From a virus, in IMG/VR virus record IMGVR_UViG_3300013094_000019, positions 85,681 through 149,680 of that record: a stretch of DNA of 64,000 nt; one strand, given 5' to 3'. This document shows, piece by piece, positions 1 through 64,000 of this stretch; the first letter of the stretch is position 1, and the number at the start of each line of letters is the position of its first letter. The position numbers and the translations under genes were made by a program. Under the pieces are notes generated by a model. That model searched no databases. It saw nothing but the letters and a program-made list of their open reading frames with translations, and was not told the DNA's origin.

Positions 1-2
1 AG

Positions 3-3000
3 GCAACAGTTACAAACATCAGTGCAACAACCATCACAGCAGCATCGACCGCTAACTTAGTAGTTGGTATGCCTATTGTGTTTACTGGTTCTACATTTGG
101 CGGTGTAAATGCATCAACAACATACTATGTGGTTAGCATTGGCGGCAGTACAACATTCAGTGTAAGTACAACTTATAACGGATCTGCAACTAGCTTCTCA
201 GGCGGAAGCGGATCTATGGTTGCACAGTTAAGCTACAATTCAGCAAAATGCGAACGAGACACTGGCATTATTGTCGATGCAGTTATATATGACCTAGGCC
301 ATGGTGGTACTGCTAAAACTACAGCAGCCGCACTATCATATTTCAGCGGCGTTAGCACATTTATAACAACAACTTTAAGTTACCAAGTAAAACAAAGTGC
401 AGGCGGATATGCATATCTAAGCACTTTAATTGGTAATGTATTGGCCAATACTGCGCCAACAAACAACTATCAATCGTTAAACGGAATTAGTGTAGGCAGT
501 CGTGCAATTCAAAATACTACAACAGGATATACCGCAGAAACTGGTAGTACTACAATTTCACAAAACCTAGTAGGCATTATCACCACTGGACTATTAGCAG
601 GTACAACTACAGCTATACCAGTAGCATTAAATCCAAATACAACTATCAGCGTAAAAACCGGCACATACAACGAAGTGTTGCCAATCAACTTACCAACCTA
701 TACAGCAATAGTAGGCGACGAATTGCGCTCAACCGTAATTCAACCATATGCAGCTGACCCAGTATTGACATCTGTTACCAATAAAAATGCCAGCGCATTA
801 AATCGTATCAAGTCATTACTACCAAGTTTGATCAGCAATACCACTATTACTCCTACTAGCGGTAATACAGCAACACAAGTTACTACATTGCCAGCAGGCG
901 ATGTTGGTAGTTATTCTGCATTAACATTAACTGCTACTGCTACTACTAGCGGATCACCTGGTTATGTAACAACTGCAAGCACTGCGGCGTTAACTGTTGG
1001 CACACCGGTAGTATTTGCCAGCTCGTTTGGTGGCATTACAGGTGGAACAACATATTATGTTAACACTGTAATTAATACTACAACATTCTCTATTACTAGT
1101 GCAACTCCAGTAACTAATCAATCATCGGCAGTTTCATTGACTAACACTACTTCACAAAATGTGTCATTTACATATGGTACAAGTGCTGTTTCAAGTGTAG
1201 TCAATAACGCATCTACATTGATTAGTTTGTTAAATGCAGGTACAGGCACATTAAACAGTTATGTTTTACCATGGCCTGTAAACTATAACACATCGTCATT
1301 GACTAACACAGCGTATGCTTCAACTGGAAATGCCACAGGAAATACTGCAAACTACGGCGACGGTGTAAAACAAATTTTACAAAACTACACATTTATCAAA
1401 GCCGATGTTGCACAATATTTCCAAAACAACTATTCAAGTGTTTGGACAGGATTAGGATCATCAGGGCAAACCAACTTCCAAACACAAATTGGATTTATTT
1501 TAGATGCTGTGGTTTATGATATGATCTATGGTGGTAATACACAAAGTATTATTGCAGGTAGCGCATACTATTCATACTACAATTTAACTATTTCATCAGC
1601 ATCAAAAGCAGCATATCTTGCAAGTTTGACATTCTTACAATCAGAAATTGCAAACATTGTAACTAAAACTGCTATTACTGCCCAAAGCGGTAATGCACAA
1701 TCGCAAGTAACAACAGGTACTGCTGGTAGTGCAGGTGCAGGAACATTTGCAACAGCCTGCGTAGCAGTGATCAATACATGGATTAACACTGGCGCAGCTC
1801 CTTCAACAGTTACACCGTATACAGGCTCATCAACAGCTATACTACAAACAAGCTTCACAAACTTACAAGCAGCTCGCTCACAGATTCAATTAGACGGAAG
1901 TGCATGGGTACAAAAGTACTATCAATCACTAAATTTTGTAGTTGCAACTTGCCAACGAGACATTGGCTATATTGTTGATGCATTAAGTTATGACTTAGTG
2001 TTTGGCAGCAACTTTGCTACGCAAATTGTCAACCGTAGATACTATGCTTATCTATTTGGATTTACAAATACATCAGCTCAAACAGTTATTTCTAGCCAAC
2101 TAACAGCTGAACTAGGCATGATTAACTTCTTAGCCTATAAAGCCAAGACCATTGCGGCTAGTGGTGCAGTTGCACAAGCTAGCTCATTAGTTGACGATAT
2201 TAATAACTTTATGTCAAATGGTGGTTCAATCAGCGGATACACTACACAAGTTGCTGGGCAAACAACATATAATAATACCTTAACTACTATTAACGGTGCT
2301 GAAATCATTCGTGCTAACATTCCGTTCTTGAAAGCTGAATCTACAGCATGGTTAACTGCTAACTTTGGTGGAACTGTAAGTAGTTTAGCTAGTTCAGGTA
2401 ATGTAGTTAATACTAGTGCAGCACACAATTTAACAGTTGGCGACAGCGTACAATTTACAGCTAGTCCAATAACAATCACTGCTACTGCAACAACGGTGTC
2501 AACAGACGGTACAAGACCGAATCAAATTACCGTTAACTCTACAACTGGTCTAGTTACCGGAGCTCCAATTGTGTTTTCAGGTACAACATTTGGTAATATT
2601 GTAGCAGGTACTACATATTATGTTTCAACTATACCTGACAGCACACATATTACTGTGAGCAACACAGGCGGAGGTTCTGCGTTCCAGTTAATAACTGCAT
2701 CTGGTACAATGACCGGTACTGCTACTTCGATTGTTGGCAATTTAGTTTCTGGAACAACTTATTATGTAATGACAGTGCCGTCAAGTACATCGTTTACAGT
2801 TAGCACAAGTCCAACTTTTGCTGTAACAGCAACAGCAACGGCAGTAACAACAAACTATGTAACAGTCTATTCAACAACTAACTTAGCAGTTGGTCAAACT
2901 GTTGTGTTTACCGGTAGTTTAGGTGGTATCACATCTGGTACAACATATTACATTACCAACATTATCACTCAAAGCACTAATGGTTCTGGAGTAATTACTT

Positions 3001-6000
3001 TAAGTACTTCAGCAGGCGGGTCAAGCATAACATTGTCGGCAGCGACTGGCAGTATTACTGGTACAGCAACTAATGGAACCGTGTTTACCATAACAACTGT
3101 AGCAAGTCCTGCAATGACTGTTGTATATACATTTAGTGTAGCATTTGCACAAAGTGATATTGGTTATTTCTTAAATGGTATTATTTACGATTTGCAGTAC
3201 ACCGGTAATTATAGAAGCTTGCGCTATGCACAAGTGTTATACAATTCTATCAATGGTTCACAAACAAGCAACATGTTCTTAGTTCGTAACGCTTCTGGAT
3301 TAAGAAATTGTACTTTAAATGGACTAATAGGAACATTAACTGCAGCCAATAGCTATGGCACAAAACGCCCAACAGCTGGTGCGTTTGTATCACTTGATCC
3401 AGGATTTGGACCATGGGACTCAAATGCATGGGTGAATACACGCTCACACTACAGTCAAAACGTTACTATGTTTGGTACAGCATGTACTGGTGCTAAGATT
3501 GATGCATCGTTACATGCAGGCGGTAATAAGTCAATGGTTAAAAACGACTTTACTACAATTTTATCAGATGGTATCGGTGTGTGGTGTACAGGATCTGGCT
3601 CATTAACTGAACTAGTTTCAGTGTTTAACTACTATGGATACTCGGGTTACCTTGCAGAACTAGGCGGTCGTATCCGTGCTACAAACGGTAATAGTTCATA
3701 TGGTACATACGGTGTTATTGCAGAAGGTGTTGACACATATGAAACTCCACTTTATGCTAACTTAAACAATCGTGCTAACCAAGCATATATTACAAACACT
3801 GTAACAGATGCAGCAAACGCAATTTATCGTGTAGAATATGCAAATGCTGGTACAGCATATTCAAATGCAGCCTATGTGATTAACGGCAGTGGTTTTAATG
3901 CAACTGCTATTGGTGACGAATATCGCGATGCTGCTGTATATGAAACTCGTTTAATTGACCTTAACAACGGTAACGGTTATGGCGGTGCTGGATATATCAC
4001 AGCCGCTAATACTTCACAAGGTAGTAACAGCAATAATTACAGCATTGTAATTGCCGCAGCTGATACAGGCTTAAGCAATACATACACCGGAATGAGAGTA
4101 TTGTTAACTGCTGGTTCTGGTGTTGGACAATACGGTTACATTTACAACTATAACAGCGGTACTAAATCTGCGCTGATTGGCAAAGAATCGTTTACTACTT
4201 TGACTATTACTGCTACTACACAAGGTACTCCATCAACTGTTACAGTGGCTAGTACAGCAACTTTATATGTTAACATGCCATTCTATGTGGCTTCCACAGT
4301 TGGCGGACTAACTGTTAACACTGTGTATTTTGTACAGGCAATTGCTAGTGCAACGACATTTAATGTGGCAACATCAAGTGGTGGTGCAGCACTAACTACA
4401 GCAATTACAACAACTACTGCACAGTCAGTATCATTATATGCCGCAGGTTGGGATCATGTTGTTCCTGGAACAGCAATAGCATCATCTTTAAACTTGACTA
4501 CAACATACATTATTGAACCTCGTATTTCATATACTGCTCCTGGATATGCTGCAACTAGCAGAACATTGCCAGCATCAGCAACATGGAAAGCTGCGACATT
4601 TGCATCCAACAACTATGTTGCCGTAGCAAGCGGTTCAACTAACACTGCATATTCAGTAGACGGAAAATCATGGACAACTGCTGGTGCATTACCAAGCAGT
4701 CAAACATGGACTGATGTTGTTTATGGTGGTGGACAAGGTGCTGCTGCAACAGTAACCGTTGGTGGTTTAGGTGGAGGATCAGCTAGCTTAACAGCAGTAT
4801 TAGGTACTGGTACTAGTGCAGGTCAAGTAGTCAGCGTTACAATTAATGCTGGCGGATATGGATATACTACTACTCCTACCATTGTGTTTAGTGGCGGCGG
4901 CGGCTCTGGCGCTACAGCAACTTGCGCAGTTTTAAACGGTGCAATTACATCAGTTACTGTAACAATTCCAGGCAGCAACTATTCAAGCGCACCTACAGTT
5001 ACAGCTAATACTAGCGTAGTAACAGCAATTACAATGACTACATGGGGTAGAAACTACTCAAGTAATCCTACAGTAACCATTGCAGATCCATTTACTGGTA
5101 GTGCATGGACTTCTAGTGGTACAGCAACATTAAACAACTACTACTACTATGTAACAACTGGGGTTAAGAATTGGTACCAAGCCACTGTTGGCGGAACATT
5201 TACAACAACTGGCCCATCATTTACCAGCGGTTCACAAAGTAACGGTACTGCAACACTAACTTATGTAGGTACAACTGCAATTGGTACACCTACATTAACC
5301 AACACAGGCGTAAGCAGTATTGCAATTTCAACAGCAGGTTACGGATATACAACAACACCGTTGATAACTATAACTGACACAAATGCTAAATTTGTGGCAA
5401 TTTCAGGTGCAAGCACTAATGCCGCATACCAAACTGTTACAGGTCTTGGATTAGGTAGTTCTTGGACAGCTAGTGCAACATCATTACCTGCCAGCAACTT
5501 TGCATCAATTGCTTTTGGTGTCATTACAGCTACACCATTATGGGTAGCAGTCGGTGGTGCATCAAGCGGAACTACCAGTACTGATGGTAGTACTTGGGGT
5601 TCTACAGCACCAGGAACATTAGGTAGCGGTAGCTGGGTAGGCATTGCGTTTGGTGCAGGCGTGTTTGTTGCACTAGCATCAACAGGTGTCACATCAGTTT
5701 ATAACGGTAGCACATGGACCGCAGGCGGAACTATTGCCGGATCATATACTACATTTGTAAGCATAACTTACGGTAATGGTCGTTTTGTTGCAATGGGATC
5801 AGCAGGACAGATTGCATATAGCTTAGACTATGGTACAACATGGACTGTAGCACCAAGTGCTTCAGGTGCATCGACAAGTATCCTAAGCTCAAGCAACACA
5901 TGGACTAAGATTACATATGGTCAAGGATTATTCCTAGCTATAGCACAAGGTACTGTTTGGGCTACAAGTCCAGAAGGTATTAACTGGACTGTTAGAACTG

Positions 6001-7643
6001 CTCCAGGAAGTTCGACAAACTGGGCAGGTGCAACATTTGGCAACATCAACGGTAACCCATTATTTGTCGCTGTCAGCAACTCTAGTGGTACTGTAGCTGC
6101 TAGCGCACACACAGGCGCAACAGCACAGGCTCGTACCAAAGTAGTAAGCAATGCACTAAGTGAGATTCGTATGATCGAACCAGGTAGTGGATACGCTAAA
6201 GGTGCAATTACAACATCTTATGCTCCAGTTACTATGGTTGTAAATAGTTCAAGCGGTAATAACATTACAGTTTCTGCATCAATTAGTGGGGTAGTAGCTA
6301 ACCAACCAATTACATTTGCAAGTAACGTTGGTAGTTTAACTGCTGGTACAATTTATTATGTTGTTTCTGCAAGTGGAACTACACTAACAGTATCAACATC
6401 TGTAGGCGGATCAGCAACATCAGTTGGTACTACATCAGCATTGACTGTAAATGCAACTACACAAAGTATTGTAATTGTTGATCAAGTTGAAAATGCTTAT
6501 GTAAGCCAACCTGTAGAATTCCAAAATGCTACAGCTGCAGGTTTAACAGCTAATACAATTTACTATATTGTACCTGGCAGTTTAAGTGCAACAACCAATA
6601 GTTTTGCAGTATCAACAACAAGTTCAGCAACAGCTGGAACTGCGCTAACTGCTGCCACAAGTATTGGCGGTACATACACTACAGGTCCGATTATTACCAT
6701 AACTGATCCTAACCAAACTATTACAGCACCTACTCGTGTTAGAACAGGTACTGGTGTTCTTGGTAACCCAAGTTTCAGCAACAGAGGTACCAATAATGCC
6801 ACTGCTACAACAACAGTAGCAGGTGACGGATACAGTGACATTTATCAGGCAAGTAACTTTGTTAATGTAACTGGATTGTATTCTGCACCAACAGCGGGTG
6901 CTAACGTCACATTTGCTACTATTACAGGTACAACCAGTTACTACAAACTAGTACAGGTGAATAATTTAGTAGGTTCTTTAGGTAATTATTCAGCAACATT
7001 CCAGATTAACCCTGCATTAAGTGTGTATTTGGCTCCAGCACACGGAACACAAATTACAACACGCCTGAAGTATAGCCAGGTTCGTTTAACTGGACATGAC
7101 TTCTTGTACATTGGTACCGGAAATCAAACAACCACAAACTATCCTAATGTAAACATTGCTTCTGCAATACAGTCAAATCAAACATTAAGTAGTTATGGTG
7201 GTCGTGTGTTCTTTACAAGTACTGACCAAGACGGTAACTTCAACGTCGGTAACTTGTTTGCAGTTCAACAGGCAACAGGTACAGCAACATTGAATGCTAG
7301 CGCATTTAATTTATCAGGTTTACAATCATTGCAATTGGGTTCAGTAAGCGTTGGTACAGGTTCAGCAGTTATTACACAGTTCTCAACAGATCCGTATTTT
7401 ACTGCTAACAGTGACAACATATTACCTACACAACGAGCAATTAGAAGTTACATAACATCACAGATTGGTGGTGGTCAGAGCTCATTAAATGTTAACTCGT
7501 TAACATCGGGTTCGATAAATGTATCAGGAAACACAATTACTAGCACCATACAAGGTACTGGTATTATTGTAAAAGCAAAGATGAACTTTACTGGCGGCAT
7601 AGACGGCGCTCCAGTGGCATTACAGTTCTTCTTCCAAAGATAA
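3..7643 (+). CDS. Giant repeat-built tail fibre/adhesin protein (5' end cut by window)
   Basis: The reading frame is open from base 3, so the gene starts outside the window; an internal ATG lies at 69. The visible part has about 2,546 residues, rich in Thr, Ser, Gly and Ala and poor in charge, typical of beta-structured phage fibres. Three repeat types can be seen. About eight copies of a unit of the form LxxGxPVxFxxxxGGLxxGTTYYV occur near 57, 990, 2545, 2730, 2884, 4262, 6293 and 6500. Four copies of a C-x-RD-x-GYIVDAxxYDL motif occur near 247, 1488, 1948 and 3152. Four Asp-box-like S-x-D-G-x-x-W strands lie between about 4570 and 6110, suggesting a BNR-type propeller split by a Gly-rich unit. 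A segment near 3480-3760 with GGNKSMV and IRATNGN resembles structural proteins of marine T4-like phages. The C-terminal end (DQDGNFNVGNLF) also resembles marine phage fibres. Virion location is inferred; receptor specificity is unknown. Confidence 0.8.
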   Translation, partial: ATVTNISATTITAASTANLVVGMPIVFTGSTFGGVNASTTYYVVSIGGSTTFSVSTTYNGSATSFSGGSGSMVAQLSYNSAKCERDTGIIVDAVIYDLGHGGTAKTTAAALSYFSGVSTFITTTLSYQVKQSAGGYAYLSTLIGNVLANTAPTNNYQSLNGISVGSRAIQNTTTGYTAETGSTTISQNLVGIITTGLLAGTTTAIPVALNPNTTISVKTGTYNEVLPINLPTYTAIVGDELRSTVIQPYAADPVLTSVTNKNASALNRIKSLLPSLISNTTITPTSGNTATQVTTLPAGDVGSYSALTLTATATTSGSPGYVTTASTAALTVGTPVVFASSFGGITGGTTYYVNTVINTTTFSITSATPVTNQSSAVSLTNTTSQNVSFTYGTSAVSSVVNNASTLISLLNAGTGTLNSYVLPWPVNYNTSSLTNTAYASTGNATGNTANYGDGVKQILQNYTFIKADVAQYFQNNYSSVWTGLGSSGQTNFQTQIGFILDAVVYDMIYGGNTQSIIAGSAYYSYYNLTISSASKAAYLASLTFLQSEIANIVTKTAITAQSGNAQSQVTTGTAGSAGAGTFATACVAVINTWINTGAAPSTVTPYTGSSTAILQTSFTNLQAARSQIQLDGSAWVQKYYQSLNFVVATCQRDIGYIVDALSYDLVFGSNFATQIVNRRYYAYLFGFTNTSAQTVISSQLTAELGMINFLAYKAKTIAASGAVAQASSLVDDINNFMSNGGSISGYTTQVAGQTTYNNTLTTINGAEIIRANIPFLKAESTAWLTANFGGTVSSLASSGNVVNTSAAHNLTVGDSVQFTASPITITATATTVSTDGTRPNQITVNSTTGLVTGAPIVFSGTTFGNIVAGTTYYVSTIPDSTHITVSNTGGGSAFQLITASGTMTGTATSIVGNLVSGTTYYVMTVPSSTSFTVSTSPTFAVTATATAVTTNYVTVYSTTNLAVGQTVVFTGSLGGITSGTTYYITNIITQSTNGSGVITLSTSAGGSSITLSAATGSITGTATNGTVFTITTVASPAMTVVYTFSVAFAQSDIGYFLNGIIYDLQYTGNYRSLRYAQVLYNSINGSQTSNMFLVRNASGLRNCTLNGLIGTLTAANSYGTKRPTAGAFVSLDPGFGPWDSNAWVNTRSHYSQNVTMFGTACTGAKIDASLHAGGNKSMVKNDFTTILSDGIGVWCTGSGSLTELVSVFNYYGYSGYLAELGGRIRATNGNSSYGTYGVIAEGVDTYETPLYANLNNRANQAYITNTVTDAANAIYRVEYANAGTAYSNAAYVINGSGFNATAIGDEYRDAAVYETRLIDLNNGNGYGGAGYITAANTSQGSNSNNYSIVIAAADTGLSNTYTGMRVLLTAGSGVGQYGYIYNYNSGTKSALIGKESFTTLTITATTQGTPSTVTVASTATLYVNMPFYVASTVGGLTVNTVYFVQAIASATTFNVATSSGGAALTTAITTTTAQSVSLYAAGWDHVVPGTAIASSLNLTTTYIIEPRISYTAPGYAATSRTLPASATWKAATFASNNYVAVASGSTNTAYSVDGKSWTTAGALPSSQTWTDVVYGGGQGAAATVTVGGLGGGSASLTAVLGTGTSAGQVVSVTINAGGYGYTTTPTIVFSGGGGSGATATCAVLNGAITSVTVTIPGSNYSSAPTVTANTSVVTAITMTTWGRNYSSNPTVTIADPFTGSAWTSSGTATLNNYYYYVTTGVKNWYQATVGGTFTTTGPSFTSGSQSNGTATLTYVGTTAIGTPTLTNTGVSSIAISTAGYGYTTTPLITITDTNAKFVAISGASTNAAYQTVTGLGLGSSWTASATSLPASNFASIAFGVITATPLWVAVGGASSGTTSTDGSTWGSTAPGTLGSGSWVGIAFGAGVFVALASTGVTSVYNGSTWTAGGTIAGSYTTFVSITYGNGRFVAMGSAGQIAYSLDYGTTWTVAPSASGASTSILSSSNTWTKITYGQGLFLAIAQGTVWATSPEGINWTVRTAPGSSTNWAGATFGNINGNPLFVAVSNSSGTVAASAHTGATAQARTKVVSNALSEIRMIEPGSGYAKGAITTSYAPVTMVVNSSSGNNITVSASISGVVANQPITFASNVGSLTAGTIYYVVSASGTTLTVSTSVGGSATSVGTTSALTVNATTQSIVIVDQVENAYVSQPVEFQNATAAGLTANTIYYIVPGSLSATTNSFAVSTTSSATAGTALTAATSIGGTYTTGPIITITDPNQTITAPTRVRTGTGVLGNPSFSNRGTNNATATTTVAGDGYSDIYQASNFVNVTGLYSAPTAGANVTFATITGTTSYYKLVQVNNLVGSLGNYSATFQINPALSVYLAPAHGTQITTRLKYSQVRLTGHDFLYIGTGNQTTTNYPNVNIASAIQSNQTLSSYGGRVFFTSTDQDGNFNVGNLFAVQQATGTATLNASAFNLSGLQSLQLGSVSVGTGSAVITQFSTDPYFTANSDNILPTQRAIRSYITSQIGGGQSSLNVNSLTSGSINVSGNTITSTIQGTGIIVKAKMNFTGGIDGAPVALQFFFQR

Positions 7644-7658
7644 TGGAGATTATATAAC

Positions 7659-7994
7659 ATGGCAACAGGAAGATTAGGCAACACAGCGCCTTCAGCATCA
7701 ACAAACACTTTAGTTTATACCGTTCCGGCTAATAACTATTCAGTGTTTAACGTCAGTTTTACAAACACAAACGCATCAGCGGTTACGGTTAGATTAGCTA
7801 TCAGCAACTCGTCAAGCGCACCGACTACTCAGGAATTTATTGAGTATGGAACTACCATCATTGGTAACGGTGTCTTTGAGCGTACTGGACTAGTTGCAGC
7901 TAACAGCACAAACGTAAGTCCTTATGTCTGGGTATGGGTATCAAACACCGGCGTTAACGTTACTGTTTACGGTATTGAAACAAGTACATCCTAA
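7659..7994 (+). CDS. Small beta-rich fibre-associated protein
   Basis: This 111-residue protein begins MATGRLGNTAPS and is rich in Thr, Ser, Asn and Val, with alternating hydrophobic residues typical of a small beta-sandwich. It sits 15 bases after the giant fibre gene, with a GGAG ribosome-binding site 13 bases before its ATG, and ahead of another fibre gene. Short proteins of this type accompany fibre genes in marine T4-like phages, so a virion decoration or fibre-accessory role is inferred. No catalytic motif is visible. Confidence 0.6.
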   Translation: MATGRLGNTAPSASTNTLVYTVPANNYSVFNVSFTNTNASAVTVRLAISNSSSAPTTQEFIEYGTTIIGNGVFERTGLVAANSTNVSPYVWVWVSNTGVNVTVYGIETSTS

Positions 7995-8001
7995 TATAAT
8001 A

Positions 8002-8009
8002 GATAAATA
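8002..8009 (+). promoter_or_regulatory. T4-late-type promoter octamer GATAAATA
   Basis: GATAAATA lies 19 nt before the ATG at 8029, and an AGGA ribosome-binding site lies between them. T4 late promoters are TATAAATA with no -35 box. The same octamer recurs before many virion genes in this window, which is why it is read as the phage late promoter. Confidence 0.6.
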
Positions 8010-8028
8010 TTAAAAATAGGAAAATAAT

Positions 8029-8961
8029 ATGGCTCGTTACAATACATCCTTGGCATCTACCAGTGTAAGTACTACTACAAATATTAGTACACCAAACTCG
8101 GGAGCATTTACCGAATTAACCGGCACCGCTCCTTATACTGTTACATTGCCAAACCCAACATTGTATCCTGGCCAGACACAGACTTATTATAATGTAAGTA
8201 CCGGTACACTAACACTTAGTACACCGAGTGGAGTATTTGCTGGAGGTGCATCTAGTGGCACCTCCACTCAAACATTCCCAACAGGTACTACTATTACAAT
8301 AGTAAGTGACGGTACAAACTACATTATTCTGAATGAAGATGGCGGCGCACTAGCCGCAACTACTATTTCAGCAACGAGTACTGTTACATTGAGTCCGGCA
8401 AATGCCACAGTTACTATTAGTCCATCAGGAACTGGCACTGTAACAATCAGCCCAGCAACTGCCGGATCTATTAGCAACATGGCCATTAGTGGATCTACTG
8501 GATCTTTTACAACCTTGGGAGCAAGTAGTACTGTTACTTTTACTAGCGGTATGACAGTAAGTGCAGGCAGTTCGAGTTTCCAAGCATTGTCGGCAACAAG
8601 TTTAAGTGGACCATTAACTGGAACTATACAAACTGCATCGCAACCTAATATTACTAGTCTAGGTACTTTGACTAGTTTAGTAGTTGGAAATTCAAGCGCA
8701 TTTTCAATCAACAGCAGTGGACAATGGGCATCAGCTCCTGTGCCAAACAGTTCAGGCGGACAAAGTCTAGGAACATCAAGTTTGCGTTGGGGCACAGTCT
8801 ACACAAACGACTTAGCATTGAGCAATGGTATTGGTGATTACACTATTGTTGAAGGTGAAGAAGATCTGTTTCTGTACAATAACAAAAACGGAAAAGTTTA
8901 TAAATTTTTAACACAAGAAGTGGATCCATCAACAGCTCCACCAAAAGGCGTACAGTTTTAA
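8029..8961 (+). CDS. Tail fibre protein (paralog of the 13739 gene)
   Basis: The first ~110 of 310 residues (start MARYNTSLAST, through FTELTGTAPYTVTLP to the motif DGTNYIILNEDGG) are clearly paralogous to the fibre gene at 13739. The middle is a low-complexity Thr/Ser/Gly/Val region with short beta repeats such as VTISPS, followed by SSLRWGTVYTNDLALSN, a sequence type often found near fibre tips. Unlike its paralog it lacks the S74 chaperone tail and ends in a short charged segment (GKVYKFLTQEVDP). The 3' end overlaps the convergent halogenase gene by 4 bases. A receptor-binding or fibre-shaft role is inferred. Confidence 0.7.
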   Translation: MARYNTSLASTSVSTTTNISTPNSGAFTELTGTAPYTVTLPNPTLYPGQTQTYYNVSTGTLTLSTPSGVFAGGASSGTSTQTFPTGTTITIVSDGTNYIILNEDGGALAATTISATSTVTLSPANATVTISPSGTGTVTISPATAGSISNMAISGSTGSFTTLGASSTVTFTSGMTVSAGSSSFQALSATSLSGPLTGTIQTASQPNITSLGTLTSLVVGNSSAFSINSSGQWASAPVPNSSGGQSLGTSSLRWGTVYTNDLALSNGIGDYTIVEGEEDLFLYNNKNGKVYKFLTQEVDPSTAPPKGVQF

Positions 8962-10472
8962 ACTTTTAATCCGCTAGCAAGCTCATAAGGAAACTGTTTG
9001 TGAAGAATAGTTTCCTTATTTTGCATCATAATCTCATAATTTGTTGGACATTTAGTGTGCTGATACTTGTTATGTTTTAAATAGAAATTAATCAACATGT
9101 CTTTTACCACAGGAGTGTGTATAGGCGTCGGTTTACCTTTGATACCGACACTGTGTAACCAGATGTTCCAGCTGTGATGACCGAATATTAAATAATCATT
9201 TGTGCTTTGAGGTCTTGTTAGATCTTCCTGATGAAGATCTATTTTCATTTGCAGAGTTTCGCTAGGGCGCCAATTAGCACGGACTTGATCCCAGTATACA
9301 CTCGATCTTTGATTATTCATATAATGTAGCCCCACAAAATCAGTGGCATCGTCGTATAACAGTTCTAGTCTATTATTAAAAATATCTCGTTCGGTCTGTG
9401 TGTAAAATAATTTAGATATCATGTTGTGCAATAGGACAACACCGTCGGTGATTAGTGCGAGGCCAGTACTTTCTAAGGGTTCTAAAAATCCACTAGCCAG
9501 TCCTATACTAACAACATTGCCACGCCAATTGCAAGCATTGTATTCTGGTTCCCATTTGATACGATTAAAAACACCAGTCTTTAAACGCTTTTCTCCCCAG
9601 TGTTGTACAAACAAATCAATAGCGCCTTGCTCGTCAAGCAAATCTCTGTTGTAGACCAATCCACTGCCTATTCTTGTCTGAATCGGAGTTTTCCACATCC
9701 AACCATGTTCCATGGCCTGAGCAGTGGTATAAGGTTTCATTTCTGTTTCAGGATTTTCATATTCTACAGGAGTTGCAATGGCCGCATTATTAGGTAAGCA
9801 GTAAGATTTATTAACATACTCACTGCCAGGAAGGGCTCCAGACAACAATCGTTTAAATCCAGTACAATCGATAAACAAATCTGCTGTGACTTCGCCGAGA
9901 TTAGTGACAAATATCTTAGATATTACACCGTCCTCAACTACGACATTTTCAACATTTTCTTGATAATGTTTAATGTGGGGTGCAACTTTTGAACTAACCC
10001 AGTTAGCAAGTTTTACAGCATCTAGGTGAAAGGCCATCTGATCGGCATTGGGGATTTTGTTGTGCAATACGCAAGTATCATAGTCCATCTGCGCTAGTTG
10101 ATAGTATGATTCATCACTGAAATCTGTGTTGTAAAATAGGTCAACTGCTGTGGTAAAGTGATCTTGCTTGGGAGTCTGACTAAATTGATGCCAAATATTA
10201 ATGTCGTTTCCTCGCCAATTAGGACTAAAAATACCGGCCTTGTATACAGCATCTGCAGCCTGCATCCATTCTGCTTTTTCAAATCCACATGATTTTAAAA
10301 ATTTATCAAAGTTTAATATGGTTGCTTCGCCAACTCCTACAGTAGGAATATTTGGGCTTTCAATTAAGGTTAAATTTATCATGGGCAAATTACGCTTGAT
10401 AAATGCCGCTGTAAGCCAGCCAGCAGTTCCGCCTCCTACAATACAAATTTCTTTGACTCGATTCACTTTCAT
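8958..10472 (-). CDS. Flavin-dependent (tryptophan-type) halogenase
   Basis: This 504-residue protein matches the FAD-dependent tryptophan halogenase family (PrnA/RebH type, usually about 530 residues). The FAD-binding GGGTAGW motif is at residues 13-19. The catalytic lysine sits at 78 within VYKAGIF, and the PLEST motif with the catalytic glutamate is at 332-336. The family signature WxWxIP appears as WMWKTP (258-263), with Ile replaced by Thr. Members use FADH2, oxygen and chloride or bromide to make a hypohalous acid that is steered to a substrate; the substrate here is unknown. It is the only minus-strand gene in the 1-20 kb fibre region. An AGGA ribosome-binding site and a late-promoter-like octamer (GTTAAATA) lie upstream on the same strand. 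Family assignment is firm; actual halogenation is inferred. Confidence 0.88.
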   Translation of the reverse strand: MKVNRVKEICIVGGGTAGWLTAAFIKRNLPMINLTLIESPNIPTVGVGEATILNFDKFLKSCGFEKAEWMQAADAVYKAGIFSPNWRGNDINIWHQFSQTPKQDHFTTAVDLFYNTDFSDESYYQLAQMDYDTCVLHNKIPNADQMAFHLDAVKLANWVSSKVAPHIKHYQENVENVVVEDGVISKIFVTNLGEVTADLFIDCTGFKRLLSGALPGSEYVNKSYCLPNNAAIATPVEYENPETEMKPYTTAQAMEHGWMWKTPIQTRIGSGLVYNRDLLDEQGAIDLFVQHWGEKRLKTGVFNRIKWEPEYNACNWRGNVVSIGLASGFLEPLESTGLALITDGVVLLHNMISKLFYTQTERDIFNNRLELLYDDATDFVGLHYMNNQRSSVYWDQVRANWRPSETLQMKIDLHQEDLTRPQSTNDYLIFGHHSWNIWLHSVGIKGKPTPIHTPVVKDMLINFYLKHNKYQHTKCPTNYEIMMQNKETILHKQFPYELASGLKV

Positions 10473-10495
10473 GTTGGGATCCTATATTAACAGCA

Positions 10496-10503
10496 TATTT
10501 AAC
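10496..10503 (-). promoter_or_regulatory. Possible late-type promoter GTTAAATA for the halogenase gene
   Basis: Read on the minus strand, GTTAAATA lies 23 nt before the halogenase ATG, the same spacing as other late octamers here, with AGGA between. It matches only the TAAATA core, so it is a weak call. If real, the halogenase is expressed late, with the virion genes. Confidence 0.35.
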
Positions 10504-10532
10504 AGCTGGAAAACTTGATGATAGTCTAAAGT

Positions 10533-10540
10533 GATAAATA
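10533..10540 (+). promoter_or_regulatory. T4-late-type promoter octamer GATAAATA
   Basis: GATAAATA lies 26 nt before the ATG at 10567, with GGAG between. It would drive the three tandem SITGK paralogs. Confidence 0.55.
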
Positions 10541-10566
10541 GTTATAATACAGCGGAGTACGCATAA

Positions 10567-11190
10567 ATGGCTTTTAACATAAACGGAACCACACTGAGCA
10601 GCGGTAGTACTAGTTTTACGGTACAGGGAACTGCATCTGGTTCAAGCACAACATTATTATCTTCTAATTCAAGCGGCGATGTTAGCATGGGTCAGTGGAA
10701 CGTCACTGGTAGATCTGCTCCTGGCGGCACTAGCTGGAATATTCACGACGAATACTATGTGGGTGGTAATACTCCTACGCTCATGCGTGTTAGTAAAATA
10801 TTCACCACAGGCGGCTCGGCAGTAAATTACCCAATATTTAGATTTACCCCGTCGGACGGGTGGACTCAATACTTTATGAAGATGACAATAACCAACGATC
10901 GATATAACGGGCTAGGCATAGGCTCTTGGTTGATCTACTGCGGCGGCGGTTCATACTCGCAGGCTATTGCCACATGGCAAACACCGACTGGTGGATATCA
11001 AGGATCAACCGCGCCTACACTAGGCACACAAACGCAGGTAGGTGGTTATCCAGATAGTGGATACTATGATGTGACCTTGTCTTATAATGTGGCGGCATAT
11101 TCAGGTGTTTGTGTTGAATTAGAATTTGATCAAAACGTGCAAAGCCTTGTTAGTAGTATCACTGGTAAATGGCAAGTTGCTTTACTATAA
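10567..11190 (+). CDS. Virion-type beta protein, first of three tandem SITGK paralogs
   Basis: This 207-residue protein begins MAFNINGTTLSSG and ends SSITGKWQVALL. It is the first of three neighbouring genes of similar length that share the N-terminal INGxxLSxGSxxFTV type, a central FxxTPxxGW motif and the SITGxYQI tail. The composition (Gly, Ser, Thr, aromatic residues) and the position inside the fibre region suggest a secreted-like or virion adhesin fold. No enzyme motif is visible and I do not recognise a named family. Confidence 0.6.
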   Translation: MAFNINGTTLSSGSTSFTVQGTASGSSTTLLSSNSSGDVSMGQWNVTGRSAPGGTSWNIHDEYYVGGNTPTLMRVSKIFTTGGSAVNYPIFRFTPSDGWTQYFMKMTITNDRYNGLGIGSWLIYCGGGSYSQAIATWQTPTGGYQGSTAPTLGTQTQVGGYPDSGYYDVTLSYNVAAYSGVCVELEFDQNVQSLVSSITGKWQVALL

Positions 11191-11203
11191 TTGGAAATAA
11201 ACA

Positions 11204-11815
11204 ATGAGTATTAATATTAATGGTGCATCGTTAAGCGGTAATGGTAGCGGTAATTTTACAGTTGCTAATTCAGCATCAACTAATTACTTCACAACAGATT
11301 CAACAGGCAAGCCGACACTTACTGGCCTGTACCCAACTAGTCGTTCATTTGGTAATGGTTGGCAATATTCAACTTCTGAAATCAAAGGCTTTGGTACTAC
11401 ATATAAAATGTACAAAACTAATCTAGCAGGTGGTGGATCCCCAGGTTATAATCAAACTATGTTTGCCATAACTCCTAACCATGGATGGTCCTCTTACTAC
11501 TGTACATTTACACTTTACAATAACTATTATCAAGGCGCCGGGCAGGCCAAGTATATGATATCGTCAACTGCCGGCGATTACAAATGTCAATTATTTACGC
11601 TACAAGGACCGTCAGGCGGCGTTGGCCTAAACACTCCAACTATTACAGATAATACTCCTGTCTCCGGTACTAGCGCATATGACGATGCTAGCCGCGTTAA
11701 CTGTAGCATACAGTTAAGCATGTCTTCATGGGCGGGTGGAGGTATTGAAGTAGAATGGTTTAATTTTAGTCCAGTAACTAGTATTACCGGACCTTACCAA
11801 ATAGTATTTTATTAA
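11204..11815 (+). CDS. Virion-type beta protein, second SITGK paralog
   Basis: This 203-residue protein begins MSININGASLSGNGSG and ends SPVTSITGPYQIVFY. It is paralogous to both neighbours. It shares the central ITPNHGW motif (FTPSDGW and ATPNYGW in the others) and the SPVTSITG tail. It lies 13 bases after the first paralog and is presumably on the same transcript. Its function is unknown; a structural or adhesive role is inferred from location and composition. Confidence 0.6.
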   Translation: MSININGASLSGNGSGNFTVANSASTNYFTTDSTGKPTLTGLYPTSRSFGNGWQYSTSEIKGFGTTYKMYKTNLAGGGSPGYNQTMFAITPNHGWSSYYCTFTLYNNYYQGAGQAKYMISSTAGDYKCQLFTLQGPSGGVGLNTPTITDNTPVSGTSAYDDASRVNCSIQLSMSSWAGGGIEVEWFNFSPVTSITGPYQIVFY

Positions 11816-11827
11816 ACGAGATTAATT

Positions 11828-12445
11828 ATGAGTTTAAACATAGGATCAACGCCTGGCACCGTTACCAGTGACGGTAGTTCAGTTACATTTAATGATGGTA
11901 CTAGGTCGGTGTTTGCTTGGACTAGTTCTGGCGAGATGCAAGTACCTGATGTACAGCAATCATTTGCATATAGTCTTGGCAACAGTTGGACAGAAATGCC
12001 TTCAATAACCCGTGGCGGAAATGTATATCGCAGAGCAACAAAAAATATCGGAAGCCCGGGCGGTAGCGGCAGTGGTACATATACCATATTAACAGCCACA
12101 CCTAACTACGGCTGGAGTCAAAACAGTATCCGAGTCTACATACGAGGTTACAGCTATCTAGGATCAGGGTTTGGTGACTACTTTTATAACAGTGACGGAT
12201 CTGCCAGCGGAAATTGGACTCCTTATCAATACAATCCAATTTCAGTAGCTGGCGGCCCTACTGCTTCCCTAAGCCTGGGCACTATAACCCGTAGCGGAAA
12301 TACTGTGGATACTGACTACTATACATACCCCGTAATAGCAAGTTTTGGTGGGTATGTTACAACAACATTTGATGTAGAATGGCTATCTAACTATTTTAGC
12401 CCAGTGACTAGTATTACTGGTAAATACCAAATAGCCCTGCTGTAA
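11828..12445 (+). CDS. Virion-type beta protein, third SITGK paralog
   Basis: This 205-residue protein begins MSLNIGSTPGTVTSDG and ends SPVTSITGKYQIALL. The middle (NSWTEMPSITRGGNVYRRATKN) corresponds position for position to the second paralog, whereas loops between conserved blocks differ strongly. That pattern is expected of a duplicated scaffold with variable surface loops. Its function is unknown; it is probably a virion or adhesin component. Confidence 0.6.
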   Translation: MSLNIGSTPGTVTSDGSSVTFNDGTRSVFAWTSSGEMQVPDVQQSFAYSLGNSWTEMPSITRGGNVYRRATKNIGSPGGSGSGTYTILTATPNYGWSQNSIRVYIRGYSYLGSGFGDYFYNSDGSASGNWTPYQYNPISVAGGPTASLSLGTITRSGNTVDTDYYTYPVIASFGGYVTTTFDVEWLSNYFSPVTSITGKYQIALL

Positions 12446-12450
12446 AAAGA

Positions 12451-12458
12451 GATAAATA
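12451..12458 (+). promoter_or_regulatory. T4-late-type promoter octamer GATAAATA
   Basis: GATAAATA lies just after the third SITGK paralog and 21 nt before the ATG at 12480, with AAGGA as ribosome-binding site between. Confidence 0.55.
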
Positions 12459-12479
12459 AATTATATAAGGATTTTTAAC

Positions 12480-12809
12480 ATGGCACTTATCGTAGATTGG
12501 TCAGACAATAGATTTAATGTTCCAGCTCCACAGAGCTACACTCGTGTAACAGACGTTAAAGTATTTCGTCAGACGACATATAATACTCCGCTAACACCGG
12601 ATGCAGTACCTACTATTCGTGGTACACACAGTATTCAGTTTAGAACTGAAACATTTATTGATAAAGCATCAGCAGATGCAGGAAATGCACCTATTGAAGA
12701 ACATGGTTATTATGTGCCTAGCACATTTGAAGCCAAGGACATTTATACTGTTTGCTATGAATATCTAGTTCGCGAAATTGCTAGATTTAAAAACGCAACC
12801 TACGCTTAA
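12480..12809 (+). CDS. Conserved-looking small protein of unknown function
   Basis: This 109-residue soluble protein begins MALIVDWSDNRFNVPAPQS. It is more charged than the fibre proteins around it, has mixed alpha/beta composition and no recognisable motif. It has its own late-type octamer and ribosome-binding site and is followed immediately by a strong terminator, so it closes a late transcription unit. A virion or assembly role is possible but only inferred from position. Confidence 0.55.
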   Translation: MALIVDWSDNRFNVPAPQSYTRVTDVKVFRQTTYNTPLTPDAVPTIRGTHSIQFRTETFIDKASADAGNAPIEEHGYYVPSTFEAKDIYTVCYEYLVREIARFKNATYA

Positions 12810-12829
12810 TTTTTCTTATATATAAACAA

Positions 12830-12852
12830 CCCCACTTTTGGTGGGGTTTTTT
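12830..12852 (+). terminator. Rho-independent terminator
   Basis: CCCCAC (12830-12835) pairs with GTGGGG (12841-12846) around a TTTTG loop, followed by a run of T residues. It ends the late unit before an early-type promoter. Confidence 0.9.
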
Positions 12853-12867
12853 ATTGACTAGATTTTC

Positions 12868-12896
12868 TTGACATAATTATGATAATATCATATAAT
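12868..12896 (+). promoter_or_regulatory. Perfect sigma70 consensus promoter
   Basis: TTGACA (12868-12873), a 17-nt spacer, then TATAAT (12891-12896): all twelve consensus bases at ideal spacing, 20 nt before the ATG at 12917. It lies directly after a terminator and is presumably used by unmodified host RNA polymerase. Confidence 0.9.
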
Positions 12897-12916
12897 AAAA
12901 AGAAAGTGGAGAACGC

Positions 12917-13615
12917 ATGCACCAAATAGAATTCCGAGCAGATCCAAAATTAATTGGCATTATCCCAGAGCCAGTACCTGCAAACTCATTTATACCCAAG
13001 TGGTTTAGTAAAATGCCATTAAAATCCGACGAAAACAATGACTCGGTAGCAGGAAATGTTTCTATGAAAACATGTCCTGGTATCATAGATGCATTTAGTC
13101 TAGGATATGTAGTTCCTTCATGGTGTGATTTTTCCATACATCTTAAACAAGACGGACAAAATACGGTTGAAACTAATTGGAAACCGCCTATGTTTGATAT
13201 TTTCTCGCCAGAAATGAGTAAAAAATATCAATTTGATTCCACAGACGAGAAGGTGTTTATCCGTATTATTACCCCCTGGACTATAAAGACCAGTGAGGGA
13301 ACTAGCACCCTGATTACTAATCCTAAATGGCGCCCTGAACTAAATCACAAAGTCTACGAAGGTGTTGTTGACACCGATGTGTTTTATCAGCGTGTACATT
13401 TTATTATTGTAATGAAAAAATACACCACCCTAGAAATTAAAAAAGGTGACCCACTTTGTCAAATAATTCCCTTTTCTAGAGATCATTGGACCAGTAAAAT
13501 TGTCGGCGAAACTGAACAAGATTTGCTAGATCAAGAACGTCAGCGTATGCAACATGAAACACATATTATAGGCGGATATCGCAAGGAATTTTGGCAAGAC
13601 AAAACTTACAAATAA
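12917..13615 (+). CDS. Conserved phage protein of unknown function under an early-type promoter
   Basis: This 232-residue soluble protein contains PANSFIPKWFSKMP near residue 21 and KKGDPLCQIIPF in the C-terminal half, followed by a charged helix rich in Glu, Gln and Arg. Related proteins occur in marine phages without an assigned function, and the second motif recalls the DUF6065 type (low-confidence recollection). A perfect sigma70 promoter and a GGAG ribosome-binding site precede it. That implies strong early expression in the middle of a late fibre region, unlike its neighbours. A host-takeover or metabolic role is plausible but unproven. Confidence 0.6.
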   Translation: MHQIEFRADPKLIGIIPEPVPANSFIPKWFSKMPLKSDENNDSVAGNVSMKTCPGIIDAFSLGYVVPSWCDFSIHLKQDGQNTVETNWKPPMFDIFSPEMSKKYQFDSTDEKVFIRIITPWTIKTSEGTSTLITNPKWRPELNHKVYEGVVDTDVFYQRVHFIIVMKKYTTLEIKKGDPLCQIIPFSRDHWTSKIVGETEQDLLDQERQRMQHETHIIGGYRKEFWQDKTYK

Positions 13616-13646
13616 CATGTGTTAGTGCTCACAGGGCTTACGCTAA

Positions 13647-13711
13647 GATAAATATCTAATATTGGCACTTTCTTAAAGCCATAAAGCGTAAAGCTAGTAT
13701 TTCGATAAATA
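13647..13711 (+). promoter_or_regulatory. Tandem late-type octamers before the S74 fibre gene
   Basis: Two GATAAATA octamers, at 13647-13654 and 13704-13711, lie in the gap before the ATG at 13739. The second is 27 nt from the ATG, a usual spacing here. No strong Shine-Dalgarno sequence is visible. Confidence 0.5.
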
Positions 13712-13738
13712 CATTGAATACCACTGTGAGACTAAAAC

Positions 13739-14788
13739 ATGGCAAGATATAACTCGACACAAACAAGCAGTAGCATTAGTACAACTGCTACTATTGCGAC
13801 ACCTAACTCAGGAGCATTTACTGAGTTAACTGGAACAGCTCCGTATACGGTTACTGTTCCGCCCCCTGCATCATTTCCGGGACAACTACAACAATTTTTC
13901 AATTCAACTAGCGGCGTAATAACACTTGCTAGCCCTACAGGTGTTTTTAACGGTAGCGGGTCAAGTGGCACATCAAGCCAAACACTACCAGCTGGAGCAA
14001 CAATTGAAATTGTGTCAGACGGCACAAACTATATTATTTTAAATGAAGATGGTGGACCCATTGTAACTAGTGCATTAACAGTCAACGGTGCAAGTAGTCT
14101 TACAGGTGGGTTAATTACATTAACAAGTACTGGTACAGGTACAATGGATAATGTAACTGTCGGAGGAACTACAAAAGCTGCAGGTAGCTTTTTAGCTTTA
14201 ACTGCTACAGGGCAAGTTACATTTTCAGCAGGTACTGCTAGTACAACTACTGGTACTGGTACTGTGGTCATCACTGGCGGGTTAGGCGCAAGTGGAGCGG
14301 CTAATTTTGGTGGATCTGTAACAGCAACATCATTTACTGGAACAATCAACACAGCTGCACAAACATCAATTACTTCAGTTGGCATTTTAACTAACCTGCA
14401 AACAACTAGCTTAGGTGTTGGTACATCAGCAAGCGGCACATCAGGCGAAATCCGTGCTACTGGACAAATAACAGCTTACTATTCAGATGACAATTTAAAA
14501 ACTCGTTTAGGTCAAATTGAAAACGCCTTAGATAAAGTATGTTCATTAGAAGGATTCTATTATGAAGCTAATGAAACAGCACAAGCATTGGGATATCCTG
14601 TAAAACGCGAAGTTGGTGTTAGTGCGCAAAGTACACAAAAAGTTTTGCCAGAAATTGTACCACCAGCACCTATTGACAGTAAATATTTAACAGTCCAATA
14701 TGATAGATTTGCTCCACTATTAATTGAAGCAATTAAAGAGTTGCGAGCAGAAGTAGAGACGTTAAAAGGTATAATCAATGGCAAATAA
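13739..14788 (+). CDS. Tail fibre with C-terminal S74 intramolecular chaperone
   Basis: The 349-residue protein shares its first ~110 residues with the fibre at 8029, has a Thr/Gly-rich beta shaft (about 110-245), and ends in a region of the Peptidase_S74 type. That region starts at YYSDDNLKTRLGQIENALDK (a Ser-Asp motif then Lys near residue 250) and includes EVGVSAQSTQKVLPEIV and LTVQYDRFAPLLIEAIKEL. In endosialidase and T5/T4-like fibres this domain trimerises the fibre and then cleaves itself off at the serine. The last 11 bases overlap the first glycine-rich adhesin gene, which suggests translational coupling. Confidence 0.8.
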   Translation: MARYNSTQTSSSISTTATIATPNSGAFTELTGTAPYTVTVPPPASFPGQLQQFFNSTSGVITLASPTGVFNGSGSSGTSSQTLPAGATIEIVSDGTNYIILNEDGGPIVTSALTVNGASSLTGGLITLTSTGTGTMDNVTVGGTTKAAGSFLALTATGQVTFSAGTASTTTGTGTVVITGGLGASGAANFGGSVTATSFTGTINTAAQTSITSVGILTNLQTTSLGVGTSASGTSGEIRATGQITAYYSDDNLKTRLGQIENALDKVCSLEGFYYEANETAQALGYPVKREVGVSAQSTQKVLPEIVPPAPIDSKYLTVQYDRFAPLLIEAIKELRAEVETLKGIINGK

Positions 14789-15749
14789 TTACACAGTATT
14801 AGGTAATGAATCAATTACCCTTCCTTCAGACTCGACTACAAATAGGCCAGCTAGTCCTGTTGCCGGAATGACTAGATTCAATACTACTACTAATTTTATT
14901 GAAGTTTATAACGGCACAGGCTGGGTTACTAGAGCTAATAAACAAGTGCTAGTGCTAACAAGTGGAACAACTTGGACAGTCCCTAGTGGTCTTACAACAT
15001 GGGATGTCCTATTAATTGGTGGTGGCGGAGCAGGCGGAGTTGGATCAAGTGGTGGTGGTGGTGGTGCAGGCGGATTATTAAATTGGACTACATTTAACTA
15101 CAACTCTTCATATGCCACAGCAACATATTCAGTAGGTGCAGGTGGTGCTTCTTTATTTGGTACTACAGATACGACCTGGAATGACGGAAGCAATACCACA
15201 TTTACCTATGCAGGAACTACAATCACTGCCTATGGCGGAAGTGGTGGTAACGGTGAAGGACAAAGAAATACTAGTCGTACTGGCACATTTGGTTCAGGTG
15301 GAGGCGGCAGTTACGGAACTGGTTCGGCAACACCTGGAACATCTGGTCAAGGTTATCCGGGAGGTGCCGGATCAAATCAAGCTAATCCGTGGCCAAGTAG
15401 CGGAGGTGGAGGCGCTGGAGGCGCTGGAGCTCAAGGCAACAATCCTTACGGACCTGGTAAAGGCGGGGATGGAGTTTTTATTGCTGAATTAGGTTTGGCA
15501 GTATGTGGTGGGGGTGGGGGTGGCCAACAAGGCTTTCAAACTGGCGGAGTCGGTGGTTTAGGTGGTGGTGGCAGGGGATCTTCCACATATGAAGACGGTA
15601 CTGCAGCTAATCCAGGATACGGTAACGGGTGCTACCTATGGGCTGAAGACGGGCAAGCATTTGGTGCAGGCGGAGGTGGATGTGGCAGTGACTATTGTGC
15701 AACTGGAGCTGGGTACCAGGGTTGTGTTGTAATACGATATATACTGTAA
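14778..15749 (+). CDS. Glycine-rich adhesin-like protein, copy 1
   Basis: The 323-residue protein starts with ~60 residues of ordinary composition (VLGNESITLPSD, YNGTGWV), then a conserved strand (VLTSGTTWTVPSGLTTWDV), then a glycine-rich body with many G4-6 runs, ending VVIRYIL. This matches the glycine-rich domain proteins found in marine phages. It also recalls the polyglycine-II sandwich of the gp38 adhesins of T4-like phages such as S16, where loops between glycine strands bind the receptor. It is the first of three tandem paralogs with conserved strands and variable loops. A receptor-binding role is inferred. Confidence 0.65.
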   Translation: MANNYTVLGNESITLPSDSTTNRPASPVAGMTRFNTTTNFIEVYNGTGWVTRANKQVLVLTSGTTWTVPSGLTTWDVLLIGGGGAGGVGSSGGGGGAGGLLNWTTFNYNSSYATATYSVGAGGASLFGTTDTTWNDGSNTTFTYAGTTITAYGGSGGNGEGQRNTSRTGTFGSGGGGSYGTGSATPGTSGQGYPGGAGSNQANPWPSSGGGGAGGAGAQGNNPYGPGKGGDGVFIAELGLAVCGGGGGGQQGFQTGGVGGLGGGGRGSSTYEDGTAANPGYGNGCYLWAEDGQAFGAGGGGCGSDYCATGAGYQGCVVIRYIL

Positions 15750-15761
15750 AGGATATAAACT

Positions 15762-16718
15762 ATGGCAATTCCAGTCAACAATTCGGTAGTTTTAGGTAAC
15801 CAAGCAGTTACTTTTCCAGCAGATACAACAACAAACAGACCAACAGGTACTGCTGGCCAACATAGAATTAATACCACAACAGGGTTTCCTGAATATTATA
15901 ATGGCACCGGTTGGGTCACCGGAGCAAATAAACAAGTTGTTGTATTAACTAGCGGTACTACTTGGACTATACCTCCAGGAATTACTACATGGGATGTGTT
16001 GCTGATTGCTGGTGGAGGTGCTGGATCGATTGGAACAGCTGCTGGTGGAGGCGGTGCTGGCGGAGTACTACAATGGACAACCTTTAACTACAACTCTTCA
16101 TATACTACAGCAACATATTCAGTAGGTGCAGGTGGTGCAGGTATTAGTGGTTCAAACGATACAATCTATAACAACGGAAGCAATACTACATTCACTTATG
16201 CAGGTTCTGCAATTACCGCCTATGGCGGAGGTGGCGGCCAGGGAGAAGGTAACAGAAACACAACCCAATCAGGAACATTTGGTTCGGGTGGGGGCGGATC
16301 ATATGGGTCAGGCGGCTCAAACCCGGGAACATCAGGCCAAGGTTACCCCGGCGGTTCAGGAACAAATCAAGCTAACCCGTGGATAGGATCAGGTGGCGGT
16401 GGTGCGGGCGGTCCTGGCAATACCGGAGACAGTTATGGTGGCGGCGGCGGCGGACCAGGTATTTTTATTCCTGAATTGGGGTTTGCAGTAGCTGGTGGTG
16501 GCGGTGGCGGAACGCAAGCTCGTCAATGGGCGGGGAAAGGCGGACTTGGCGGGGGCGGACCCGGCACAAGTACAGGTAGTAATGCTACCGGGTATGGTTC
16601 TTATGCTACGACCGGAGGGCAAGCATTTGGTGCAGGCGGTGGCGGATGTGGCAGTGATTGGAATTTTCCTTCAGGTGCAGGCGCACAAGGCGCAGTCGTT
16701 ATTAGATATTATAACTGA
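15762..16718 (+). CDS. Glycine-rich adhesin-like protein, copy 2
   Basis: The 318-residue paralog of the preceding and following genes has the same layout: VLGNQAVTFPADTTTNRP near the N-terminus, the WTIPPGITTWDVLLIAGGG strand, a glycine-rich body and a VVIRYYN end. A block around FNYNSSYTTATYSVGAGGA is nearly identical at DNA level in all three copies and would allow recombination between them. Differences cluster in the loops between glycine runs, as expected of receptor-contact surfaces. Confidence 0.65.
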   Translation: MAIPVNNSVVLGNQAVTFPADTTTNRPTGTAGQHRINTTTGFPEYYNGTGWVTGANKQVVVLTSGTTWTIPPGITTWDVLLIAGGGAGSIGTAAGGGGAGGVLQWTTFNYNSSYTTATYSVGAGGAGISGSNDTIYNNGSNTTFTYAGSAITAYGGGGGQGEGNRNTTQSGTFGSGGGGSYGSGGSNPGTSGQGYPGGSGTNQANPWIGSGGGGAGGPGNTGDSYGGGGGGPGIFIPELGFAVAGGGGGGTQARQWAGKGGLGGGGPGTSTGSNATGYGSYATTGGQAFGAGGGGCGSDWNFPSGAGAQGAVVIRYYN

Positions 16719-16726
16719 GATAACAT

Positions 16727-17722
16727 ATGGCAAACACATCAACATCATTAGGCAACGAAGGTATTTTATTACCGTCTGATACAACAGGTAATAGACCATC
16801 CCCAACGGTTGGTATGTTAAGACATAATTCTACAACAGGTTTTGCAGAATATTATAACGGTACAGGTTGGGTAAACATGAGTAGTAAGCGAGTAGTTGTT
16901 TTAACTAGTGGCACTACTTGGACTGTTCCTGGTGGCCTTACTACATGGGATGTCCTATTAATTGGTGGTGGAGCTGCTGGCGGAATTGGAACAGCTGCAG
17001 GTGGCGGTGGCTCTGGTGGCGTTCTTAATTGGACTACATTTAACTATAATTCATCATATGCCACAGCAACATATTCGGTGGGCGCAGGTGGCGCGGCATT
17101 ATACGGCCCAACTGACAGTACTTACAGTGACGGTAACAACACTACATTCACCTATGCAGGAACTACAATTACCGCTTATGGAGGTGGAGGTGGCAACGGT
17201 GAAGGAAATAGAAATAGTACAGCTCACGGAGGCAGTGGGTCGTATGGTTCAGGAGGAGGCGGCAGTTATGGCACCGGCGCAGGTGGTGCAGGTACACCAG
17301 GACAAGGTTATCCCGGAGGTAACGGTATTAATTATGTCAACGGGTCAATTAGCGGCGCTAGCGGTAATTATGTTGCTGCCGGAGGTGGCGGCGCAGGTGG
17401 AGCCGGAAATTCAGCAGTGAATTCTGGTGCTGGTCCAGGCGGCGGCCGAGGCGGGCCCGGCATTATGATTGCAGAATTAGGGTATATGGTTGCCGCAGGC
17501 GGCGGCGGCGGAGTCCAAGGGCCAGCTATGACATGGCCTGGGCCCGGCGGTCAAGGCGGTGGCGGCCATGCATCATTAGAATTCAATGGAGGTTTAGGTT
17601 CTGGTCAAACCGGACCTAGTGATGGTCAAACATTTGGATCAGGTGGCGGTGGACTTGGTGGAGATCAACGATACAGTGGCGGAGGCTGCCAGGGAGCAGT
17701 TATTATAAGGTACTACATATGA
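16727..17722 (+). CDS. Glycine-rich adhesin-like protein, copy 3
   Basis: The 331-residue third paralog begins MANTSTSLGNEGILLPSD and ends AVIIRYYI. It carries the longest glycine-rich body, with an added segment around NGSISGASGNYVAAGGG not matched in copies 1 and 2. It overlaps the next gene by 4 bases (ATGA). As with the other copies, a fibre-tip or receptor-binding role is inferred from composition, duplication and location. Confidence 0.65.
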   Translation: MANTSTSLGNEGILLPSDTTGNRPSPTVGMLRHNSTTGFAEYYNGTGWVNMSSKRVVVLTSGTTWTVPGGLTTWDVLLIGGGAAGGIGTAAGGGGSGGVLNWTTFNYNSSYATATYSVGAGGAALYGPTDSTYSDGNNTTFTYAGTTITAYGGGGGNGEGNRNSTAHGGSGSYGSGGGGSYGTGAGGAGTPGQGYPGGNGINYVNGSISGASGNYVAAGGGGAGGAGNSAVNSGAGPGGGRGGPGIMIAELGYMVAAGGGGGVQGPAMTWPGPGGQGGGGHASLEFNGGLGSGQTGPSDGQTFGSGGGGLGGDQRYSGGGCQGAVIIRYYI

Positions 17723-18054
17723 GCATAATTAGATATTCAGCACAACTAGACGAAAATAACGTCGTAACACAAGTAATAGTCGCTACTCCAGAAGAAGCGG
17801 CTGTCCATGGTGGAACATGGCTAGAAACATGGCATGGATCTGGCGGCACAGCACTCCATAGAAAAAATATGGCGACTCGCGGCATGATTTATGATAAAGA
17901 TAGAGATGCATTTTATCATCCACAACCATATCCATCTTGGATACTAGATGAAAACACTTGTAACTGGGAACCACCGGTTCCAATGCCTACAACTGGCATG
18001 TGGTGGTGGCATGAAGACATCAAAAATTGGACTGATGTTGACCCAGAAAAATAA
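17719..18054 (+). CDS. Small Trp/Pro-rich protein linked to adhesin genes
   Basis: The 111-residue protein contains FYHPQPYPSWILDENTCNWE and VPMPTTGMWWWHED, a pattern seen in short marine phage proteins next to fibre genes. The 4-base overlap with the last glycine-rich adhesin suggests coupled translation and joint action, for example as a chaperone or accessory, which is an inference. No catalytic motif or membrane segment is visible. Confidence 0.55.
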   Translation: MSIIRYSAQLDENNVVTQVIVATPEEAAVHGGTWLETWHGSGGTALHRKNMATRGMIYDKDRDAFYHPQPYPSWILDENTCNWEPPVPMPTTGMWWWHEDIKNWTDVDPEK

Positions 18055-18085
18055 GAGATAGTCAGTATTAGGCATACATAGTTGT

Positions 18086-18613
18086 ATGCAAAATATTCTA
18101 ACAATTGACAATGCTCTTGCAGAACAAGAATGTGACACCCTCATAATTGAGGGTGTTTCAATTCCATTTGACAATCATCTAAATACTCATTTAGGATATG
18201 AAAGTAATTACTTTAACTATCCGTTCATAACTCCCAACATTGCAGAAATTTTAAATAAATTAAATTCAAAAATTGTAGCAGATTATGTTAATTTATATCC
18301 AGAATTAAAATTAACAAATACTCGTTGGCTAATGCAACCTTATGCATTTAAGCATTTTCCGCCATCCTATTCTTTTAGTGGATGGCATCATGAACACGAA
18401 TATAAAAATCCCTATCGTATATTATGTGCATTGGTATATTTGTCTAATCATAATTGTGGAACTGAATTCTATAATGGAGAAGTAATTTTATCTAAAAAAG
18501 GAAGGATGATAATTTTTCCTACATTTTGGACTCATACACATCGAGGACAAGTATGTCCGGACGGCAAATCAAGATTTATCTTATCAGTGTACGCTGAATT
18601 ACAACCGGAATAA
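18086..18613 (+). CDS. Putative 2-oxoglutarate/Fe(II)-dependent oxygenase, divergent
   Basis: The 175-residue protein has the double-stranded beta-helix signature of the family in its C-terminal half: an H-x-E metal motif at 101/103 (GWHHEHE), a distal histidine near 150-152 (FWTHTHRG), and an arginine at 163 placed to hold 2-oxoglutarate. Glutamate replaces the usual aspartate. It heads a run of four such genes. The substrate is unknown; peptidyl-prolyl or lysyl residues of virion proteins, or a small molecule, are options. Confidence 0.6.
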   Translation: MQNILTIDNALAEQECDTLIIEGVSIPFDNHLNTHLGYESNYFNYPFITPNIAEILNKLNSKIVADYVNLYPELKLTNTRWLMQPYAFKHFPPSYSFSGWHHEHEYKNPYRILCALVYLSNHNCGTEFYNGEVILSKKGRMIIFPTFWTHTHRGQVCPDGKSRFILSVYAELQPE

Positions 18614-18615
18614 CT

Positions 18616-19167
18616 ATGAAATATCAATATTGGCACGCTTCTATGTTTACTGTAGAACAATGTAAAGAATTAAATGATAATTTAATAAGAGACCATGCAG
18701 AGTGTGAATTATTTCATAATCCTGCAGAAGGTGCAACTAAAACTGCTAATGTACGATTAGCTCATTGGAAGGATGCTAAAAAATATCTTGGCAAACTAGA
18801 AGAATATGCTAGACTAATAAATGAACAATATTTTGGTTTTGATATGTATACTATGCGAGAAATGGCATGTGTAAATTTTAATCAGTATCATGAAGAAAAC
18901 CAAGGCGAATATGATTGGCATTATGACGGTCATATAAATGAAATATATGATACAAAATTAACTGTAATATTAAACACTTCAACTGAACCTTACGAAGGCG
19001 GCAAATTTGAACTTTTTCTAAGTGGCGGACCTCGACATATACATCAATTGGACAACGCAGGAACCCTGTTAATATTTCCAGGATGGATTCCTCATCGCGT
19101 TACTCCCGTCACTAAAGGCACTCGTTCATCAATTTCTATATGGTTAACTGGACCTAATATAAGATGA
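18616..19167 (+). CDS. 2-oxoglutarate/Fe(II)-dependent oxygenase (prolyl-hydroxylase type)
   Basis: The 183-residue protein has the H-x-D motif at 102/104 (DWHYDGH), EGGKF near 127, the distal histidine at 160 (FPGWIPHRV) and the 2-oxoglutarate-binding arginine at 170 (KGTRSS). These are the full ligand set of the P4H/PKHD-type dioxygenases. The family hydroxylates proline, lysine or small molecules; its target is unknown here. It lies 2 bases after the first oxygenase and overlaps the next gene by 4 bases. Confidence 0.8.
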   Translation: MKYQYWHASMFTVEQCKELNDNLIRDHAECELFHNPAEGATKTANVRLAHWKDAKKYLGKLEEYARLINEQYFGFDMYTMREMACVNFNQYHEENQGEYDWHYDGHINEIYDTKLTVILNTSTEPYEGGKFELFLSGGPRHIHQLDNAGTLLIFPGWIPHRVTPVTKGTRSSISIWLTGPNIR

Positions 19168-19772
19168 TACATCAGTTATTTCCTATACCTATCTATACTT
19201 GCATTAACACTGAATTTATTGAATACGGTAAATCTCTATTTGATTCTTGTCCCAAATATGATTACGAAGAAAACGGATTTAGAACTACATTAAAAGAGTA
19301 TTCCCCAGGCCACGCAAATATAGGGTGGAATTTTTTAAATTTTGATGGGACTGGACCTTTAATAAATTTTATAAAAAAAACAACCATTGAGTTCATGCAA
19401 GCTAACGGACTTGATGATTGTTACGAAGTTGACATTCCAAACATATGGTTAAATGAACAAGAATCTAGCGGGAACTTAACTCCACATTCCCATTATGGAT
19501 ATTCATACAGCGGAACTTATTATATAAATTGTCCCGGAGAATCTGGAAAAATTATTTTTCACAATCCTGCAGACTATGGTTTTAGACAAAAATTTAAAAA
19601 TATAAAAACATATAATACAAGTAATTCTTCAACATGGTGGATTCCTGTTAAGGAAGGAACTTTAATATTATTCCCTTCATATTTGATGCATAGTGTTCCG
19701 CCGCAAGAATTTACAGGGATACGGCAATCAATAGCATTTGATATTACAGTATATCCAAGGATAGGCATATGA
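19164..19772 (+). CDS. Putative 2OG-Fe(II) oxygenase (TIGR02466 / 2OG-FeII_Oxy_5 type)
   Basis: The 202-residue protein has the family pattern: LFPIPIY at the N-terminus, TPHSHYGYSYSGTYYI with H108/H110, FPSYLMHSV with the distal H176, and arginine at 187. It overlaps both neighbours by 4 bases (ATGA), so translation is coupled with the other oxygenases. It shares its family with the gene at 44739 in this window. The reaction partner is unknown. Confidence 0.7.
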   Translation: MIHQLFPIPIYTCINTEFIEYGKSLFDSCPKYDYEENGFRTTLKEYSPGHANIGWNFLNFDGTGPLINFIKKTTIEFMQANGLDDCYEVDIPNIWLNEQESSGNLTPHSHYGYSYSGTYYINCPGESGKIIFHNPADYGFRQKFKNIKTYNTSNSSTWWIPVKEGTLILFPSYLMHSVPPQEFTGIRQSIAFDITVYPRIGI

Positions 19773-20350
19773 GCAAAGACAGACTTTTAACAACATGGGC
19801 ACTTAAGCCAGAACATGTGCAAAATTGGGCTTATTGGAATAATGTGTTTAGTCCCGACGAATGCGCAAAAATTATTGAATTAGGGAATTCTAAAAACTTT
19901 AATTCTGGAATAGTTAGGGGAGAAGATCAAACCGTTAGAGATAGCGAAATATCTTGGCTGTTCCCACCAGATGCACAGTGGGTTTTTGAAAGGCTAACTG
20001 ATGTTGCTAACGGGCTTAACGATAATTTTTTTAAGTTTGATCTTTTTGGGTTTGCAGAAGGTTTACAATTTACAAAATATACAGCACCTGGGGGGAAATA
20101 TGATTTACATTTAGATAAATCAATTGACCAAAGTATTAGAAAGTTATCAATGACCTTGCAACTATCCTCTCCGGATGATTACGAAGGCGGTGAACTAATT
20201 TTACAAACTAGTTCCATACCAGAAATTCTCCCTAAAGAGCAAGGAAAATTAATAGCTTTTCCAAGCTACTTGCTACACGGAGTTCAACCAGTTACAAAGG
20301 GGATTCGCTATAGCTTAGTAGCATGGATTACCGGTCCAGCCTTTAAATAA
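19769..20350 (+). CDS. 2-oxoglutarate/Fe(II)-dependent oxygenase (PiuC/P4H type)
   Basis: The 193-residue protein has the H-x-D motif at 114/116 (YDLHLDK), YEGGEL near 138, distal H170 (SYLLHGV) and arginine at 180 (KGIRYSL), the complete iron and cosubstrate set. It ends the four-gene oxygenase run, and its last 8 bases overlap the convergent Nudix gene. The substrate is unknown. Grouping with adhesin genes makes modification of virion proteins or host surface components conceivable. Confidence 0.8.
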   Translation: MSKDRLLTTWALKPEHVQNWAYWNNVFSPDECAKIIELGNSKNFNSGIVRGEDQTVRDSEISWLFPPDAQWVFERLTDVANGLNDNFFKFDLFGFAEGLQFTKYTAPGGKYDLHLDKSIDQSIRKLSMTLQLSSPDDYEGGELILQTSSIPEILPKEQGKLIAFPSYLLHGVQPVTKGIRYSLVAWITGPAFK

Positions 20351-20792
20351 GTTCAACTAGATCGAATACTGTTTGAAGTTTGGTTTTAATAGTTTTGTTA
20401 GTAAAACTATTTCGCAGGCCTTGATGTATTGGCTTAGGAGCAAAATCTAATGTTGCCCATGCCCATGCCATATGTTCACTACTTAGTATAGGTACAAACT
20501 CGTCTGATATGACACACAAGTATGTGTGAAAATTAAAAACTTTATCATTACTGACAAATGTTTCCAAAGGTATTGTTTTAATTATTTTTGGAACACTACC
20601 AATTTCTTCTTTAATTTCACGCTGGAGACCCTGCCATGCTGTTTCTCCTTCAATATTAGTACCGCCTACTAATCCCCAAGTTCCCTGATGCTTCCCTCGA
20701 GCTTTTTGTAGTAGTAAAAACCGTCGTGTATTTTTGGCGTAGAACAAAGCTCCGCTACAAACAATACGATCAGTTATAGTTCTATTCTCCAA
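20343..20792 (-). CDS. Nudix hydrolase
   Basis: The 149-residue protein contains a complete Nudix box, G-x5-E-x7-RE-I-x-EE-x-G, at residues 44-65. The family cleaves nucleoside diphosphates linked to another moiety; T4 itself carries a Nudix enzyme, NudE. The substrate (ADP-ribose, dinucleotides, oxidised dNTPs or capped RNA) cannot be read from the sequence. The start overlaps the end of the gp15-like gene by 19 bases, so it is the last gene of the minus-strand gp14-gp15-nudix operon. Confidence 0.85.
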   Translation of the reverse strand: MENRTITDRIVCSGALFYAKNTRRFLLLQKARGKHQGTWGLVGGTNIEGETAWQGLQREIKEEIGSVPKIIKTIPLETFVSNDKVFNFHTYLCVISDEFVPILSSEHMAWAWATLDFAPKPIHQGLRNSFTNKTIKTKLQTVFDLVELI

Positions 20793-22270
20793 TTTCCTGC
20801 CCTATAGTCGCCTTCAAACGATTTGGCCCACTGTGTGCCATTCCAGACATACTGTACTCCAGTATATATATTCGTTTGATAAACTATGGTGGAATTTTCT
20901 TGGCCACTATTAAATACTACATTCCATTGAGTTCCATCCCATTCTATAACATCATTAGCATGAGCATTTAAGGAGCCCCAGGCTGCTACTCCTGCTTGTG
21001 TATGGCCTGCGTTGTCGATATAAGTTCGTCCATCAGCATGCCCTATATCTTCTATAATTAAAAATCTATCTCCAGCTTGTAGGTTAGTTATACCGTCGCC
21101 TGGGAAAGTTTTATAAGGATCTATGATTGCATCAAATGTTCCTGGACTATTAGTTCTATAATTGGTACCTTGATCATAATTAGGATCTGTACCGAATCGA
21201 CCTGAACTATCTATCAGCGTATTACTAGGAATAGTATTCATGTCATAGTTAATAGTCAATAGCGTGCCGTCTAAGGGATTAGTTGCTATAGTACCGACCA
21301 CCTGCGTTCCATTTGGTTGATAAAGATAAATCTTACTTACCCCGGCGATATATTGTCCCGGATACTGTTCAAATAATTCTACCCAATTATGCAATGGTCC
21401 ACTAGCTACGGGAATATCTAGTGTAGGTTCGTGAGGAACATCTGCATTAGTTTTATCTAAAAGCACAGCTTGGCCATTATAGACTTGTATGTTATAATCG
21501 GTAATGGTGGTTATTTTCCTGTCTAATAAATCCTTAAATGATGTTGTAGGACCTGCTAACGGCTGACCTAATCCCTCAATATAATTATTATTATCAGTTT
21601 CTTGATTAGCGTAGATGCTGGTAATAATACGAGTGATAACACCAAGATGTTTAACTTTAACAGGCGGGCTTAACCATATCGGTGCAATAAGAGTAATGGT
21701 GGCTATGTCAATAGGGGTATCTGTACCCACTGGAACTTGCTTGCTGGACCAATTTATTTGCGAAACATTTAAAACACTAAGACTAGTCCAGTCAATATAG
21801 TTGTCTGTAGTTTGTATCTCAAGTGCAGGATTAAACAGCACAAGCACTTGCTCGAGTATTTGTAATTTTTGATCTGTGCTGGATGCCCATATATCAACCT
21901 TCATGGTTAATTTAAACGGGGTAGGCATTACCCGTTCAATGGTATAGTTACGACCTTGCCCTTGTGTATAGGCATTACTCGTTAGATCAATGTCTCTTTC
22001 TCTTAGATGTAACTTATTGATATAAGTAGCATCGGCTAGCCTAGTATTATCAAGTTCTAAACCGGAAATGTACACAGCCATTTTAGGCACACTTTGCAAA
22101 GCAGATGCACTGTTTTGATTAATAATTGCACCGACTTGTCGGTCTTGATCTCCGTAGATCACTGGGACTTGTACAAGTGTACCGTCACTGTATTTGACTA
22201 CAAAGTTACTTAGAACTCTAATTGTTTGTGTAAGATATCTGCGTATCTGACCGTCATAAAACCATTGCAT
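20774..22270 (-). CDS. 15: Tail sheath stabiliser / tail completion protein (gp15-like) with C-terminal extension
   Basis: The first ~250 of 498 residues match T4 gp15: FYDGQIRRYLTQTIRVLSNF at the start, VPVIYGD near 36, and a KLTMKVDIWASSTDQKLQIL segment resembling gp15's IYELSIFTRYEDDMFQIVEQ. In T4, gp15 caps the tail and joins it to the neck. T4 gp15 has 272 residues, so about 230 residues are extra. The extension holds small beta units (DVIEWDGTQWNVVF, YVWNGTQWAKSFEG) that also occur in marine-phage neck proteins. The start codon overlaps the gp14-like stop. Confidence 0.75.
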   Translation of the reverse strand: MQWFYDGQIRRYLTQTIRVLSNFVVKYSDGTLVQVPVIYGDQDRQVGAIINQNSASALQSVPKMAVYISGLELDNTRLADATYINKLHLRERDIDLTSNAYTQGQGRNYTIERVMPTPFKLTMKVDIWASSTDQKLQILEQVLVLFNPALEIQTTDNYIDWTSLSVLNVSQINWSSKQVPVGTDTPIDIATITLIAPIWLSPPVKVKHLGVITRIITSIYANQETDNNNYIEGLGQPLAGPTTSFKDLLDRKITTITDYNIQVYNGQAVLLDKTNADVPHEPTLDIPVASGPLHNWVELFEQYPGQYIAGVSKIYLYQPNGTQVVGTIATNPLDGTLLTINYDMNTIPSNTLIDSSGRFGTDPNYDQGTNYRTNSPGTFDAIIDPYKTFPGDGITNLQAGDRFLIIEDIGHADGRTYIDNAGHTQAGVAAWGSLNAHANDVIEWDGTQWNVVFNSGQENSTIVYQTNIYTGVQYVWNGTQWAKSFEGDYRAGNWRIEL

Positions 22271-23715
22271 TATAGATCCGCCCTAGGTCTAAGAGCCTGG
22301 CTAAGACTTTGTCTTACGGCTTCTCTGTTTGTATATAGCCCTAAGGTCCATTGTCCATTGTAAGGTATGAGTGTTTGTTGACCGTTGACTACTGGTAAAT
22401 TAATTTGAAGGTAACTTCCGCCATTGTAGGTATAAGTCGTGATAACATATTGTCCTGGATAATCAGCAGTGGCAAAGTTCATCTGATAAGTACCTAGTTT
22501 TAAACCTACATATGGTACACTACCATAACTGGCTTCATACGGTGTGAGTGTATTAATTTGATGTTGATCAACTGTAAGCTCGACAAGCGTTTGTAATACA
22601 CTACTGTTATAGATATAGTCAGTATTATTAATGAAGCTGGTCTTCTGTGTTTGACGAGAATCATTATTGGTCATATTCATTCGCACAGCATCCTCTGATA
22701 CGACCCATGCAGTGCCATTGAACTGAAATAGTCTATTAGGTGCAAAATCCACCCTTAGGAAAAAATCATGTTTAATAGGATGCTCTGGAAATTGTATACC
22801 AAATCCAAAGGCATAACCATTAGCCGGGTATCCATCACCTACTAAGTAGCCTGTATATCCTGTTCTAACTGGAACTCCGGAGTCTGAATTGGTTTCAAGA
22901 TTCACTGATTCGATACTGGTATCTAATTCTTCAGTATCAGCAGTGTTGATCACAGGCTTACCTGTTGTAGGATCTACTGCCAGTGTATAAAATTGACGAG
23001 TCTGATATCCACTCTGTGCCGCATCTGTTTCAGCTTGTGCTATAACAGCATTATTAATTGTTAGGTCAGCCGATTGTGTGCTTAGGACATCACGAAGTGT
23101 AACACCTGGTACAGGATCACCATTAGCATCTGTCATTGGCAAATTAAGTATCTGTGCAAATTGTTGGCTATCGGTCATCTTTTTGCACTTGAGTCTATAT
23201 AAATGAGGTTGCCATGTGACTGAATAACCTTCGCTAGCATTATTGACATCTGTAACTACATAGTATCTCGGCATGCCATACATTAAATTGTTTAAGGCAA
23301 AATCATCACGCAAATGTGGAAGCTCAAAGACATCACCGCTGATGGGTTTGCGACCAATAATAGCTACGATATCATTAATATGCACTGTGATAGCAATTTG
23401 ATCTGAATCTAGTAGTAGACCAAATTGGCTTAAATTCCAATCAAGAGACTGAACAGTATAGTGCCCACGGAGTCTGTATATGCTAGTATCGTAAACACGA
23501 TCGCGATTTTCTAACAGCAACAAGTCTTGTATATTACTGGGACTTTGAGTACTATAAGTAGGCTGATCAGCTGAAGCAGTTGTGGGATTTTGCGTACCTA
23601 GCAACTTATGATAATACATGTCGGTCCCACCCAAAGTAAACGACTCTGAGATAGTTCGATCCATATATTTGTAATCGACACCGTAGTTAGGTTTGTAAAG
23701 GCTTATTCTTGGCAT
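22270..23715 (-). CDS. 14: Neck protein gp14-like
   Basis: The 481-residue protein carries the gp14 pattern in its first ~190 residues: GTDMYYHKLLG near 30, a Tyr/Arg-rich segment, SLDWNLSQFGLLLDSDQIAI (equivalent to T4's SNFGMQVQDEVTLSI) and PISGDVFELPHL (equivalent to EGDLIYFPM). T4 gp14 has 256 residues, so this version has an extended C-terminus with Trp/Tyr-rich beta units. It joins head and tail together with gp13. It is transcribed divergently from gp13, from a 44-bp gap that holds late-type octamers facing both ways. Confidence 0.78.
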   Translation of the reverse strand: MPRISLYKPNYGVDYKYMDRTISESFTLGGTDMYYHKLLGTQNPTTASADQPTYSTQSPSNIQDLLLLENRDRVYDTSIYRLRGHYTVQSLDWNLSQFGLLLDSDQIAITVHINDIVAIIGRKPISGDVFELPHLRDDFALNNLMYGMPRYYVVTDVNNASEGYSVTWQPHLYRLKCKKMTDSQQFAQILNLPMTDANGDPVPGVTLRDVLSTQSADLTINNAVIAQAETDAAQSGYQTRQFYTLAVDPTTGKPVINTADTEELDTSIESVNLETNSDSGVPVRTGYTGYLVGDGYPANGYAFGFGIQFPEHPIKHDFFLRVDFAPNRLFQFNGTAWVVSEDAVRMNMTNNDSRQTQKTSFINNTDYIYNSSVLQTLVELTVDQHQINTLTPYEASYGSVPYVGLKLGTYQMNFATADYPGQYVITTYTYNGGSYLQINLPVVNGQQTLIPYNGQWTLGLYTNREAVRQSLSQALRPRADL

Positions 23716-23722
23716 AGTAGTA

Positions 23723-23730
23723 TATTTATC
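23723..23730 (-). promoter_or_regulatory. Late-type promoter GATAAATA for gp14-gp15-nudix
   Basis: On the minus strand GATAAATA reads 23730 to 23723, and the gp14 ATG starts at 23715. The predicted start site is within 2 nt of the ATG and no Shine-Dalgarno is visible, so the mRNA is probably leaderless. Confidence 0.6.
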
Positions 23731-23734
23731 GATA

Positions 23735-23742
23735 GCTAAATA
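23735..23742 (+). promoter_or_regulatory. Late-type promoter GCTAAATA for gp13
   Basis: GCTAAATA lies 18 nt before the gp13 ATG, with AAGGAGAG as ribosome-binding site between. It is back to back with the octamer for gp14. Confidence 0.5.
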
Positions 23743-23759
23743 TACAAGGAGAGCTAAGA

Positions 23760-24530
23760 ATGTCTGATGAAAACCCAGCTACTAAAGAAAGAAACGCAGT
23801 ATTTGACTATACTAAAACCATGCTTGGCGACGGTATGGTCGAAGTCGAGCTAGATCCCGTACACTACGAAACTGCTCTAGATCGAGCACTTAATCGCTAT
23901 CGTCAGCGTAGTTCTAATGCTGTTGAAGAAAGTTTCATGTTTTTAGAACTTATACAAGATGTAAACGAATATCGTTTACCCGACGAAGTCATTGAAGTCC
24001 GTGAAGTTTTCCGTAGAAGCATCGGTTCTAGGACCGGCCTAGGTGCAGGTGGAACGCTGTTTGAACCATTTAACTTAGCATACACTAATACCTATTTGTT
24101 GAGCGGCACTATGATGGGCGGGCTGGCCACATACGATATGTTTGCAGGTTATCAGAAGCTTGTAGGTCGTATGTTTGGTAGTTATATTGAATATAAATGG
24201 AAGCAACAAACTCATATCTTAACTATCCTACAAAGGCCGTTTGCCAGCGGTGAACAAGTGTTAATCCGCACCTATAACTATCGCCCCGACTGGGTTTTAC
24301 TACAAGACATCTATGCCAAACAATGGCTCCGAGACTTTACACTGGCCACATGTAAACAAATGCTAGGCGAGGCTCGTTCTAAGTTTGGATCTATTGCAGG
24401 CCCACAGAGCCCAATCCAATTAAATGGTACAGCACTGAAACAAGAAGCACAGACTGAGCTAGACAAATTAGAAAAAGAAATTATTAATTTGGAAAGCGGC
24501 GGCATACCATATACCTGGGTACAAGGCTAA
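23760..24530 (+). CDS. 13: Neck protein gp13-like
   Basis: The 256-residue protein matches T4 gp13 well: VEVELDPVHYETALDRALNR, then YRQRSSNAVEESFMFLELIQ, YRLPDEVIEVREVFRRSIG, and a helical C-terminus (LDKLEKEIINLESGG). T4 gp13 has 309 residues. Together with gp14 it forms the collar that seals the filled head and receives the tail. It has its own late-type octamer and ribosome-binding site; the next transcription unit starts from a sigma70 promoter that overlaps its 3' end. Confidence 0.88.
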   Translation: MSDENPATKERNAVFDYTKTMLGDGMVEVELDPVHYETALDRALNRYRQRSSNAVEESFMFLELIQDVNEYRLPDEVIEVREVFRRSIGSRTGLGAGGTLFEPFNLAYTNTYLLSGTMMGGLATYDMFAGYQKLVGRMFGSYIEYKWKQQTHILTILQRPFASGEQVLIRTYNYRPDWVLLQDIYAKQWLRDFTLATCKQMLGEARSKFGSIAGPQSPIQLNGTALKQEAQTELDKLEKEIINLESGGIPYTWVQG

Positions 24531-24537
24531 AAAATTC

Positions 24538-24566
24538 TTGACCTCGTAATAAAAGTGTTATATACT
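24538..24566 (+). promoter_or_regulatory. Sigma70-type promoter for dNMP kinase
   Basis: TTGACC (24538-24543), a 17-nt spacer, and TATACT (24561-24566): ten of twelve consensus bases at ideal spacing. A GGGGG ribosome-binding site and the ATG at 24589 follow. This places the kinase in the early or middle class although late genes flank it. Confidence 0.85.
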
Positions 24567-24588
24567 AGCACTACTTTACGGGGGTTCT

Positions 24589-25278
24589 ATGATTATAGGT
24601 GTATGCGGTTTTATTAGTAGCGGCAAAGATACCATTGCTGACTATCTCACAAATTTCCATGGTTACAGACGAGAAAGTTTTGCCAATAGCCTTAAAGATG
24701 CTGTGTCAGCAGTATTTGGTTGGGATAGAACCATGTTGGAAGGCCGCACAAAACAAGCCCGTGAATGGCGAGAACAAGTAGATACATGGTGGGCACAGCG
24801 TTTAGATATGCCCAATCTTACCCCTCGCTGGGTACTACAACATTGGGGCACAGAAGTATGTCGTAACGGATTCCACGATGATATGTGGATTGCTTCGTTG
24901 GAGAACAAACTACGCAACTCAAAAGATGACATTGTGATCAGCGATTGCCGTTTCCCCAATGAAATTAAAAGTATCAAAGAAGCGGGCGGTATCGTAATCC
25001 GTGTAAAACGAGGACCTGAGCCAGAATGGTATCGAGATGCTGCCGACATGAACGCTGGCGATCGCTGTATGAACTATGCCCTTGCTAAAAGTCGTATGTC
25101 AAAATTAAATATCCACGCTAGTGAAACTGCTTGGGTTGGCACTAAATTTGACTATGTTTTAGAAAATAACGGAACTATAGACGAGTTATACAAGCAAGTT
25201 CTGACAATTATAGATCAGGGACAAGGTCCCCTTGACGCCACCGAACTCCCTCTTTATGAAGGACTCGAGCACAGTTAG
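24589..25278 (+). CDS. 1: Deoxynucleoside monophosphate kinase (gp1-like)
   Basis: The 229-residue protein has a P-loop GFISSGKDT at residues 7-15, the LQHWGTEVCR segment (compare T4 gp1 MQALGTDLIV), ISDCRFPNEI, and GGIVIRVKRG, which follow the order of T4 gp1 and other phage dNMP kinases. The enzyme phosphorylates dNMPs to dNDPs for phage DNA synthesis. It is expressed from its own sigma70 promoter. The last 71 bases overlap the antisense zinc/HNH-type gene. Confidence 0.85.
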   Translation: MIIGVCGFISSGKDTIADYLTNFHGYRRESFANSLKDAVSAVFGWDRTMLEGRTKQAREWREQVDTWWAQRLDMPNLTPRWVLQHWGTEVCRNGFHDDMWIASLENKLRNSKDDIVISDCRFPNEIKSIKEAGGIVIRVKRGPEPEWYRDAADMNAGDRCMNYALAKSRMSKLNIHASETAWVGTKFDYVLENNGTIDELYKQVLTIIDQGQGPLDATELPLYEGLEHS

Positions 25279-25543
25279 CACATACAGTTTTTAAATTTGG
25301 CAATTTGCAATTATTCAGATCTCCATCAACATGGAAAACATTAAATACTTCCTTGTGAGGAGATTTGAAACCGCATTTATCACAGGTTGCTTTAATTTGA
25401 TACCCGGCTCTTTGCCAGCGCGGTATTCCAGCATATACTCCGCCTTGGAGGCATGCCTCACAGAGCCTTCTATAATAGGCCTTTCCGTTTTTATAATAAT
25501 TTATAGCGGCAGGTCTTTGGCCGCAAATACACAATGGACGCAT
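25208..25543 (-). CDS. HNH-like zinc-binding protein
   Basis: The 111-residue protein has CICG (5-8), CEAC, CDKCGF and CANCARVLH, i.e. several zinc-ribbon CxxC pairs, with FHVDGDLNNCKLPNLKTVC between. The H-x-DGD-x-NN...NL...C-x-x-C arrangement is that of HNH-fold nucleases. The most catalytic histidine position is uncertain, so it may be a structural Zn protein. Similar proteins occur in cyanophages. It is convergent with and overlaps the dNMP kinase gene. An AGTAAATA octamer sits only 5 nt before its ATG. Confidence 0.65.
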   Translation of the reverse strand: MRPLCICGQRPAAINYYKNGKAYYRRLCEACLQGGVYAGIPRWQRAGYQIKATCDKCGFKSPHKEVFNVFHVDGDLNNCKLPNLKTVCANCARVLHKEGVRWRQGDLVPDL

Positions 25544-25547
25544 TGAT

Positions 25548-25555
25548 TATTTACT
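25548..25555 (-). promoter_or_regulatory. Possible late-type promoter AGTAAATA (leaderless)
   Basis: On the minus strand AGTAAATA ends 5 nt before the ATG of the zinc/HNH gene, the same tight geometry as at 29708 and 33707. No Shine-Dalgarno is visible. Confidence 0.35.
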
Positions 25556-25615
25556 AAACCGCACCTTTTCTTGCCCTTTTTGTGGCCTCTAATCGGGCGA
25601 TAATATCCAGAATAC

Positions 25616-25623
25616 TATAAATA
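25616..25623 (+). promoter_or_regulatory. Late promoter TATAAATA (exact T4 consensus) for the tail sheath
   Basis: TATAAATA, identical to the T4 late consensus, lies 31 nt before the sheath ATG with GGAG between. It is the strongest single match in the window and anchors the reading of the variant octamers. Confidence 0.75.
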
Positions 25624-25654
25624 CAAATAGAATAGTAATCATGGAGACTATGTA

Positions 25655-28600
25655 ATGGCCACATTAAATTCACCAGGTGTAAGCGTAACAGTTATAGATG
25701 AAAGTTTTTATGTACCAGGAGCACCTGGAACAGTACCTCTAGTTGTTGTTGCTTCAGCACAAGATAAAACCAATGCTGCGGGCACGATCGCACCGGGCAC
25801 ACTGAAATCAAACGCAGGCAAAGTTTACCTACTAACTAGCCAAAAAGATTTATCAGATACATTTGGAACACCCATGTTCCAAGTTGACGCAGAAAATAAT
25901 CCTATTCATGCTAGCGAAATTAATGAATACGGACTGCAAGCAGCATACAGTTTGTTAGGTGTAAGCAATCGTGCGTATGTTGTTCGTGCAGACATTGATT
26001 TAGATGCATTGGCACCAAGTGGCACATCTCCAGCAGGCCCTCCTGCAGATGGTACATTATGGCTTAATACTGCCAACACACAATGGGGTGTATTCCAATG
26101 GCAGGCTGGATCAGCACTGTCAGGTGGACAATCATTTTACAATCAACAAACTGCTAACAATTTAAAAGTTATTACAAATTCAGCATACACTGTGTTGGTG
26201 TCGAACAAGTATGCACCAGTAACAAGTTATGGTGCCATCGGTGATTATGCAATAGTATCTGTAACAAGTGCTAATACATTATGGTATAAAAAACCAGCGA
26301 CAAATACTGCAGCTGGAACTTGGGTTGAAGTAGGAACTCCTGCTTGGGCTGCTAGTTGGCCAACAGTTACTAGCACTATCGCATCAGGTAGTGTTACATT
26401 TTTAAATACTGATGTTATTACAGTTAATTCGACAGCAGTAACTACAGGGCTGTCTTTAACTACTTTAGCTACAGCAATTAATGGTAATTCAACATTAACC
26501 ACGGCTGGTATTTCAGCAGCTGTTGTAGGTGGCTTCTTACAAATTTATTCAACTGGCGTTAGCGTTGCATTAGCTAATAGTAATGGAACTCCATTATCTA
26601 CTATGGGTGTTACAGCAGGTACATATATAGCTCCAGAATTGACGATCAGTCCACATACTAGTGTACCTGTTTACGATGCAGCGACCCTTTCATCAACTGT
26701 AGGTGGGGCTCCAACAGGTAGTATTTGGGTTAAGACAACTAGCCCCAATGCCGGTGCTAATTATTTTGTCAATAAATATTCAGCTTCTACTAGCCAATGG
26801 ACCACGCTAGTAACAAATTTATATGCTAATAATCAAAGTGCTTTAGCAGCTTTAGATCCAACAGGTGGCGGTATCAATCTTGCTGCAGGTGCTATCTATG
26901 TGAAATATAATACATTTGATGCCAGCCCTGCTATAGCAGATTTTACAATTTTTGAAAGATTGACGGCTGGTCCAACTATCACAACTAGTTCTATAATTGG
27001 ATCTAGCACACTAACTTCTGGCACTAATACATTTACTATCAGCGAATCAGCTGCTGGTAATAGCAATCTTGTTAACTCAACAACTGTATCGTTTACTGCC
27101 GCAGGAACAAGTGCCGACGCTAACACATTAGCTGCAGCTATAAGTGCCCAACTACCAGTTGGCACAAATATAAGTGTGCAAGTTAATTCTAACAATAGCA
27201 TTACACTAACACACATGCAAGGTGGTGAAATTTATTTCATCGACGGTACAAATACACCAATTACTAAGTTATTTGTTCCAGGCACAGCAACAAACTTTTA
27301 TAATGCCTATAGCGGTACAACAGGACGCTTTGTTGCAACACTATGGCAATACCAAGTTGCCGGAAGTGGTTTAGCTACTCCTAGTGAAACTGCACCAACA
27401 ACAGTTCCAGCAACAAATACTTTATGGTATGATAGTTCTACTACCGATGTTGATATTATGATCAACGACGGAACTAAGTGGGTTGGATATTTGACCTCAA
27501 CTAGTCCATATTACAATAGCAATGCATCACAAAGAACAGATGCTAATGGACCTATTATCAGTGCTACTCAACCAACTACACAGAGCAATGGTTCTCAATT
27601 ACAAAATGGTGATTTGTGGATTGACAGCAGCGACTTAGAACATTTCCCTAAGCTATACAAGTGGAATTATCTAAGTAAAGTTTGGGTAGCTGTTAATAAT
27701 GCAGATCACACATCACCAAATGGTATAATTTTTGCAGATGCTCGCTGGACTGTAACTGGTGCAAATGCAACTGGCACTCCAGATACTATACAAGCCTTGT
27801 TGATAAGTAACTTTGTTGATTTTGATTGCCCAAGTCCAACACTATATCCAAAAGGTATGTTGTTATGGAATACACGCCGTTCTAGTTTTAATGTTAAAAA
27901 ATATGTAAGAAATTATATTAATCCAAATAGCCGTAATCCTAATTACAACAATCAAGAATTAATGACTAATTATTTCAGCGATCGTTGGGTTACAGCATCA
28001 GCTAATCAAGCAGATGGTTCTGGTTCGTTTGGTCGTCATTCACAACGACAAATTGTTGTTACTGCCATGAAAGCTCTAATAGAAAGCAGTCAAGCAATGA
28101 GAGACGAAGAATCATTGACCATTAATCTACTTGCCGCACCTGGATACACTGAACTTATCCCAGATCTAGTTAGTTTATCAACTGATCGCGGACAGGATTG
28201 TTTTGTAGTAGCAGATGCTCCTGCAAGACTAACACCAGATGCAACATCATTATATGCATGGGGTAGTAATGCGGCTAATGCAGCATCAGACGGCGAAAAA
28301 GGATTGCTAACAACAAGTTCTAATTTAGGTGTGTACTATCCATGGGGTTATGCTACAGATAACCTAGGCAATAACATCGTTGTTCCACCAAGTCACATGA
28401 TGCTACGCACAATAGCACTGAGCGATCAAGTTAGCTATCCATGGTATGCACCAGCAGGAACACGTCGTGGCATTATCACTAATGCAACATCGGCAGGATA
28501 TGTTGATGCTACTGGAGAATTCCAAGCAGTATCTCTAAATACTGGACAACGCGATACACTAGCATCAGTTCATGTAAATCCAATTACATACCTTGCAGGT

Positions 28601-28999
28601 GTTGGCCTAGTTGCATACGGACAGTACACTAGACAGTTAGTTGCTAGTGCATTAGATCGTATTAATGTTGCTCGTTTAGTAATATATCTACGTCGTTTGT
28701 TTGCTACATTGGCTAAACCATATGTGTTTGAACCAAACGATACTATTACTCGCAATGAGCTAAAAGGCCATGCTGATACACTATTGCTTGAATTAGTAAG
28801 TCAACGAGCATTATATGACTTTATCACAGTTTGTGACACAACCAACAATCCACCAGCAGTCATTGACGCTAGTGAGTTATATTTGGATGTTGCCATTGAA
28901 CCGGTTAAAGCCGCAGAATTCATCTACATTCCAATCCGTTTAGAGAACACTGGCGCGATCAAAGCACTAGGTGCTGCGGCGGCTACCGGAACGGCTTAA
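25655..28999 (+). CDS. 18: Tail sheath protein (gp18-like), enlarged
   Basis: The 1,114-residue protein starts SPGVSVTVIDESFYVPG and ends with the conserved sheath C-domain (YLRRLFATLAKPYVFEPND, ELVSQRALYDFITVCDTTNN, DVAIEPVKAAEFIYIPIRL). T4 gp18 has 659 residues. The surplus is a beta-rich insertion between about residues 128 and 700. It holds four units of the form G-S/T/D-L/I-W, starting near ADGTLWLN, PTGSIWVK, TNTLWYDS and NGDLWIDS. The insertion presumably faces outward, as the variable domains of gp18 do. Sheath subunits polymerise around the tube and contract at infection. The gene opens the late tail operon. Confidence 0.9.
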   Translation: MATLNSPGVSVTVIDESFYVPGAPGTVPLVVVASAQDKTNAAGTIAPGTLKSNAGKVYLLTSQKDLSDTFGTPMFQVDAENNPIHASEINEYGLQAAYSLLGVSNRAYVVRADIDLDALAPSGTSPAGPPADGTLWLNTANTQWGVFQWQAGSALSGGQSFYNQQTANNLKVITNSAYTVLVSNKYAPVTSYGAIGDYAIVSVTSANTLWYKKPATNTAAGTWVEVGTPAWAASWPTVTSTIASGSVTFLNTDVITVNSTAVTTGLSLTTLATAINGNSTLTTAGISAAVVGGFLQIYSTGVSVALANSNGTPLSTMGVTAGTYIAPELTISPHTSVPVYDAATLSSTVGGAPTGSIWVKTTSPNAGANYFVNKYSASTSQWTTLVTNLYANNQSALAALDPTGGGINLAAGAIYVKYNTFDASPAIADFTIFERLTAGPTITTSSIIGSSTLTSGTNTFTISESAAGNSNLVNSTTVSFTAAGTSADANTLAAAISAQLPVGTNISVQVNSNNSITLTHMQGGEIYFIDGTNTPITKLFVPGTATNFYNAYSGTTGRFVATLWQYQVAGSGLATPSETAPTTVPATNTLWYDSSTTDVDIMINDGTKWVGYLTSTSPYYNSNASQRTDANGPIISATQPTTQSNGSQLQNGDLWIDSSDLEHFPKLYKWNYLSKVWVAVNNADHTSPNGIIFADARWTVTGANATGTPDTIQALLISNFVDFDCPSPTLYPKGMLLWNTRRSSFNVKKYVRNYINPNSRNPNYNNQELMTNYFSDRWVTASANQADGSGSFGRHSQRQIVVTAMKALIESSQAMRDEESLTINLLAAPGYTELIPDLVSLSTDRGQDCFVVADAPARLTPDATSLYAWGSNAANAASDGEKGLLTTSSNLGVYYPWGYATDNLGNNIVVPPSHMMLRTIALSDQVSYPWYAPAGTRRGIITNATSAGYVDATGEFQAVSLNTGQRDTLASVHVNPITYLAGVGLVAYGQYTRQLVASALDRINVARLVIYLRRLFATLAKPYVFEPNDTITRNELKGHADTLLLELVSQRALYDFITVCDTTNNPPAVIDASELYLDVAIEPVKAAEFIYIPIRLENTGAIKALGAAAATGTA

Positions 29000-29020
29000 T
29001 AAATTACGGAGAATATTTAA

Positions 29021-29641
29021 ATGGCAATTTCATCATTAAGTAAGTTTACAGTACCACTGGCATCAGACCAAAGCGCAACTAGCCAAGGTATGTTGATGCC
29101 AAAGCTGAAGTATCGCTTCAGATTAAACTTTGAAAATTTTGGTACAAGTACACCGACAACTGAAATGACTAAGCAAGTACAAGATGCGGCTCGCCCTCAT
29201 GTACAGTTTGAAGACAAAGTTATTGAGGTTTACAATAGTCAGATCCATTATGCAGGTAAACCAAAATGGCAACCTCTTAAGGTTATGGTCCGTGACGATG
29301 TTACCGGTGCTGTCAGCAAACTAGTCGGAGAACAACTACAGAAACAATTTGATTTCTTTGAGCAGTCGAGCGCAGCTTCAGGTGGCGACTATAAGTTTAC
29401 ACTACGCATTGAAATGCTTGATGGTGGTAACGGTGCATTAGCTCCTAATGTTTTAGAAACATGGGAATGTTATGGTTGCTATCTAACTGATGTTGACTAT
29501 AGTGAAATCAAATACAGTGAAATGACTCCTGCAATGATTTCTTTAACTGTGCAGTTTGACAACGCTTTACAAACAAGTGGTGGCGCAGCAGCAGCAACAT
29601 CGAGAACTATAGGTACCAACGCAACTGGCGGCGGTATATGA
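29021..29641 (+). CDS. 19: Tail tube protein (gp19-like)
   Basis: The 206-residue protein has the gp19 core: YRFRLNFENF near 31, IEVYNSQIHYAGKPKWQPL, a middle helix (LVGEQLQKQFDFFEQ) and a C-terminal WECYGCYLTDVDYSEIKYSE followed by SLTVQFDNAL. Hexameric rings of this protein form the DNA conduit inside the sheath. It lies 21 bases after the sheath gene with a GGAG ribosome-binding site and is followed by a strong terminator. Confidence 0.88.
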   Translation: MAISSLSKFTVPLASDQSATSQGMLMPKLKYRFRLNFENFGTSTPTTEMTKQVQDAARPHVQFEDKVIEVYNSQIHYAGKPKWQPLKVMVRDDVTGAVSKLVGEQLQKQFDFFEQSSAASGGDYKFTLRIEMLDGGNGALAPNVLETWECYGCYLTDVDYSEIKYSEMTPAMISLTVQFDNALQTSGGAAAATSRTIGTNATGGGI

Positions 29642-29650
29642 TAATAAAAA

Positions 29651-29672
29651 GCTCGCTAAGGCGAGCTTTTTT
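29651..29672 (+). terminator. Rho-independent terminator after tail tube
   Basis: GCTCGC (29651-29656), loop TAAG, GCGAGC (29661-29666), then six T residues; an A-tract precedes the stem, so the hairpin could extend and also act on the other strand. Confidence 0.9.
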
Positions 29673-29707
29673 ATGACTAATCATTAACTACATACTTAAT
29701 TCTTAAC

Positions 29708-29715
29708 ACTAAATA
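29708..29715 (+). promoter_or_regulatory. Late-type promoter ACTAAATA with start site on the ATG
   Basis: ACTAAATA ends at 29715. With T4 late spacing the transcription start would be 29721, the A of the ATG. No Shine-Dalgarno is visible before the ATG. Confidence 0.5.
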
Positions 29716-29720
29716 TTTAC

Positions 29721-30710
29721 ATGGCCGGATTTACACCTAATCAATTATTAAAAGAAACATCTACTACAGTATTAAAAGACTGGAAGCATGCCGCTCGACT
29801 ATTTGTTGATAATCAATTCCAATTTGCACCTAAGCATAAATTTTTATTCCATACTTATTTTAGTATTAATAAGGCTGCACTATCAACAATAACATTATCG
29901 CAAAATTATAATAATACTATAGGTATGTTAGTTAAAAGTGCAGATCTACCTAATTATGAAATTAAAATTGATACGCTAAATCAATATAACCGTAAGAAAA
30001 ATGTCCAATACATACAGAGTTATAAGCCCATTAATTTAGTGTTCCATGATGACAACATGGGTCTTATTAATCAATTATGGCAAAATTATTATAGCTACTA
30101 TTTCGCTGATCCTAATAGTGCAGCGGTGGCAGGGGCATTTGCTAGGAATGCAACACAGGCCTATGCTAGTGCAAAGCCCACACCATACGGTCTAGATAAC
30201 GGAAGCACTAATCCATTTTTTAATTATATAAAAATTTATCAGATGGCTAGACATGAATTTGTTTGCTATAAAATTATAAATCCTATTATTACAGCATTTA
30301 ATCATAATAAGATGGAATATGGTCAAAATTCTACAGCTGACAATACTATGACTATAGCATATGAAGCAGTTGAGTATTCGTCAGGAGATATGAATTTAGA
30401 ATATCCAGAAGGATTTGCAGATACCAACTATGATCAAACACCTAGTCCGCTAATCGGTGAAAATCCAGGAACTTCGACCTGGGCTAATGTGCAAGGAGTC
30501 AAAGATAATGCATATAATTTTGTGCAGAATATCAATGATACTATCGGTAGTTACAATCAAAATAATTTGCCCATCTCTAATCAGCCTGTGAATGGAGTAA
30601 AGCCTTCTGGTGATACTTCTGCTCCGGTCAACGGAACACAGGGAGTTAAATTCCCGCAGTCAACAAATACTAATACTCCTAATGAAGCAAAGAATACTAG
30701 GTTAACATAA
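29721..30710 (+). CDS. Tail-tube-like / baseplate-tube junction protein candidate
   Basis: The 329-residue protein has KHKFLFHTYFSIN, LVKSADLPNYEIKIDTLNQY and NRKKNVQYIQSYKPINLVFH, a pattern of tube-related proteins in marine T4-like phages. The N-terminal 230 residues would be the tube-fold core. The rest is an Asn/Pro/Ser-rich, probably flexible tail. Its place right after gp19 fits a tube paralog, tube initiator (gp54/gp48-like) or tape-associated protein; I cannot decide between these. The mRNA is probably leaderless. Confidence 0.55.
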   Translation: MAGFTPNQLLKETSTTVLKDWKHAARLFVDNQFQFAPKHKFLFHTYFSINKAALSTITLSQNYNNTIGMLVKSADLPNYEIKIDTLNQYNRKKNVQYIQSYKPINLVFHDDNMGLINQLWQNYYSYYFADPNSAAVAGAFARNATQAYASAKPTPYGLDNGSTNPFFNYIKIYQMARHEFVCYKIINPIITAFNHNKMEYGQNSTADNTMTIAYEAVEYSSGDMNLEYPEGFADTNYDQTPSPLIGENPGTSTWANVQGVKDNAYNFVQNINDTIGSYNQNNLPISNQPVNGVKPSGDTSAPVNGTQGVKFPQSTNTNTPNEAKNTRLT

Positions 30711-30711
30711 T

Positions 30712-31080
30712 ATGCAAACTAATTTACCAATACAAACACAAACATCTAGTGATTCTGCAGTTAAACAAATCTTTGATAAATTTTATCAAAATCAAGTTAC
30801 ATTTCCAGCAGAACAAATAGATGCAGTAGTAGGGTTCTTTACGAAAAAAGGATTTGATCCATCTAGTGCCCGTAGCACAGCCATAGTTTTATTAAATCAA
30901 GCCAAGTCAGAAAATGTCAACGTCATGTCTGTGGTAGATACACTTAAAGGCCTTAATGATCTTGCATTAAGCCAAGTTGTTGCACAAATTTTAAACAGTT
31001 ATAGAGAAAAAACTAGCCTGCTAGGATATAGGATAGCACCTGTTTCAAATTTGTACGAGTCTAGAAATATCTTGGTGTAA
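30712..31080 (+). CDS. Conserved virion-module protein of unknown function
   Basis: The 122-residue helical protein contains ITFPAEQ-like TFPAEQIDAVVGFFTKKGFD, then ARSTAIVLLNQAKSENVNVM and a leucine-rich helix ending SLLGYRIAP. Similar short proteins occur in marine T4-like phages beside tail and head genes. No enzymatic motif is visible. It starts 2 bases after the tube-like gene and 1 base before gp4, within one operon. A structural or assembly role is inferred. Confidence 0.6.
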   Translation: MQTNLPIQTQTSSDSAVKQIFDKFYQNQVTFPAEQIDAVVGFFTKKGFDPSSARSTAIVLLNQAKSENVNVMSVVDTLKGLNDLALSQVVAQILNSYREKTSLLGYRIAPVSNLYESRNILV

Positions 31081-31081
31081 C

Positions 31082-31519
31082 ATGGCAAAATTTGCTCGTG
31101 GCAGATTCCAACTAACACATCCTGAAAAATATGTCGGTAACAAGGTTCCGATATATCGTAGCAGTTGGGAATGGCACTTCATGCGTATGTGTGATACTAA
31201 TGAAAGCATTCTTAAATGGGCCAGTGAAGCAGTACAAATACCCTATAGAGATCCGCTATCTGGCAGACAAACTGTCTATGTACCGGATTTTTTCATCCAG
31301 TATGTTGATAAATTTGGAAAACAACACGTTGAGCTAATTGAAATTAAACCTGCTAGTCAAACAATACTTGAACGAGTCGGTAAGAACAAATATAATCAAG
31401 CTCAGTTTGTAAAAAATCAAGCCAAATGGGCTAGCGCACAACATTGGTGTAAACAACAAAATATTGTTTTTAGAGTAATTAATGAAAATGATATTTTCCA
31501 CCAAGGCGGAATGGCATAA
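31082..31519 (+). CDS. 4: Head completion protein (gp4-like), endonuclease fold
   Basis: The 145-residue protein matches T4 gp4: NKVPIYRSSWEWHFMRMCD, then ILKWASEAVQIPYRDP and VYVPDFFIQY. The PDF and ELIEIKP motifs (D near 63, E-x-K near 84) match a TnsA/PD-(D/E)xK-type nuclease core. gp4 is needed to finish the DNA-filled head before tail joining. It lies between tail genes and the terminase genes. Confidence 0.82.
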   Translation: MAKFARGRFQLTHPEKYVGNKVPIYRSSWEWHFMRMCDTNESILKWASEAVQIPYRDPLSGRQTVYVPDFFIQYVDKFGKQHVELIEIKPASQTILERVGKNKYNQAQFVKNQAKWASAQHWCKQQNIVFRVINENDIFHQGGMA

Positions 31520-31527
31520 GTAATAAC

Positions 31528-32007
31528 ATGACAAAGAAACTTGAAGAAATTCTCAATCTACCTGATAGTAAAAAAATTATCAAAGCTGATGAGCAAAAAA
31601 TTATTCCACCTAAACCTGAACCATTTTTAAGGAATATGGCTGAGTTTGATAAAATTTCAGCTGCATTGCCGCAAGTGAAAGGTCTAGGTGATTTAGGTGA
31701 TCAAGAACTAGATGCACTGGCAAAAAAAGCCGAAGACGCCTATGACGATATTATGGATTTAGGTATGAATGTTGAAGCTAGATTCAGTGGCCGCCTGTTT
31801 GAAGTTGCAGCTAGCATGCTAGGTCATGCGATCAGTGCTAAGAGTGCTAAATTAGATAAAAAATTAAAAATGGTCGATCTACAGCTTAAAAAACTAAAGT
31901 TAGACCAAGAATCAACTAGTGTAGATGATAGTGTTACGATTCCAGGGGATGGCTTTATTGTTAGCGATCGTAATAGCCTACTAGAAAAATTAAAGAATAT
32001 GAAATAA
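31528..32007 (+). CDS. 16: Terminase small subunit (gp16-like)
   Basis: The 159-residue, mainly helical protein has two long helices in the middle (LAKKAEDAYDDIMDLGMNVE and FEVAASMLGHAISAKSAKLD), a Lys-rich segment, and a C-terminal strand near VTIPGDGFIVSDRNSLLEK resembling the end of T4 gp16 (NATVFMGSPTELMDEI). T4 gp16 (164 residues) recognises the DNA for packaging and stimulates gp17. Its location a few genes before gp17 supports the call. Confidence 0.7.
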   Translation: MTKKLEEILNLPDSKKIIKADEQKIIPPKPEPFLRNMAEFDKISAALPQVKGLGDLGDQELDALAKKAEDAYDDIMDLGMNVEARFSGRLFEVAASMLGHAISAKSAKLDKKLKMVDLQLKKLKLDQESTSVDDSVTIPGDGFIVSDRNSLLEKLKNMK

Positions 32008-32010
32008 ATA
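32003..32010 (+). promoter_or_regulatory. Possible late-type promoter AATAAATA
   Basis: AATAAATA overlaps the end of gp16 and lies 19 nt before the ATG at 32030. It is a variant octamer with the usual spacing; no strong ribosome-binding site follows. Confidence 0.35.
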
Positions 32011-32029
32011 TAGTACTAGGATTACACTT

Positions 32030-32656
32030 ATGAAACCATTTTCAGTATACTTGCAAGATAGCCATAAAATCTACGAATTTAAGATAAAAATTGCCGGAGA
32101 TTTAGACCGAAGCTTTAACAAAGACATCGCCAGAGCACTCGATGTGTTTAGAGTTGTTAGCTGTTCTGCCGGCAAGCGTTTGCCTATAGCAGAGATGCAC
32201 ATGGACTTTCCTGAGCATAAAAACACCAATGTTACCATTTTTGACATTGTTACATCATATCCCGCAACTAGTATGCAAGTTCGAAATGAAATAGCATCAA
32301 AATTAAAAATTGCCGAAGATAGGATCAAAGTCCGTAATCTAAAAGAACAAGACGAGATTGAAATTAATCATGAGCATGCAGAGCCGACCGAAGAAGCATT
32401 GCTAGGTAAAGACTATGAAGAAAGCAATCATCAAGACATGGTCGGTGATAAATGGGTCATGACATTTTTAAAAGAATTAGCAAAAACTAAGCATGAAGGC
32501 GAGCAGTATACTGGAGTTAATGATCATATCCTAGCTAAAGGTGCTCCTCAACACAGCGGCGAAACTCCTGCTAAACAAGTAGAATCAAAGATTAATATTA
32601 AGAATCTTTTTACCAAGCAGGTCAAAGTACCCGATCCAACTAAGGGAGCAAGATAA
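32030..32656 (+). CDS. Conserved head-module protein of unknown function
   Basis: The 208-residue protein has a folded N-terminal part (MKPFSVYLQDSHKIYEF; AGKRLPIAEMHMDFPEHKN; VTIFDIVTSYPATSMQVRNE; IKVRNLKEQDEIEIN) and an acidic, probably disordered C-terminal part. Related proteins occur in marine T4-like phages between terminase and head genes. A capsid or scaffold role is inferred from place and charge only. The stop overlaps the next start by 1 base. Confidence 0.6.
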   Translation: MKPFSVYLQDSHKIYEFKIKIAGDLDRSFNKDIARALDVFRVVSCSAGKRLPIAEMHMDFPEHKNTNVTIFDIVTSYPATSMQVRNEIASKLKIAEDRIKVRNLKEQDEIEINHEHAEPTEEALLGKDYEESNHQDMVGDKWVMTFLKELAKTKHEGEQYTGVNDHILAKGAPQHSGETPAKQVESKINIKNLFTKQVKVPDPTKGAR

Positions 32657-33642
32657 TGAATTTTCAAGATTTATTAGTAAAGATAAGTGCGTTAGATAAA
32701 CCAGTTAGTGAATCTATGCAACCACCAGTACAGGCTATAGGAACAACTCCGAGCGTTCCTGCAACACCTGCAGAAACAGGAGATAGTGGCCATTTAAGTT
32801 TAGGTGAAGAAAATCCTGATCAAACTTTAGATGTTCACCCAGGTGAGTTAGATGCACAAGGTGAACCTAATTGGCAGATTCCGCAAGATGATAAAAATTG
32901 GATCATACCAAAAAATCCTGCAGAAGAAGAAAAACTAATGCAGGCACATCCTGAAATTAGAGATTTGTTGCAAAAATTACAAGCTATCCAACAGGGTCAC
33001 GGAGTTGATGAAGTGGGCGGTGCTATGGATATTCCTGGTAATGAAGACGACTTTAGTCCTACAGATGCACACGGTGGTGATGTACTACATACTGAAACAC
33101 TACCGGATGACCATCCACAGAAATATAGTCCAACTGAAGAAGAATGGAATAATGAACCACATCCGATAACATACGGCATTGAAAAGATAACCCAAAGCGG
33201 AGATGATCTTTCCGGTAATCTTGGATCGCATGCACAACGTCAGAATACACTAGTTCGCGGTGCTCCTAAGATGGAGGCATTGGTGCAGAGGCTAACTGAT
33301 CATTATCAGTCTATTAAAGAAGCGGACGGTGAAAAAAGAACAATGAGCCGTGCTGCTAAAGGTGTTATGAAATACGGTAAAGAAGGTATGAAAGCACTTG
33401 CTAAAGCTGGTAAGGAAGGCAAAGACTTAGACAAAGTCCGTGACAAGTATAACAAATATGATGAAGCATATAATCCTAATTCAGCAGGGGCAGAACATGC
33501 TCGTGGAATTAAGGCAAGTCATAGAGCAGAACTTGAAAAGAAAGCAAAAGCAGGCGATGAATCTGCTAAGAAAAGACTAAAAGCTATGAATGATCGTGAT
33601 GAACAAATGCGTAACGATTATAATGCTCGTATGGAACGATAA
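32656..33642 (+). CDS. Acidic, largely disordered virion-module protein
   Basis: The 328-residue protein begins MNFQDLLVKISALDKPVSES, has an acidic Pro/Gln/Glu-rich middle (about 30-190), and ends in a basic helical region (KALAKAGKEGKDLDKVRDKY; AELEKKAKAGDESAKKRLKA). The split into acid and basic halves recalls prohead core or internal head proteins. I do not recognise a family. A strong terminator follows. Confidence 0.55.
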   Translation: MNFQDLLVKISALDKPVSESMQPPVQAIGTTPSVPATPAETGDSGHLSLGEENPDQTLDVHPGELDAQGEPNWQIPQDDKNWIIPKNPAEEEKLMQAHPEIRDLLQKLQAIQQGHGVDEVGGAMDIPGNEDDFSPTDAHGGDVLHTETLPDDHPQKYSPTEEEWNNEPHPITYGIEKITQSGDDLSGNLGSHAQRQNTLVRGAPKMEALVQRLTDHYQSIKEADGEKRTMSRAAKGVMKYGKEGMKALAKAGKEGKDLDKVRDKYNKYDEAYNPNSAGAEHARGIKASHRAELEKKAKAGDESAKKRLKAMNDRDEQMRNDYNARMER

Positions 33643-33677
33643 AAATTCGTCGCAGTTAGCACCCTGTCCAAGGTGCC

Positions 33678-33705
33678 AAATAGACCCCAAGGGGTCTATT
33701 TTTTT
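33678..33705 (+). terminator. Rho-independent terminator before terminase gene
   Basis: AAATAGACCCC (33678-33688) pairs with GGGGTCTATTT (33691-33701) over an AA loop, an 11-bp perfect stem followed by T residues. The next promoter octamer starts 2 nt further on. Confidence 0.92.
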
Positions 33706-33706
33706 G

Positions 33707-33714
33707 TGTAAATA
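33707..33714 (+). promoter_or_regulatory. Possible late-type promoter TGTAAATA with start site on the ATG
   Basis: TGTAAATA ends 6 nt before the terminase ATG, so with T4 late spacing transcription would start at the A of the ATG (33720). No Shine-Dalgarno is visible. Confidence 0.45.
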
Positions 33715-33719
33715 ACAGC

Positions 33720-35315
33720 ATGTCAAAGAGCTTAGATGGCGTCTTAACTAAAAAGGCGCATACAAAAGAAAAATTTACAGAACAGCAGTTAACAGATCTG
33801 ATGATGTGTTCTGATGACCTAACAGGTCATCATTATTTTGCTAAAAATTTCTTTCACATTCAACATCCGGTAAAAGGTAAACTATTATTTGAACCTTTTA
33901 GCTACCAGGAAAGATTACTAGATAGTTATCATGGACATAGATTTAACATAAACATGTTGCCCCGTCAGAGTGGTAAGACTACATGTGCATCTGCATACTT
34001 GTTATGGTATGCCATGTTCCATCCTGATCAAACAGTATTAGTAGCCGCACACAAATACACAGGCGCACAGGAAATTATGCAACGCATACGCTATGGATAT
34101 GAGCTTTGCCCAGATTATATTCGTAGCGGAGTAGTAAGTTATAATAAAGGCAGTATAGAATTTGATAATGGTAGCCGTATAGTAAGCCAAACAACCACAG
34201 GCACTACTGGTCGTGGTATGTCCATATCACTACTATACTGTGATGAGTTTGCATTTGTGCAACCTAATATTGCTGAAGAATTTTGGACTTCAATTTCACC
34301 TACACTAGCTACTGGCGGTAAAGCAATTATTACATCAACGCCAAATAGTGACGAAGATACATTTGCCACCATATGGAAGGAAAGTCAAAATAAATTTGAC
34401 GAGTTCGGAGAAGAAAAAACAGATGGTACAGGTATCAACGGATTTTTTGGATTTCTCGCTGAGTGGCATGAGCACCCAGATCGAGATGAAGAATGGAAAA
34501 GGGCTGAAATGGGTCGTATCGGCGAAGAAAGATTCCGTCGAGAGTATGGATGTGAATTCTTAGTCTATGACGAAACATTAGTTAGCAGTCTTAAACTAGC
34601 TGAAATGACTGGTAAAGATCCTATCTTTAGGATGGGGCAAGTCCGTTGGTATAAAAAACCTACTCCTGGAAACATATATCTAATTTCCTTAGATCCTAGT
34701 TTAGGTACAGGCGGGGATTACGCGGGTATACAAGTATTTGAATTACCGAGTATGACACAGTGCGCCGAATGGCATCATAATATCACACCAGTGCAGGGAC
34801 AAGTTAAAATATTTCGAGATATAATAAATTATATACACGATCAGATAGGTGCAGAAAACAGAAACAAAATCTATTGGAGTGTTGAAAATAACACCGTCGG
34901 GGAAGCTGCCCTAATTGTTATATCTGATCTAGGAGAAGAAAGTTTTCCAGGTTTATTCTTAAGCGAACCTGCTCGAAAGGGACATGTTCGCAAATTCCGT
35001 AAAGGATTTAATACAACACATTCGACTAAAATATCAGCTTGTAGTAGGCTCAAGTTTCTCATTGAAGAAAACAAGATGAAAATCTACAGCAAACCATTTA
35101 TTAGCGAACTTAAAGGTTATACTGCCCAAGGTGTGACATTTAAGGCCAAGGAAGGAAACCATGATGATCTTGTCAGCGCAAGTCTACTTATAGTACGAAT
35201 GTCTGCTGTACTAAGTGAGTGGGATCCCGAAGTTTTTGATACAATAAGCAGCGGTGACGGTTTCGATGAAGACTATGTAGCTCCGTTGCCCATATTTGTT
35301 TCGTCACATATATGA
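33720..35315 (+). CDS. 17: Terminase large subunit (gp17-like)
   Basis: The 531-residue packaging motor has an ATPase domain with Walker A PRQSGKTT (81-88) and Walker B LLYCDEF near 172, a coupling motif ITSTPNS near 206, and an RNaseH-like nuclease domain with aspartates in SLDPSLGTGGDY near 324 and NHDDLVSAS near 480. It pumps DNA into proheads and cuts the concatemer. T4 gp17 has 610 residues. The call is secure. It has its own late-type octamer and probably a leaderless start. Confidence 0.95.
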   Translation: MSKSLDGVLTKKAHTKEKFTEQQLTDLMMCSDDLTGHHYFAKNFFHIQHPVKGKLLFEPFSYQERLLDSYHGHRFNINMLPRQSGKTTCASAYLLWYAMFHPDQTVLVAAHKYTGAQEIMQRIRYGYELCPDYIRSGVVSYNKGSIEFDNGSRIVSQTTTGTTGRGMSISLLYCDEFAFVQPNIAEEFWTSISPTLATGGKAIITSTPNSDEDTFATIWKESQNKFDEFGEEKTDGTGINGFFGFLAEWHEHPDRDEEWKRAEMGRIGEERFRREYGCEFLVYDETLVSSLKLAEMTGKDPIFRMGQVRWYKKPTPGNIYLISLDPSLGTGGDYAGIQVFELPSMTQCAEWHHNITPVQGQVKIFRDIINYIHDQIGAENRNKIYWSVENNTVGEAALIVISDLGEESFPGLFLSEPARKGHVRKFRKGFNTTHSTKISACSRLKFLIEENKMKIYSKPFISELKGYTAQGVTFKAKEGNHDDLVSASLLIVRMSAVLSEWDPEVFDTISSGDGFDEDYVAPLPIFVSSHI

Positions 35316-35321
35316 TAAATA
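35314..35321 (+). promoter_or_regulatory. Late-type promoter GATAAATA, 4 nt from the ATG
   Basis: GATAAATA overlaps the terminase stop codon and ends 4 nt before the ATG at 35326. It supports 35326 rather than the upstream in-frame ATG at 35296, which lies inside the terminase gene and upstream of the octamer. Confidence 0.5.
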
Positions 35322-35325
35322 TTAC

Positions 35326-37539
35326 ATGAACACTAATCTCGACGCCATTGCTAAAGAACTATACGGTAAAATACAGACCCGTTTCAAAGACATTAAAATC
35401 GGTGATGAAAATGCTGAAGTTTTGAGTAAAAAGGATGATATTCCTAAGACTCGTTTTTTTGAATTTGAATATGTAGAAAATGAAAAACCACTGGGTACTA
35501 TTGCTATCACCTTAGATGAAAAGGAAGGTGTAGTAGTACAAGTCAGCGGCGACCTAGTAAATGATAAAAATGGCAACCCACATCGTGGAGCTTATAAATT
35601 TATTAGATCATTTAGAAGTTTTGCAAAAGATCGCCTATTAAATTTTGATATACAAAATCTAGGTAAGAGTAATTTAGATAAAAGAGACTACAAGTTTCAG
35701 GCTAAACGCAAGGAAGAACCCATCATGGAAAACAAGTTGTATGGTACTAGTAGAATTAGTTACCAAGATCTAGGCGAAGCTCGCTTAGTAATCAAACACA
35801 CTCAACCTATTAATACTGAATTAGCCGCAGGGCGCTCGATGCATATTGATAGCATTTATATTGAAAATGCACAAGGCGAACGATTCCGCTATCCAGCAAA
35901 ACATATTAATGGGGCTCGCGCTCTAGCTGAACATATTAAACATGGCGGTCATCCATATGATGGTATTGGAAAATATATTACGGGCCTAAGTGAAGAATTG
36001 GCTAGTCTACGCAAATTTAAAAATTTTGTTAGCCGCCAGGATCAATTATCCGAAGCCATGAGTAATGTTACTAGTCGCGTAGCAGATAGAATTGACGATA
36101 TTAAGAGTGAAGTACAGCAATTACAAAAAACTGGTTACTATGAAACATTTGCTGAAAGTTTTGAAGAAACCGAGGCTCAAATAATTCCAGAAGATATTGT
36201 AAATGATCTAGTTGATAGATTAACAATCCGTACCTTTAATGAAGATTTAAAAGATGTATTTCCCTACATTTATAAATTTATTGACGAATCAGAATTACCA
36301 GTGATTGAAATTAATGCCGACGACTTGCTTGCCGAAAAAGCACCAAAAGGATGGGAAGGCACCGTCAAAGGTATGAAGAAGCATACAGAAATTGATAATC
36401 CATATGCACTAGCTAACTGGATGAAAAACAAAGGCTATAAGAGTCACAAGAAAGAAAGTATTGATCCAGAAGATCAGTATGAAGCATTTATGGAGAGTTT
36501 GTTAGCTGAGAATCATGATTTATTCAGCCACGATCCTGAGGTAGCCAAAGCAGCTGCTCACAAATTAAAAGACGAAGTCTTAAGCAAAGAGTATTATCCA
36601 AGTGCAACAGACTTAGGTGTATTGCATGATATCATTAGCCCAGAAGGACATGGTCAAGGATTTTATAATATGTTGGCAGAATTGCCACCAGATCTAGATG
36701 CAAGAAGTAGTATGATTTCTTGGCTAGAGCAACATCAAGAACTATTAGCAGTACCGGGAATTCTGGATATGCTAGACTTAGATAGTATCGGTAAAGGCAG
36801 CGATGCAGCCGAACCTGCTCCAGAACCAGCACCTACTCCAGAACCAGCACCTGCTCCAGAACCAGCACCTGCAGATCCTAGTGCCGCAGGCGGAGTTCCT
36901 CCAACTCCGACACCCGTCGCTGAAGAGAAAGACGATATCCCATTTGATCCACCATACAGAAAAGCCAAAGGCGATGTTGTTGACAAAAGTGGCGCTAAAC
37001 ATACAGCACACAGCCATGCCAAAGATCTCGCACAACGGGGTATCAAGCAGGCAGTTGAAAAAGCTAAGAAGGCAGGCGCCAAACTAGAAACGAAATTAGA
37101 TTTTGGTGATAAAGTTAGAACTATTGCTGAAATTATTGCTGAAGCAGGAATGGAGCCACAAGATTTTGGATATGATGATACTACAACACCAGAAGGTATT
37201 TGGAAATTTGTGTCCGGGTTCCTTGACCAGGAAAAAGGCAAATTCCCACTAGGCGGTCAGCGTGTGAAAATTATGTTGGCTAAGGAGTTTCCAGACATGT
37301 GTGATGAACACGGGGAACCTGCTTGCGATGAAATGGAACAAGTATTCCATAAGATTGATGAAATTGATCCACCGAGTAATACACATCACCGCGACGATGA
37401 TTTGGGCGACATAATGCATTTAAGTGGACAAGATACATCGAGAGAGTTTGAGGAAAATCCCGATAGCTATCCACAACATGAAAGCATCAGCTATACAGAC
37501 GATCCTATATTGGCAAGAATAATTCAATTATCCAGATAA
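35326..37539 (+). CDS. Large multidomain virion-module protein of unknown function
   Basis: The 737-residue protein begins MNTNLDAIAKELYGKIQ. The N-terminal ~130 residues form one domain. A second begins near LYGTSRISYQDLGEARLVIK and contains GRSMHIDSIYIENAQGERF, a type widespread in marine T4-like phages. A helical region, a KGWEGTVKGMKKH motif followed by ALANWMKNKGYKSH, and a Pro/Glu/Ala-rich linker near 500-530 follow. The C-terminus is charged and contains a CDEHGEPACDE cysteine pair. Placement after gp17 suggests a head or internal-virion role. I chose the start at 35326 because the octamer lies just before it. Function unknown. Confidence 0.65.
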   Translation: MNTNLDAIAKELYGKIQTRFKDIKIGDENAEVLSKKDDIPKTRFFEFEYVENEKPLGTIAITLDEKEGVVVQVSGDLVNDKNGNPHRGAYKFIRSFRSFAKDRLLNFDIQNLGKSNLDKRDYKFQAKRKEEPIMENKLYGTSRISYQDLGEARLVIKHTQPINTELAAGRSMHIDSIYIENAQGERFRYPAKHINGARALAEHIKHGGHPYDGIGKYITGLSEELASLRKFKNFVSRQDQLSEAMSNVTSRVADRIDDIKSEVQQLQKTGYYETFAESFEETEAQIIPEDIVNDLVDRLTIRTFNEDLKDVFPYIYKFIDESELPVIEINADDLLAEKAPKGWEGTVKGMKKHTEIDNPYALANWMKNKGYKSHKKESIDPEDQYEAFMESLLAENHDLFSHDPEVAKAAAHKLKDEVLSKEYYPSATDLGVLHDIISPEGHGQGFYNMLAELPPDLDARSSMISWLEQHQELLAVPGILDMLDLDSIGKGSDAAEPAPEPAPTPEPAPAPEPAPADPSAAGGVPPTPTPVAEEKDDIPFDPPYRKAKGDVVDKSGAKHTAHSHAKDLAQRGIKQAVEKAKKAGAKLETKLDFGDKVRTIAEIIAEAGMEPQDFGYDDTTTPEGIWKFVSGFLDQEKGKFPLGGQRVKIMLAKEFPDMCDEHGEPACDEMEQVFHKIDEIDPPSNTHHRDDDLGDIMHLSGQDTSREFEENPDSYPQHESISYTDDPILARIIQLSR

Positions 37540-37580
37540 ATTATTCAGATTTAGGCAAAATTAAACTTGCAGATATAAAT

Positions 37581-37616
37581 AAAAGTGCGTATACTTAGGT
37601 ATATGCACTTTTTTGT
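37581..37616 (+). terminator. Rho-independent terminator closing the late module
   Basis: A 14-bp stem with one G-U pair, from AAAAGTGC (37581-37588) to GCACTTTT (37605-37612), has a TTAG loop and is followed by T residues. It separates the virion module from the replication module. Confidence 0.88.
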
Positions 37617-37641
37617 TTTAGTAGGTTCTAAGACAAATAAT
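37613..37641 (+). promoter_or_regulatory. Weak sigma70-like promoter before gp32
   Basis: TTGTTT (37613-37618), a 17-nt spacer, AATAAT (37636-37641). It matches the consensus only partly, but it lies in the only gap between the terminator and gp32, whose GGAG ribosome-binding site lies at about 37670. Confidence 0.35.
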
Positions 37642-37682
37642 AGGCACATAAAGCACACAAAGGCTAATACAGGAGAATTATT

Positions 37683-38657
37683 ATGGCAACTTTGGCAGAA
37701 ATTCGCGCAAAATTAAAAGAAGCTGAATCGCGCGGTTCAGACAACAATCGCTCAAGCGGCGACAATTCAATATATCCATTCTGGAATCTAAAAGAAGGCG
37801 GAGAATCAATTCTAAGATTCTTACCCGACGGTAACGAAAATAACACTTTTTTCTGGGCAGAACGAGCAATGATCAAATTGCCATTCGCTGGAATTAAAGG
37901 TGAGTCTGATAGCAAAGCAGTAACAGTACAAGTACCTTGCGTTGAAATGTATAACGATGGTTCAGTATGTCCGATCCTAAGTGAAGTTCGTCCATGGTTC
38001 AAAGACCCAAGTCTAGAAGAAATGGGTCGTAAGTATTGGAAAAAGCGTTCATACATTTTCCAAGGCTTTGTTGTCGAAGACGGCTTAAAGGAACAAGAAA
38101 AGGCAGAAAATCCAATTCGTCGTTTCATTATCGGTCCCCAGATTTTCAAACTAATCCAGTCAGCTTTGATGGATCCAGAATTAGAAGATTTGCCAACTGA
38201 TTATGTACACGGAATTGATTTCCGTATGAAGAAAGGTAGCAAAGGCGGTTATGCTGATTATTCAACATCAAGCTGGAGCCGTCGTGAGCGTCCTCTAGAC
38301 GACACTGAACAGGCAGCAATTAAACAACATGGCCTGTTTAATCTAAGCGATTTCTTACCTAAGAAACCAACTGAGGTTGAACTCAAGGTTATGAAAGAAA
38401 TGTTCGACGCCAGCGTAGAAGGCGAAGCGTTTGATATGGATCGTTGGGGTCAATATTTCAAACCAGCTGGAATGAGCCAAAATACTGGCGATCCAAATAA
38501 AGCAACTCCTAGAGTATCATCTAATGATGATAGCGGTGATGATGAGCCCGCATCAGTAGCTAAAACTACTACAGCACCAGCACCAAAAGCTGATGCGGCT
38601 GCAGGCGATAGTCGTGCCCAAGACATCTTGGCAATGATTCGCAATCGTCAGAAGTAA
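37683..38657 (+). CDS. 32: Single-stranded DNA-binding protein gp32
   Basis: The 324-residue protein has the gp32 layout. A basic N-terminal cooperativity segment (MATLAEIRAKLKEAESR) comes first. The OB-fold core follows (YPFWNLKEGGESILRFLPDG; FFWAERAMIKLPF; the zinc region around VPCVEMYNDGSVCPI; KRSYIFQGFVV). The tail is acidic (NDDSGDDEP) and ends in a short basic stretch. It coats single-stranded DNA and organises replication and recombination. It opens the replication module and is followed by an attenuator-like hairpin before uvsX. Confidence 0.93.
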   Translation: MATLAEIRAKLKEAESRGSDNNRSSGDNSIYPFWNLKEGGESILRFLPDGNENNTFFWAERAMIKLPFAGIKGESDSKAVTVQVPCVEMYNDGSVCPILSEVRPWFKDPSLEEMGRKYWKKRSYIFQGFVVEDGLKEQEKAENPIRRFIIGPQIFKLIQSALMDPELEDLPTDYVHGIDFRMKKGSKGGYADYSTSSWSRRERPLDDTEQAAIKQHGLFNLSDFLPKKPTEVELKVMKEMFDASVEGEAFDMDRWGQYFKPAGMSQNTGDPNKATPRVSSNDDSGDDEPASVAKTTTAPAPKADAAAGDSRAQDILAMIRNRQK

Positions 38658-38665
38658 GCACTTGG

Positions 38666-38706
38666 CTCGGGCCCCTGCAACCTAGTTGTACGCCCGAGTT
38701 ATCTTT
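38666..38706 (+). terminator. Hairpin between gp32 and uvsX (terminator or attenuator)
   Basis: CTCGGGC (38666-38672) pairs with GCCCGAG (38692-38698). An inner stem TGCAAC/GTTGTA lies in the loop, and TTATCTTTTT follows. The T-run is broken, so partial termination that raises gp32 over uvsX output is a reasonable reading. Confidence 0.6.
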
Positions 38707-38721
38707 TTAGGAGAATTAATT

Positions 38722-39777
38722 ATGGCTACAAAAGCCTTCGATTTATCAAAATTTAGAAAAACCTTGACTAAGTCAATTGACGGTCTCGGTGTAGGATTTA
38801 ATGATCCTACAGATTGGGTCAGTACAGGCAATTATACCTTGAACTACTTAATTAGTGGCGATTTCCATAAAGGTGTCCCACTTGGTAAAGTTACTGTATT
38901 TGCTGGTGAATCTGGTGCAGGTAAATCATTTATCTGTTCTGGAAATTTAATCCGTAATGCACAAGCACAAGGTATCTATGTTATCTTAATCGATAGTGAA
39001 AATGCACTTGATGAAAAATGGTTGCATGATCTAGGCGTAGACACTAGCGAAGATAAACTGCTTAAACTCAACATGGCTATGATTGATGATGTTGCAAAAA
39101 CCATCAATGAGTTTTGTAAAGAGTACAAGGAAATGACTGACCGTCCAAAGGTCCTCTTTGTCATAGACAGCCTTGGTATGTTGTTAACGCCGACAGATGT
39201 TAATCAGTTTGAAGCTGGTGATTTGAAAGGTGACATGGGTCGTAAGCCCAAAGCACTGACAGCACTTGTTCGTAATTGTGTTAACATGTTTGGTAACCTA
39301 AATGTTGGATTGGTAGCAACTAATCATACATACGCAAGCCAAGACATGTTTGATCCAGATGACAAGATTTCAGGTGGACAAGGATTTGTTTACGCAAGTT
39401 CTATCGTTGTTGCTATGAAAAAGCTCAAGTTGAAAGAAGACGAGGAAGGTAACAAGACAAGTGAAGTAAACGGTATCCGTGCAGCTTGTAAGATTATGAA
39501 AACTCGTTACGCTAAACCTTTTGAAACTGTACAAATTAAGATTCCATATGAAACCGGTATGAATCCTTACAGCGGTATGGTTGATATGTTAGAGAAACAA
39601 GGTATACTTGTTCAGCAAGGAAACAGATTGAAATATATTGATCCTACTACCGGAGAAGAATTCTTATTTTACCGAAAAGAATGGAAAGATGATAAATTAG
39701 ATATGATAATGAAGAATTATCACATTAAACCTACAACAACTACCATTCCAGAGGAGACAGAAGAAAATGTTGAGTGA
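38722..39777 (+). CDS. uvsX: Recombinase UvsX (RecA/RadA type)
   Basis: The 351-residue strand-exchange protein has Walker A GESGAGKS at residues 62-69, a Walker B strand near KVLFVIDSLGML and DNA-binding loop regions around GDMGRKPKALTALVR. It forms filaments on single-stranded DNA loaded by UvsY for recombination-dependent replication. The start at 38722 is chosen because an AGGAG lies just before it; the longer in-frame TTG start at 38686 lies inside the hairpin and lacks a ribosome-binding site. It overlaps the next gene by 11 bases. Confidence 0.95.
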   Translation: MATKAFDLSKFRKTLTKSIDGLGVGFNDPTDWVSTGNYTLNYLISGDFHKGVPLGKVTVFAGESGAGKSFICSGNLIRNAQAQGIYVILIDSENALDEKWLHDLGVDTSEDKLLKLNMAMIDDVAKTINEFCKEYKEMTDRPKVLFVIDSLGMLLTPTDVNQFEAGDLKGDMGRKPKALTALVRNCVNMFGNLNVGLVATNHTYASQDMFDPDDKISGGQGFVYASSIVVAMKKLKLKEDEEGNKTSEVNGIRAACKIMKTRYAKPFETVQIKIPYETGMNPYSGMVDMLEKQGILVQQGNRLKYIDPTTGEEFLFYRKEWKDDKLDMIMKNYHIKPTTTTIPEETEENVE

Positions 39778-40003
39778 AACACAAATAGGTGACGTTTGGT
39801 TACTATTCGCAGATTATATTGATAAAAAGGTTGTCGAAACTGTAGCAGAGCGTTATGTAGAGCTATTAGCAGATTTTGGAACTACTGACAGGATTATGCA
39901 AGGTGCTATAGGAGTTGACCCTGTTCTTGATCATGCTATTGACTATTATCTTGATGAAGATAGCGATGATGATAGTGATGACATTGACGAATTGGAGTTT
40001 TAA
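39767..40003 (+). CDS. Small acidic protein between uvsX and uvsY
   Basis: The 78-residue protein begins MLSETQIGDVWLLFADYIDK and ends in an acidic tail with DEDSDDDSDDIDE. A similar small protein lies between uvsX and uvsY in marine T4-like phages. Overlaps on both sides (11 bases and 1 base) make it translationally coupled to the recombination proteins. It may be a partner or DNA mimic; that is inference. Confidence 0.65.
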   Translation: MLSETQIGDVWLLFADYIDKKVVETVAERYVELLADFGTTDRIMQGAIGVDPVLDHAIDYYLDEDSDDDSDDIDELEF

Positions 40004-40458
40004 TGGGTTGGTATACTGAAATTGCCAAAGATATATCTAATATTCCGCCAGCAGTGGAATATTTTGAATCAGAGCTTGAGGATGCTAGGCGAGAAGCAAA
40101 ACTAACTGGCAATATTGAAAAAGCTGCCGCTAGTATGCCGGGCCTTGTTGAACATCGGTTTGGTCAACTTCAAGAAATTGAGGCAATTTTAGAATACCTT
40201 AATATAGAACTGCGTAGACTTAAAAGTAGTTTCTTTAGAAAGTATCTTGAGAATTATCAACGATCATTAAGCTCTAGAGACTGCGAAAAATTTTGTGAAG
40301 GCGAGGCAGATGTTGTTGATATGGAGAAAATTATCAACGAATTTGCTTTGCTACGCAACAAATGGCTTGGAGTTATTAAAGGCTTCGACCAAAAGCAATG
40401 GCAAATTACAAATATTGTAAAATTGCGTGTTGCAGGAATGGAAGATGCTAGTGTATGA
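40003..40458 (+). CDS. uvsY: Recombination mediator UvsY
   Basis: The 151-residue helical protein contains ARREAKLTGNIEKAAASMPG, LVEHRFGQLQEIEAILEYLN, RKYLENYQRSLSSRDCEKF and a C-terminal helix (KWLGVIKGFDQKQWQITNIV), the order seen in T4 UvsY (137 residues) and marine homologs. It loads UvsX onto gp32-coated single-stranded DNA. Its position next to uvsX supports the call. Confidence 0.85.
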   Translation: MGWYTEIAKDISNIPPAVEYFESELEDARREAKLTGNIEKAAASMPGLVEHRFGQLQEIEAILEYLNIELRRLKSSFFRKYLENYQRSLSSRDCEKFCEGEADVVDMEKIINEFALLRNKWLGVIKGFDQKQWQITNIVKLRVAGMEDASV

Positions 40459-41210
40459 AAATAGTTTTATGTACAGGTGGTTTTGATCCCATACATTCGG
40501 GGCATATTGCATACTTTAATTCTGCAAGAGAATTAGGCGACAAGTTAGTTGTCGGACTGAACAGCGATGATTGGCTTAATCGTAAAAAAGGCCGTGCATT
40601 CATGCCGTGGGAAGAACGAGCAACGATTATTACAGCCATGCATGTAGTAGATCGTGTTATTTCTTTTGACGATACTGACGGAACAGCCACAGATGCCATA
40701 CAGAAGGTCAAAGATATCTTTCCTAATCACGAAATTATATTTGCCAACGGCGGTGACCGTACTGCAAATAATATTCCAGAAATGTTAGTAACGGATGTAC
40801 TGTTTAAATTTGGTGTTGGCGGTGAAAATAAGAAAAATTCCTCCAGCTGGATTTTAGAAGAATGGAAATCACCTAAAACCGAGCGTCCGTGGGGATATTA
40901 TCGAGTGCTGCATGAAGTACCTGGCATGAAAGTCAAAGAACTGACCATTAATCCAGGTCAACGGCTCAGTATGCAACGACATAAATTTCGTGCAGAATAC
41001 TGGATTGTAAGCGAAGGGTCGGCAGTAGCAAATAATTTAATGGCAGGCGGATATAGTATGCCACCCGCTCTATTAAGAATGCATGAAGAGTTTAAAGTTC
41101 CTGCCAACGAATGGCATCAATTAACAAACCCATTTGATGAGCCATGCAGGATTGTCGAAATACAGTACGGTCCAAGTTGCACTGAAGACGATATAGAAAG
41201 AAAAAACTAA
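40455..41210 (+). CDS. Nucleotidyltransferase-cupin fusion
   Basis: The 251-residue protein has two domains. Residues 1-~125 are a cytidylyltransferase fold (TagD/RfaE type) with the GGFDPIHSGH motif at 8-17 that binds the nucleotide. Residues ~140-251 are a cupin like the C-terminal part of mannose-6-phosphate isomerase type II: RPWGYYRVLHEVPGMKVKEL, then PGQRLSMQRHKFRAEYWIV and NEWHQLTNPFDEPCRIVEIQ. The domains suggest formation of an activated sugar or polyol nucleotide. Substrate unknown. It overlaps uvsY by 4 bases and is followed by a terminator. Confidence 0.8.
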   Translation: MKIVLCTGGFDPIHSGHIAYFNSARELGDKLVVGLNSDDWLNRKKGRAFMPWEERATIITAMHVVDRVISFDDTDGTATDAIQKVKDIFPNHEIIFANGGDRTANNIPEMLVTDVLFKFGVGGENKKNSSSWILEEWKSPKTERPWGYYRVLHEVPGMKVKELTINPGQRLSMQRHKFRAEYWIVSEGSAVANNLMAGGYSMPPALLRMHEEFKVPANEWHQLTNPFDEPCRIVEIQYGPSCTEDDIERKN

Positions 41211-41228
41211 TTTCACCAAAATATGTCT

Positions 41229-41262
41229 AAAAGGCCTTAAATAATTATATAAGGTCTTTTTT
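41229..41262 (+). terminator. Rho-independent terminator
   Basis: AAAAGGCCTTA (41229-41239) pairs with TAAGGTCTTTT (41250-41260) with one G-U pair, followed by T residues. It closes the gp32-uvsX-uvsY-nucleotidyltransferase unit. Confidence 0.85.
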
Positions 41263-41271
41263 ATTTGTGGC

Positions 41272-41300
41272 TTGACTTTTAAAAAACATTAGTGTATACT
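41272..41300 (+). promoter_or_regulatory. Sigma70-type promoter with start site at the ATG
   Basis: TTGACT (41272-41277), 17-nt spacer, TATACT (41295-41300). The start site would be about 41307, next to the ATG at 41308, with no room for a ribosome-binding site. Confidence 0.8.
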
Positions 41301-41307
41301 TACTAAC

Positions 41308-42483
41308 ATGCCAACAGTTGATCAACTTTTAATTGAAATTGCAAACAATGACTTTGAATCGGTAAAATCTAAATTACCAAGCCGAGATTACAAAGTTTTA
41401 TCCAGTTTGATCAAGATTGTCACCAGTAATATCTTTCTAACACAACGCCAAGGCGAACTGTTAATAAAAATTTTAAAAAATCAATCCGAATCATTTCCAT
41501 GCGGTAAGGAATATATTGAAAAAATCTTAGAAGCTCCTGTATGGTCCAAGAGTTTTAGGCCTGTAGAGCAGTATAAGAAATTTTATATCAACACCGAACA
41601 AGAATTAGTGTTTGAATTCACTTACTATCCTGAATTCAGCGACCAGTTGATCAAAGTACATAAAAAAATTACAAAATTTTATACAAAAAATCCAAAATTT
41701 CATACAGCAGAACTTACAGAAAAAAATATTGTAGTTATGTATGAACTAGCAAATGTCTATGATTTTGAAATACAAGAAAATATCAAAAATTACTATGAAA
41801 CTATAAAATCTTGGTCTGAAGCCGAAGTTAGAGATCAGTTTCTGATCACAAACTTTGCTCATAGTAACTTTCAAAAACATATTATTAGTGACCTAGGCCT
41901 AGAAACTACGATTGACCAGAATGTCATTGTTGACCGTAGCATACGCTATAATTATAGGGCAGAAAAATCCGAAAAAAATCCAGAAAATTTGACCGAAATT
42001 ATCGCCAACAGATCAGACGTCTGTTTATGGCTTGATAAAAAAACATGGTCGTTAGATGAAATTTTAAAATCTTTGATAAATTTGCGTAGATTACCGGTCA
42101 TGTTGATTTTTGACAATTATGACGAAAAGCAAAATTTAGAAAATTTGGAAAATTTGTCAAAAATTCTGGAAAAAAATGGAATTTTTGACGGTGTCGGAAT
42201 TTACTTTAGATTGAACAATAACACTATTGGCAAAGAATTTAATAAAATTATTGCTGATAAACATTATAATGTAACATTAGATTCGCATACAAAAATCATA
42301 GGTGCGCAAATGGGGAAAATTCCAAAATTTTTCCTAAAAAATGGGTGGCAACCTATGAGCACCATATTTTTATCACCTTCTAACCAGTTTGGAAAAACTG
42401 GTGTGTTTACAAATAATTGTGATTTGATCATTACTTGGTCTGATGCAGAACCTGTACTAACGAAAAAATTAAAATGGCAATAA
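41308..42483 (+). CDS. Uncharacterised protein coupled to uvsW
   Basis: The 391-residue soluble protein is rich in Lys, Asn, Ile and Glu. Visible segments: VKSKLPSRDYKVLSSLIKIV, FTYYPEFSDQLIKVHKKITK, CLWLDKKTWSLDEILKSL and GVFTNNCDLIITWSDAEPVL. No P-loop or nuclease motif is evident. Its stop overlaps the uvsW start by 10 bases and both share one promoter, suggesting a UvsW partner. Proteins of this size are found at this place in other marine T4-like phages, as far as I recall, without a known function. Confidence 0.6.
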   Translation: MPTVDQLLIEIANNDFESVKSKLPSRDYKVLSSLIKIVTSNIFLTQRQGELLIKILKNQSESFPCGKEYIEKILEAPVWSKSFRPVEQYKKFYINTEQELVFEFTYYPEFSDQLIKVHKKITKFYTKNPKFHTAELTEKNIVVMYELANVYDFEIQENIKNYYETIKSWSEAEVRDQFLITNFAHSNFQKHIISDLGLETTIDQNVIVDRSIRYNYRAEKSEKNPENLTEIIANRSDVCLWLDKKTWSLDEILKSLINLRRLPVMLIFDNYDEKQNLENLENLSKILEKNGIFDGVGIYFRLNNNTIGKEFNKIIADKHYNVTLDSHTKIIGAQMGKIPKFFLKNGWQPMSTIFLSPSNQFGKTGVFTNNCDLIITWSDAEPVLTKKLKWQ

Positions 42484-43940
42484 GATTAGTTATTAAAGAC
42501 GAAGTTAATATTAAATTTGAAAACTTGCCACTAGATGCTCGCAAGAAATTAGCCAACACCTTCAAATATGAGGATCCGACAGCAAGATACAGACCGGCAT
42601 ACAAACTAGGCCGTTGGGATGGAAAGGTCAGTATGTTTGGTCTCGGTGGTAATGGTTATTTGAGCCAATTAGAAAAGTGCCTTGAGATACTAGCCAGTAT
42701 GGGCATTGATGTAGATGAATTAGATGATCATAGAAAAACCAGTAAAATCCACTTCGAGCCGATAACCAATACATATTGGGCCGATCAAGGTAAGGTATGG
42801 CCTGAGGGGCATAGGTTTGCTGGACAACCTATCACTTTGCGTGACGATCAAGTCGAAGTAGTTAATAGGTTTTTCACTAACACACAGAGTCTACAAGAAG
42901 TAGCAACCGGAGCAGGTAAGACCATTATGACAGCTACATTGAGTCACTGTGCTGAAAAATATGGTCGCACTATTGTAATTGTGCCTAACAAAGATCTAGT
43001 AACGCAGACAGAAGAAGACTATACTAATGTTGGGTTGGATGTTGGTGTTTACTATGGTGATCGAAAAGATCTAAACAAAACACACACAATTTGTACTTGG
43101 CAGAGTCTTAATATTTTAGACAAAAAATCTAAAAATTCTGAACAAGAAATATTAACACTTGCCGAATTTTTAGATGGGGTACAAACTGTCATTGTTGACG
43201 AAGTACACATGGCCAAAGCAGAAGTATTAAAAAATTTACTTACACAAAATATGTGTAATGCACCTATTCGTTGGGGATTAACTGGTACAGTACCTAAGGA
43301 AGATTTTGAAGCTCAACCTATCTTTGCCAGTATTGGCCCGGTGGTTGGTGGTATCAAAGCACATGAACTACAAGAGATGGGTATCCTTAGTAATCTTCAT
43401 GTAAATGTGTTACAAATGATAGATTTACCAGAATTTAAATCGTACCAAGACGAATTAAAGTATCTCGTTACAAACAAAGATAGAGTGGCATATATTAGTA
43501 GATTAGTCAAAGGCTTAGCGGATTCAGGCAATACACTGATCCTAGTTAATAGGATCGATACAGGCAAATTATTAACAGAAATGATAGACGACGCTGTGTT
43601 TATTTCAGGCGAAGTTAAGGGAACAAAGAGAAAAGAAGAATATAAGGAACATGCAACCAGTGACAATAAAATTACTGTGGCGACTTATGGTGTAGCTGCT
43701 GTTGGTATTAATATTCCTCGGATCTTTAATTTGGTTCTTCTGGAACCCGGAAAGAGCTTTGTCCGCGTTATCCAATCTATTGGACGCGGTATTAGAAGAG
43801 CCGAAGACAAAGACTTCGTACAAATCTGGGATCTAACTTCGACTTGTAAATTTGCCAAGCGCCACCTCACAACGAGGAAAAAATTTTACAAGGATGCCAA
43901 ATATCCGTTTACTTTAGAAAAAGTAGACTGGCAAAAATAA
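42474..43940 (+). CDS. uvsW: RNA-DNA and DNA helicase UvsW
   Basis: The 488-residue superfamily 2 helicase has Walker A ATGAGKT near 143-149, the DEVH box near 241, motif III LTGT near 277, and the C-domain motifs NRIDTGK and QSIGRGIRR. The N-terminal double-strand-DNA-binding domain (KLGRWDGKVSMF) is typical of UvsW. It unwinds R-loops and branched DNA and helps switch T4 from origin- to recombination-dependent replication. T4 UvsW has 587 residues in full length. Confidence 0.93.
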   Translation: MAIRLVIKDEVNIKFENLPLDARKKLANTFKYEDPTARYRPAYKLGRWDGKVSMFGLGGNGYLSQLEKCLEILASMGIDVDELDDHRKTSKIHFEPITNTYWADQGKVWPEGHRFAGQPITLRDDQVEVVNRFFTNTQSLQEVATGAGKTIMTATLSHCAEKYGRTIVIVPNKDLVTQTEEDYTNVGLDVGVYYGDRKDLNKTHTICTWQSLNILDKKSKNSEQEILTLAEFLDGVQTVIVDEVHMAKAEVLKNLLTQNMCNAPIRWGLTGTVPKEDFEAQPIFASIGPVVGGIKAHELQEMGILSNLHVNVLQMIDLPEFKSYQDELKYLVTNKDRVAYISRLVKGLADSGNTLILVNRIDTGKLLTEMIDDAVFISGEVKGTKRKEEYKEHATSDNKITVATYGVAAVGINIPRIFNLVLLEPGKSFVRVIQSIGRGIRRAEDKDFVQIWDLTSTCKFAKRHLTTRKKFYKDAKYPFTLEKVDWQK

Positions 43941-43943
43941 GAG

Positions 43944-44450
43944 ATGAAAATATTAACATTAGATAACAAAACATTCTCATTGAATGATTTACCAGATGAA
44001 GTAGATGAAAATACAAGATTCGCAGTTTTAGATAACAGCGAGCCTAAAGAACCTGATTTTTTTTTCATGCCATTGATATTTTTAGAAAGTTTTAATTCTC
44101 CTGCAATGGTATTACGCATCGGTAATGACGAAGTCACAATGCCAATTGATTGGTGTATTGCAGTTGGCGATTCGAGCTCGTCAAGTGACATTGAAATTTT
44201 GCCATTGACCAGTCTAAATGATCGAGGATTTGAAGCATTATGTTTTAATCCACTAAGTTCATTCAGAATGGAATTTAAGAAAATTGAAATTGTAAATTTT
44301 TATAACGATGTCAAATGGTATTTCCCGAAGATGAAAAATGGACAACTGTTAGCAGTACCAACCGAAGACGGAGAAAAACCAAATTGTGTGTACTTTGTCA
44401 AAGAAATTTCTAGACAGAGCGAAATTATTCAGTTGGATAAGATATTGTAA
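43944..44450 (+). CDS. Conserved phage protein of unknown function
   Basis: The 168-residue beta-rich protein has FFFMPLIFLESFNSPAMVLR, then TMPIDWCIAVGDSSS, LTSLNDRGFEALCFNPLSSF and VNFYNDVKWYFPKMKNGQLL, a pattern found in marine T4-like phages. No catalytic motif. It lies 3 bases after uvsW and its stop overlaps the next start by 1 base, so it belongs to the replication operon. Role unknown. Confidence 0.6.
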   Translation: MKILTLDNKTFSLNDLPDEVDENTRFAVLDNSEPKEPDFFFMPLIFLESFNSPAMVLRIGNDEVTMPIDWCIAVGDSSSSSDIEILPLTSLNDRGFEALCFNPLSSFRMEFKKIEIVNFYNDVKWYFPKMKNGQLLAVPTEDGEKPNCVYFVKEISRQSEIIQLDKIL

Positions 44451-44749
44451 TGGGAAGTCTCAAACCAGGTGTCAAATATATCTATGAGAGGGCCGACGGC
44501 GTGACTTATGCTAGGGAATTTGGATCAGATCCTAGTACTAGACATGCCATAGGTTGGGATTATAAGATAGATGATCCTAACTTTGATCCCCGCACAACTG
44601 ACGGACGCCCGTTGATTGATCATATGAGAGAAGATCAATTATGGGGCAATATTCGGAGAGAAGCAAAGGTCAATGTGACTTTACAACGAGCATTAGACCG
44701 TGCTATAATGATATACAAATTAAGTAAGGAAAAATACAATGACAATTAA
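44450..44749 (+). CDS. Small conserved protein of unknown function
   Basis: The 99-residue charged protein contains YIYERADGVTYAREFGSDP and a helical C-terminus (ALDRAIMIYKLSKEKY). It is coupled on both sides by overlaps (1 and 11 bases). Similar short proteins occur in marine T4-like phages in the same neighbourhood. No function can be assigned. Confidence 0.6.
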   Translation: MGSLKPGVKYIYERADGVTYAREFGSDPSTRHAIGWDYKIDDPNFDPRTTDGRPLIDHMREDQLWGNIRREAKVNVTLQRALDRAIMIYKLSKEKYNDN

Positions 44750-45365
44750 GGTTGCTTACTTCCAGCCTGTAATTATGGCTATAGATAATATTCCGCCTAT
44801 TACATTCAGCCAGATTTATTCATTAACAGAAAATCTACATTTGCATCCCGAATTAAATGACGAAGGTAATCCGCAACTAAGCATTCGTGGGGGACAACAG
44901 ATACAAGTATATCCGAATGAATTAAATCTAGATGTAAAATGGTTGGTAGATTACTTAGAAGAATGTTGCAAAGGATACATGGAAATTGTTACTCAACAAA
45001 GTGGCGCCGAGGAATTAAAATATTGCAAACCAGTAGTAACTAGCATTTGGACTATTCAACAAACAGCCGGAGATTATCAAGAAATGCATAATCACCCCGG
45101 CGGTAATATTAGCGGAAATATGTATATCAAGTCGCCTGATCTTTCGCCCAATTCTGCAAAATCAGATAGCCAACTGTTATTCCGTATGCCTCAATCTAAA
45201 GATGTGACTAAGTTTATAATGAACGATACTATGAAATATACACCGCAGGTGGGCACAATAGTATTATTTCCTAGTTACTTACCGCATACAGTATATCCAT
45301 GGGAAGGCGAAGGTACTAGAACAGTAATGGCATTTGATGCAGTATTGAGGCCTAAAGATGAGTGA
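44739..45365 (+). CDS. 2OG-Fe(II) oxygenase (TIGR02466 / 2OG-FeII_Oxy_5 type)
   Basis: The 208-residue protein has MHNHPGGNISGNMYIKSP with H117/H119 as metal-site candidates, FPSYLPHTVYP with distal H183, and arginine at 194. It is of the same family as the gene at 19164 but sits alone in the replication operon between small unknown genes. That family is common in aquatic phages; substrates are not established. The two copies may act on different substrates. Confidence 0.72.
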   Translation: MTIKVAYFQPVIMAIDNIPPITFSQIYSLTENLHLHPELNDEGNPQLSIRGGQQIQVYPNELNLDVKWLVDYLEECCKGYMEIVTQQSGAEELKYCKPVVTSIWTIQQTAGDYQEMHNHPGGNISGNMYIKSPDLSPNSAKSDSQLLFRMPQSKDVTKFIMNDTMKYTPQVGTIVLFPSYLPHTVYPWEGEGTRTVMAFDAVLRPKDE

Positions 45366-45834
45366 AAAAATAGAACTTAAAGAAAAAATTCTTGCTGTGG
45401 ATCAAAATGTGCGAGAACTATGGGACGCTATGGATCCGGAGCAACAGAAGAGTCTTAAGAACGAATTTTTTATATTAAATAGATACATCAGTAATGCCAA
45501 AGGGGAAAGTACTGAAATACAAGAGCATTTTGTATTATCAGTTAATGAGTATTTCAATAAAAATTGGAGCTCATTGAGTAAGCATCCTAAATTGCTATGG
45601 ATATTGTTGTGTATGTGTAGTTATGATGGCAAGAAAAAGTTCTATCATGAATGGATTGGTAAAAAACGCGAAGCTGGTGGCACAAAGAAAGAGAAATTAT
45701 TAGCAGAATTTAGGCCAGACTTGTGTGATCAAGAATTGGAATTACTGGCTAAGATGAGTACGGATAAAGAAGTAAAAGATCTAGCAAGGCAATATGGCTG
45801 GGATGAGGCAACAATCGCTAAGAAATTAAAATGA
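45358..45834 (+). CDS. 62: Putative clamp-loader small subunit (gp62-like)
   Basis: The 158-residue helical protein contains SLKNEFFILNRYISNAKG, VLSVNEYFNKNWSSLSKHPK and LLWILLCMCSYDGKKKFYHE, a pattern I associate with the clamp-loader subunit of marine T4-like phages. T4 gp62 (187 residues) complexes with gp44 ATPase to load the gp45 clamp. gp44 is not in the window, so the call rests on motif memory and context. It overlaps both neighbours by 4-8 bases. Confidence 0.5.
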   Translation: MSEKIELKEKILAVDQNVRELWDAMDPEQQKSLKNEFFILNRYISNAKGESTEIQEHFVLSVNEYFNKNWSSLSKHPKLLWILLCMCSYDGKKKFYHEWIGKKREAGGTKKEKLLAEFRPDLCDQELELLAKMSTDKEVKDLARQYGWDEATIAKKLK

Positions 45835-46526
45835 TGTCTTTAGTAGAACAACCATTCGTTTGTGAATTTTGCAATCACAAATTCACTAGAGAAAAAACTC
45901 TGTTTGTCCATGTATGTGAACAGAAGCGTAGAGCTTTATCTAAAAGTGAGAAACATGTGGTTTTAGCATTTGATGCATTTAACCGATTTTATAAACATCT
46001 TCAAAAAAATACTAATGGAGATAAAACCTATGACGAGTTTAGTAAAAGTCCTTACTATAATGCTTTTGTTAAGTTTGGTAGTTTCGTTTCTAATGTCAAT
46101 CCCTTGTATCCGGACAGATTTATTGACTATGTGGTCACTAGCGGAGTTAAATTAGATCATTGGTGTAGGGAAGAATTATACGACAAGTATGTAGTAGATT
46201 TAATTAAAAAAGAACCAGTAGAAGTGGCGTTACAACGAACGATAAATCATATGATGGCATGGGCTGAAGAACACCAAGCACAATGGAATCATTATTTTCT
46301 TTATGTTAGTTTAAGTCGAGCTACATTTGATATCAGAGATGGCAAAGTAAGTCCGTGGCTAGTTTTAAACTGTACAAGTGGCAAGGACATGGTCAAAAAA
46401 TTTAGTGATGAACAACTAAGTGCAATTAGTGTGGTCATGGATATACCATTTTGGTTAAAAAAGTTTCGAAGTCTGCCAGCCGATATAGACTTTGTTAAAC
46501 AGATAGTTAGGGAATCAAATATATAA
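45831..46526 (+). CDS. Zinc-finger-bearing protein of unknown function
   Basis: The 231-residue protein starts with a C2HC-type zinc finger, FVCEFCNHKFTREKTLFVHV followed by Cys. A helical body follows (DAFNRFYKHLQ; FVKFGSFVSNVNPLYPDRFI; SLSRATFDIRDGKVSPWLVL). The finger suggests nucleic-acid or protein binding. ATG at 45831 and 45834 are both possible. The stop abuts the DnaE-like gene by a 1-base overlap, which suggests joint expression and perhaps a complex. Confidence 0.6.
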   Translation: MMSLVEQPFVCEFCNHKFTREKTLFVHVCEQKRRALSKSEKHVVLAFDAFNRFYKHLQKNTNGDKTYDEFSKSPYYNAFVKFGSFVSNVNPLYPDRFIDYVVTSGVKLDHWCREELYDKYVVDLIKKEPVEVALQRTINHMMAWAEEHQAQWNHYFLYVSLSRATFDIRDGKVSPWLVLNCTSGKDMVKKFSDEQLSAISVVMDIPFWLKKFRSLPADIDFVKQIVRESNI

Positions 46527-47104
46527 TGCCAGATATCGATATCGACTTTGCAGATAGATCAAAGGCGCTCAGGGTGATTAAACATGTCACAGCAGCCATT
46601 GAAGAAAATGGCGTTTTTAAAAAACATAATTCCGGAGTATACTGTACTGATGTTCCGCACGATCCGTTTACAAATATTAGTACTATTGACTACAAGTCTG
46701 CAGAGGATAGGGGATATTTTAAGGTAGATTTTTTGAATGTAAGTGTATATGAAAATATAAAAAGTAAAGAACATTTAAACGAATTAATGAACAGGGAGCC
46801 ATTATGGGATCTACTATTGCAAGACGAATTTGTGAATCTGTTATTTCATTTAAACGGGCACGGGGATATTCTGAGGAAGACTTGCCCTACTTCCGTGGAA
46901 CAATTAGCTGCGGTCCTAGCTATGATAAGACCGGCGAAACGCTATTTGATTGGGAACGACTGGACTACAGTAATGAAAGAAGTGTGGACGAAACCAGAAG
47001 GTGATGAATATTATTTTAAAAAGGCACATGCTATTGCCTATGCACATGTTATTATTGTGCAAATGAATCAAATATGCGAAGCGATTAGTTATGAATATAG
47101 TTAA
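46526..47104 (+). CDS. DnaE-like fragment protein (DNA polymerase III alpha-related)
   Basis: The 192-residue protein begins MPDIDIDFADRSKALRVI, the same signature as bacterial DnaE's PDIDxDF catalytic-aspartate strand, and ends with YYFKKAHAIAYAHVIIVQMN, corresponding to DnaE's FNKSHAxAYA. Thus two distant DnaE landmarks sit close together in a short protein that lacks the PHP, most of the palm, thumb and C-terminal domains. Similar proteins occur in cyanophages as unannotated genes. A free polymerase is unlikely; a regulatory or structural DnaE mimic is possible. Confidence 0.65.
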   Translation: MPDIDIDFADRSKALRVIKHVTAAIEENGVFKKHNSGVYCTDVPHDPFTNISTIDYKSAEDRGYFKVDFLNVSVYENIKSKEHLNELMNREPLWDLLLQDEFVNLLFHLNGHGDILRKTCPTSVEQLAAVLAMIRPAKRYLIGNDWTTVMKEVWTKPEGDEYYFKKAHAIAYAHVIIVQMNQICEAISYEYS

Positions 47105-47475
47105 CGAGGTTTTCTCACCAGTTGTACACTTTTGCGTTTAACACGCTTCATTGTTAGATTCATCAAATTAACTACAGGCCCTAGTATAACACGCACATCT
47201 TTACTATTGAATGTTTTAATAGCATAAGCATATGGTCCTATTTGATTTCTACAAAAGATATTAATAGGAAATTGACGATTTGATTCCCACCACCATATTT
47301 CGCCTATTTCTAAAAACTTAGCTTTTTCTTCTGTAGTGCGGAAGGAATTTAGATCGTAGAAACTAGTTACATACTGATCTTGATTGATTATGATACCTAC
47401 ATATTCTTCGCTACCGTAGTTAAGCACAGAAATATAGGGTAAATTTTGTTCTACGTCTTCTCTTAGTTTTGCCAT
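47101..47475 (-). CDS. Conserved T4-like phage protein of unknown function
   Basis: The 124-residue protein contains YVGIIINQDQYVTSFYDLNS, then FLEIGEIWWWESNRQFPINI and LGPVVNLMNLTMKRVKRKSV ending in a basic tail. It is of a type conserved across marine T4-like phages and is encoded opposite to its neighbours. The basic end would suit nucleic-acid binding. It ends 4 bases inside the DnaE-like gene, converging on it. Function unknown. Confidence 0.65.
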   Translation of the reverse strand: MAKLREDVEQNLPYISVLNYGSEEYVGIIINQDQYVTSFYDLNSFRTTEEKAKFLEIGEIWWWESNRQFPINIFCRNQIGPYAYAIKTFNSKDVRVILGPVVNLMNLTMKRVKRKSVQLVRKPR

Positions 47476-47480
47476 AAATA
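47473..47480 (+). promoter_or_regulatory. Late-type promoter CATAAATA
   Basis: CATAAATA lies 17 nt before the ATG at 47498, with AAGGA between. It overlaps the start codon of the opposite-strand gene at 47475. Confidence 0.5.
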
Positions 47481-47497
47481 TAGTAAAGGATTGCCAA

Positions 47498-48586
47498 ATG
47501 CAAAAAATCCAAAGTTATTTATATCCAAACCGAGTGCAGATCATTGCAGACTTGGCAGGATTCACCACGGAGTATAGACAAGTGTACGCAAGAACAGTAA
47601 AAATTTATAATGGTATCGACAACACAGTTCAATTTGAAATAATGAATACTGATCAAAAAAGATTAGATCTGACTCAGTATACAGGACTAACTCTTAATAT
47701 CATGGATTACTCAGACAAAGCAGTTGCCAGTTACTCATTGACTAATACTTCAATCCAGGGTATAGCAACAGCAAAAATTTTAAACTCTGATATTGAAAAT
47801 CTACAGTTACAAAAATTGAAATATACAATTACAGGTTCTGATCTACATGGTAATGCTGTATTATTTTACACCGACACAAATTTCAATGCTGTTGGAGTTA
47901 TAGATGTTGCTGATCACGCTCTGCCTATTACAAGACCCGATAAAGTGTATTCTGATTTTTATGCAGAAGTTGACTACTTGGGAAATCCTACATATCATTC
48001 ATCTGCAATACCTGCAGTATATTATGAAGCTGTAACTACTTCAACAATGAACTTTGCTATCCATGTTACTGGATTTTCAGGACAGATATGGCTGGACGCT
48101 GCAACAACTGACACTGTATCGATATCAAGTTGGACTAAGGCCGGGCAACCATTTGGGTCATGGAATTGGATCAATCAACCAAATCTATATACTGGAATTA
48201 TACCATTCGGATCAAATATTCCAGTAGGCAATTACAAATACTTTAGAGTTAGTTACAAAACCACTTTGTTCCCAGGATTGGGCGCACAATTTAATGTGAC
48301 CCAAAGTCCAACCGGAGTTTATGGTGTCAGCATCGTTGCTGGTGGTACAAACTATGGTGTAGGGGCCTTGATTAAAATTGACGGCAGCCAATTAGGCGGA
48401 GTAAGTGGCACTAATGATCTTATACTTACAGTTACAGCAGTTAATCAACCTGGCATTGCCAGTAGTTATTATGTGAGTTCAATCGCAGCCATGAATTGGA
48501 CTGGAACAAGTATTTCTGGAAATAATACATTCCTTGTAACGGGAACAAATTACTCCGGAACTGTTGACTCTGTTACAGTTTCCTAG
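47498..48586 (+). CDS. Virion structural protein, baseplate/fibre type
   Basis: The 362-residue protein has an N-terminal beta domain (RTVKIYNGIDNTVQFEIMNT; LDLTQYTGLTLNIMDYSDKA) resembling receptor-plate N-terminal domains that start with a linked beta-sandwich. It continues with Ser/Thr/Gly-rich beta regions and a YGVSIVAGGTNYGVGALIKI unit of the same kind as in the giant fibre at 3-7643. It has its own late-type octamer inside the replication module. Virion role is inferred. The primase promoter lies within its 3' end. Confidence 0.55.
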   Translation: MQKIQSYLYPNRVQIIADLAGFTTEYRQVYARTVKIYNGIDNTVQFEIMNTDQKRLDLTQYTGLTLNIMDYSDKAVASYSLTNTSIQGIATAKILNSDIENLQLQKLKYTITGSDLHGNAVLFYTDTNFNAVGVIDVADHALPITRPDKVYSDFYAEVDYLGNPTYHSSAIPAVYYEAVTTSTMNFAIHVTGFSGQIWLDAATTDTVSISSWTKAGQPFGSWNWINQPNLYTGIIPFGSNIPVGNYKYFRVSYKTTLFPGLGAQFNVTQSPTGVYGVSIVAGGTNYGVGALIKIDGSQLGGVSGTNDLILTVTAVNQPGIASSYYVSSIAAMNWTGTSISGNNTFLVTGTNYSGTVDSVTVS

Positions 48587-48592
48587 TATACT
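48564..48592 (+). promoter_or_regulatory. Sigma70-type promoter with predicted start on the primase ATG
   Basis: TTGACT (48564-48569), 17-nt spacer, TATACT (48587-48592). Position +1 would be 48599, the A of the primase ATG. The promoter lies in the end of the preceding gene. Confidence 0.82.
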
Positions 48593-48598
48593 TAGGCT

Positions 48599-49606
48599 AT
48601 GAGCCTAATCACGGATACTATTCTAAACTTCTTACCTAGTAAGCGTAAAAAAACTCCGAGCGGCTGGATAAGTTTTGATGCTGTATGCTGTGATGATCAA
48701 AGACAACGTGGCGGATTAATATTCAATGCAGGTGATGCTGTTAGTTATCATTGCTTTAATTGTGGATTTAAAGCAAGCTGGCAACCTGGCAGAGCACTTA
48801 GTCAAAAGATGCGTAAATTTATGCGCGACCTTAACATGCCAGATGATGTGATCAATAAACTTGGAATTGAAGCACTTAGGCTTAGTGATTCCGGGTCAGA
48901 CCAAACTATAGATATAATTCCAAAATTTAATGCTAGAGAATTACCGCCCGGTAGTCGTAGTTTTGACGAGTGGGCCACCTTTTTAAAATTAACTGACGAT
49001 GGTTATTCGATACCAGACGGGCTTCACTATGCAGTAAAATATATTACTGATAGAGGACTTGGTATACATGATTATCCTTTTTACTGGACTAAGCAGCTAG
49101 GGTTTAGTAACAGAATTATTGTACCCTTTTATAAAGATGGCATAGTTGTAGGATATACTGCCAGGGCAGTTGGTGATGCTAAACCTAAATATATCAGCGA
49201 ACAACAACCAGGATATGTGTTTAATCTCGATTGTCAAACACACGACCGGACATTTGTGATCGTTAGCGAAGGTCCGTTTGATGCTATCAGTATAGATGGC
49301 TGTGCATTGTTAGGCAGTGAAATTAAGGATAGCCAAAATTGGTTGTTAAAACAGCTGCACAGAGAAATTATACTAGTACCCGATCGTGACGAAGCAGGTG
49401 AAAAAACAGTAGAACAGGCAATAGAATTTGGATGGTCAGTTAGCATGCCAGAATGGCCTGAGAATGTTAAAGACATCAATGATGCTGTGAAAAAATTAGG
49501 AAGGTTAGCTACACTATGGCTAATTATCAATAGCAAAGAAAAAAATGCGTTGAAGATTAGATTGCATGCAAAACAATGGTTTAAACAATATGAAACGAAT
49601 ATTTGA
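48599..49606 (+). CDS. 61: DNA primase (gp61-like)
   Basis: The 335-residue primase has a zinc-binding N-terminus with Cys 30-31 and HCFNCG (51-56), a linker, then a TOPRIM domain with VSEGPFDAIS near 222 and PDRDEAGE near 261, the metal-binding glutamate and aspartates. With the gp41 helicase (51189 in this window) it makes RNA primers for lagging-strand synthesis. The promoter and ATG position imply a leaderless mRNA. It overlaps a 37-residue micro-ORF. Confidence 0.9.
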   Translation: MSLITDTILNFLPSKRKKTPSGWISFDAVCCDDQRQRGGLIFNAGDAVSYHCFNCGFKASWQPGRALSQKMRKFMRDLNMPDDVINKLGIEALRLSDSGSDQTIDIIPKFNARELPPGSRSFDEWATFLKLTDDGYSIPDGLHYAVKYITDRGLGIHDYPFYWTKQLGFSNRIIVPFYKDGIVVGYTARAVGDAKPKYISEQQPGYVFNLDCQTHDRTFVIVSEGPFDAISIDGCALLGSEIKDSQNWLLKQLHREIILVPDRDEAGEKTVEQAIEFGWSVSMPEWPENVKDINDAVKKLGRLATLWLIINSKEKNALKIRLHAKQWFKQYETNI

Positions 49607-49703
49607 CATTTTTTTATATCCGTGGCGTCGATGGCAGGAACATCTTGCATTTAAAAGAAAATTAGAGGAACTACGGAAGAGAGATCCGTTTATCTATAAA
49701 TGA
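49590..49703 (+). CDS. Micro-ORF of 37 residues with conserved RDPFIYK end
   Basis: ATG at 49590 opens a frame of 37 residues beginning MKRIFDIFLYPWRRW, with a basic amphipathic middle and the end KRDPFIYK. It overlaps the end of primase by 17 bases and its TGA overlaps the carbamoyltransferase start (ATGA). Very short proteins ending in DPFIYK occur in marine T4-like phages as I recall, which together with the double overlap makes it likely real. An N-terminal hydrophobic, aromatic stretch might touch membrane. Function unknown. Confidence 0.6.
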   Translation: MKRIFDIFLYPWRRWQEHLAFKRKLEELRKRDPFIYK

Positions 49704-51172
49704 TCAGTTGGGGAATAAGTGCAAATAGCCACGATGCGGCATTGGCAGTATTTGCTGACGAAAAACTAGCTTTTGCCAGTCATAGCGAGCGTTATAGCGG
49801 TAATAAAAATGACAGAGATTTGTGTAGAGAAATCGTAGCGGATGCTAAACGATTTGGCCATCCCGACCGTGTATATTGGTACGAAAAGCCTTTTAAGAAA
49901 ACTATACGTCAATGGTGGGCAGGACAAGGTTGGAAAGCCCGTGATAATGATATCGATATTTACATGGCTAGGTATGAAATTAATGCGCCCATTATCTATA
50001 CCGACCATCATCTCAGTCATGCCGCCGGTGGATACTATACAAGTGGATTCAATGATGCGTGTGTTGTAGTAATAGATGCTATTGGTGAATTCGAAACATT
50101 TACTATTTGGGAAGGAAAGGGAACTAAACTAAAGAAACGATTTAGTAAATCTTACCCATACAGCATGGGATTATTCTATAGTGCTATGACACAGCGAATA
50201 GGATTGAAACCTAATGAGGACGAATATATTTTAATGGGTATGGCCGCATACGGTGATGCCGATAAACATATTGGTCGTATGTATGAAGATTTCTTTAAAG
50301 GGCGTTATGACAGTTTCAAAATGAAAAGAAACCTTCATAGGGGTTGTATGGATTGGGCACCCGAGTTAATAATCAAAGATAGTTTTGACATTGCAGCTTC
50401 GGTTCAGCGTATATATGAAGAGTGGCTTGATGAGATATTGGTCAAGGCAAGACTAATGGTAGACAGCGACAATTTAGTTCTAATGGGTGGCTGTGCCTTG
50501 AATTGTAGTGCCAATAGATTGACCGGAGAATACTACGGTAAAACGTGGATTTACCCTAACCCGGGCGATGCTGGTAGTGCTATAGGAACAGTATTAGCAC
50601 ACAATCCGCATTGGAAAGACTATACCGATTGGTCGAATAATTTCTTAGGCTATGACATGGGTTATCGTTCTTCTAATGAAGAAATTGTAGAATATATTAC
50701 ACAAAATCAAATTTGCGGCTTGGCTAGAGGTCGTGCTGAATTTGGTCCAAGAGCATTAGGCAATAGAAGTTTAATAGCAGATCCACGCGGTGATGACATA
50801 AAGGATAAAGTAAATGCAATCAAACAACGACAAGAATTTAGACCCTTTGCTCCAGCTATACTCGAAGAGCTTACTGATATGTATTTTGATATGCCTCGCG
50901 GTTGGGATAATAGTAGGTATATGCAGGTCATCGCTCGTTGTAGGCATCCTGATCTTTATCCTGCTATCGTGCATCGTGATGGAACTAGTCGCGTACAGAC
51001 TATTCCAAAAGATGGGGGACCTTTTAGAGAACTCTTAGAAATCTGGTATGCTAGGACCGGATGCCCTATGCTACTGAACACAAGTCTTAATATAAAAGGT
51101 CAGCCTATGGTAAATGACCATATTGATGCAAGAAACTTTGAACGCCATTACGGTGTGAAAGTTTTTAATTAA
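49700..51172 (+). CDS. Carbamoyltransferase (NodU/TobZ family)
   Basis: The 490-residue protein has the N-terminal Kae1/YrdC-like part (GISANSHDAALAVFADE; metal-site TDHHLSHAAG near 101-110; NEDEYILMGMAAYGD), the LMGGCALNCSANR strand, and a C-terminal domain with GLARGRAEFGPRALGNRSLI and CPMLLNTSLNIKGQPM. The family transfers a carbamoyl group from carbamoyl phosphate through carbamoyl-AMP to a hydroxyl or related acceptor. The acceptor is unknown; surface glycan or modified nucleotide are options. It sits between primase and gp41 with overlapping starts. Confidence 0.88.
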   Translation: MISWGISANSHDAALAVFADEKLAFASHSERYSGNKNDRDLCREIVADAKRFGHPDRVYWYEKPFKKTIRQWWAGQGWKARDNDIDIYMARYEINAPIIYTDHHLSHAAGGYYTSGFNDACVVVIDAIGEFETFTIWEGKGTKLKKRFSKSYPYSMGLFYSAMTQRIGLKPNEDEYILMGMAAYGDADKHIGRMYEDFFKGRYDSFKMKRNLHRGCMDWAPELIIKDSFDIAASVQRIYEEWLDEILVKARLMVDSDNLVLMGGCALNCSANRLTGEYYGKTWIYPNPGDAGSAIGTVLAHNPHWKDYTDWSNNFLGYDMGYRSSNEEIVEYITQNQICGLARGRAEFGPRALGNRSLIADPRGDDIKDKVNAIKQRQEFRPFAPAILEELTDMYFDMPRGWDNSRYMQVIARCRHPDLYPAIVHRDGTSRVQTIPKDGGPFRELLEIWYARTGCPMLLNTSLNIKGQPMVNDHIDARNFERHYGVKVFN

Positions 51173-51188
51173 CAAGTATAATAATAGA

Positions 51189-52604
51189 ATGACACAAAAT
51201 ACAGAATACGGATACGATATACAAAAAGTTTATTTAGAAATGATGTTGGCTGATGCCGCAACATTTGCTCGCTGTCAAAGTATTTTTGATTCGACTCTGT
51301 TTGATCGCAGACTACAAACTGCGGCAGAATTTATCAACAAATATGTAGAAGACCATAATGTTGTGCCTACAGAAGAAATCGTAAATGCCGCAACAGGTCA
51401 GACATTTAAAGTTCCGCAAGATCTTCGAGAAGAGCACTTTGACTGGCTATTAAATGATTTTGAAACATTTACTCGTCACAAAGGCCTCGAGAGAGCTATC
51501 TTAGAAGCAGCTGACATGCTTGAAAAGGGCGAATACGGAAGTGTTGAGGATAAAATTAAACGAGCGATACAAGTAGGATTGCAGAAAGATCTAGGTACAG
51601 ATTACTGGTTAGATCCCCGTGCTAGACTTATGAAGATCAAGGACAATAACGGGCAAGTATCAACTGGATGGAAGAGCGTTGATGACAAATTGTTCGGAGG
51701 AATGAACCGTGGAGAACTTAACATTTTTGCTGGCGGATCAGGAGCAGGTAAATCCTTGTTCTTGGCTAATTTGGGCATAAACTGGGCGTTGGCAGGGCTT
51801 AATGTAGTCTACTTAACATTAGAGCTCAGTGAAGAACTTGTATCAATGCGTATGGATGCCATGGTAACAGGTATGGCTACTCGTGAGATTTTTAAAAATC
51901 TAGACGAAGTAGAAATGAAGGTCAGAGTAATTGGGAAAAAATCAGGAAGTTACCAAGTCAAGTATATGCCGTCTGGGAAGACCGCAAATGACTTACGAAG
52001 CTATCTTAAAGAATATGAAATTAAGACAAATCGTAAAGTAGATGTACTATTAGTAGACTACTTGGACTTGCTAATGCCGCAAAGTAAGAAAATTAGTCCA
52101 GCAGATTTGTTTATTAAAGACAAATATGTTTCGGAAGAATTGCGTAATTTGGCAGTAGAAAAGAACTGTGTGTTTGTAACTGCGGCACAGTTAAATCGTG
52201 GTGCTGTAGAAGAAGTTGAATTTGATCATAGTCATATCTCAGGAGGCCTGAGTAAGATTCAAACAGCAGACAATGTGTTTGGTATTTTTACAAGTCGTGC
52301 TATGCGTGAGCGTGGACGCTATCAAATTCAGCTAATGAAAACTCGTAGTTCAAGCGGGGTTGGACAAAAGATTGATTTGGATTTTAATATTGATAGTTTG
52401 AGAATAACTGATCTAGCCGAAGAGGACGGCTATGGTAACTCTGCAAGTCAAAGTGCCGGCTCAACTTTATTGGCTCAGATCAAACAACGCTCAACCGTAC
52501 AAGATGATCCGTCAGAAGGATCCCATGTACCTAAGGTCAAGGCCACAGTTGAAAGTTCAAAATTAAGAGAACTTCTAAACAATCTACCTAGCGACGACTT
52601 ATAA
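51189..52604 (+). CDS. 41: Replicative DNA helicase (gp41-like, DnaB type)
   Basis: The 471-residue protein has an N-terminal helical domain (AAEFINKYVEDHNVVPTEEI) and a RecA-like C-domain with GGSGAGKS near 182-189, YLTLELSEELVSMRM, VDVLLVDYLDLL (Walker B) and QLNRGAVEEVEFD, with GLSKIQTADNVFGIF near 354. It drives fork movement and carries primase gp61. A TATAAT at 51178-51183 lies 5 nt before the ATG, without a clear -35 box. Confidence 0.93.
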   Translation: MTQNTEYGYDIQKVYLEMMLADAATFARCQSIFDSTLFDRRLQTAAEFINKYVEDHNVVPTEEIVNAATGQTFKVPQDLREEHFDWLLNDFETFTRHKGLERAILEAADMLEKGEYGSVEDKIKRAIQVGLQKDLGTDYWLDPRARLMKIKDNNGQVSTGWKSVDDKLFGGMNRGELNIFAGGSGAGKSLFLANLGINWALAGLNVVYLTLELSEELVSMRMDAMVTGMATREIFKNLDEVEMKVRVIGKKSGSYQVKYMPSGKTANDLRSYLKEYEIKTNRKVDVLLVDYLDLLMPQSKKISPADLFIKDKYVSEELRNLAVEKNCVFVTAAQLNRGAVEEVEFDHSHISGGLSKIQTADNVFGIFTSRAMRERGRYQIQLMKTRSSSGVGQKIDLDFNIDSLRITDLAEEDGYGNSASQSAGSTLLAQIKQRSTVQDDPSEGSHVPKVKATVESSKLRELLNNLPSDDL

Positions 52605-52616
52605 TTTTAGGTATGA

Positions 52617-52624
52617 GATAAATA
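52617..52624 (+). promoter_or_regulatory. Late-type promoter GATAAATA
   Basis: GATAAATA lies 24 nt before the GTG at 52649 with TTGGAGAG as ribosome-binding site between. It starts the second virion module. Confidence 0.55.
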
Positions 52625-52648
52625 CCCATATAATAATTGGAGAGTAAA

Positions 52649-53098
52649 GTGGAATTTATGCGATTAACAGACAGGAATGATCCTTTAGCTCAGGTTATAA
52701 AGGATGATCCAGTCCGCCCGCATATTCCACTAGAGCAACGCATTAATGATGCTGCTGAAATTCTTCTATTAAAAGCTGGCGAAGAAATACTTGCCGCTAC
52801 CTGTATGCAATGGTTATCCGAAGTCCCCGAAGACGAAGATGATCTTGTAGAAATGGGCAAAGATAAAAAGGTAGCTGTTTTTTACACTATCTGGAGTTAT
52901 AAACCAGGTGCAGGTCAAAAATTAATTAAAGCTGCTGCAGAATGGTTGTTAAAAGAATACGCAGAAAACATTCGAGCGATTGTGACTCTAAGCCCACAAA
53001 CAGAGTTAGCTCGAAGATTTCATCTTAAAAACGGCGCCAGTGTACATCGTGAAAACCCAACTAGCGTTAACTATAAATATTACAGCAAGTCAGAATAA
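52649..53098 (+). CDS. Putative GNAT-like acetyltransferase or related protein
   Basis: The 149-residue protein starts at GTG 52649, chosen because GGAG lies 6 bases upstream; the in-frame TTG at 52637 lies in front of that site. It contains VAVFYTIWSYKPGAGQKLIK (a beta strand followed by a GAG-containing loop and helix, as in GNAT acetyl-CoA binding) and IRAIVTLSPQTELARRFHLK. The motif is suggestive but incomplete. Substrate unknown. It has a late-type promoter. Confidence 0.55.
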   Translation: MEFMRLTDRNDPLAQVIKDDPVRPHIPLEQRINDAAEILLLKAGEEILAATCMQWLSEVPEDEDDLVEMGKDKKVAVFYTIWSYKPGAGQKLIKAAAEWLLKEYAENIRAIVTLSPQTELARRFHLKNGASVHRENPTSVNYKYYSKSE

Positions 53099-53117
53099 TA
53101 GTGAGCTTCTGTTTTTT

Positions 53118-53125
53118 GGTAAATA
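53118..53125 (+). promoter_or_regulatory. Possible late-type promoter GGTAAATA
   Basis: GGTAAATA lies 22 nt before the ATG at 53148; a GGGA ribosome-binding site lies between. Confidence 0.4.
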
Positions 53126-53147
53126 CTACTAGAAATGGGATCTCATT

Positions 53148-53732
53148 ATGTCACAATCAATAGTACCTCAGCGTAGCATTAGGTTACAACAATATCATTC
53201 TAATGTATTAACATCTCAAACTTTTACAGTTGGTGAGATTTTCTATGATGCTGATCTCAAAACACTTAGAATTTTTGACGGAGTTACCAAAGGTGGATCG
53301 GGAGTTTTAGCCAGCCAAGCTAACATAAATTCAGCGATTGCAACTGAAGTCGCTAACAGAAACTCAGCAATATCTACAGCTATTTCGACCGAAGTTACTA
53401 ACAGAAACTCAGCAATATCTACAGCAACAGCGCCCTTGGCAACCACAGCAAGTGTTAACAGTTCAATTGCATCGGCAATCGCACCCTTGGCCACTACGGC
53501 ATCTTTGTCAAGTTATGTAACTAGTTCTAGTCTAACAACCACTTTAGGTTCATATGTAACTAGTTCTAGTCTAACTACCACACTAAATGGGTATGCAACC
53601 ACAGCATCAGACGCCTTAAAAGCACCAATAGATAGTCCAACATTTACAGGTACACTAACAGCACCAACCGCGGTAATTGGCGGAACAAATATTAAATCAT
53701 TGGCAATTGCCATGGCAGCGGCACTATCATAA
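53148..53732 (+). CDS. Coiled-coil/heptad fibre protein
   Basis: The 194-residue protein has an N-terminal beta part (TFTVGEIFYDADLKTLRIFD) and then repeating heptad-like units: NRNSAIST twice, APLATTAS twice and SYVTSSSLTTTLG twice, ending SPTFTGTLTAPTAVIGGTNI. At DNA level the repeats are nearly exact (ACAGAAACTCAGCAATATCT twice). Such units form trimeric fibre shafts. Virion role is inferred. Confidence 0.65.
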   Translation: MSQSIVPQRSIRLQQYHSNVLTSQTFTVGEIFYDADLKTLRIFDGVTKGGSGVLASQANINSAIATEVANRNSAISTAISTEVTNRNSAISTATAPLATTASVNSSIASAIAPLATTASLSSYVTSSSLTTTLGSYVTSSSLTTTLNGYATTASDALKAPIDSPTFTGTLTAPTAVIGGTNIKSLAIAMAAALS

Positions 53733-53735
53733 ATA
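53728..53735 (+). promoter_or_regulatory. Late-type promoter CATAAATA
   Basis: CATAAATA overlaps the stop of the preceding gene and lies 17 nt before the ATG at 53753, with CGGAG between. Confidence 0.5.
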
Positions 53736-53752
53736 AAGAATCGGAGAATTAA

Positions 53753-56700
53753 ATGGCAAAAAGCAGAATCGTCCAGTATGTGTTTACACCAGGAGCCGCA
53801 GGCATTGGTAATATACAAGTACCTGGAAAATATGACCTACAACAATTATTAGTAATAACAAACACCACAAAAAACATTATTATCTACAATTTTGCAGATA
53901 GTAATTTTGCTGGCACTGCCATAAGTTTTTCTAGAGCAAATACCGCGGCTTTTCCACAAGTTCTACAAAACACAGATGGTGTAACCACTATCACCCTAGC
54001 AGTAGATACTTCTACAATGAGTTCTACTGATACAATACAGATATTTTTTGAAGCGCCATTTCAATTCGTTAAACAAACTGGCATTAGTACAGACGCATTT
54101 GAACGCCAGCGTGTGTCACCTCCACAGTCAATGCTTGACGCTGACTTTGAGTATGGACTACAACCTACCAAGTGGCAAACACTTGATCTAATGCGCGGCT
54201 ATCCTAGTATCTATGAAATACCGGGGACAGACACCGCAGTGCTAACAGTTACCACAGATGCTTCGAGTGGTACGGGTGGCACAGGTGAAAGTTTGATTAC
54301 AATAACCACAGTCAGTGCTCACGGATTTAGTGTAGGTACACCAATCACTGTTAAAGGATATCTAAATACCATTTTAGGTTTTAGTCGTGCAGAAGGTACA
54401 TTTGTTATCAATACAGTACCTACAACAAACTCTCTTACATACTATGCCAAAGCCAAAGTTGGTGTGAACAATGGAGATTTACTAAGTTCAGCATACACAC
54501 AGTTACGCAAGGGCGGTTTCTATTCAGGTGCTAGCATCGGTAGTCCAAGTTTCAGCGTTAACAATTCTAACTCGCCTTCGACAATTACTGTGACATTTCT
54601 AACTGCTCACGGACTTGTACCAAGCGATACAATCACGGTGACAATTAGTTCTAGCGGCACTAATCATCAATACGCAGCAGGTCCATTTTTTGTTGAATCA
54701 GTTCCTACTAATAACACATTGACCTATACTGCTCGTGCCACAGGAACTATCGATACTAGTACTACCCTAACTGGCATTGTATATGCTCGCCCAGACTGCT
54801 TCTATGTACACAGACCATTTGATGGCGGAGTACAATTAGGCACTGGCGGTCCTGCTCACGGCGCTCAAGCAATTCGTATGAGCAAGAAGTATATTCGTTA
54901 TCAGTCTGGTAAGGCTATTAATTATAATACAGGCCTGTTGCTTGCTCCTAGTTATGATATCAGAAGTTTTTCAGCATCGGGTCTAACAGTAGGAGCTACT
55001 GTGACTGTAACCACTGATGACACTGATCACGGACTTCAAGTTGGGGCTATAGTCACTATAACCGGCTGTAATGATTCGGCATTTAACGGTACATTTACAG
55101 TGACTGGCATCGTTGATGAACGCAATTTCCAATATGTGACCACAAGTGTGCCATCAAGCACAACACCATCATTTGTAGATCCATGTACAGTGAGCTTAGT
55201 TAATTGGTATGGTTCTACTGTTCGTGCTGGTACATATGATGAACAAAACGGACAGTATTGGCAGTATGACGGTCAAACTGTAGCTGTTGGATATCGTTCA
55301 AGCACATTCCAAACAGCTGGAACAATTACAGCAACTCCTGATTCAAACAGTATTGTTGGATCTAACACTCGTTTCTTGAGCCAGTTAGCTGAAGGTGATC
55401 GTATTGTTATTAAAGGTATGACGCATGTTGTGTCTAGTGTAGTCAGTGACACTCAAATTTATGTTACCCCCGACTATCGCGGTGCAAATGGCTACAGTGG
55501 TGTTAAAGCAGTTAAAACCATAGATAAATTGGCTCCACAAAGCCAATGGAACATTGATCGTTGTGACGGATCAAATGGACCATTTAATCCCAGCGGATAC
55601 AAGTTAAATGTCAGCAAAATGCAAATGGTAGGCGTACAATGGACATGGTATGGTGCCGGTTTTATTGATTGGCAACTACGCGGTCCAGAAGGTAACTACA
55701 TAACTGTACATCGTATCAAAAACTCAAACGTCAACACCGAAGCTTATATGCGTTCTGGTAACCAGCCAGTGCGCTACGAAGTCAGTAACGAAGGTCCAAG
55801 AACACAGACCACAGTTGCAGCCGCCGCCACTGATACTACATTAACTGTGGTAGATGCTAGCTTATTCCCCTCAGCGGGCACAATTTGGGCTGACGGTGAA
55901 TTAATCACATATACTGGCAAAACTACAAACACATTAACTGGCCTAACTCGCAGTAGTTCATTTACACAATTTGCTGCGGGTTCTAGTCGCACATTCAGCG
56001 GAAACCCTGCATCAGTACTGCCAGTCAATACAGGATTAATATTAATTGGACAGACTGCCACACCAAACGTTAGCCATTGGGGTTCAGCGTTCTTAACAGA
56101 CGGCGGCTTTGACAATGACCGTGGTTACATTTTTAACTATGCGGCCACAGGTGTTACTGCATCAGGTGTTACCAATACTGCGTTCTTAATTCGTCTAGCA
56201 CCCAGTGTGTCAAATGCGATCACCGGGGACCTAGGTGACAGAGAACTGTTAAATCGTGCGCAGATGTTGTTGGAAAATATATCAATCACATCTGACTCGG
56301 TTAGTGGTGGCGGTGCCATTGTTATTCAGGGTGTGTTAAACCCCAGCAACTATCCTACTAACCCAACTAACATTACTTGGACCAGTTTGAATACATCTGC
56401 AGCTGGTGGACAGCCTAGTTTTGCTCAAGTAGCCAGCGGGGGTTCTGTTAACTGGGGAGCTTCAAGTTCAACTTCAACAGCCACAATACAAGGTGCATTC
56501 ACTACCACAATCACAGCTCGATCATTTGATCCAGCTACCAACAGTTTGACCGCAGTGGGCTTTGCTCCAGTGGTACAGACTGTGAGTGCTCCTGCTGTAA
56601 CGGCAGTTCAAAACGGTACATATCAATATGCGTTTAACAGCACACGAAATGACTTCTTGATCACACAGGCATCGTATGCAGCCTTAACTACTCCTATTGC

Positions 56701-57874
56701 AGTAGGCGACACATTGAGTGTAGCCACATACATTGCCGCGGGACAAACAGTGGCATCTGTGACTCCTAGCTACATTACCATTAATGGTGTACTCTACGCA
56801 AGAATTGTCATGAGTGCCAATGCCAATGCTACCAGTGCTACTAATACTGCCATCGGTGCTATTGCCATAACCAGCAGTGTTGCCGCGGTGTACAATTCAG
56901 CATTAAGTACCGGCCGTAGTGATTTCTTGATCACACAGTCTGCGTATGCTTCAAGCACCATTGCCTTAAACGATGTATTATCTGCATCTACATATATCAC
57001 AGGTAGCCAGACTATAAGTAGAATTACACCTAGCTATACTACCATTGCAGGCACTAGCTATGCTCGTATTACAATGAGTGCTGCGGGCAATGCTACCAGC
57101 ACAGCAGGTGCAAATAATGTTTCAGTGACCAGTACCAGTGCAGCAACTGCTACATATGGTAGTGCTCTAAGCACAGGACGCACAGACTTCTTGGTCACTG
57201 ACAGTGACTATGCCGCTAGCGGTATACTGCTAGGTGATCCTTTGAGCCTGTCAACATACATCACAGGTGGACAGACCATATCGGCAATTACCACAGGCTA
57301 TATTGTTATCAACACTGTGAGCTATACTAGAATTGTTATGAGTGCAGCCGCCAACGCTACCAGCACCAGTGGAGCCAGCAACAGTCAATCTGTAACAGTA
57401 ACAGCACAGGGCAGTGCCGCAAGTTACACTGGTACTAACTACTTGTTCTTTACTGGCACCAGCTGGTTAGCCAGTGGAGCAAGCGTGGGTACTAAGTTGG
57501 CCACCAGCGTGACCAGCTTCCCAGCTAACACTGGCGTGGCCGGCATACAGGCTCGTACTTTTGCATCCACAACTGTGTACAGGGTAACATTTACACAGAG
57601 TTCTAATACCACACTGAACGCTGCGGGTACTATCACATTCCAATTTGGTTCAGCTTATGCTCTTCCAGGAGAACAAGTATTTTCGTTTATCAGTAACCCA
57701 GGAAACACTGACTCATTAGATCTATCAGCATTGAAAGAAATGACTTCTACGGCCATTGGCGGACGAGGTACATTCCCTAATGGACCTGACGTATTGGCTA
57801 TTAACATATTCAAGGTATCAGGCACCAACACCAATGTTAACTTGATCTTGCGTTGGGGTGAAGCACAGGCCTAA
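53753..57874 (+). CDS. Large virion protein, baseplate/tail-fibre type, with internal triple repeat
   Basis: The 1,373-residue protein has an N-terminal beta domain, repeated ITVxxxLTAHGLVPSDTITV-like units near 180 and 280, and the segment MSKKYIRYQSGKAINYNTGL near 380. That segment and DVNRIKNSNVNTEAYMRSGN-like residues near 660 are typical of large marine T4-like virion proteins. Three tandem repeats of about 88 residues (start NDFLITQ / SDFLITQ / TDFLVTD) lie at 56619-57410. No enzymatic motif is visible. A baseplate or fibre-connector role is inferred. Confidence 0.65.
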   Translation: MAKSRIVQYVFTPGAAGIGNIQVPGKYDLQQLLVITNTTKNIIIYNFADSNFAGTAISFSRANTAAFPQVLQNTDGVTTITLAVDTSTMSSTDTIQIFFEAPFQFVKQTGISTDAFERQRVSPPQSMLDADFEYGLQPTKWQTLDLMRGYPSIYEIPGTDTAVLTVTTDASSGTGGTGESLITITTVSAHGFSVGTPITVKGYLNTILGFSRAEGTFVINTVPTTNSLTYYAKAKVGVNNGDLLSSAYTQLRKGGFYSGASIGSPSFSVNNSNSPSTITVTFLTAHGLVPSDTITVTISSSGTNHQYAAGPFFVESVPTNNTLTYTARATGTIDTSTTLTGIVYARPDCFYVHRPFDGGVQLGTGGPAHGAQAIRMSKKYIRYQSGKAINYNTGLLLAPSYDIRSFSASGLTVGATVTVTTDDTDHGLQVGAIVTITGCNDSAFNGTFTVTGIVDERNFQYVTTSVPSSTTPSFVDPCTVSLVNWYGSTVRAGTYDEQNGQYWQYDGQTVAVGYRSSTFQTAGTITATPDSNSIVGSNTRFLSQLAEGDRIVIKGMTHVVSSVVSDTQIYVTPDYRGANGYSGVKAVKTIDKLAPQSQWNIDRCDGSNGPFNPSGYKLNVSKMQMVGVQWTWYGAGFIDWQLRGPEGNYITVHRIKNSNVNTEAYMRSGNQPVRYEVSNEGPRTQTTVAAAATDTTLTVVDASLFPSAGTIWADGELITYTGKTTNTLTGLTRSSSFTQFAAGSSRTFSGNPASVLPVNTGLILIGQTATPNVSHWGSAFLTDGGFDNDRGYIFNYAATGVTASGVTNTAFLIRLAPSVSNAITGDLGDRELLNRAQMLLENISITSDSVSGGGAIVIQGVLNPSNYPTNPTNITWTSLNTSAAGGQPSFAQVASGGSVNWGASSSTSTATIQGAFTTTITARSFDPATNSLTAVGFAPVVQTVSAPAVTAVQNGTYQYAFNSTRNDFLITQASYAALTTPIAVGDTLSVATYIAAGQTVASVTPSYITINGVLYARIVMSANANATSATNTAIGAIAITSSVAAVYNSALSTGRSDFLITQSAYASSTIALNDVLSASTYITGSQTISRITPSYTTIAGTSYARITMSAAGNATSTAGANNVSVTSTSAATATYGSALSTGRTDFLVTDSDYAASGILLGDPLSLSTYITGGQTISAITTGYIVINTVSYTRIVMSAAANATSTSGASNSQSVTVTAQGSAASYTGTNYLFFTGTSWLASGASVGTKLATSVTSFPANTGVAGIQARTFASTTVYRVTFTQSSNTTLNAAGTITFQFGSAYALPGEQVFSFISNPGNTDSLDLSALKEMTSTAIGGRGTFPNGPDVLAINIFKVSGTNTNVNLILRWGEAQA

Positions 57875-57885
57875 AAAGGACTACC

Positions 57886-59196
57886 ATGGCCCTGTTCACT
57901 GCCACACAAGCTACCACAAACATTACCACCAATGCCGCAGCCACAGCCCTGGCTGCTCAGCAGACCTTGATTGAGCAATATCAATGGGTGTTTAATCAGA
58001 TTCAGCAACAAAGCGAGCTAAATCATACTTCAACACAGGTGCGTTGGACCAAGGCAGACTATACTGCCATCCAGAGTCTGATGACCACAAATGGTTATAA
58101 CCTCAGCGCATTACCTAATGATGCTGTACCGTTGACAGACACACAAGTCTACTATAATATAACCATATCATGGCCCGGAGTCACAGCACCTGCACTTACA
58201 GGCCTAACTCCTACAAGTTTCCTAGCAGTCACTGGCAACAGTTTGGCCATAACATTTGTGCCCACAGGCGGCCTAGCACCCTATAGCTTTACTGCGGTGA
58301 CCGGCATATATCCCACAGGCATGTTCTTGGGCACACTAAATTCAGTGCCCAGCATTACTTTATCAGGTACGCCTACGGTGGCAGGCTCAGGTACTTTAAC
58401 GCTGACTGTGGTAGATTCCGCTGGGCAAACATTCACGCAGGCAGTAACATGGGTAGTAGGAGCAGCCGCAGGTGGCCCAACATTTGGTACGCTGAATGCC
58501 ACTAACTTGGTGTTAACTCAAGGCGGATCAGGAGCCATAACATTCCAAGATGGCAGCATACAAAGCTCAGCCTATGTGTTGCCCACAGCATCAGTCTCGG
58601 TCACAGGTGGTGTGAGGATAGACGGATCTTCGATTACTATAAGTGGTGGCGTTATATCAGCTACGGCCTACACTCTGCCCACTGCCAGTCAGTTCACCCT
58701 AGGTGGTATCAAAGTAGATGGCACTAGTATAGTAGTCAATAATGGAGTTGCCACAGCCACATATTCATATACGCTACCAGCAGCCAACTTAACAGCAGGT
58801 AGTCTCGGGGGTGTAAGCCTAGACGGCACTACAATACAGGTATCTAGTACCACAGGATCGGTTGGGCAGATCAGCCTTAACCCCCTGGAAAACAAACAGG
58901 TCAACTACATATCAGTGGTCAGTGCCAGCAATGTAGCCACACTGAGTTCAACGCTGAGCCATAATGTCCTAGTGATAACTACTCAAGCCAATCAAAGCTG
59001 TTTTATCAATTTCCCATCAAGTCCCATAGATGGGCAGATCACTAGCTTTAGCCTAGCTGGAGGTAATCTAAATCTCCTAGCAGGTACAGGTGTTGTAATT
59101 CCAGCTGTGACATCATATTCACAACCTGTAAGTAACGGTTCAGCATTTAAGTATGTGTATCGTGCATCAGCAACAACATGGTATAGGATAGCATAA
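57886..59196 (+). CDS. Virion protein with Ig-like domain
   Basis: The 436-residue protein has an N-terminal helical segment (AAQQTLIEQYQWVFNQIQQQ), an Ig-like unit (GGLAPYSFTAVTGIYPTGMF and SGTPTVAGSGTLTLTVVDSA, He_PIG type), then repeated beta units with TLPTASQFTLGGIKVDGTSI as in fibre shafts. Adhesive Ig-like folds decorate many phage virions. It lies 11 bases after the large virion gene and abuts the next gene with a 1-base overlap. From about here the DNA is richer in G and C. Confidence 0.6.
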   Translation: MALFTATQATTNITTNAAATALAAQQTLIEQYQWVFNQIQQQSELNHTSTQVRWTKADYTAIQSLMTTNGYNLSALPNDAVPLTDTQVYYNITISWPGVTAPALTGLTPTSFLAVTGNSLAITFVPTGGLAPYSFTAVTGIYPTGMFLGTLNSVPSITLSGTPTVAGSGTLTLTVVDSAGQTFTQAVTWVVGAAAGGPTFGTLNATNLVLTQGGSGAITFQDGSIQSSAYVLPTASVSVTGGVRIDGSSITISGGVISATAYTLPTASQFTLGGIKVDGTSIVVNNGVATATYSYTLPAANLTAGSLGGVSLDGTTIQVSSTTGSVGQISLNPLENKQVNYISVVSASNVATLSSTLSHNVLVITTQANQSCFINFPSSPIDGQITSFSLAGGNLNLLAGTGVVIPAVTSYSQPVSNGSAFKYVYRASATTWYRIA

Positions 59197-59843
59197 TGCG
59201 AGTAAGAGAAATATTAAGTGAAATAGAATGGCACAACTGGGGACAAACACCCGGTGACGGTGTAGATCGTAACGACAATGGCCAACCAGTAACTCCCAGC
59301 GATCCGCCAAAGGTGGCAGCAAATAACGCCACACCCGGCGGTGGTAAAGACTCAACTACATCTGCTAACTCAGAAGATAAACTGGTTATCGTATTCAAAG
59401 GCATGCATGGGGATCAGTTCAAGGGCAACATGGACTGTGCTACCTTGGCACAAAAGCTCAATGGTGTTGCCTTGCAGTACACACAGATACAGAACGCACA
59501 GCAGTTGATAGCACAAAAGAAACCTAAATTCTTGTACGTCATAGGTTATTCAAAAGGCGCTAGTACAGCCATACAGCTCAGCAAAGTATCAAACCCCCCA
59601 CCAACATTGACCATACTGATAGCACCGCATGCAGGTGAACTCTCCGCCATAGAAGGCAGTATCCGCGGGCCATATGTTAACTACTACAATCCCGACGAAC
59701 TCAACGGTCAAGTCAAAGGTGGTTATAAGCCCAAAGGCGGCACACCAAAGACTTCACAGGCCGGTCACGCTGACATAGTACAAGCAGTTACCAGTGATAT
59801 CGTAAGCCGTGTAAATGCTCCAGTTCAAGTCGGACGAGCTTAG
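59196..59843 (+). CDS. Putative alpha/beta hydrolase with capsid-targeting-like N-terminus
   Basis: The 215-residue protein starts MRVREILSEIEW, resembling T4 capsid-targeting leaders, then a Pro/Asn/Gly-rich linker (about 12-60). An alpha/beta-hydrolase-like domain follows: strand KLVIVFKGMHGD, a nucleophile elbow IGYSKGAS with Ser119, LTILIAPHAG, a candidate acid in YYNPDELN (Asp167) and a candidate histidine in AGHADIVQ (His191). An esterase or lipase is possible; no target is known. It ends at the TAG that begins the hairpin-repeat cluster. Confidence 0.6.
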   Translation: MRVREILSEIEWHNWGQTPGDGVDRNDNGQPVTPSDPPKVAANNATPGGGKDSTTSANSEDKLVIVFKGMHGDQFKGNMDCATLAQKLNGVALQYTQIQNAQQLIAQKKPKFLYVIGYSKGASTAIQLSKVSNPPPTLTILIAPHAGELSAIEGSIRGPYVNYYNPDELNGQVKGGYKPKGGTPKTSQAGHADIVQAVTSDIVSRVNAPVQVGRA

Positions 59844-59929
59844 ATCGCGAAGCGGCAGCGGAAAAATTTTAGATCAGCGAAGCTGCAGCGGTAGATTAAT
59901 AGCTACGCGAAGCGTAAGCGGAAGATTTG
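59841..59929 (+). repeat. Three tandem ~30-bp repeats each with a GAA-loop hairpin
   Basis: Units start at 59841, 59870 and 59900, each beginning TAG and each containing a stem around GAA: CGC-GAA-GCG (59846-59854), CAGC-GAA-GCTG (59875-59885), TACGC-GAA-GCGTA (59904-59916), then AGCGG (CAGCGG in units 1 and 2, AAGCGG in unit 3). The stems differ in sequence but stay paired. Confidence 0.8.
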
Positions 59930-59939
59930 GTGCGATAGC

Positions 59940-59947
59940 ATTAAATA
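59940..59947 (+). promoter_or_regulatory. Possible late-type promoter ATTAAATA
   Basis: ATTAAATA ends 5 nt before the ATG at 59952 without a Shine-Dalgarno. It is a weak variant of the octamer. Confidence 0.3.
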
Positions 59948-59951
59948 CTGT

Positions 59952-60209
59952 ATGCCCACTTATCGTAACTGGGATTATGTTCCAGTGCTACATGACTTTG
60001 AGTACATAGCTAACATAGCATGGCCGGGACGAGCTCTTGAGCAACTTGATTGGATCGTGGGCATCACCGGAGTTGAATTTTGGCTGCAGCAGTATGTGGG
60101 CAGCAAGTACAGCCGTTGGGCTTGGAACATGGCCACAGACTGCTACGACATATCAGTGGCTTTTAAATACGACAAACATCGTACCTTGTTCTTATTAGAG
60201 TACAGTTAG
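59952..60209 (+). CDS. Small Trp/Tyr-rich protein of unknown function
   Basis: The 85-residue protein has many aromatic residues: MPTYRNWDYVPVLHDFEYIA, then IVGITGVEFWLQQYVGSKYS and DISVAFKYDKHRTLFLLEYS. The sequence is balanced and dense, typical of a real coding region. No family is recognised. Its 3' end overlaps the opposite-strand gene by 4 bases. Confidence 0.55.
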   Translation: MPTYRNWDYVPVLHDFEYIANIAWPGRALEQLDWIVGITGVEFWLQQYVGSKYSRWAWNMATDCYDISVAFKYDKHRTLFLLEYS

Positions 60210-60403
60210 TCTCTGCCGTTGACTCTGCTTCGTAGTTCTTCTATGACAGCTTCCAGTCGTCGCATGTGCCTACGCTGTAAGGCCAGTTCTGATTCTAGCC
60301 TGCGCACATGATCCCGCAACTGTTGATGATCACGATCTTGAAGCGATCCCACCGGACTGACCCCAGGTTGTACTGTGTTTACTGACGCTGAATATTGATC
60401 CAT
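60206..60403 (-). CDS. Small coiled-coil protein
   Basis: The 65-residue protein has an N-terminal unstructured part and a heptad-like, Arg/Leu/Glu-rich helix from about residue 24 (LQDRDHQQLRDHVRRLESEL, continuing RRHMRRLEAVIEELRSRV). It looks like a single dimeric coiled coil. No family recognised; the composition and the neat fit between neighbours support coding. Confidence 0.5.
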   Translation of the reverse strand: MDQYSASVNTVQPGVSPVGSLQDRDHQQLRDHVRRLESELALQRRHMRRLEAVIEELRSRVNGRD

Positions 60404-60417
60404 ACATTACTTATCAC

Positions 60418-60425
60418 TATAAATA
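60418..60425 (+). promoter_or_regulatory. Late promoter TATAAATA next to the 60433 gene start
   Basis: TATAAATA, the exact T4 late consensus, ends 7 nt before the ATG at 60433. The expected +1 is 60431, so the mRNA would be almost leaderless; no Shine-Dalgarno is visible. Confidence 0.55.
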
Positions 60426-60432
60426 AGTGACT

Positions 60433-61371
60433 ATGAGAATTATCGAAATCGTCAGCGAAGACACTAATCAACTGCACTATCCTAAAACCAATCAAGCGGG
60501 TGCGCAGGCCGCACAAGGCGTAGCTGGTCAAGTGGGCCAATACCGAGCTTTCAGCACCTTGGTCACTAATGCTGAACAGGTGATTCCCGCCATAATCAAG
60601 CGCAACTTGCCTAAACTGGCACAGTCAGCTGCGGGGTCTATTCCTGGACTAGGCACTATACTAACACTGACCTGGGCCGCATGGGATCTAGCACAGGGCA
60701 ACTATGCTGACAGTGCCATGACAGCAGCATCAGCTTTTACACCACCTTTGACCAGTCTAGCCCTAATGGCTGGCATGATCACCAACGATGCCTATGCCGG
60801 AGTCTATGTAGACAGTCGAACTGGGCAGCCTGCATCACTGGCTCTAGATCTACAGCGCGATCCCAGTGGTACACAACAGCGTTTAGTTGAACTTAAAAAC
60901 ATGATCGTACAGGCCCTGGGCACGCTGATCAATCAAGGCCGACAGCGCATCACAGGACATCAAGGCGCTGCCAATGCTCGTGCCGCTGTGCGCAACTACA
61001 GCACCGCAGGTAATCCTGCTCCCCAACAAGAAGGCTGGGCCGGCGATGTGGTCAAGACCGGAGTCAAAGCACTGATACCCGCAGCTGAAAAGACTGCTGT
61101 ACAAACCATTGAGCGACCTGTTATTGCTGGAGTGCGTTGGTATGATCGCCGTGCTGGCACCTACAGACTGTTCAGCCAGTATTTTCCCAGCCAACGAGCC
61201 GCTGAAGAATGGGCCGCACGGGAAAGTGCTGAAATACATTCAATCACCGATGCTGGATCTAGTGTGGCCAGCACACCACCACCCACTAATTTTCCCGCAA
61301 AGAAACCGCGCACCGTCAAGCCCTATGATCCCAATCAACGGCCAGCATGGCTGCCCTACAAGGACGACTGA
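60433..61371 (+). CDS. Unknown protein with capsid-targeting-like N-terminus
   Basis: The 312-residue protein begins MRIIEIVSEDTNQL, close in form to the T4 Alt leader (MELITELFDEDTTL). It has a hydrophobic/amphipathic Ala/Gly-rich region (about 65-125: SAAGSIPGLGTILTLTWAAW, FTPPLTSLALMAGM), then basic helices and a Pro-rich end. Start 60433 (ATG) is preferred over the in-frame GTG at 60427, since promoter geometry and the conserved M-R leader fit. It may be a virion-internal protein with membrane activity; this is inference. Confidence 0.55.
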   Translation: MRIIEIVSEDTNQLHYPKTNQAGAQAAQGVAGQVGQYRAFSTLVTNAEQVIPAIIKRNLPKLAQSAAGSIPGLGTILTLTWAAWDLAQGNYADSAMTAASAFTPPLTSLALMAGMITNDAYAGVYVDSRTGQPASLALDLQRDPSGTQQRLVELKNMIVQALGTLINQGRQRITGHQGAANARAAVRNYSTAGNPAPQQEGWAGDVVKTGVKALIPAAEKTAVQTIERPVIAGVRWYDRRAGTYRLFSQYFPSQRAAEEWAARESAEIHSITDAGSSVASTPPPTNFPAKKPRTVKPYDPNQRPAWLPYKDD

Positions 61372-62006
61372 TGCGAGCCCACGAAATAAAGCCCACCAAA
61401 CTGGTGATATTTGACATAGATGACACCTTAGTGCATACACAGACTCGTGTGCATGTGTTACAGCATGGTCAACGTCAGCACAGCTTAAACAGCCACGAAT
61501 TTACACACTACAAGCTGAAACCCGGAGAAGAATTTGACTTTGGTGATTTCCGTGATGCCAGAGAATTTTTTGCCAACGCCCGCCCAATTATACCCATGAT
61601 TGATCAGCTTAAACAAGACATTGCTACTGGCAATCGGGTAGTAATGGTTACTGCTCGTGCAGACTTCAACGATCGTGAACTGTTCTTGGACACATTCCGC
61701 AAATATGGAGTAGACATGAATCGTGTACATGTGTATCGTGCAGGTAATATCACAGGCCGTATGCAGACAGAAGAAAAGAAAAAGAAGATCATCAGAGACT
61801 TGCTGAATCAACACAGTTATACCAAGGCCATAATGTATGATGATGCTGTGCCTAATTTAACCAGCTTTTTAGAGCTTAAACAAGAGTATCCCAAGACTAA
61901 ATTCTATGCTTGGCATGTGAGCTTAGAGGGTGTGGCCACAGAATATCAGCGTACCAACGAAGCTGTTAATGAACTGTTTGCTGCCAATCAAGCGTGGACT
62001 TTGTGA
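61371..62006 (+). CDS. HAD-superfamily phosphatase (Pnkp 3'-phosphatase-like)
   Basis: The 211-residue protein begins MRAHEIKPTKL and has HAD motif I FDIDDTLV (nucleophile Asp and acid Asp, residues 14-21), motif II VMVTARADF near 92, a lysine (KAIMYDDAVPNL) combining motifs III and IV near 145-156. T4 Pnkp carries such a 3'-phosphatase domain; here no kinase part is present. A longer in-frame ATG at 61347 is rejected: the start 61371 overlaps the previous stop (TGATG). Substrate unknown; nucleic-acid ends are plausible. Confidence 0.8.
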   Translation: MRAHEIKPTKLVIFDIDDTLVHTQTRVHVLQHGQRQHSLNSHEFTHYKLKPGEEFDFGDFRDAREFFANARPIIPMIDQLKQDIATGNRVVMVTARADFNDRELFLDTFRKYGVDMNRVHVYRAGNITGRMQTEEKKKKIIRDLLNQHSYTKAIMYDDAVPNLTSFLELKQEYPKTKFYAWHVSLEGVATEYQRTNEAVNELFAANQAWTL

Positions 62007-62225
62007 TCAGCCGTCCCGACGCTGAGTAACACAATTCGAGCAGATACCTGCTATAAGTGCATTGGGATTGGCAGAATTGGCATTTATACGCTCAATGTCT
62101 TCTAGAGCTAGAGTCAAGACTTCTACACGCTGTTGGGACTGATAAAGACGATCACGCAGGCTGGCAGCTTGGAATATGCTGAGTACAGCAGTGATCAATC
62201 GGGGAATAATCAAGTGAGTGTCCAT
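62007..62225 (-). CDS. Small protein with N-terminal hydrophobic segment and CxxC
   Basis: The 72-residue protein begins MDTHLIIPRLITAVLSIFQA, a possible signal anchor, then a helix (LRDRLYQSQQRVEVLTLALE) and a C-terminal CSNC motif. It starts directly after the stop of the membrane protein gene upstream on the minus strand (TAGATG) and ends one base after the HAD gene. A membrane or lysis-related role is possible but not shown. Confidence 0.5.
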   Translation of the reverse strand: MDTHLIIPRLITAVLSIFQAASLRDRLYQSQQRVEVLTLALEDIERINANSANPNALIAGICSNCVTQRRDG

Positions 62226-62483
62226 CTAGACAGCGGGCAAGGTTTTAACCCAAGCATTTACTTCGGGAATAAACACACAGGCCATGCAAAATACCACGGC
62301 AGCCAATATCACAGTATACACAATCCAACCATGCTTTTTAATGAATTCAGCATTAGCTGAGTCATCATATACACGATAGAAACAGTCTAGATCTGGATCA
62401 TAGCGATAGTAGCGGCCATCACGCTGTATATATTCTTGATAGGGCGTATTAGTAGCAGGCACTGTGATACAATTTTGATTCAT
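62226..62483 (-). CDS. Small membrane protein
   Basis: The 85-residue protein has a soluble N-terminal half (YIQRDGRYYRYDPDLDCFYR) and one strongly hydrophobic segment, HGWIVYTVILAAVVFCMACV, near residues 51-71, a single membrane span. AAGGATTG lies upstream as ribosome-binding site. It is adjacent to the 72-residue gene, so the two are probably co-expressed. Function unknown. Confidence 0.55.
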   Translation of the reverse strand: MNQNCITVPATNTPYQEYIQRDGRYYRYDPDLDCFYRVYDDSANAEFIKKHGWIVYTVILAAVVFCMACVFIPEVNAWVKTLPAV

Positions 62484-62735
62484 GGCTTCAATCCTTGTGT
62501 ACGATAAATGTATATAGCCGAATGGGTCCTACACGATAAAAAAAAATACTGCGCAAAAAATTTTGATCCCAGAATGGGTCCTAGCTGGCCAGTTTTTTGG
62601 GCGCACTAAAAATTGCAGTAAAGTACTTAAACTTTCATGGTGGCCTTTTAGCTCTTACCCACCTTTTTGCATGCCCAAAAGTTTGCATACCGTAGTTAAA
62701 GACATATATGCCGGCCCCACCATATGCCGATGACC

Positions 62736-62771
62736 AAAAAAAATCCCCTGACCAACATAGTAGCCAGGGGA
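62736..62771 (-). terminator. Rho-independent terminator of the AAA+ gene transcript
   Basis: On the minus strand TCCCCTG (62771-62765) pairs with CAGGGGA (62750-62744) over a 14-nt loop, followed by eight T residues (62743-62736). Confidence 0.85.
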
Positions 62772-62775
62772 CCTA

Positions 62776-62858
62776 AAAAGGCATTGCCGGGAGCGAATCG
62801 GGCTTATGGTGCCTTTTAAGTGTGTCTAGTTACCGGGAGCGAATCGTTGGCTAGACAC
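62776..62858 (-). ncRNA. Twin stem-loop RNA element with identical loop
   Basis: Stem 1: AAAAGGCA (62776-62783) with TGCCTTTT (62810-62817). Stem 2: GTGTCTAG (62822-62829) with CTAGACAC (62851-62858). Both loops contain CCGGGAGCGAATCG (62787-62800 and 62833-62846), preceded by TT right after the stem and followed by TGG right before it. The stems share no sequence. Assigned to the minus strand because it lies between the AAA+ stop and that gene's terminator. An RNA element is inferred, not proven. Confidence 0.55.
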
Positions 62859-62884
62859 TGAGCCTCTTGGGGCTCTTAAAACTC

Positions 62885-63763
62885 TCACGCTCTTGTGTTA
62901 CGCATACAGGTTACTTCTGCTACAGCCTTCCACTTAGCAGGCATGCTTACTCGTATGTCTGCTACCTTAAGCACCATACGCAAGCTGAGCTCACGCATAC
63001 GACTCGCATTGTCTGCAATGAAGTCTACTACTTCTGCTTTGGCATAGTCCTCTAAGTCATAGTCATCAAGCATGCCACAGTCGCGTACTACTTGTCGTAT
63101 ACGGAGGAGCTTCTCACGCTCTGTGTCAATGGTCAAGTCTAGATAGTGACAGCGTGACTCAATGGCTTCCAAGTGATCTTTCAGCTTCTTGCTCTTGACG
63201 TGCTCGAACTTGATGTTGGTAATAAAGATAGCACCGCCCTTGAACTCAAAGCTGTTGGGCACACCCTGATCCTTAAGAAGCCTGCTGTCTGTGTTCCAGT
63301 GGATCATACGCCGCTTGCCTGAGTCCAATGCTGCCTTTAGAATGTTCAAGCTCAAGTCATCTAACAGCACTGAGTCACAGTCATCGAACACTAGTATTGA
63401 CTTCCGGTCGCTGTACTCATAGAGCTTGCTGTAGAGTCCTAATGCACTCATAGCACCTTTGACTACTTCGTACTTCTTCAACTTGCCGTCTTGTGCTACA
63501 TTAGCGAACACATCATGCTTGCTGAGTACTTTCTCTACACCAAAGCTCTTGCCTACTCCTGGAGGGCCAGTTACGATCATGGCTTTGACATCGCCTTTCT
63601 TAACAGCACGGGTCATGTCTTCTAGGATCTCAAAACGATCGCTCAATCGTTGCATGATCTCTTCGTCTGTTTCGTTCAAGTTCTTCTTTACGGGCTCTTG
63701 CTCTAGGCTCTTGTGTTCTGCCTGTAGGGCCAATAACATCTTGCTGGTAACTACCTTGCTCAT
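62885..63763 (-). CDS. AAA+ ATPase
   Basis: The 292-residue protein has Walker A GPPGVGKS at 66-73, Walker B ILVFDDCD at 123-130, a sensor-1-like FITNIK near 172, and a C-terminal helical lid with DNASRMRELSLRMV. A helical N-terminus with acidic residues precedes. It belongs to AAA+ single-copy ATPases found in large marine phages; remodelling of a protein or DNA complex is the generic role, target unknown. It has a near-perfect sigma70 promoter with a palindromic spacer, AGGAG ribosome-binding site and its own terminator, so it is a self-contained early unit. Confidence 0.82.
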   Translation of the reverse strand: MSKVVTSKMLLALQAEHKSLEQEPVKKNLNETDEEIMQRLSDRFEILEDMTRAVKKGDVKAMIVTGPPGVGKSFGVEKVLSKHDVFANVAQDGKLKKYEVVKGAMSALGLYSKLYEYSDRKSILVFDDCDSVLLDDLSLNILKAALDSGKRRMIHWNTDSRLLKDQGVPNSFEFKGGAIFITNIKFEHVKSKKLKDHLEAIESRCHYLDLTIDTEREKLLRIRQVVRDCGMLDDYDLEDYAKAEVVDFIADNASRMRELSLRMVLKVADIRVSMPAKWKAVAEVTCMRNTRA

Positions 63764-63794
63764 ATACGCTCCTGTATAAAGTATTTAAGTTAAT

Positions 63795-63823
63795 ATTATA
63801 ACAGGGCCTTGCGGCCCTGTCAA
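63795..63823 (-). promoter_or_regulatory. Consensus sigma70 promoter with palindromic spacer
   Basis: Minus strand: TTGACA (63823-63818), a 17-nt spacer, TATAAT (63800-63795), all twelve consensus bases. The perfect inverted repeat ACAGGGCC-N4-GGCCCTGT (63801-63820) fills the spacer and enters the -35 box. As RNA on the minus strand it is a GCAA (GNRA-type) tetraloop hairpin. Confidence 0.88.
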
Positions 63824-63829
63824 CGCCAT

Positions 63830-64000
63830 TTAGTCCAATCTGCTGCAACCGTAGGCCTTGAGTCCCAGCGCCTGTAGATATGTGGCCAATGCCGTGGCAC
63901 CCACTTCTTTGACATCTACATTCTGTACAGGCAAGCCTGCTGGATCCCACAGTGTCAGGCATTTTGGTTTGTAGTCCTTGCGGAAGCCTGCACGGATCAA
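63830..64000 (-). CDS. C-terminal end of an unknown protein (cut by right edge)
   Basis: Minus-strand frame open from the window edge to a TAA at 63832-63830, 56 residues visible: LIRAGFRKDYKPKCLTLWDP near the edge, then VQNVDVKEVGATALATYLQA and a GCSRLD end. Composition and an uninterrupted frame support coding. The hairpin at 63801-63820 follows 10 bases after the stop. It is too short to assign to a family. Confidence 0.55.
   Translation of the reverse strand: MIRAGFRKDYKPKCLTLWDPAGLPVQNVDVKEVGATALATYLQALGLKAYGCSRLD

Follow-up and report, generated by a model that had tools for sequence, protein, structure and literature searches.

Repeated hairpin loops 3' of a phage AAA+ gene are complementary to a Shine-Dalgarno tag of early genes: a candidate multi-loop antisense RNA

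The phage translational regulator RegA of T4 (PF01818) controls some 30 early and middle mRNAs at their translation initiation regions (PMC3014915). The locus described here is like RegA in its predicted task and scale. However, RegA is a protein that recognizes AU-rich, AUG-proximal sites, whereas here an RNA would read a sequence tag by base pairing. The element is a non-coding RNA and therefore has no RegA protein fold, and a search of 14 carrier records, some of them fragments, and of PA5oct detected no RegA.

Base-pairing RNAs offer closer parallels for single features. In Staphylococcus IsrR and in FsrA, C-rich unpaired regions pair with the Shine-Dalgarno sequences (SDs) of several mRNAs (PMC9410917), so that both resemble the present element in addressing several mRNAs through C-rich, SD-pairing loops. 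Both are bacterial, however; their seeds match the SD with no added tag, and no seed/tag switch of a regulon has been described. OppZ and CarZ, sRNAs derived from operon mRNA 3' ends, pair with their own transcript and inhibit translation (PMC7398697), but each serves one operon, while here several identical loops would address many early and late genes. The phiKZ PHIKZ298 3'-UTR ncRNA, detected on Northern blots, is about 100 nt long and has two stem-loops, the second possibly a terminator (PMC8545117); compared by description rather than by sequence, it differs in that no repeated loop or ribosome-binding-site (RBS) tag has been reported. OOP, sar, aQ, PreS, VpdS, and 24B_1 are phage RNAs whose base-pairing partners are mRNAs of the phage or the host (PMC12197685), though such phage antisense RNAs and sRNAs are known mostly from temperate phages, with one or few described targets and no regulon-wide RBS tag. 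Each of these groups is a precedent for single features. The literature that we searched, an incomplete collection, held no description of the RNA or its tag, and Rfam 15 gave no match at gathering score (NsiR1, the best, scored 26.1 bits on the terminator, where 39 is required).

The hairpin locus and its conservation

Here we analyzed a 64-kb stretch of DNA (the window) that forms the end of a 149,680-base virus record. Its minus strand carries an AAA+ ATPase gene and, downstream of this gene, hairpin 1, hairpin 2, and an intrinsic terminator, in that order (Table 1). The original prediction had placed two adjacent hairpins with 8-bp stems (AAAAGGCA/TGCCTTTT and GTGTCTAG/CTAGACAC) between the AAA+ stop codon and a terminator, and this arrangement was confirmed. 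So was the identical 14-nt loop, CCGGGAGCGAATCG (62787-62800 and 62833-62846), which occurs nowhere else in the record, even with one mismatch allowed. On the RNA strand the two hairpins have CGATTCGCTCCCGG in common, and their stems are unrelated. Above its stem, hairpin 1 is predicted to form a 4x4 internal loop, CCAA/GUAA, and then C-G and G-C pairs that close a 9-nt loop, AUUCGCUCC. The predicted fold of the minus-strand RNA lies 3.9 SD below those of dinucleotide-shuffled sequences. Relatives of the AAA+ gene in Acj9, Ac42, CC31, and KVP40 carry the NrdC.10 annotation; the Pfam AAA matches of the window protein fall below the cut-off. The window contains no tRNA or tmRNA.

Table 1 Features of the hairpin locus, in positions of the window.
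Feature	Position	Strand	Basis
AAA+ ATPase gene (T4 NrdC.10-like, phrog_1250), host transcript of the RNA	62885..63763	minus	PHROGs, 1.5e-83
AGGAGCG, partial regulon tag in the AAA+ gene's own Shine-Dalgarno sequence	63767..63773	minus	sequence (G000:149441-149453)
Hairpin 1 (class A), 8-bp stem GUGUCUAG/CUAGACAC	62822..62858	minus	fold; covariation of class A stems
Core GAUUCGCUCCC of hairpin 1	62835..62845	minus	sequence
Hairpin 2 (class B), 8-bp stem AAAAGGCA/UGCCUUUU, same core in loop	62776..62817	minus	sequence; fold
Core GAUUCGCUCCC of hairpin 2	62789..62799	minus	sequence
Rho-independent terminator, predicted 3' end of the RNA	62736..62774 (also given as 62741..62774)	minus	fold

The 11-nt core GATTCGCTCCC (RNA strand; rarely GAATCGCTCCC) lies 3' of the AAA+ gene in all 80 of the relatives sampled, which were the best 80 IMG/VR matches of the AAA+ protein (73-88% identity), and a chance origin is excluded on this account. 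Two copies are present in 73 of the 80, three in two, and one in five, with the first core -2 to 85 nt from the stop codon. The stems around the core vary freely, yet they remain paired; loci that kept the loop on unpaired or absent stems, the case that the original prediction had named against itself, were sought and none was found. The conserved 14-nt loop with TT and TGG flanks that it had proposed holds for the window; across the family the 14-nt identity and these flanks are confined to some hairpin classes, and the invariant part is 11 nt long.

Two scans for stretches with two cores returned 66 and 82, nearly all adjoining the AAA+ gene, and in three contigs (L114, L125, and L136) the element follows a different gene. 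The terminator hairpin of the window is without a core, whereas in many relatives the core lies inside the terminator, which is then itself the last core hairpin. L138 and L148 have three hairpins each, whose perfect stems enclose exactly the 11-nt core; the third hairpin is the terminator. No core hairpins were found in named phages by blastn, and PA5oct NrdC.10 as a query brought no further relatives. The 34 double-core matches in bacterial genome contigs were tandem or coding repeats with no hairpin element.

Two kinds of variant locus were also observed. In L123 (4461-4769) and L130 (7032-7340, reverse strand), contigs with no AAA+ gene and with none or one tagged gene, an apparent sigma-70-like promoter (TTGACA, 17 nt, TATACT) directly precedes two core hairpins. 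In L005, L006, L009, and L032, an extra core-less hairpin lies between the two core hairpins, and its loop has a CCAAC...GGCAA pattern. The same pattern forms the core flanks in class A hairpins and is perhaps a separate structural module.

Among 36 distinct class A hairpins, both partners of each of the eight stem pairs vary, and the covariation score is 0.873, compared with 0.249 +/- 0.028 for shuffled stems and 0.05-0.09 for slid helices. The original proposal of selection on an RNA structure whose loop is sequence-specific is thus strongly supported. Every cell of the six inner pairs is paired, with seven G·U and no A·C, and the RNA is therefore the AAA+ sense (minus) strand. A U-tract behind the last core hairpin in 102 of 122 agrees with this strand. 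The element sits at the 3' end of an mRNA, with an intrinsic terminator at its own end. G1 and C11 never vary, whereas the pair of positions flanking the core can be C-G, U-A, G-C, A-U or G-U, plus A·G. The fold predicted for hairpin 1 has a G1-C11 pair and, above it, the 9-nt loop A-UUCGCUCC; L402 folds likewise.

Complementarity of the loop to a ribosome-binding-site tag

Eight bases of the loop, UUCGCUCC, are the exact complement of GGAGCGAA, a tag in the RBSs of the phage's own genes. This pairing partner, absent from the original prediction, was identified here. Lone core-like matches elsewhere in the large carrier genomes could be read as antisense matches that lack a phage target; their context overturned this reading, since on the other strand they are a Shine-Dalgarno sequence, GGGAGCGAATC, directly preceding ATG. 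In 12 records (2.5 Mb), GGAGCGAA occurs 126 times, of which 78 are 0-6 nt before the ATG of an ORF of at least 40 codons; the mean of this count over all 256 GGAGNNNN is 3.7 and the runner-up reaches 37, although the tag overlaps the SD and part of the enrichment reflects the SD anyway. The most over-represented pre-ATG 8-mer in the 12 records is AGGAGCGA (91/106), which holds seven of the eight tag bases. The consensus is a stereotyped Shine-Dalgarno sequence, A-GGAGCGAA-M-C-ATG. Single tag variants that preserve pairing through wobble were not clearly favored over others. The tag positions next to GGAGCGAA do not match the neighbors of the loop bases, as expected, because G1 and C11 would be held in the stem.

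The seed is thus complementary to the RBSs of several genes, and we consider it highly likely that the locus encodes a multi-loop antisense sRNA that comes from the 3' end of the early AAA+ transcript and occludes the RBSs of a regulon. Transcription through the AAA+ gene, or from a putative phage promoter, perhaps with processing, would yield an RNA of approximately 100-150 nt whose two or three hairpins, in many cases with the terminator as the last, would each expose the seed UUCGCUCC. The seed would pair with GGAGCGAA in the SD regions of many early genes and, over a longer match, in a few late genes, covering the SD and blocking 30S binding. The predicted outcome is a coordinated shut-down of early translation together with restraint of chosen late proteins, including a holin. 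By inference, the RNA accumulates as a discrete species, acts in trans, and represses its targets; judging from the sequences, the early genes are very probably turned down as a group. The GGAGCG of the AAA+ gene's SD is complementary to CGCUCC of the loop, and the RNA would therefore damp its own transcript as well.

The pairing could also have the opposite effect, keeping tagged leaders open or shielding them from nucleases. The early leaders, which are CA-rich and probably unstructured, count in favor of such activation or protection, but the SD core GGAG would itself be paired and ribosome entry blocked. The predicted loop-tag pairing (-13 to -14 kcal/mol) is also stronger than the anti-SD pairing of the same leader (-7.7 kcal/mol), and we regard an activating role as quite unlikely.

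Tagged genes and the reach of the RNA

Each genome has approximately 5-16 tagged genes, mostly in an early cluster upstream of the RNA. Of the 78 GGAGCGAA-ATG sites, 63 are on the strand of the RNA and at most 15 kb upstream of it, where 3% would be expected. AGGAGCG-ATG precedes at least three genes in each of the 29 contigs that extend 5 kb or more beyond the AAA+ gene on its upstream side; these upstream regions (263 kb) contain 225 such sites on the RNA's strand and none on the opposite strand. The window's record ends just upstream of the AAA+ gene, and for this reason its early genes are not visible; the AGGAGCG of the AAA+ gene, a motif found in this gene's RBS region in many carriers, is the sole, partial tag copy within this incomplete record. 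L183, the closest relative of the window with an upstream region (88%), has 11 sites, typically of the form CA-rich leader-AGGAGCGAAAC-TT-ATG. The targets are mostly small proteins of unknown function, and several families have kept the tag across 4-6 genomes. The GGAGCGAA-ATG counts of named NrdC.10 phages that lack the RNA are 0, 0, 0, and 2. In four carriers of the hairpins (G014-G017), exact tags are few or absent: G014 and G015 have loci with GGAGCGTA, and the contigs of G016 and G017, possibly fragments, have no or one tagged gene.

Outside the early cluster we found 19 sites, at least 10 of them behind a T4-type TAAATA late promoter. These targets include a holin with three transmembrane segments, CsgF, a curlin-repeat protein, and DUF4337; some sites match the whole core, and a few late genes (CsgF, DUF4337, and others) have near-perfect matches. 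Co-variation of the flanks between hairpin and late target is genome-specific only in G009 and G010, which we count as one suggestive case because the two are identical at these sites.

This distribution bears on whether the hairpins act only in cis, pairing at the 3' end of a polycistronic mRNA with RBSs of the same molecule (looping or retro-regulation) and releasing no free sRNA. Most tagged genes are upstream on the same strand within 15 kb, and a search for a sigma-70-like promoter beside the RNA in the window found none, as such a mechanism would have it. However, tagged genes flank the RNA and continue past its terminator, as G022, L412, and the phages with a switched loop (below) show, which favors trans action; tags also occur in distant late genes under TAAATA promoters, and the stand-alone copies in L123 and L130 appear to have their own promoter. 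Action confined to cis is therefore unlikely, and we favor an RNA that acts in trans.

Some observations on the late genes stand apart from this question. In the 12 phage records, ATAAATAT and TAAATATT are over-represented just before ATG, which fits T4-type late promoters very near start codons. The curli-like phage genes, encoding CsgF (PF10614) and a curlin-repeat protein (PF07012), are located at G003:C1 68774-72324 (L281, L262) and at G013:C1 159988, and some have RBSs nearly perfectly complementary to the loop. At G009:C1:123350 and G010:C1:258185 (L265, L264), the late-gene RBS AAGTT-GGGAGCGAATC-AACT-ATG is an inverted repeat, complementary over 17 nt to the GTT[core]AAC hairpin of its own phage; the two may form a kissing-loop pair.

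Joint change of loop and tag

The divergent L148 protein, used as a query, led to L411, whose protein is 56% identical to that of the window. The two hairpins of L411 display GATTGCTCCC, one base shorter than the usual loop, and its commonest RBSs are GGAGCAAA, GGAGCAAT, GGAGCAGA, and GGAGCAAG. A scan for a double GATTGCTCCC gave 15 matches, of which one, L428 (62%), is a true relative and the other 14 are coding or repeat sequence. L428 was chosen by its loop alone, and its RBSs were counted afterwards. This 71-kb record has 34 GGAGCAA-ATG sites (33 on one strand) and no GGAGCGA-ATG; the L411 record has 26 (25 on one strand) and one, respectively. Carriers of the usual loop are reversed, with 5-17 GGAGCGA and 0-6 GGAGCAA. 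In both L411 and L428, then, loop GAUUGCUCCC goes with tag GGAGCAA, a compensatory change of seed and target, although the two phages may go back to a single event and related genomes do not count as independent.

At the level of sequence, this switch is the strongest evidence for loop-tag pairing. The predicted energies agree only in part with loop/tag specificity: the usual loop favors its own tag (-13.3 kcal/mol) over the other (-8.9 kcal/mol), and the switched loop pairs almost equally with its own tag (-10.7 kcal/mol) and, via G·U, with the old one (-10.3 kcal/mol). Such G·U pairing is a plausible bridge for the switch. The YUNR U-turn motif (defined in PMC6172242) can be fitted to the main class as UUCG; the switched loop, AUUGCUCC, has none, and because the switched phages do not keep YUNR we do not claim a U-turn antisense loop.

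The joint change also separates the roles that the original prediction had listed. An antisense sRNA at an mRNA 3' end stood up to it; a protein-only site and a plain mRNA stabilizer are made unlikely, as neither predicts that loop and tag change together. A loop bound by a host or phage protein, as in a CsrB-type sponge or decoy with only a secondary resemblance to RBSs, would likewise show one loop repeated on unrelated stems. However, what the loop displays is the antisense of the tag, not a copy, and a protein reading the loop would not require it to change jointly with the tag over 25-33 genes, so we hold a sponge to be very unlikely. Pairing of the loop with host rRNA seems extremely improbable. 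It could draw on a 9-nt complementarity (TTCGCTCCC/GGGAGCGAA) to the helix 24 region of the 16S rRNA of some bacteria, but it leaves both the regulon-wide tag and the joint change unexplained. We judged this match coincidental.

Returning to an antisense RNA that pairs with the tag, we think it probable that this large-phage lineage has a private translational code, in which an early-gene SD tag is read by a multi-loop antisense RNA, an RNA counterpart of RegA, and in which loop and tag have switched jointly, regulon-wide, at least once. If so, an RNA that reaches tens of genes through their shared RBS tag would add a new layer to phage temporal control, on a par with RegA. A further question is how all the genes of a regulon come to change their tag. 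The two natural versions, UUCGCUCC/GGAGCGAA and UUGCUCC/GGAGCAA (leaders AGGAGCGAAAC-ATG and GGAGCAAAC-ATG), make the mechanism directly testable in E. coli. Loop/tag pairs could supply multi-gene translational switches, and gene sets under translational control may be readable straight from metagenomic phage contigs.

Elsewhere in the window, a 504-aa ORF in the structural-gene region (8958-10472, minus strand) resembles, by eye, a flavin-dependent tryptophan halogenase, with GGGTAGW near its start.
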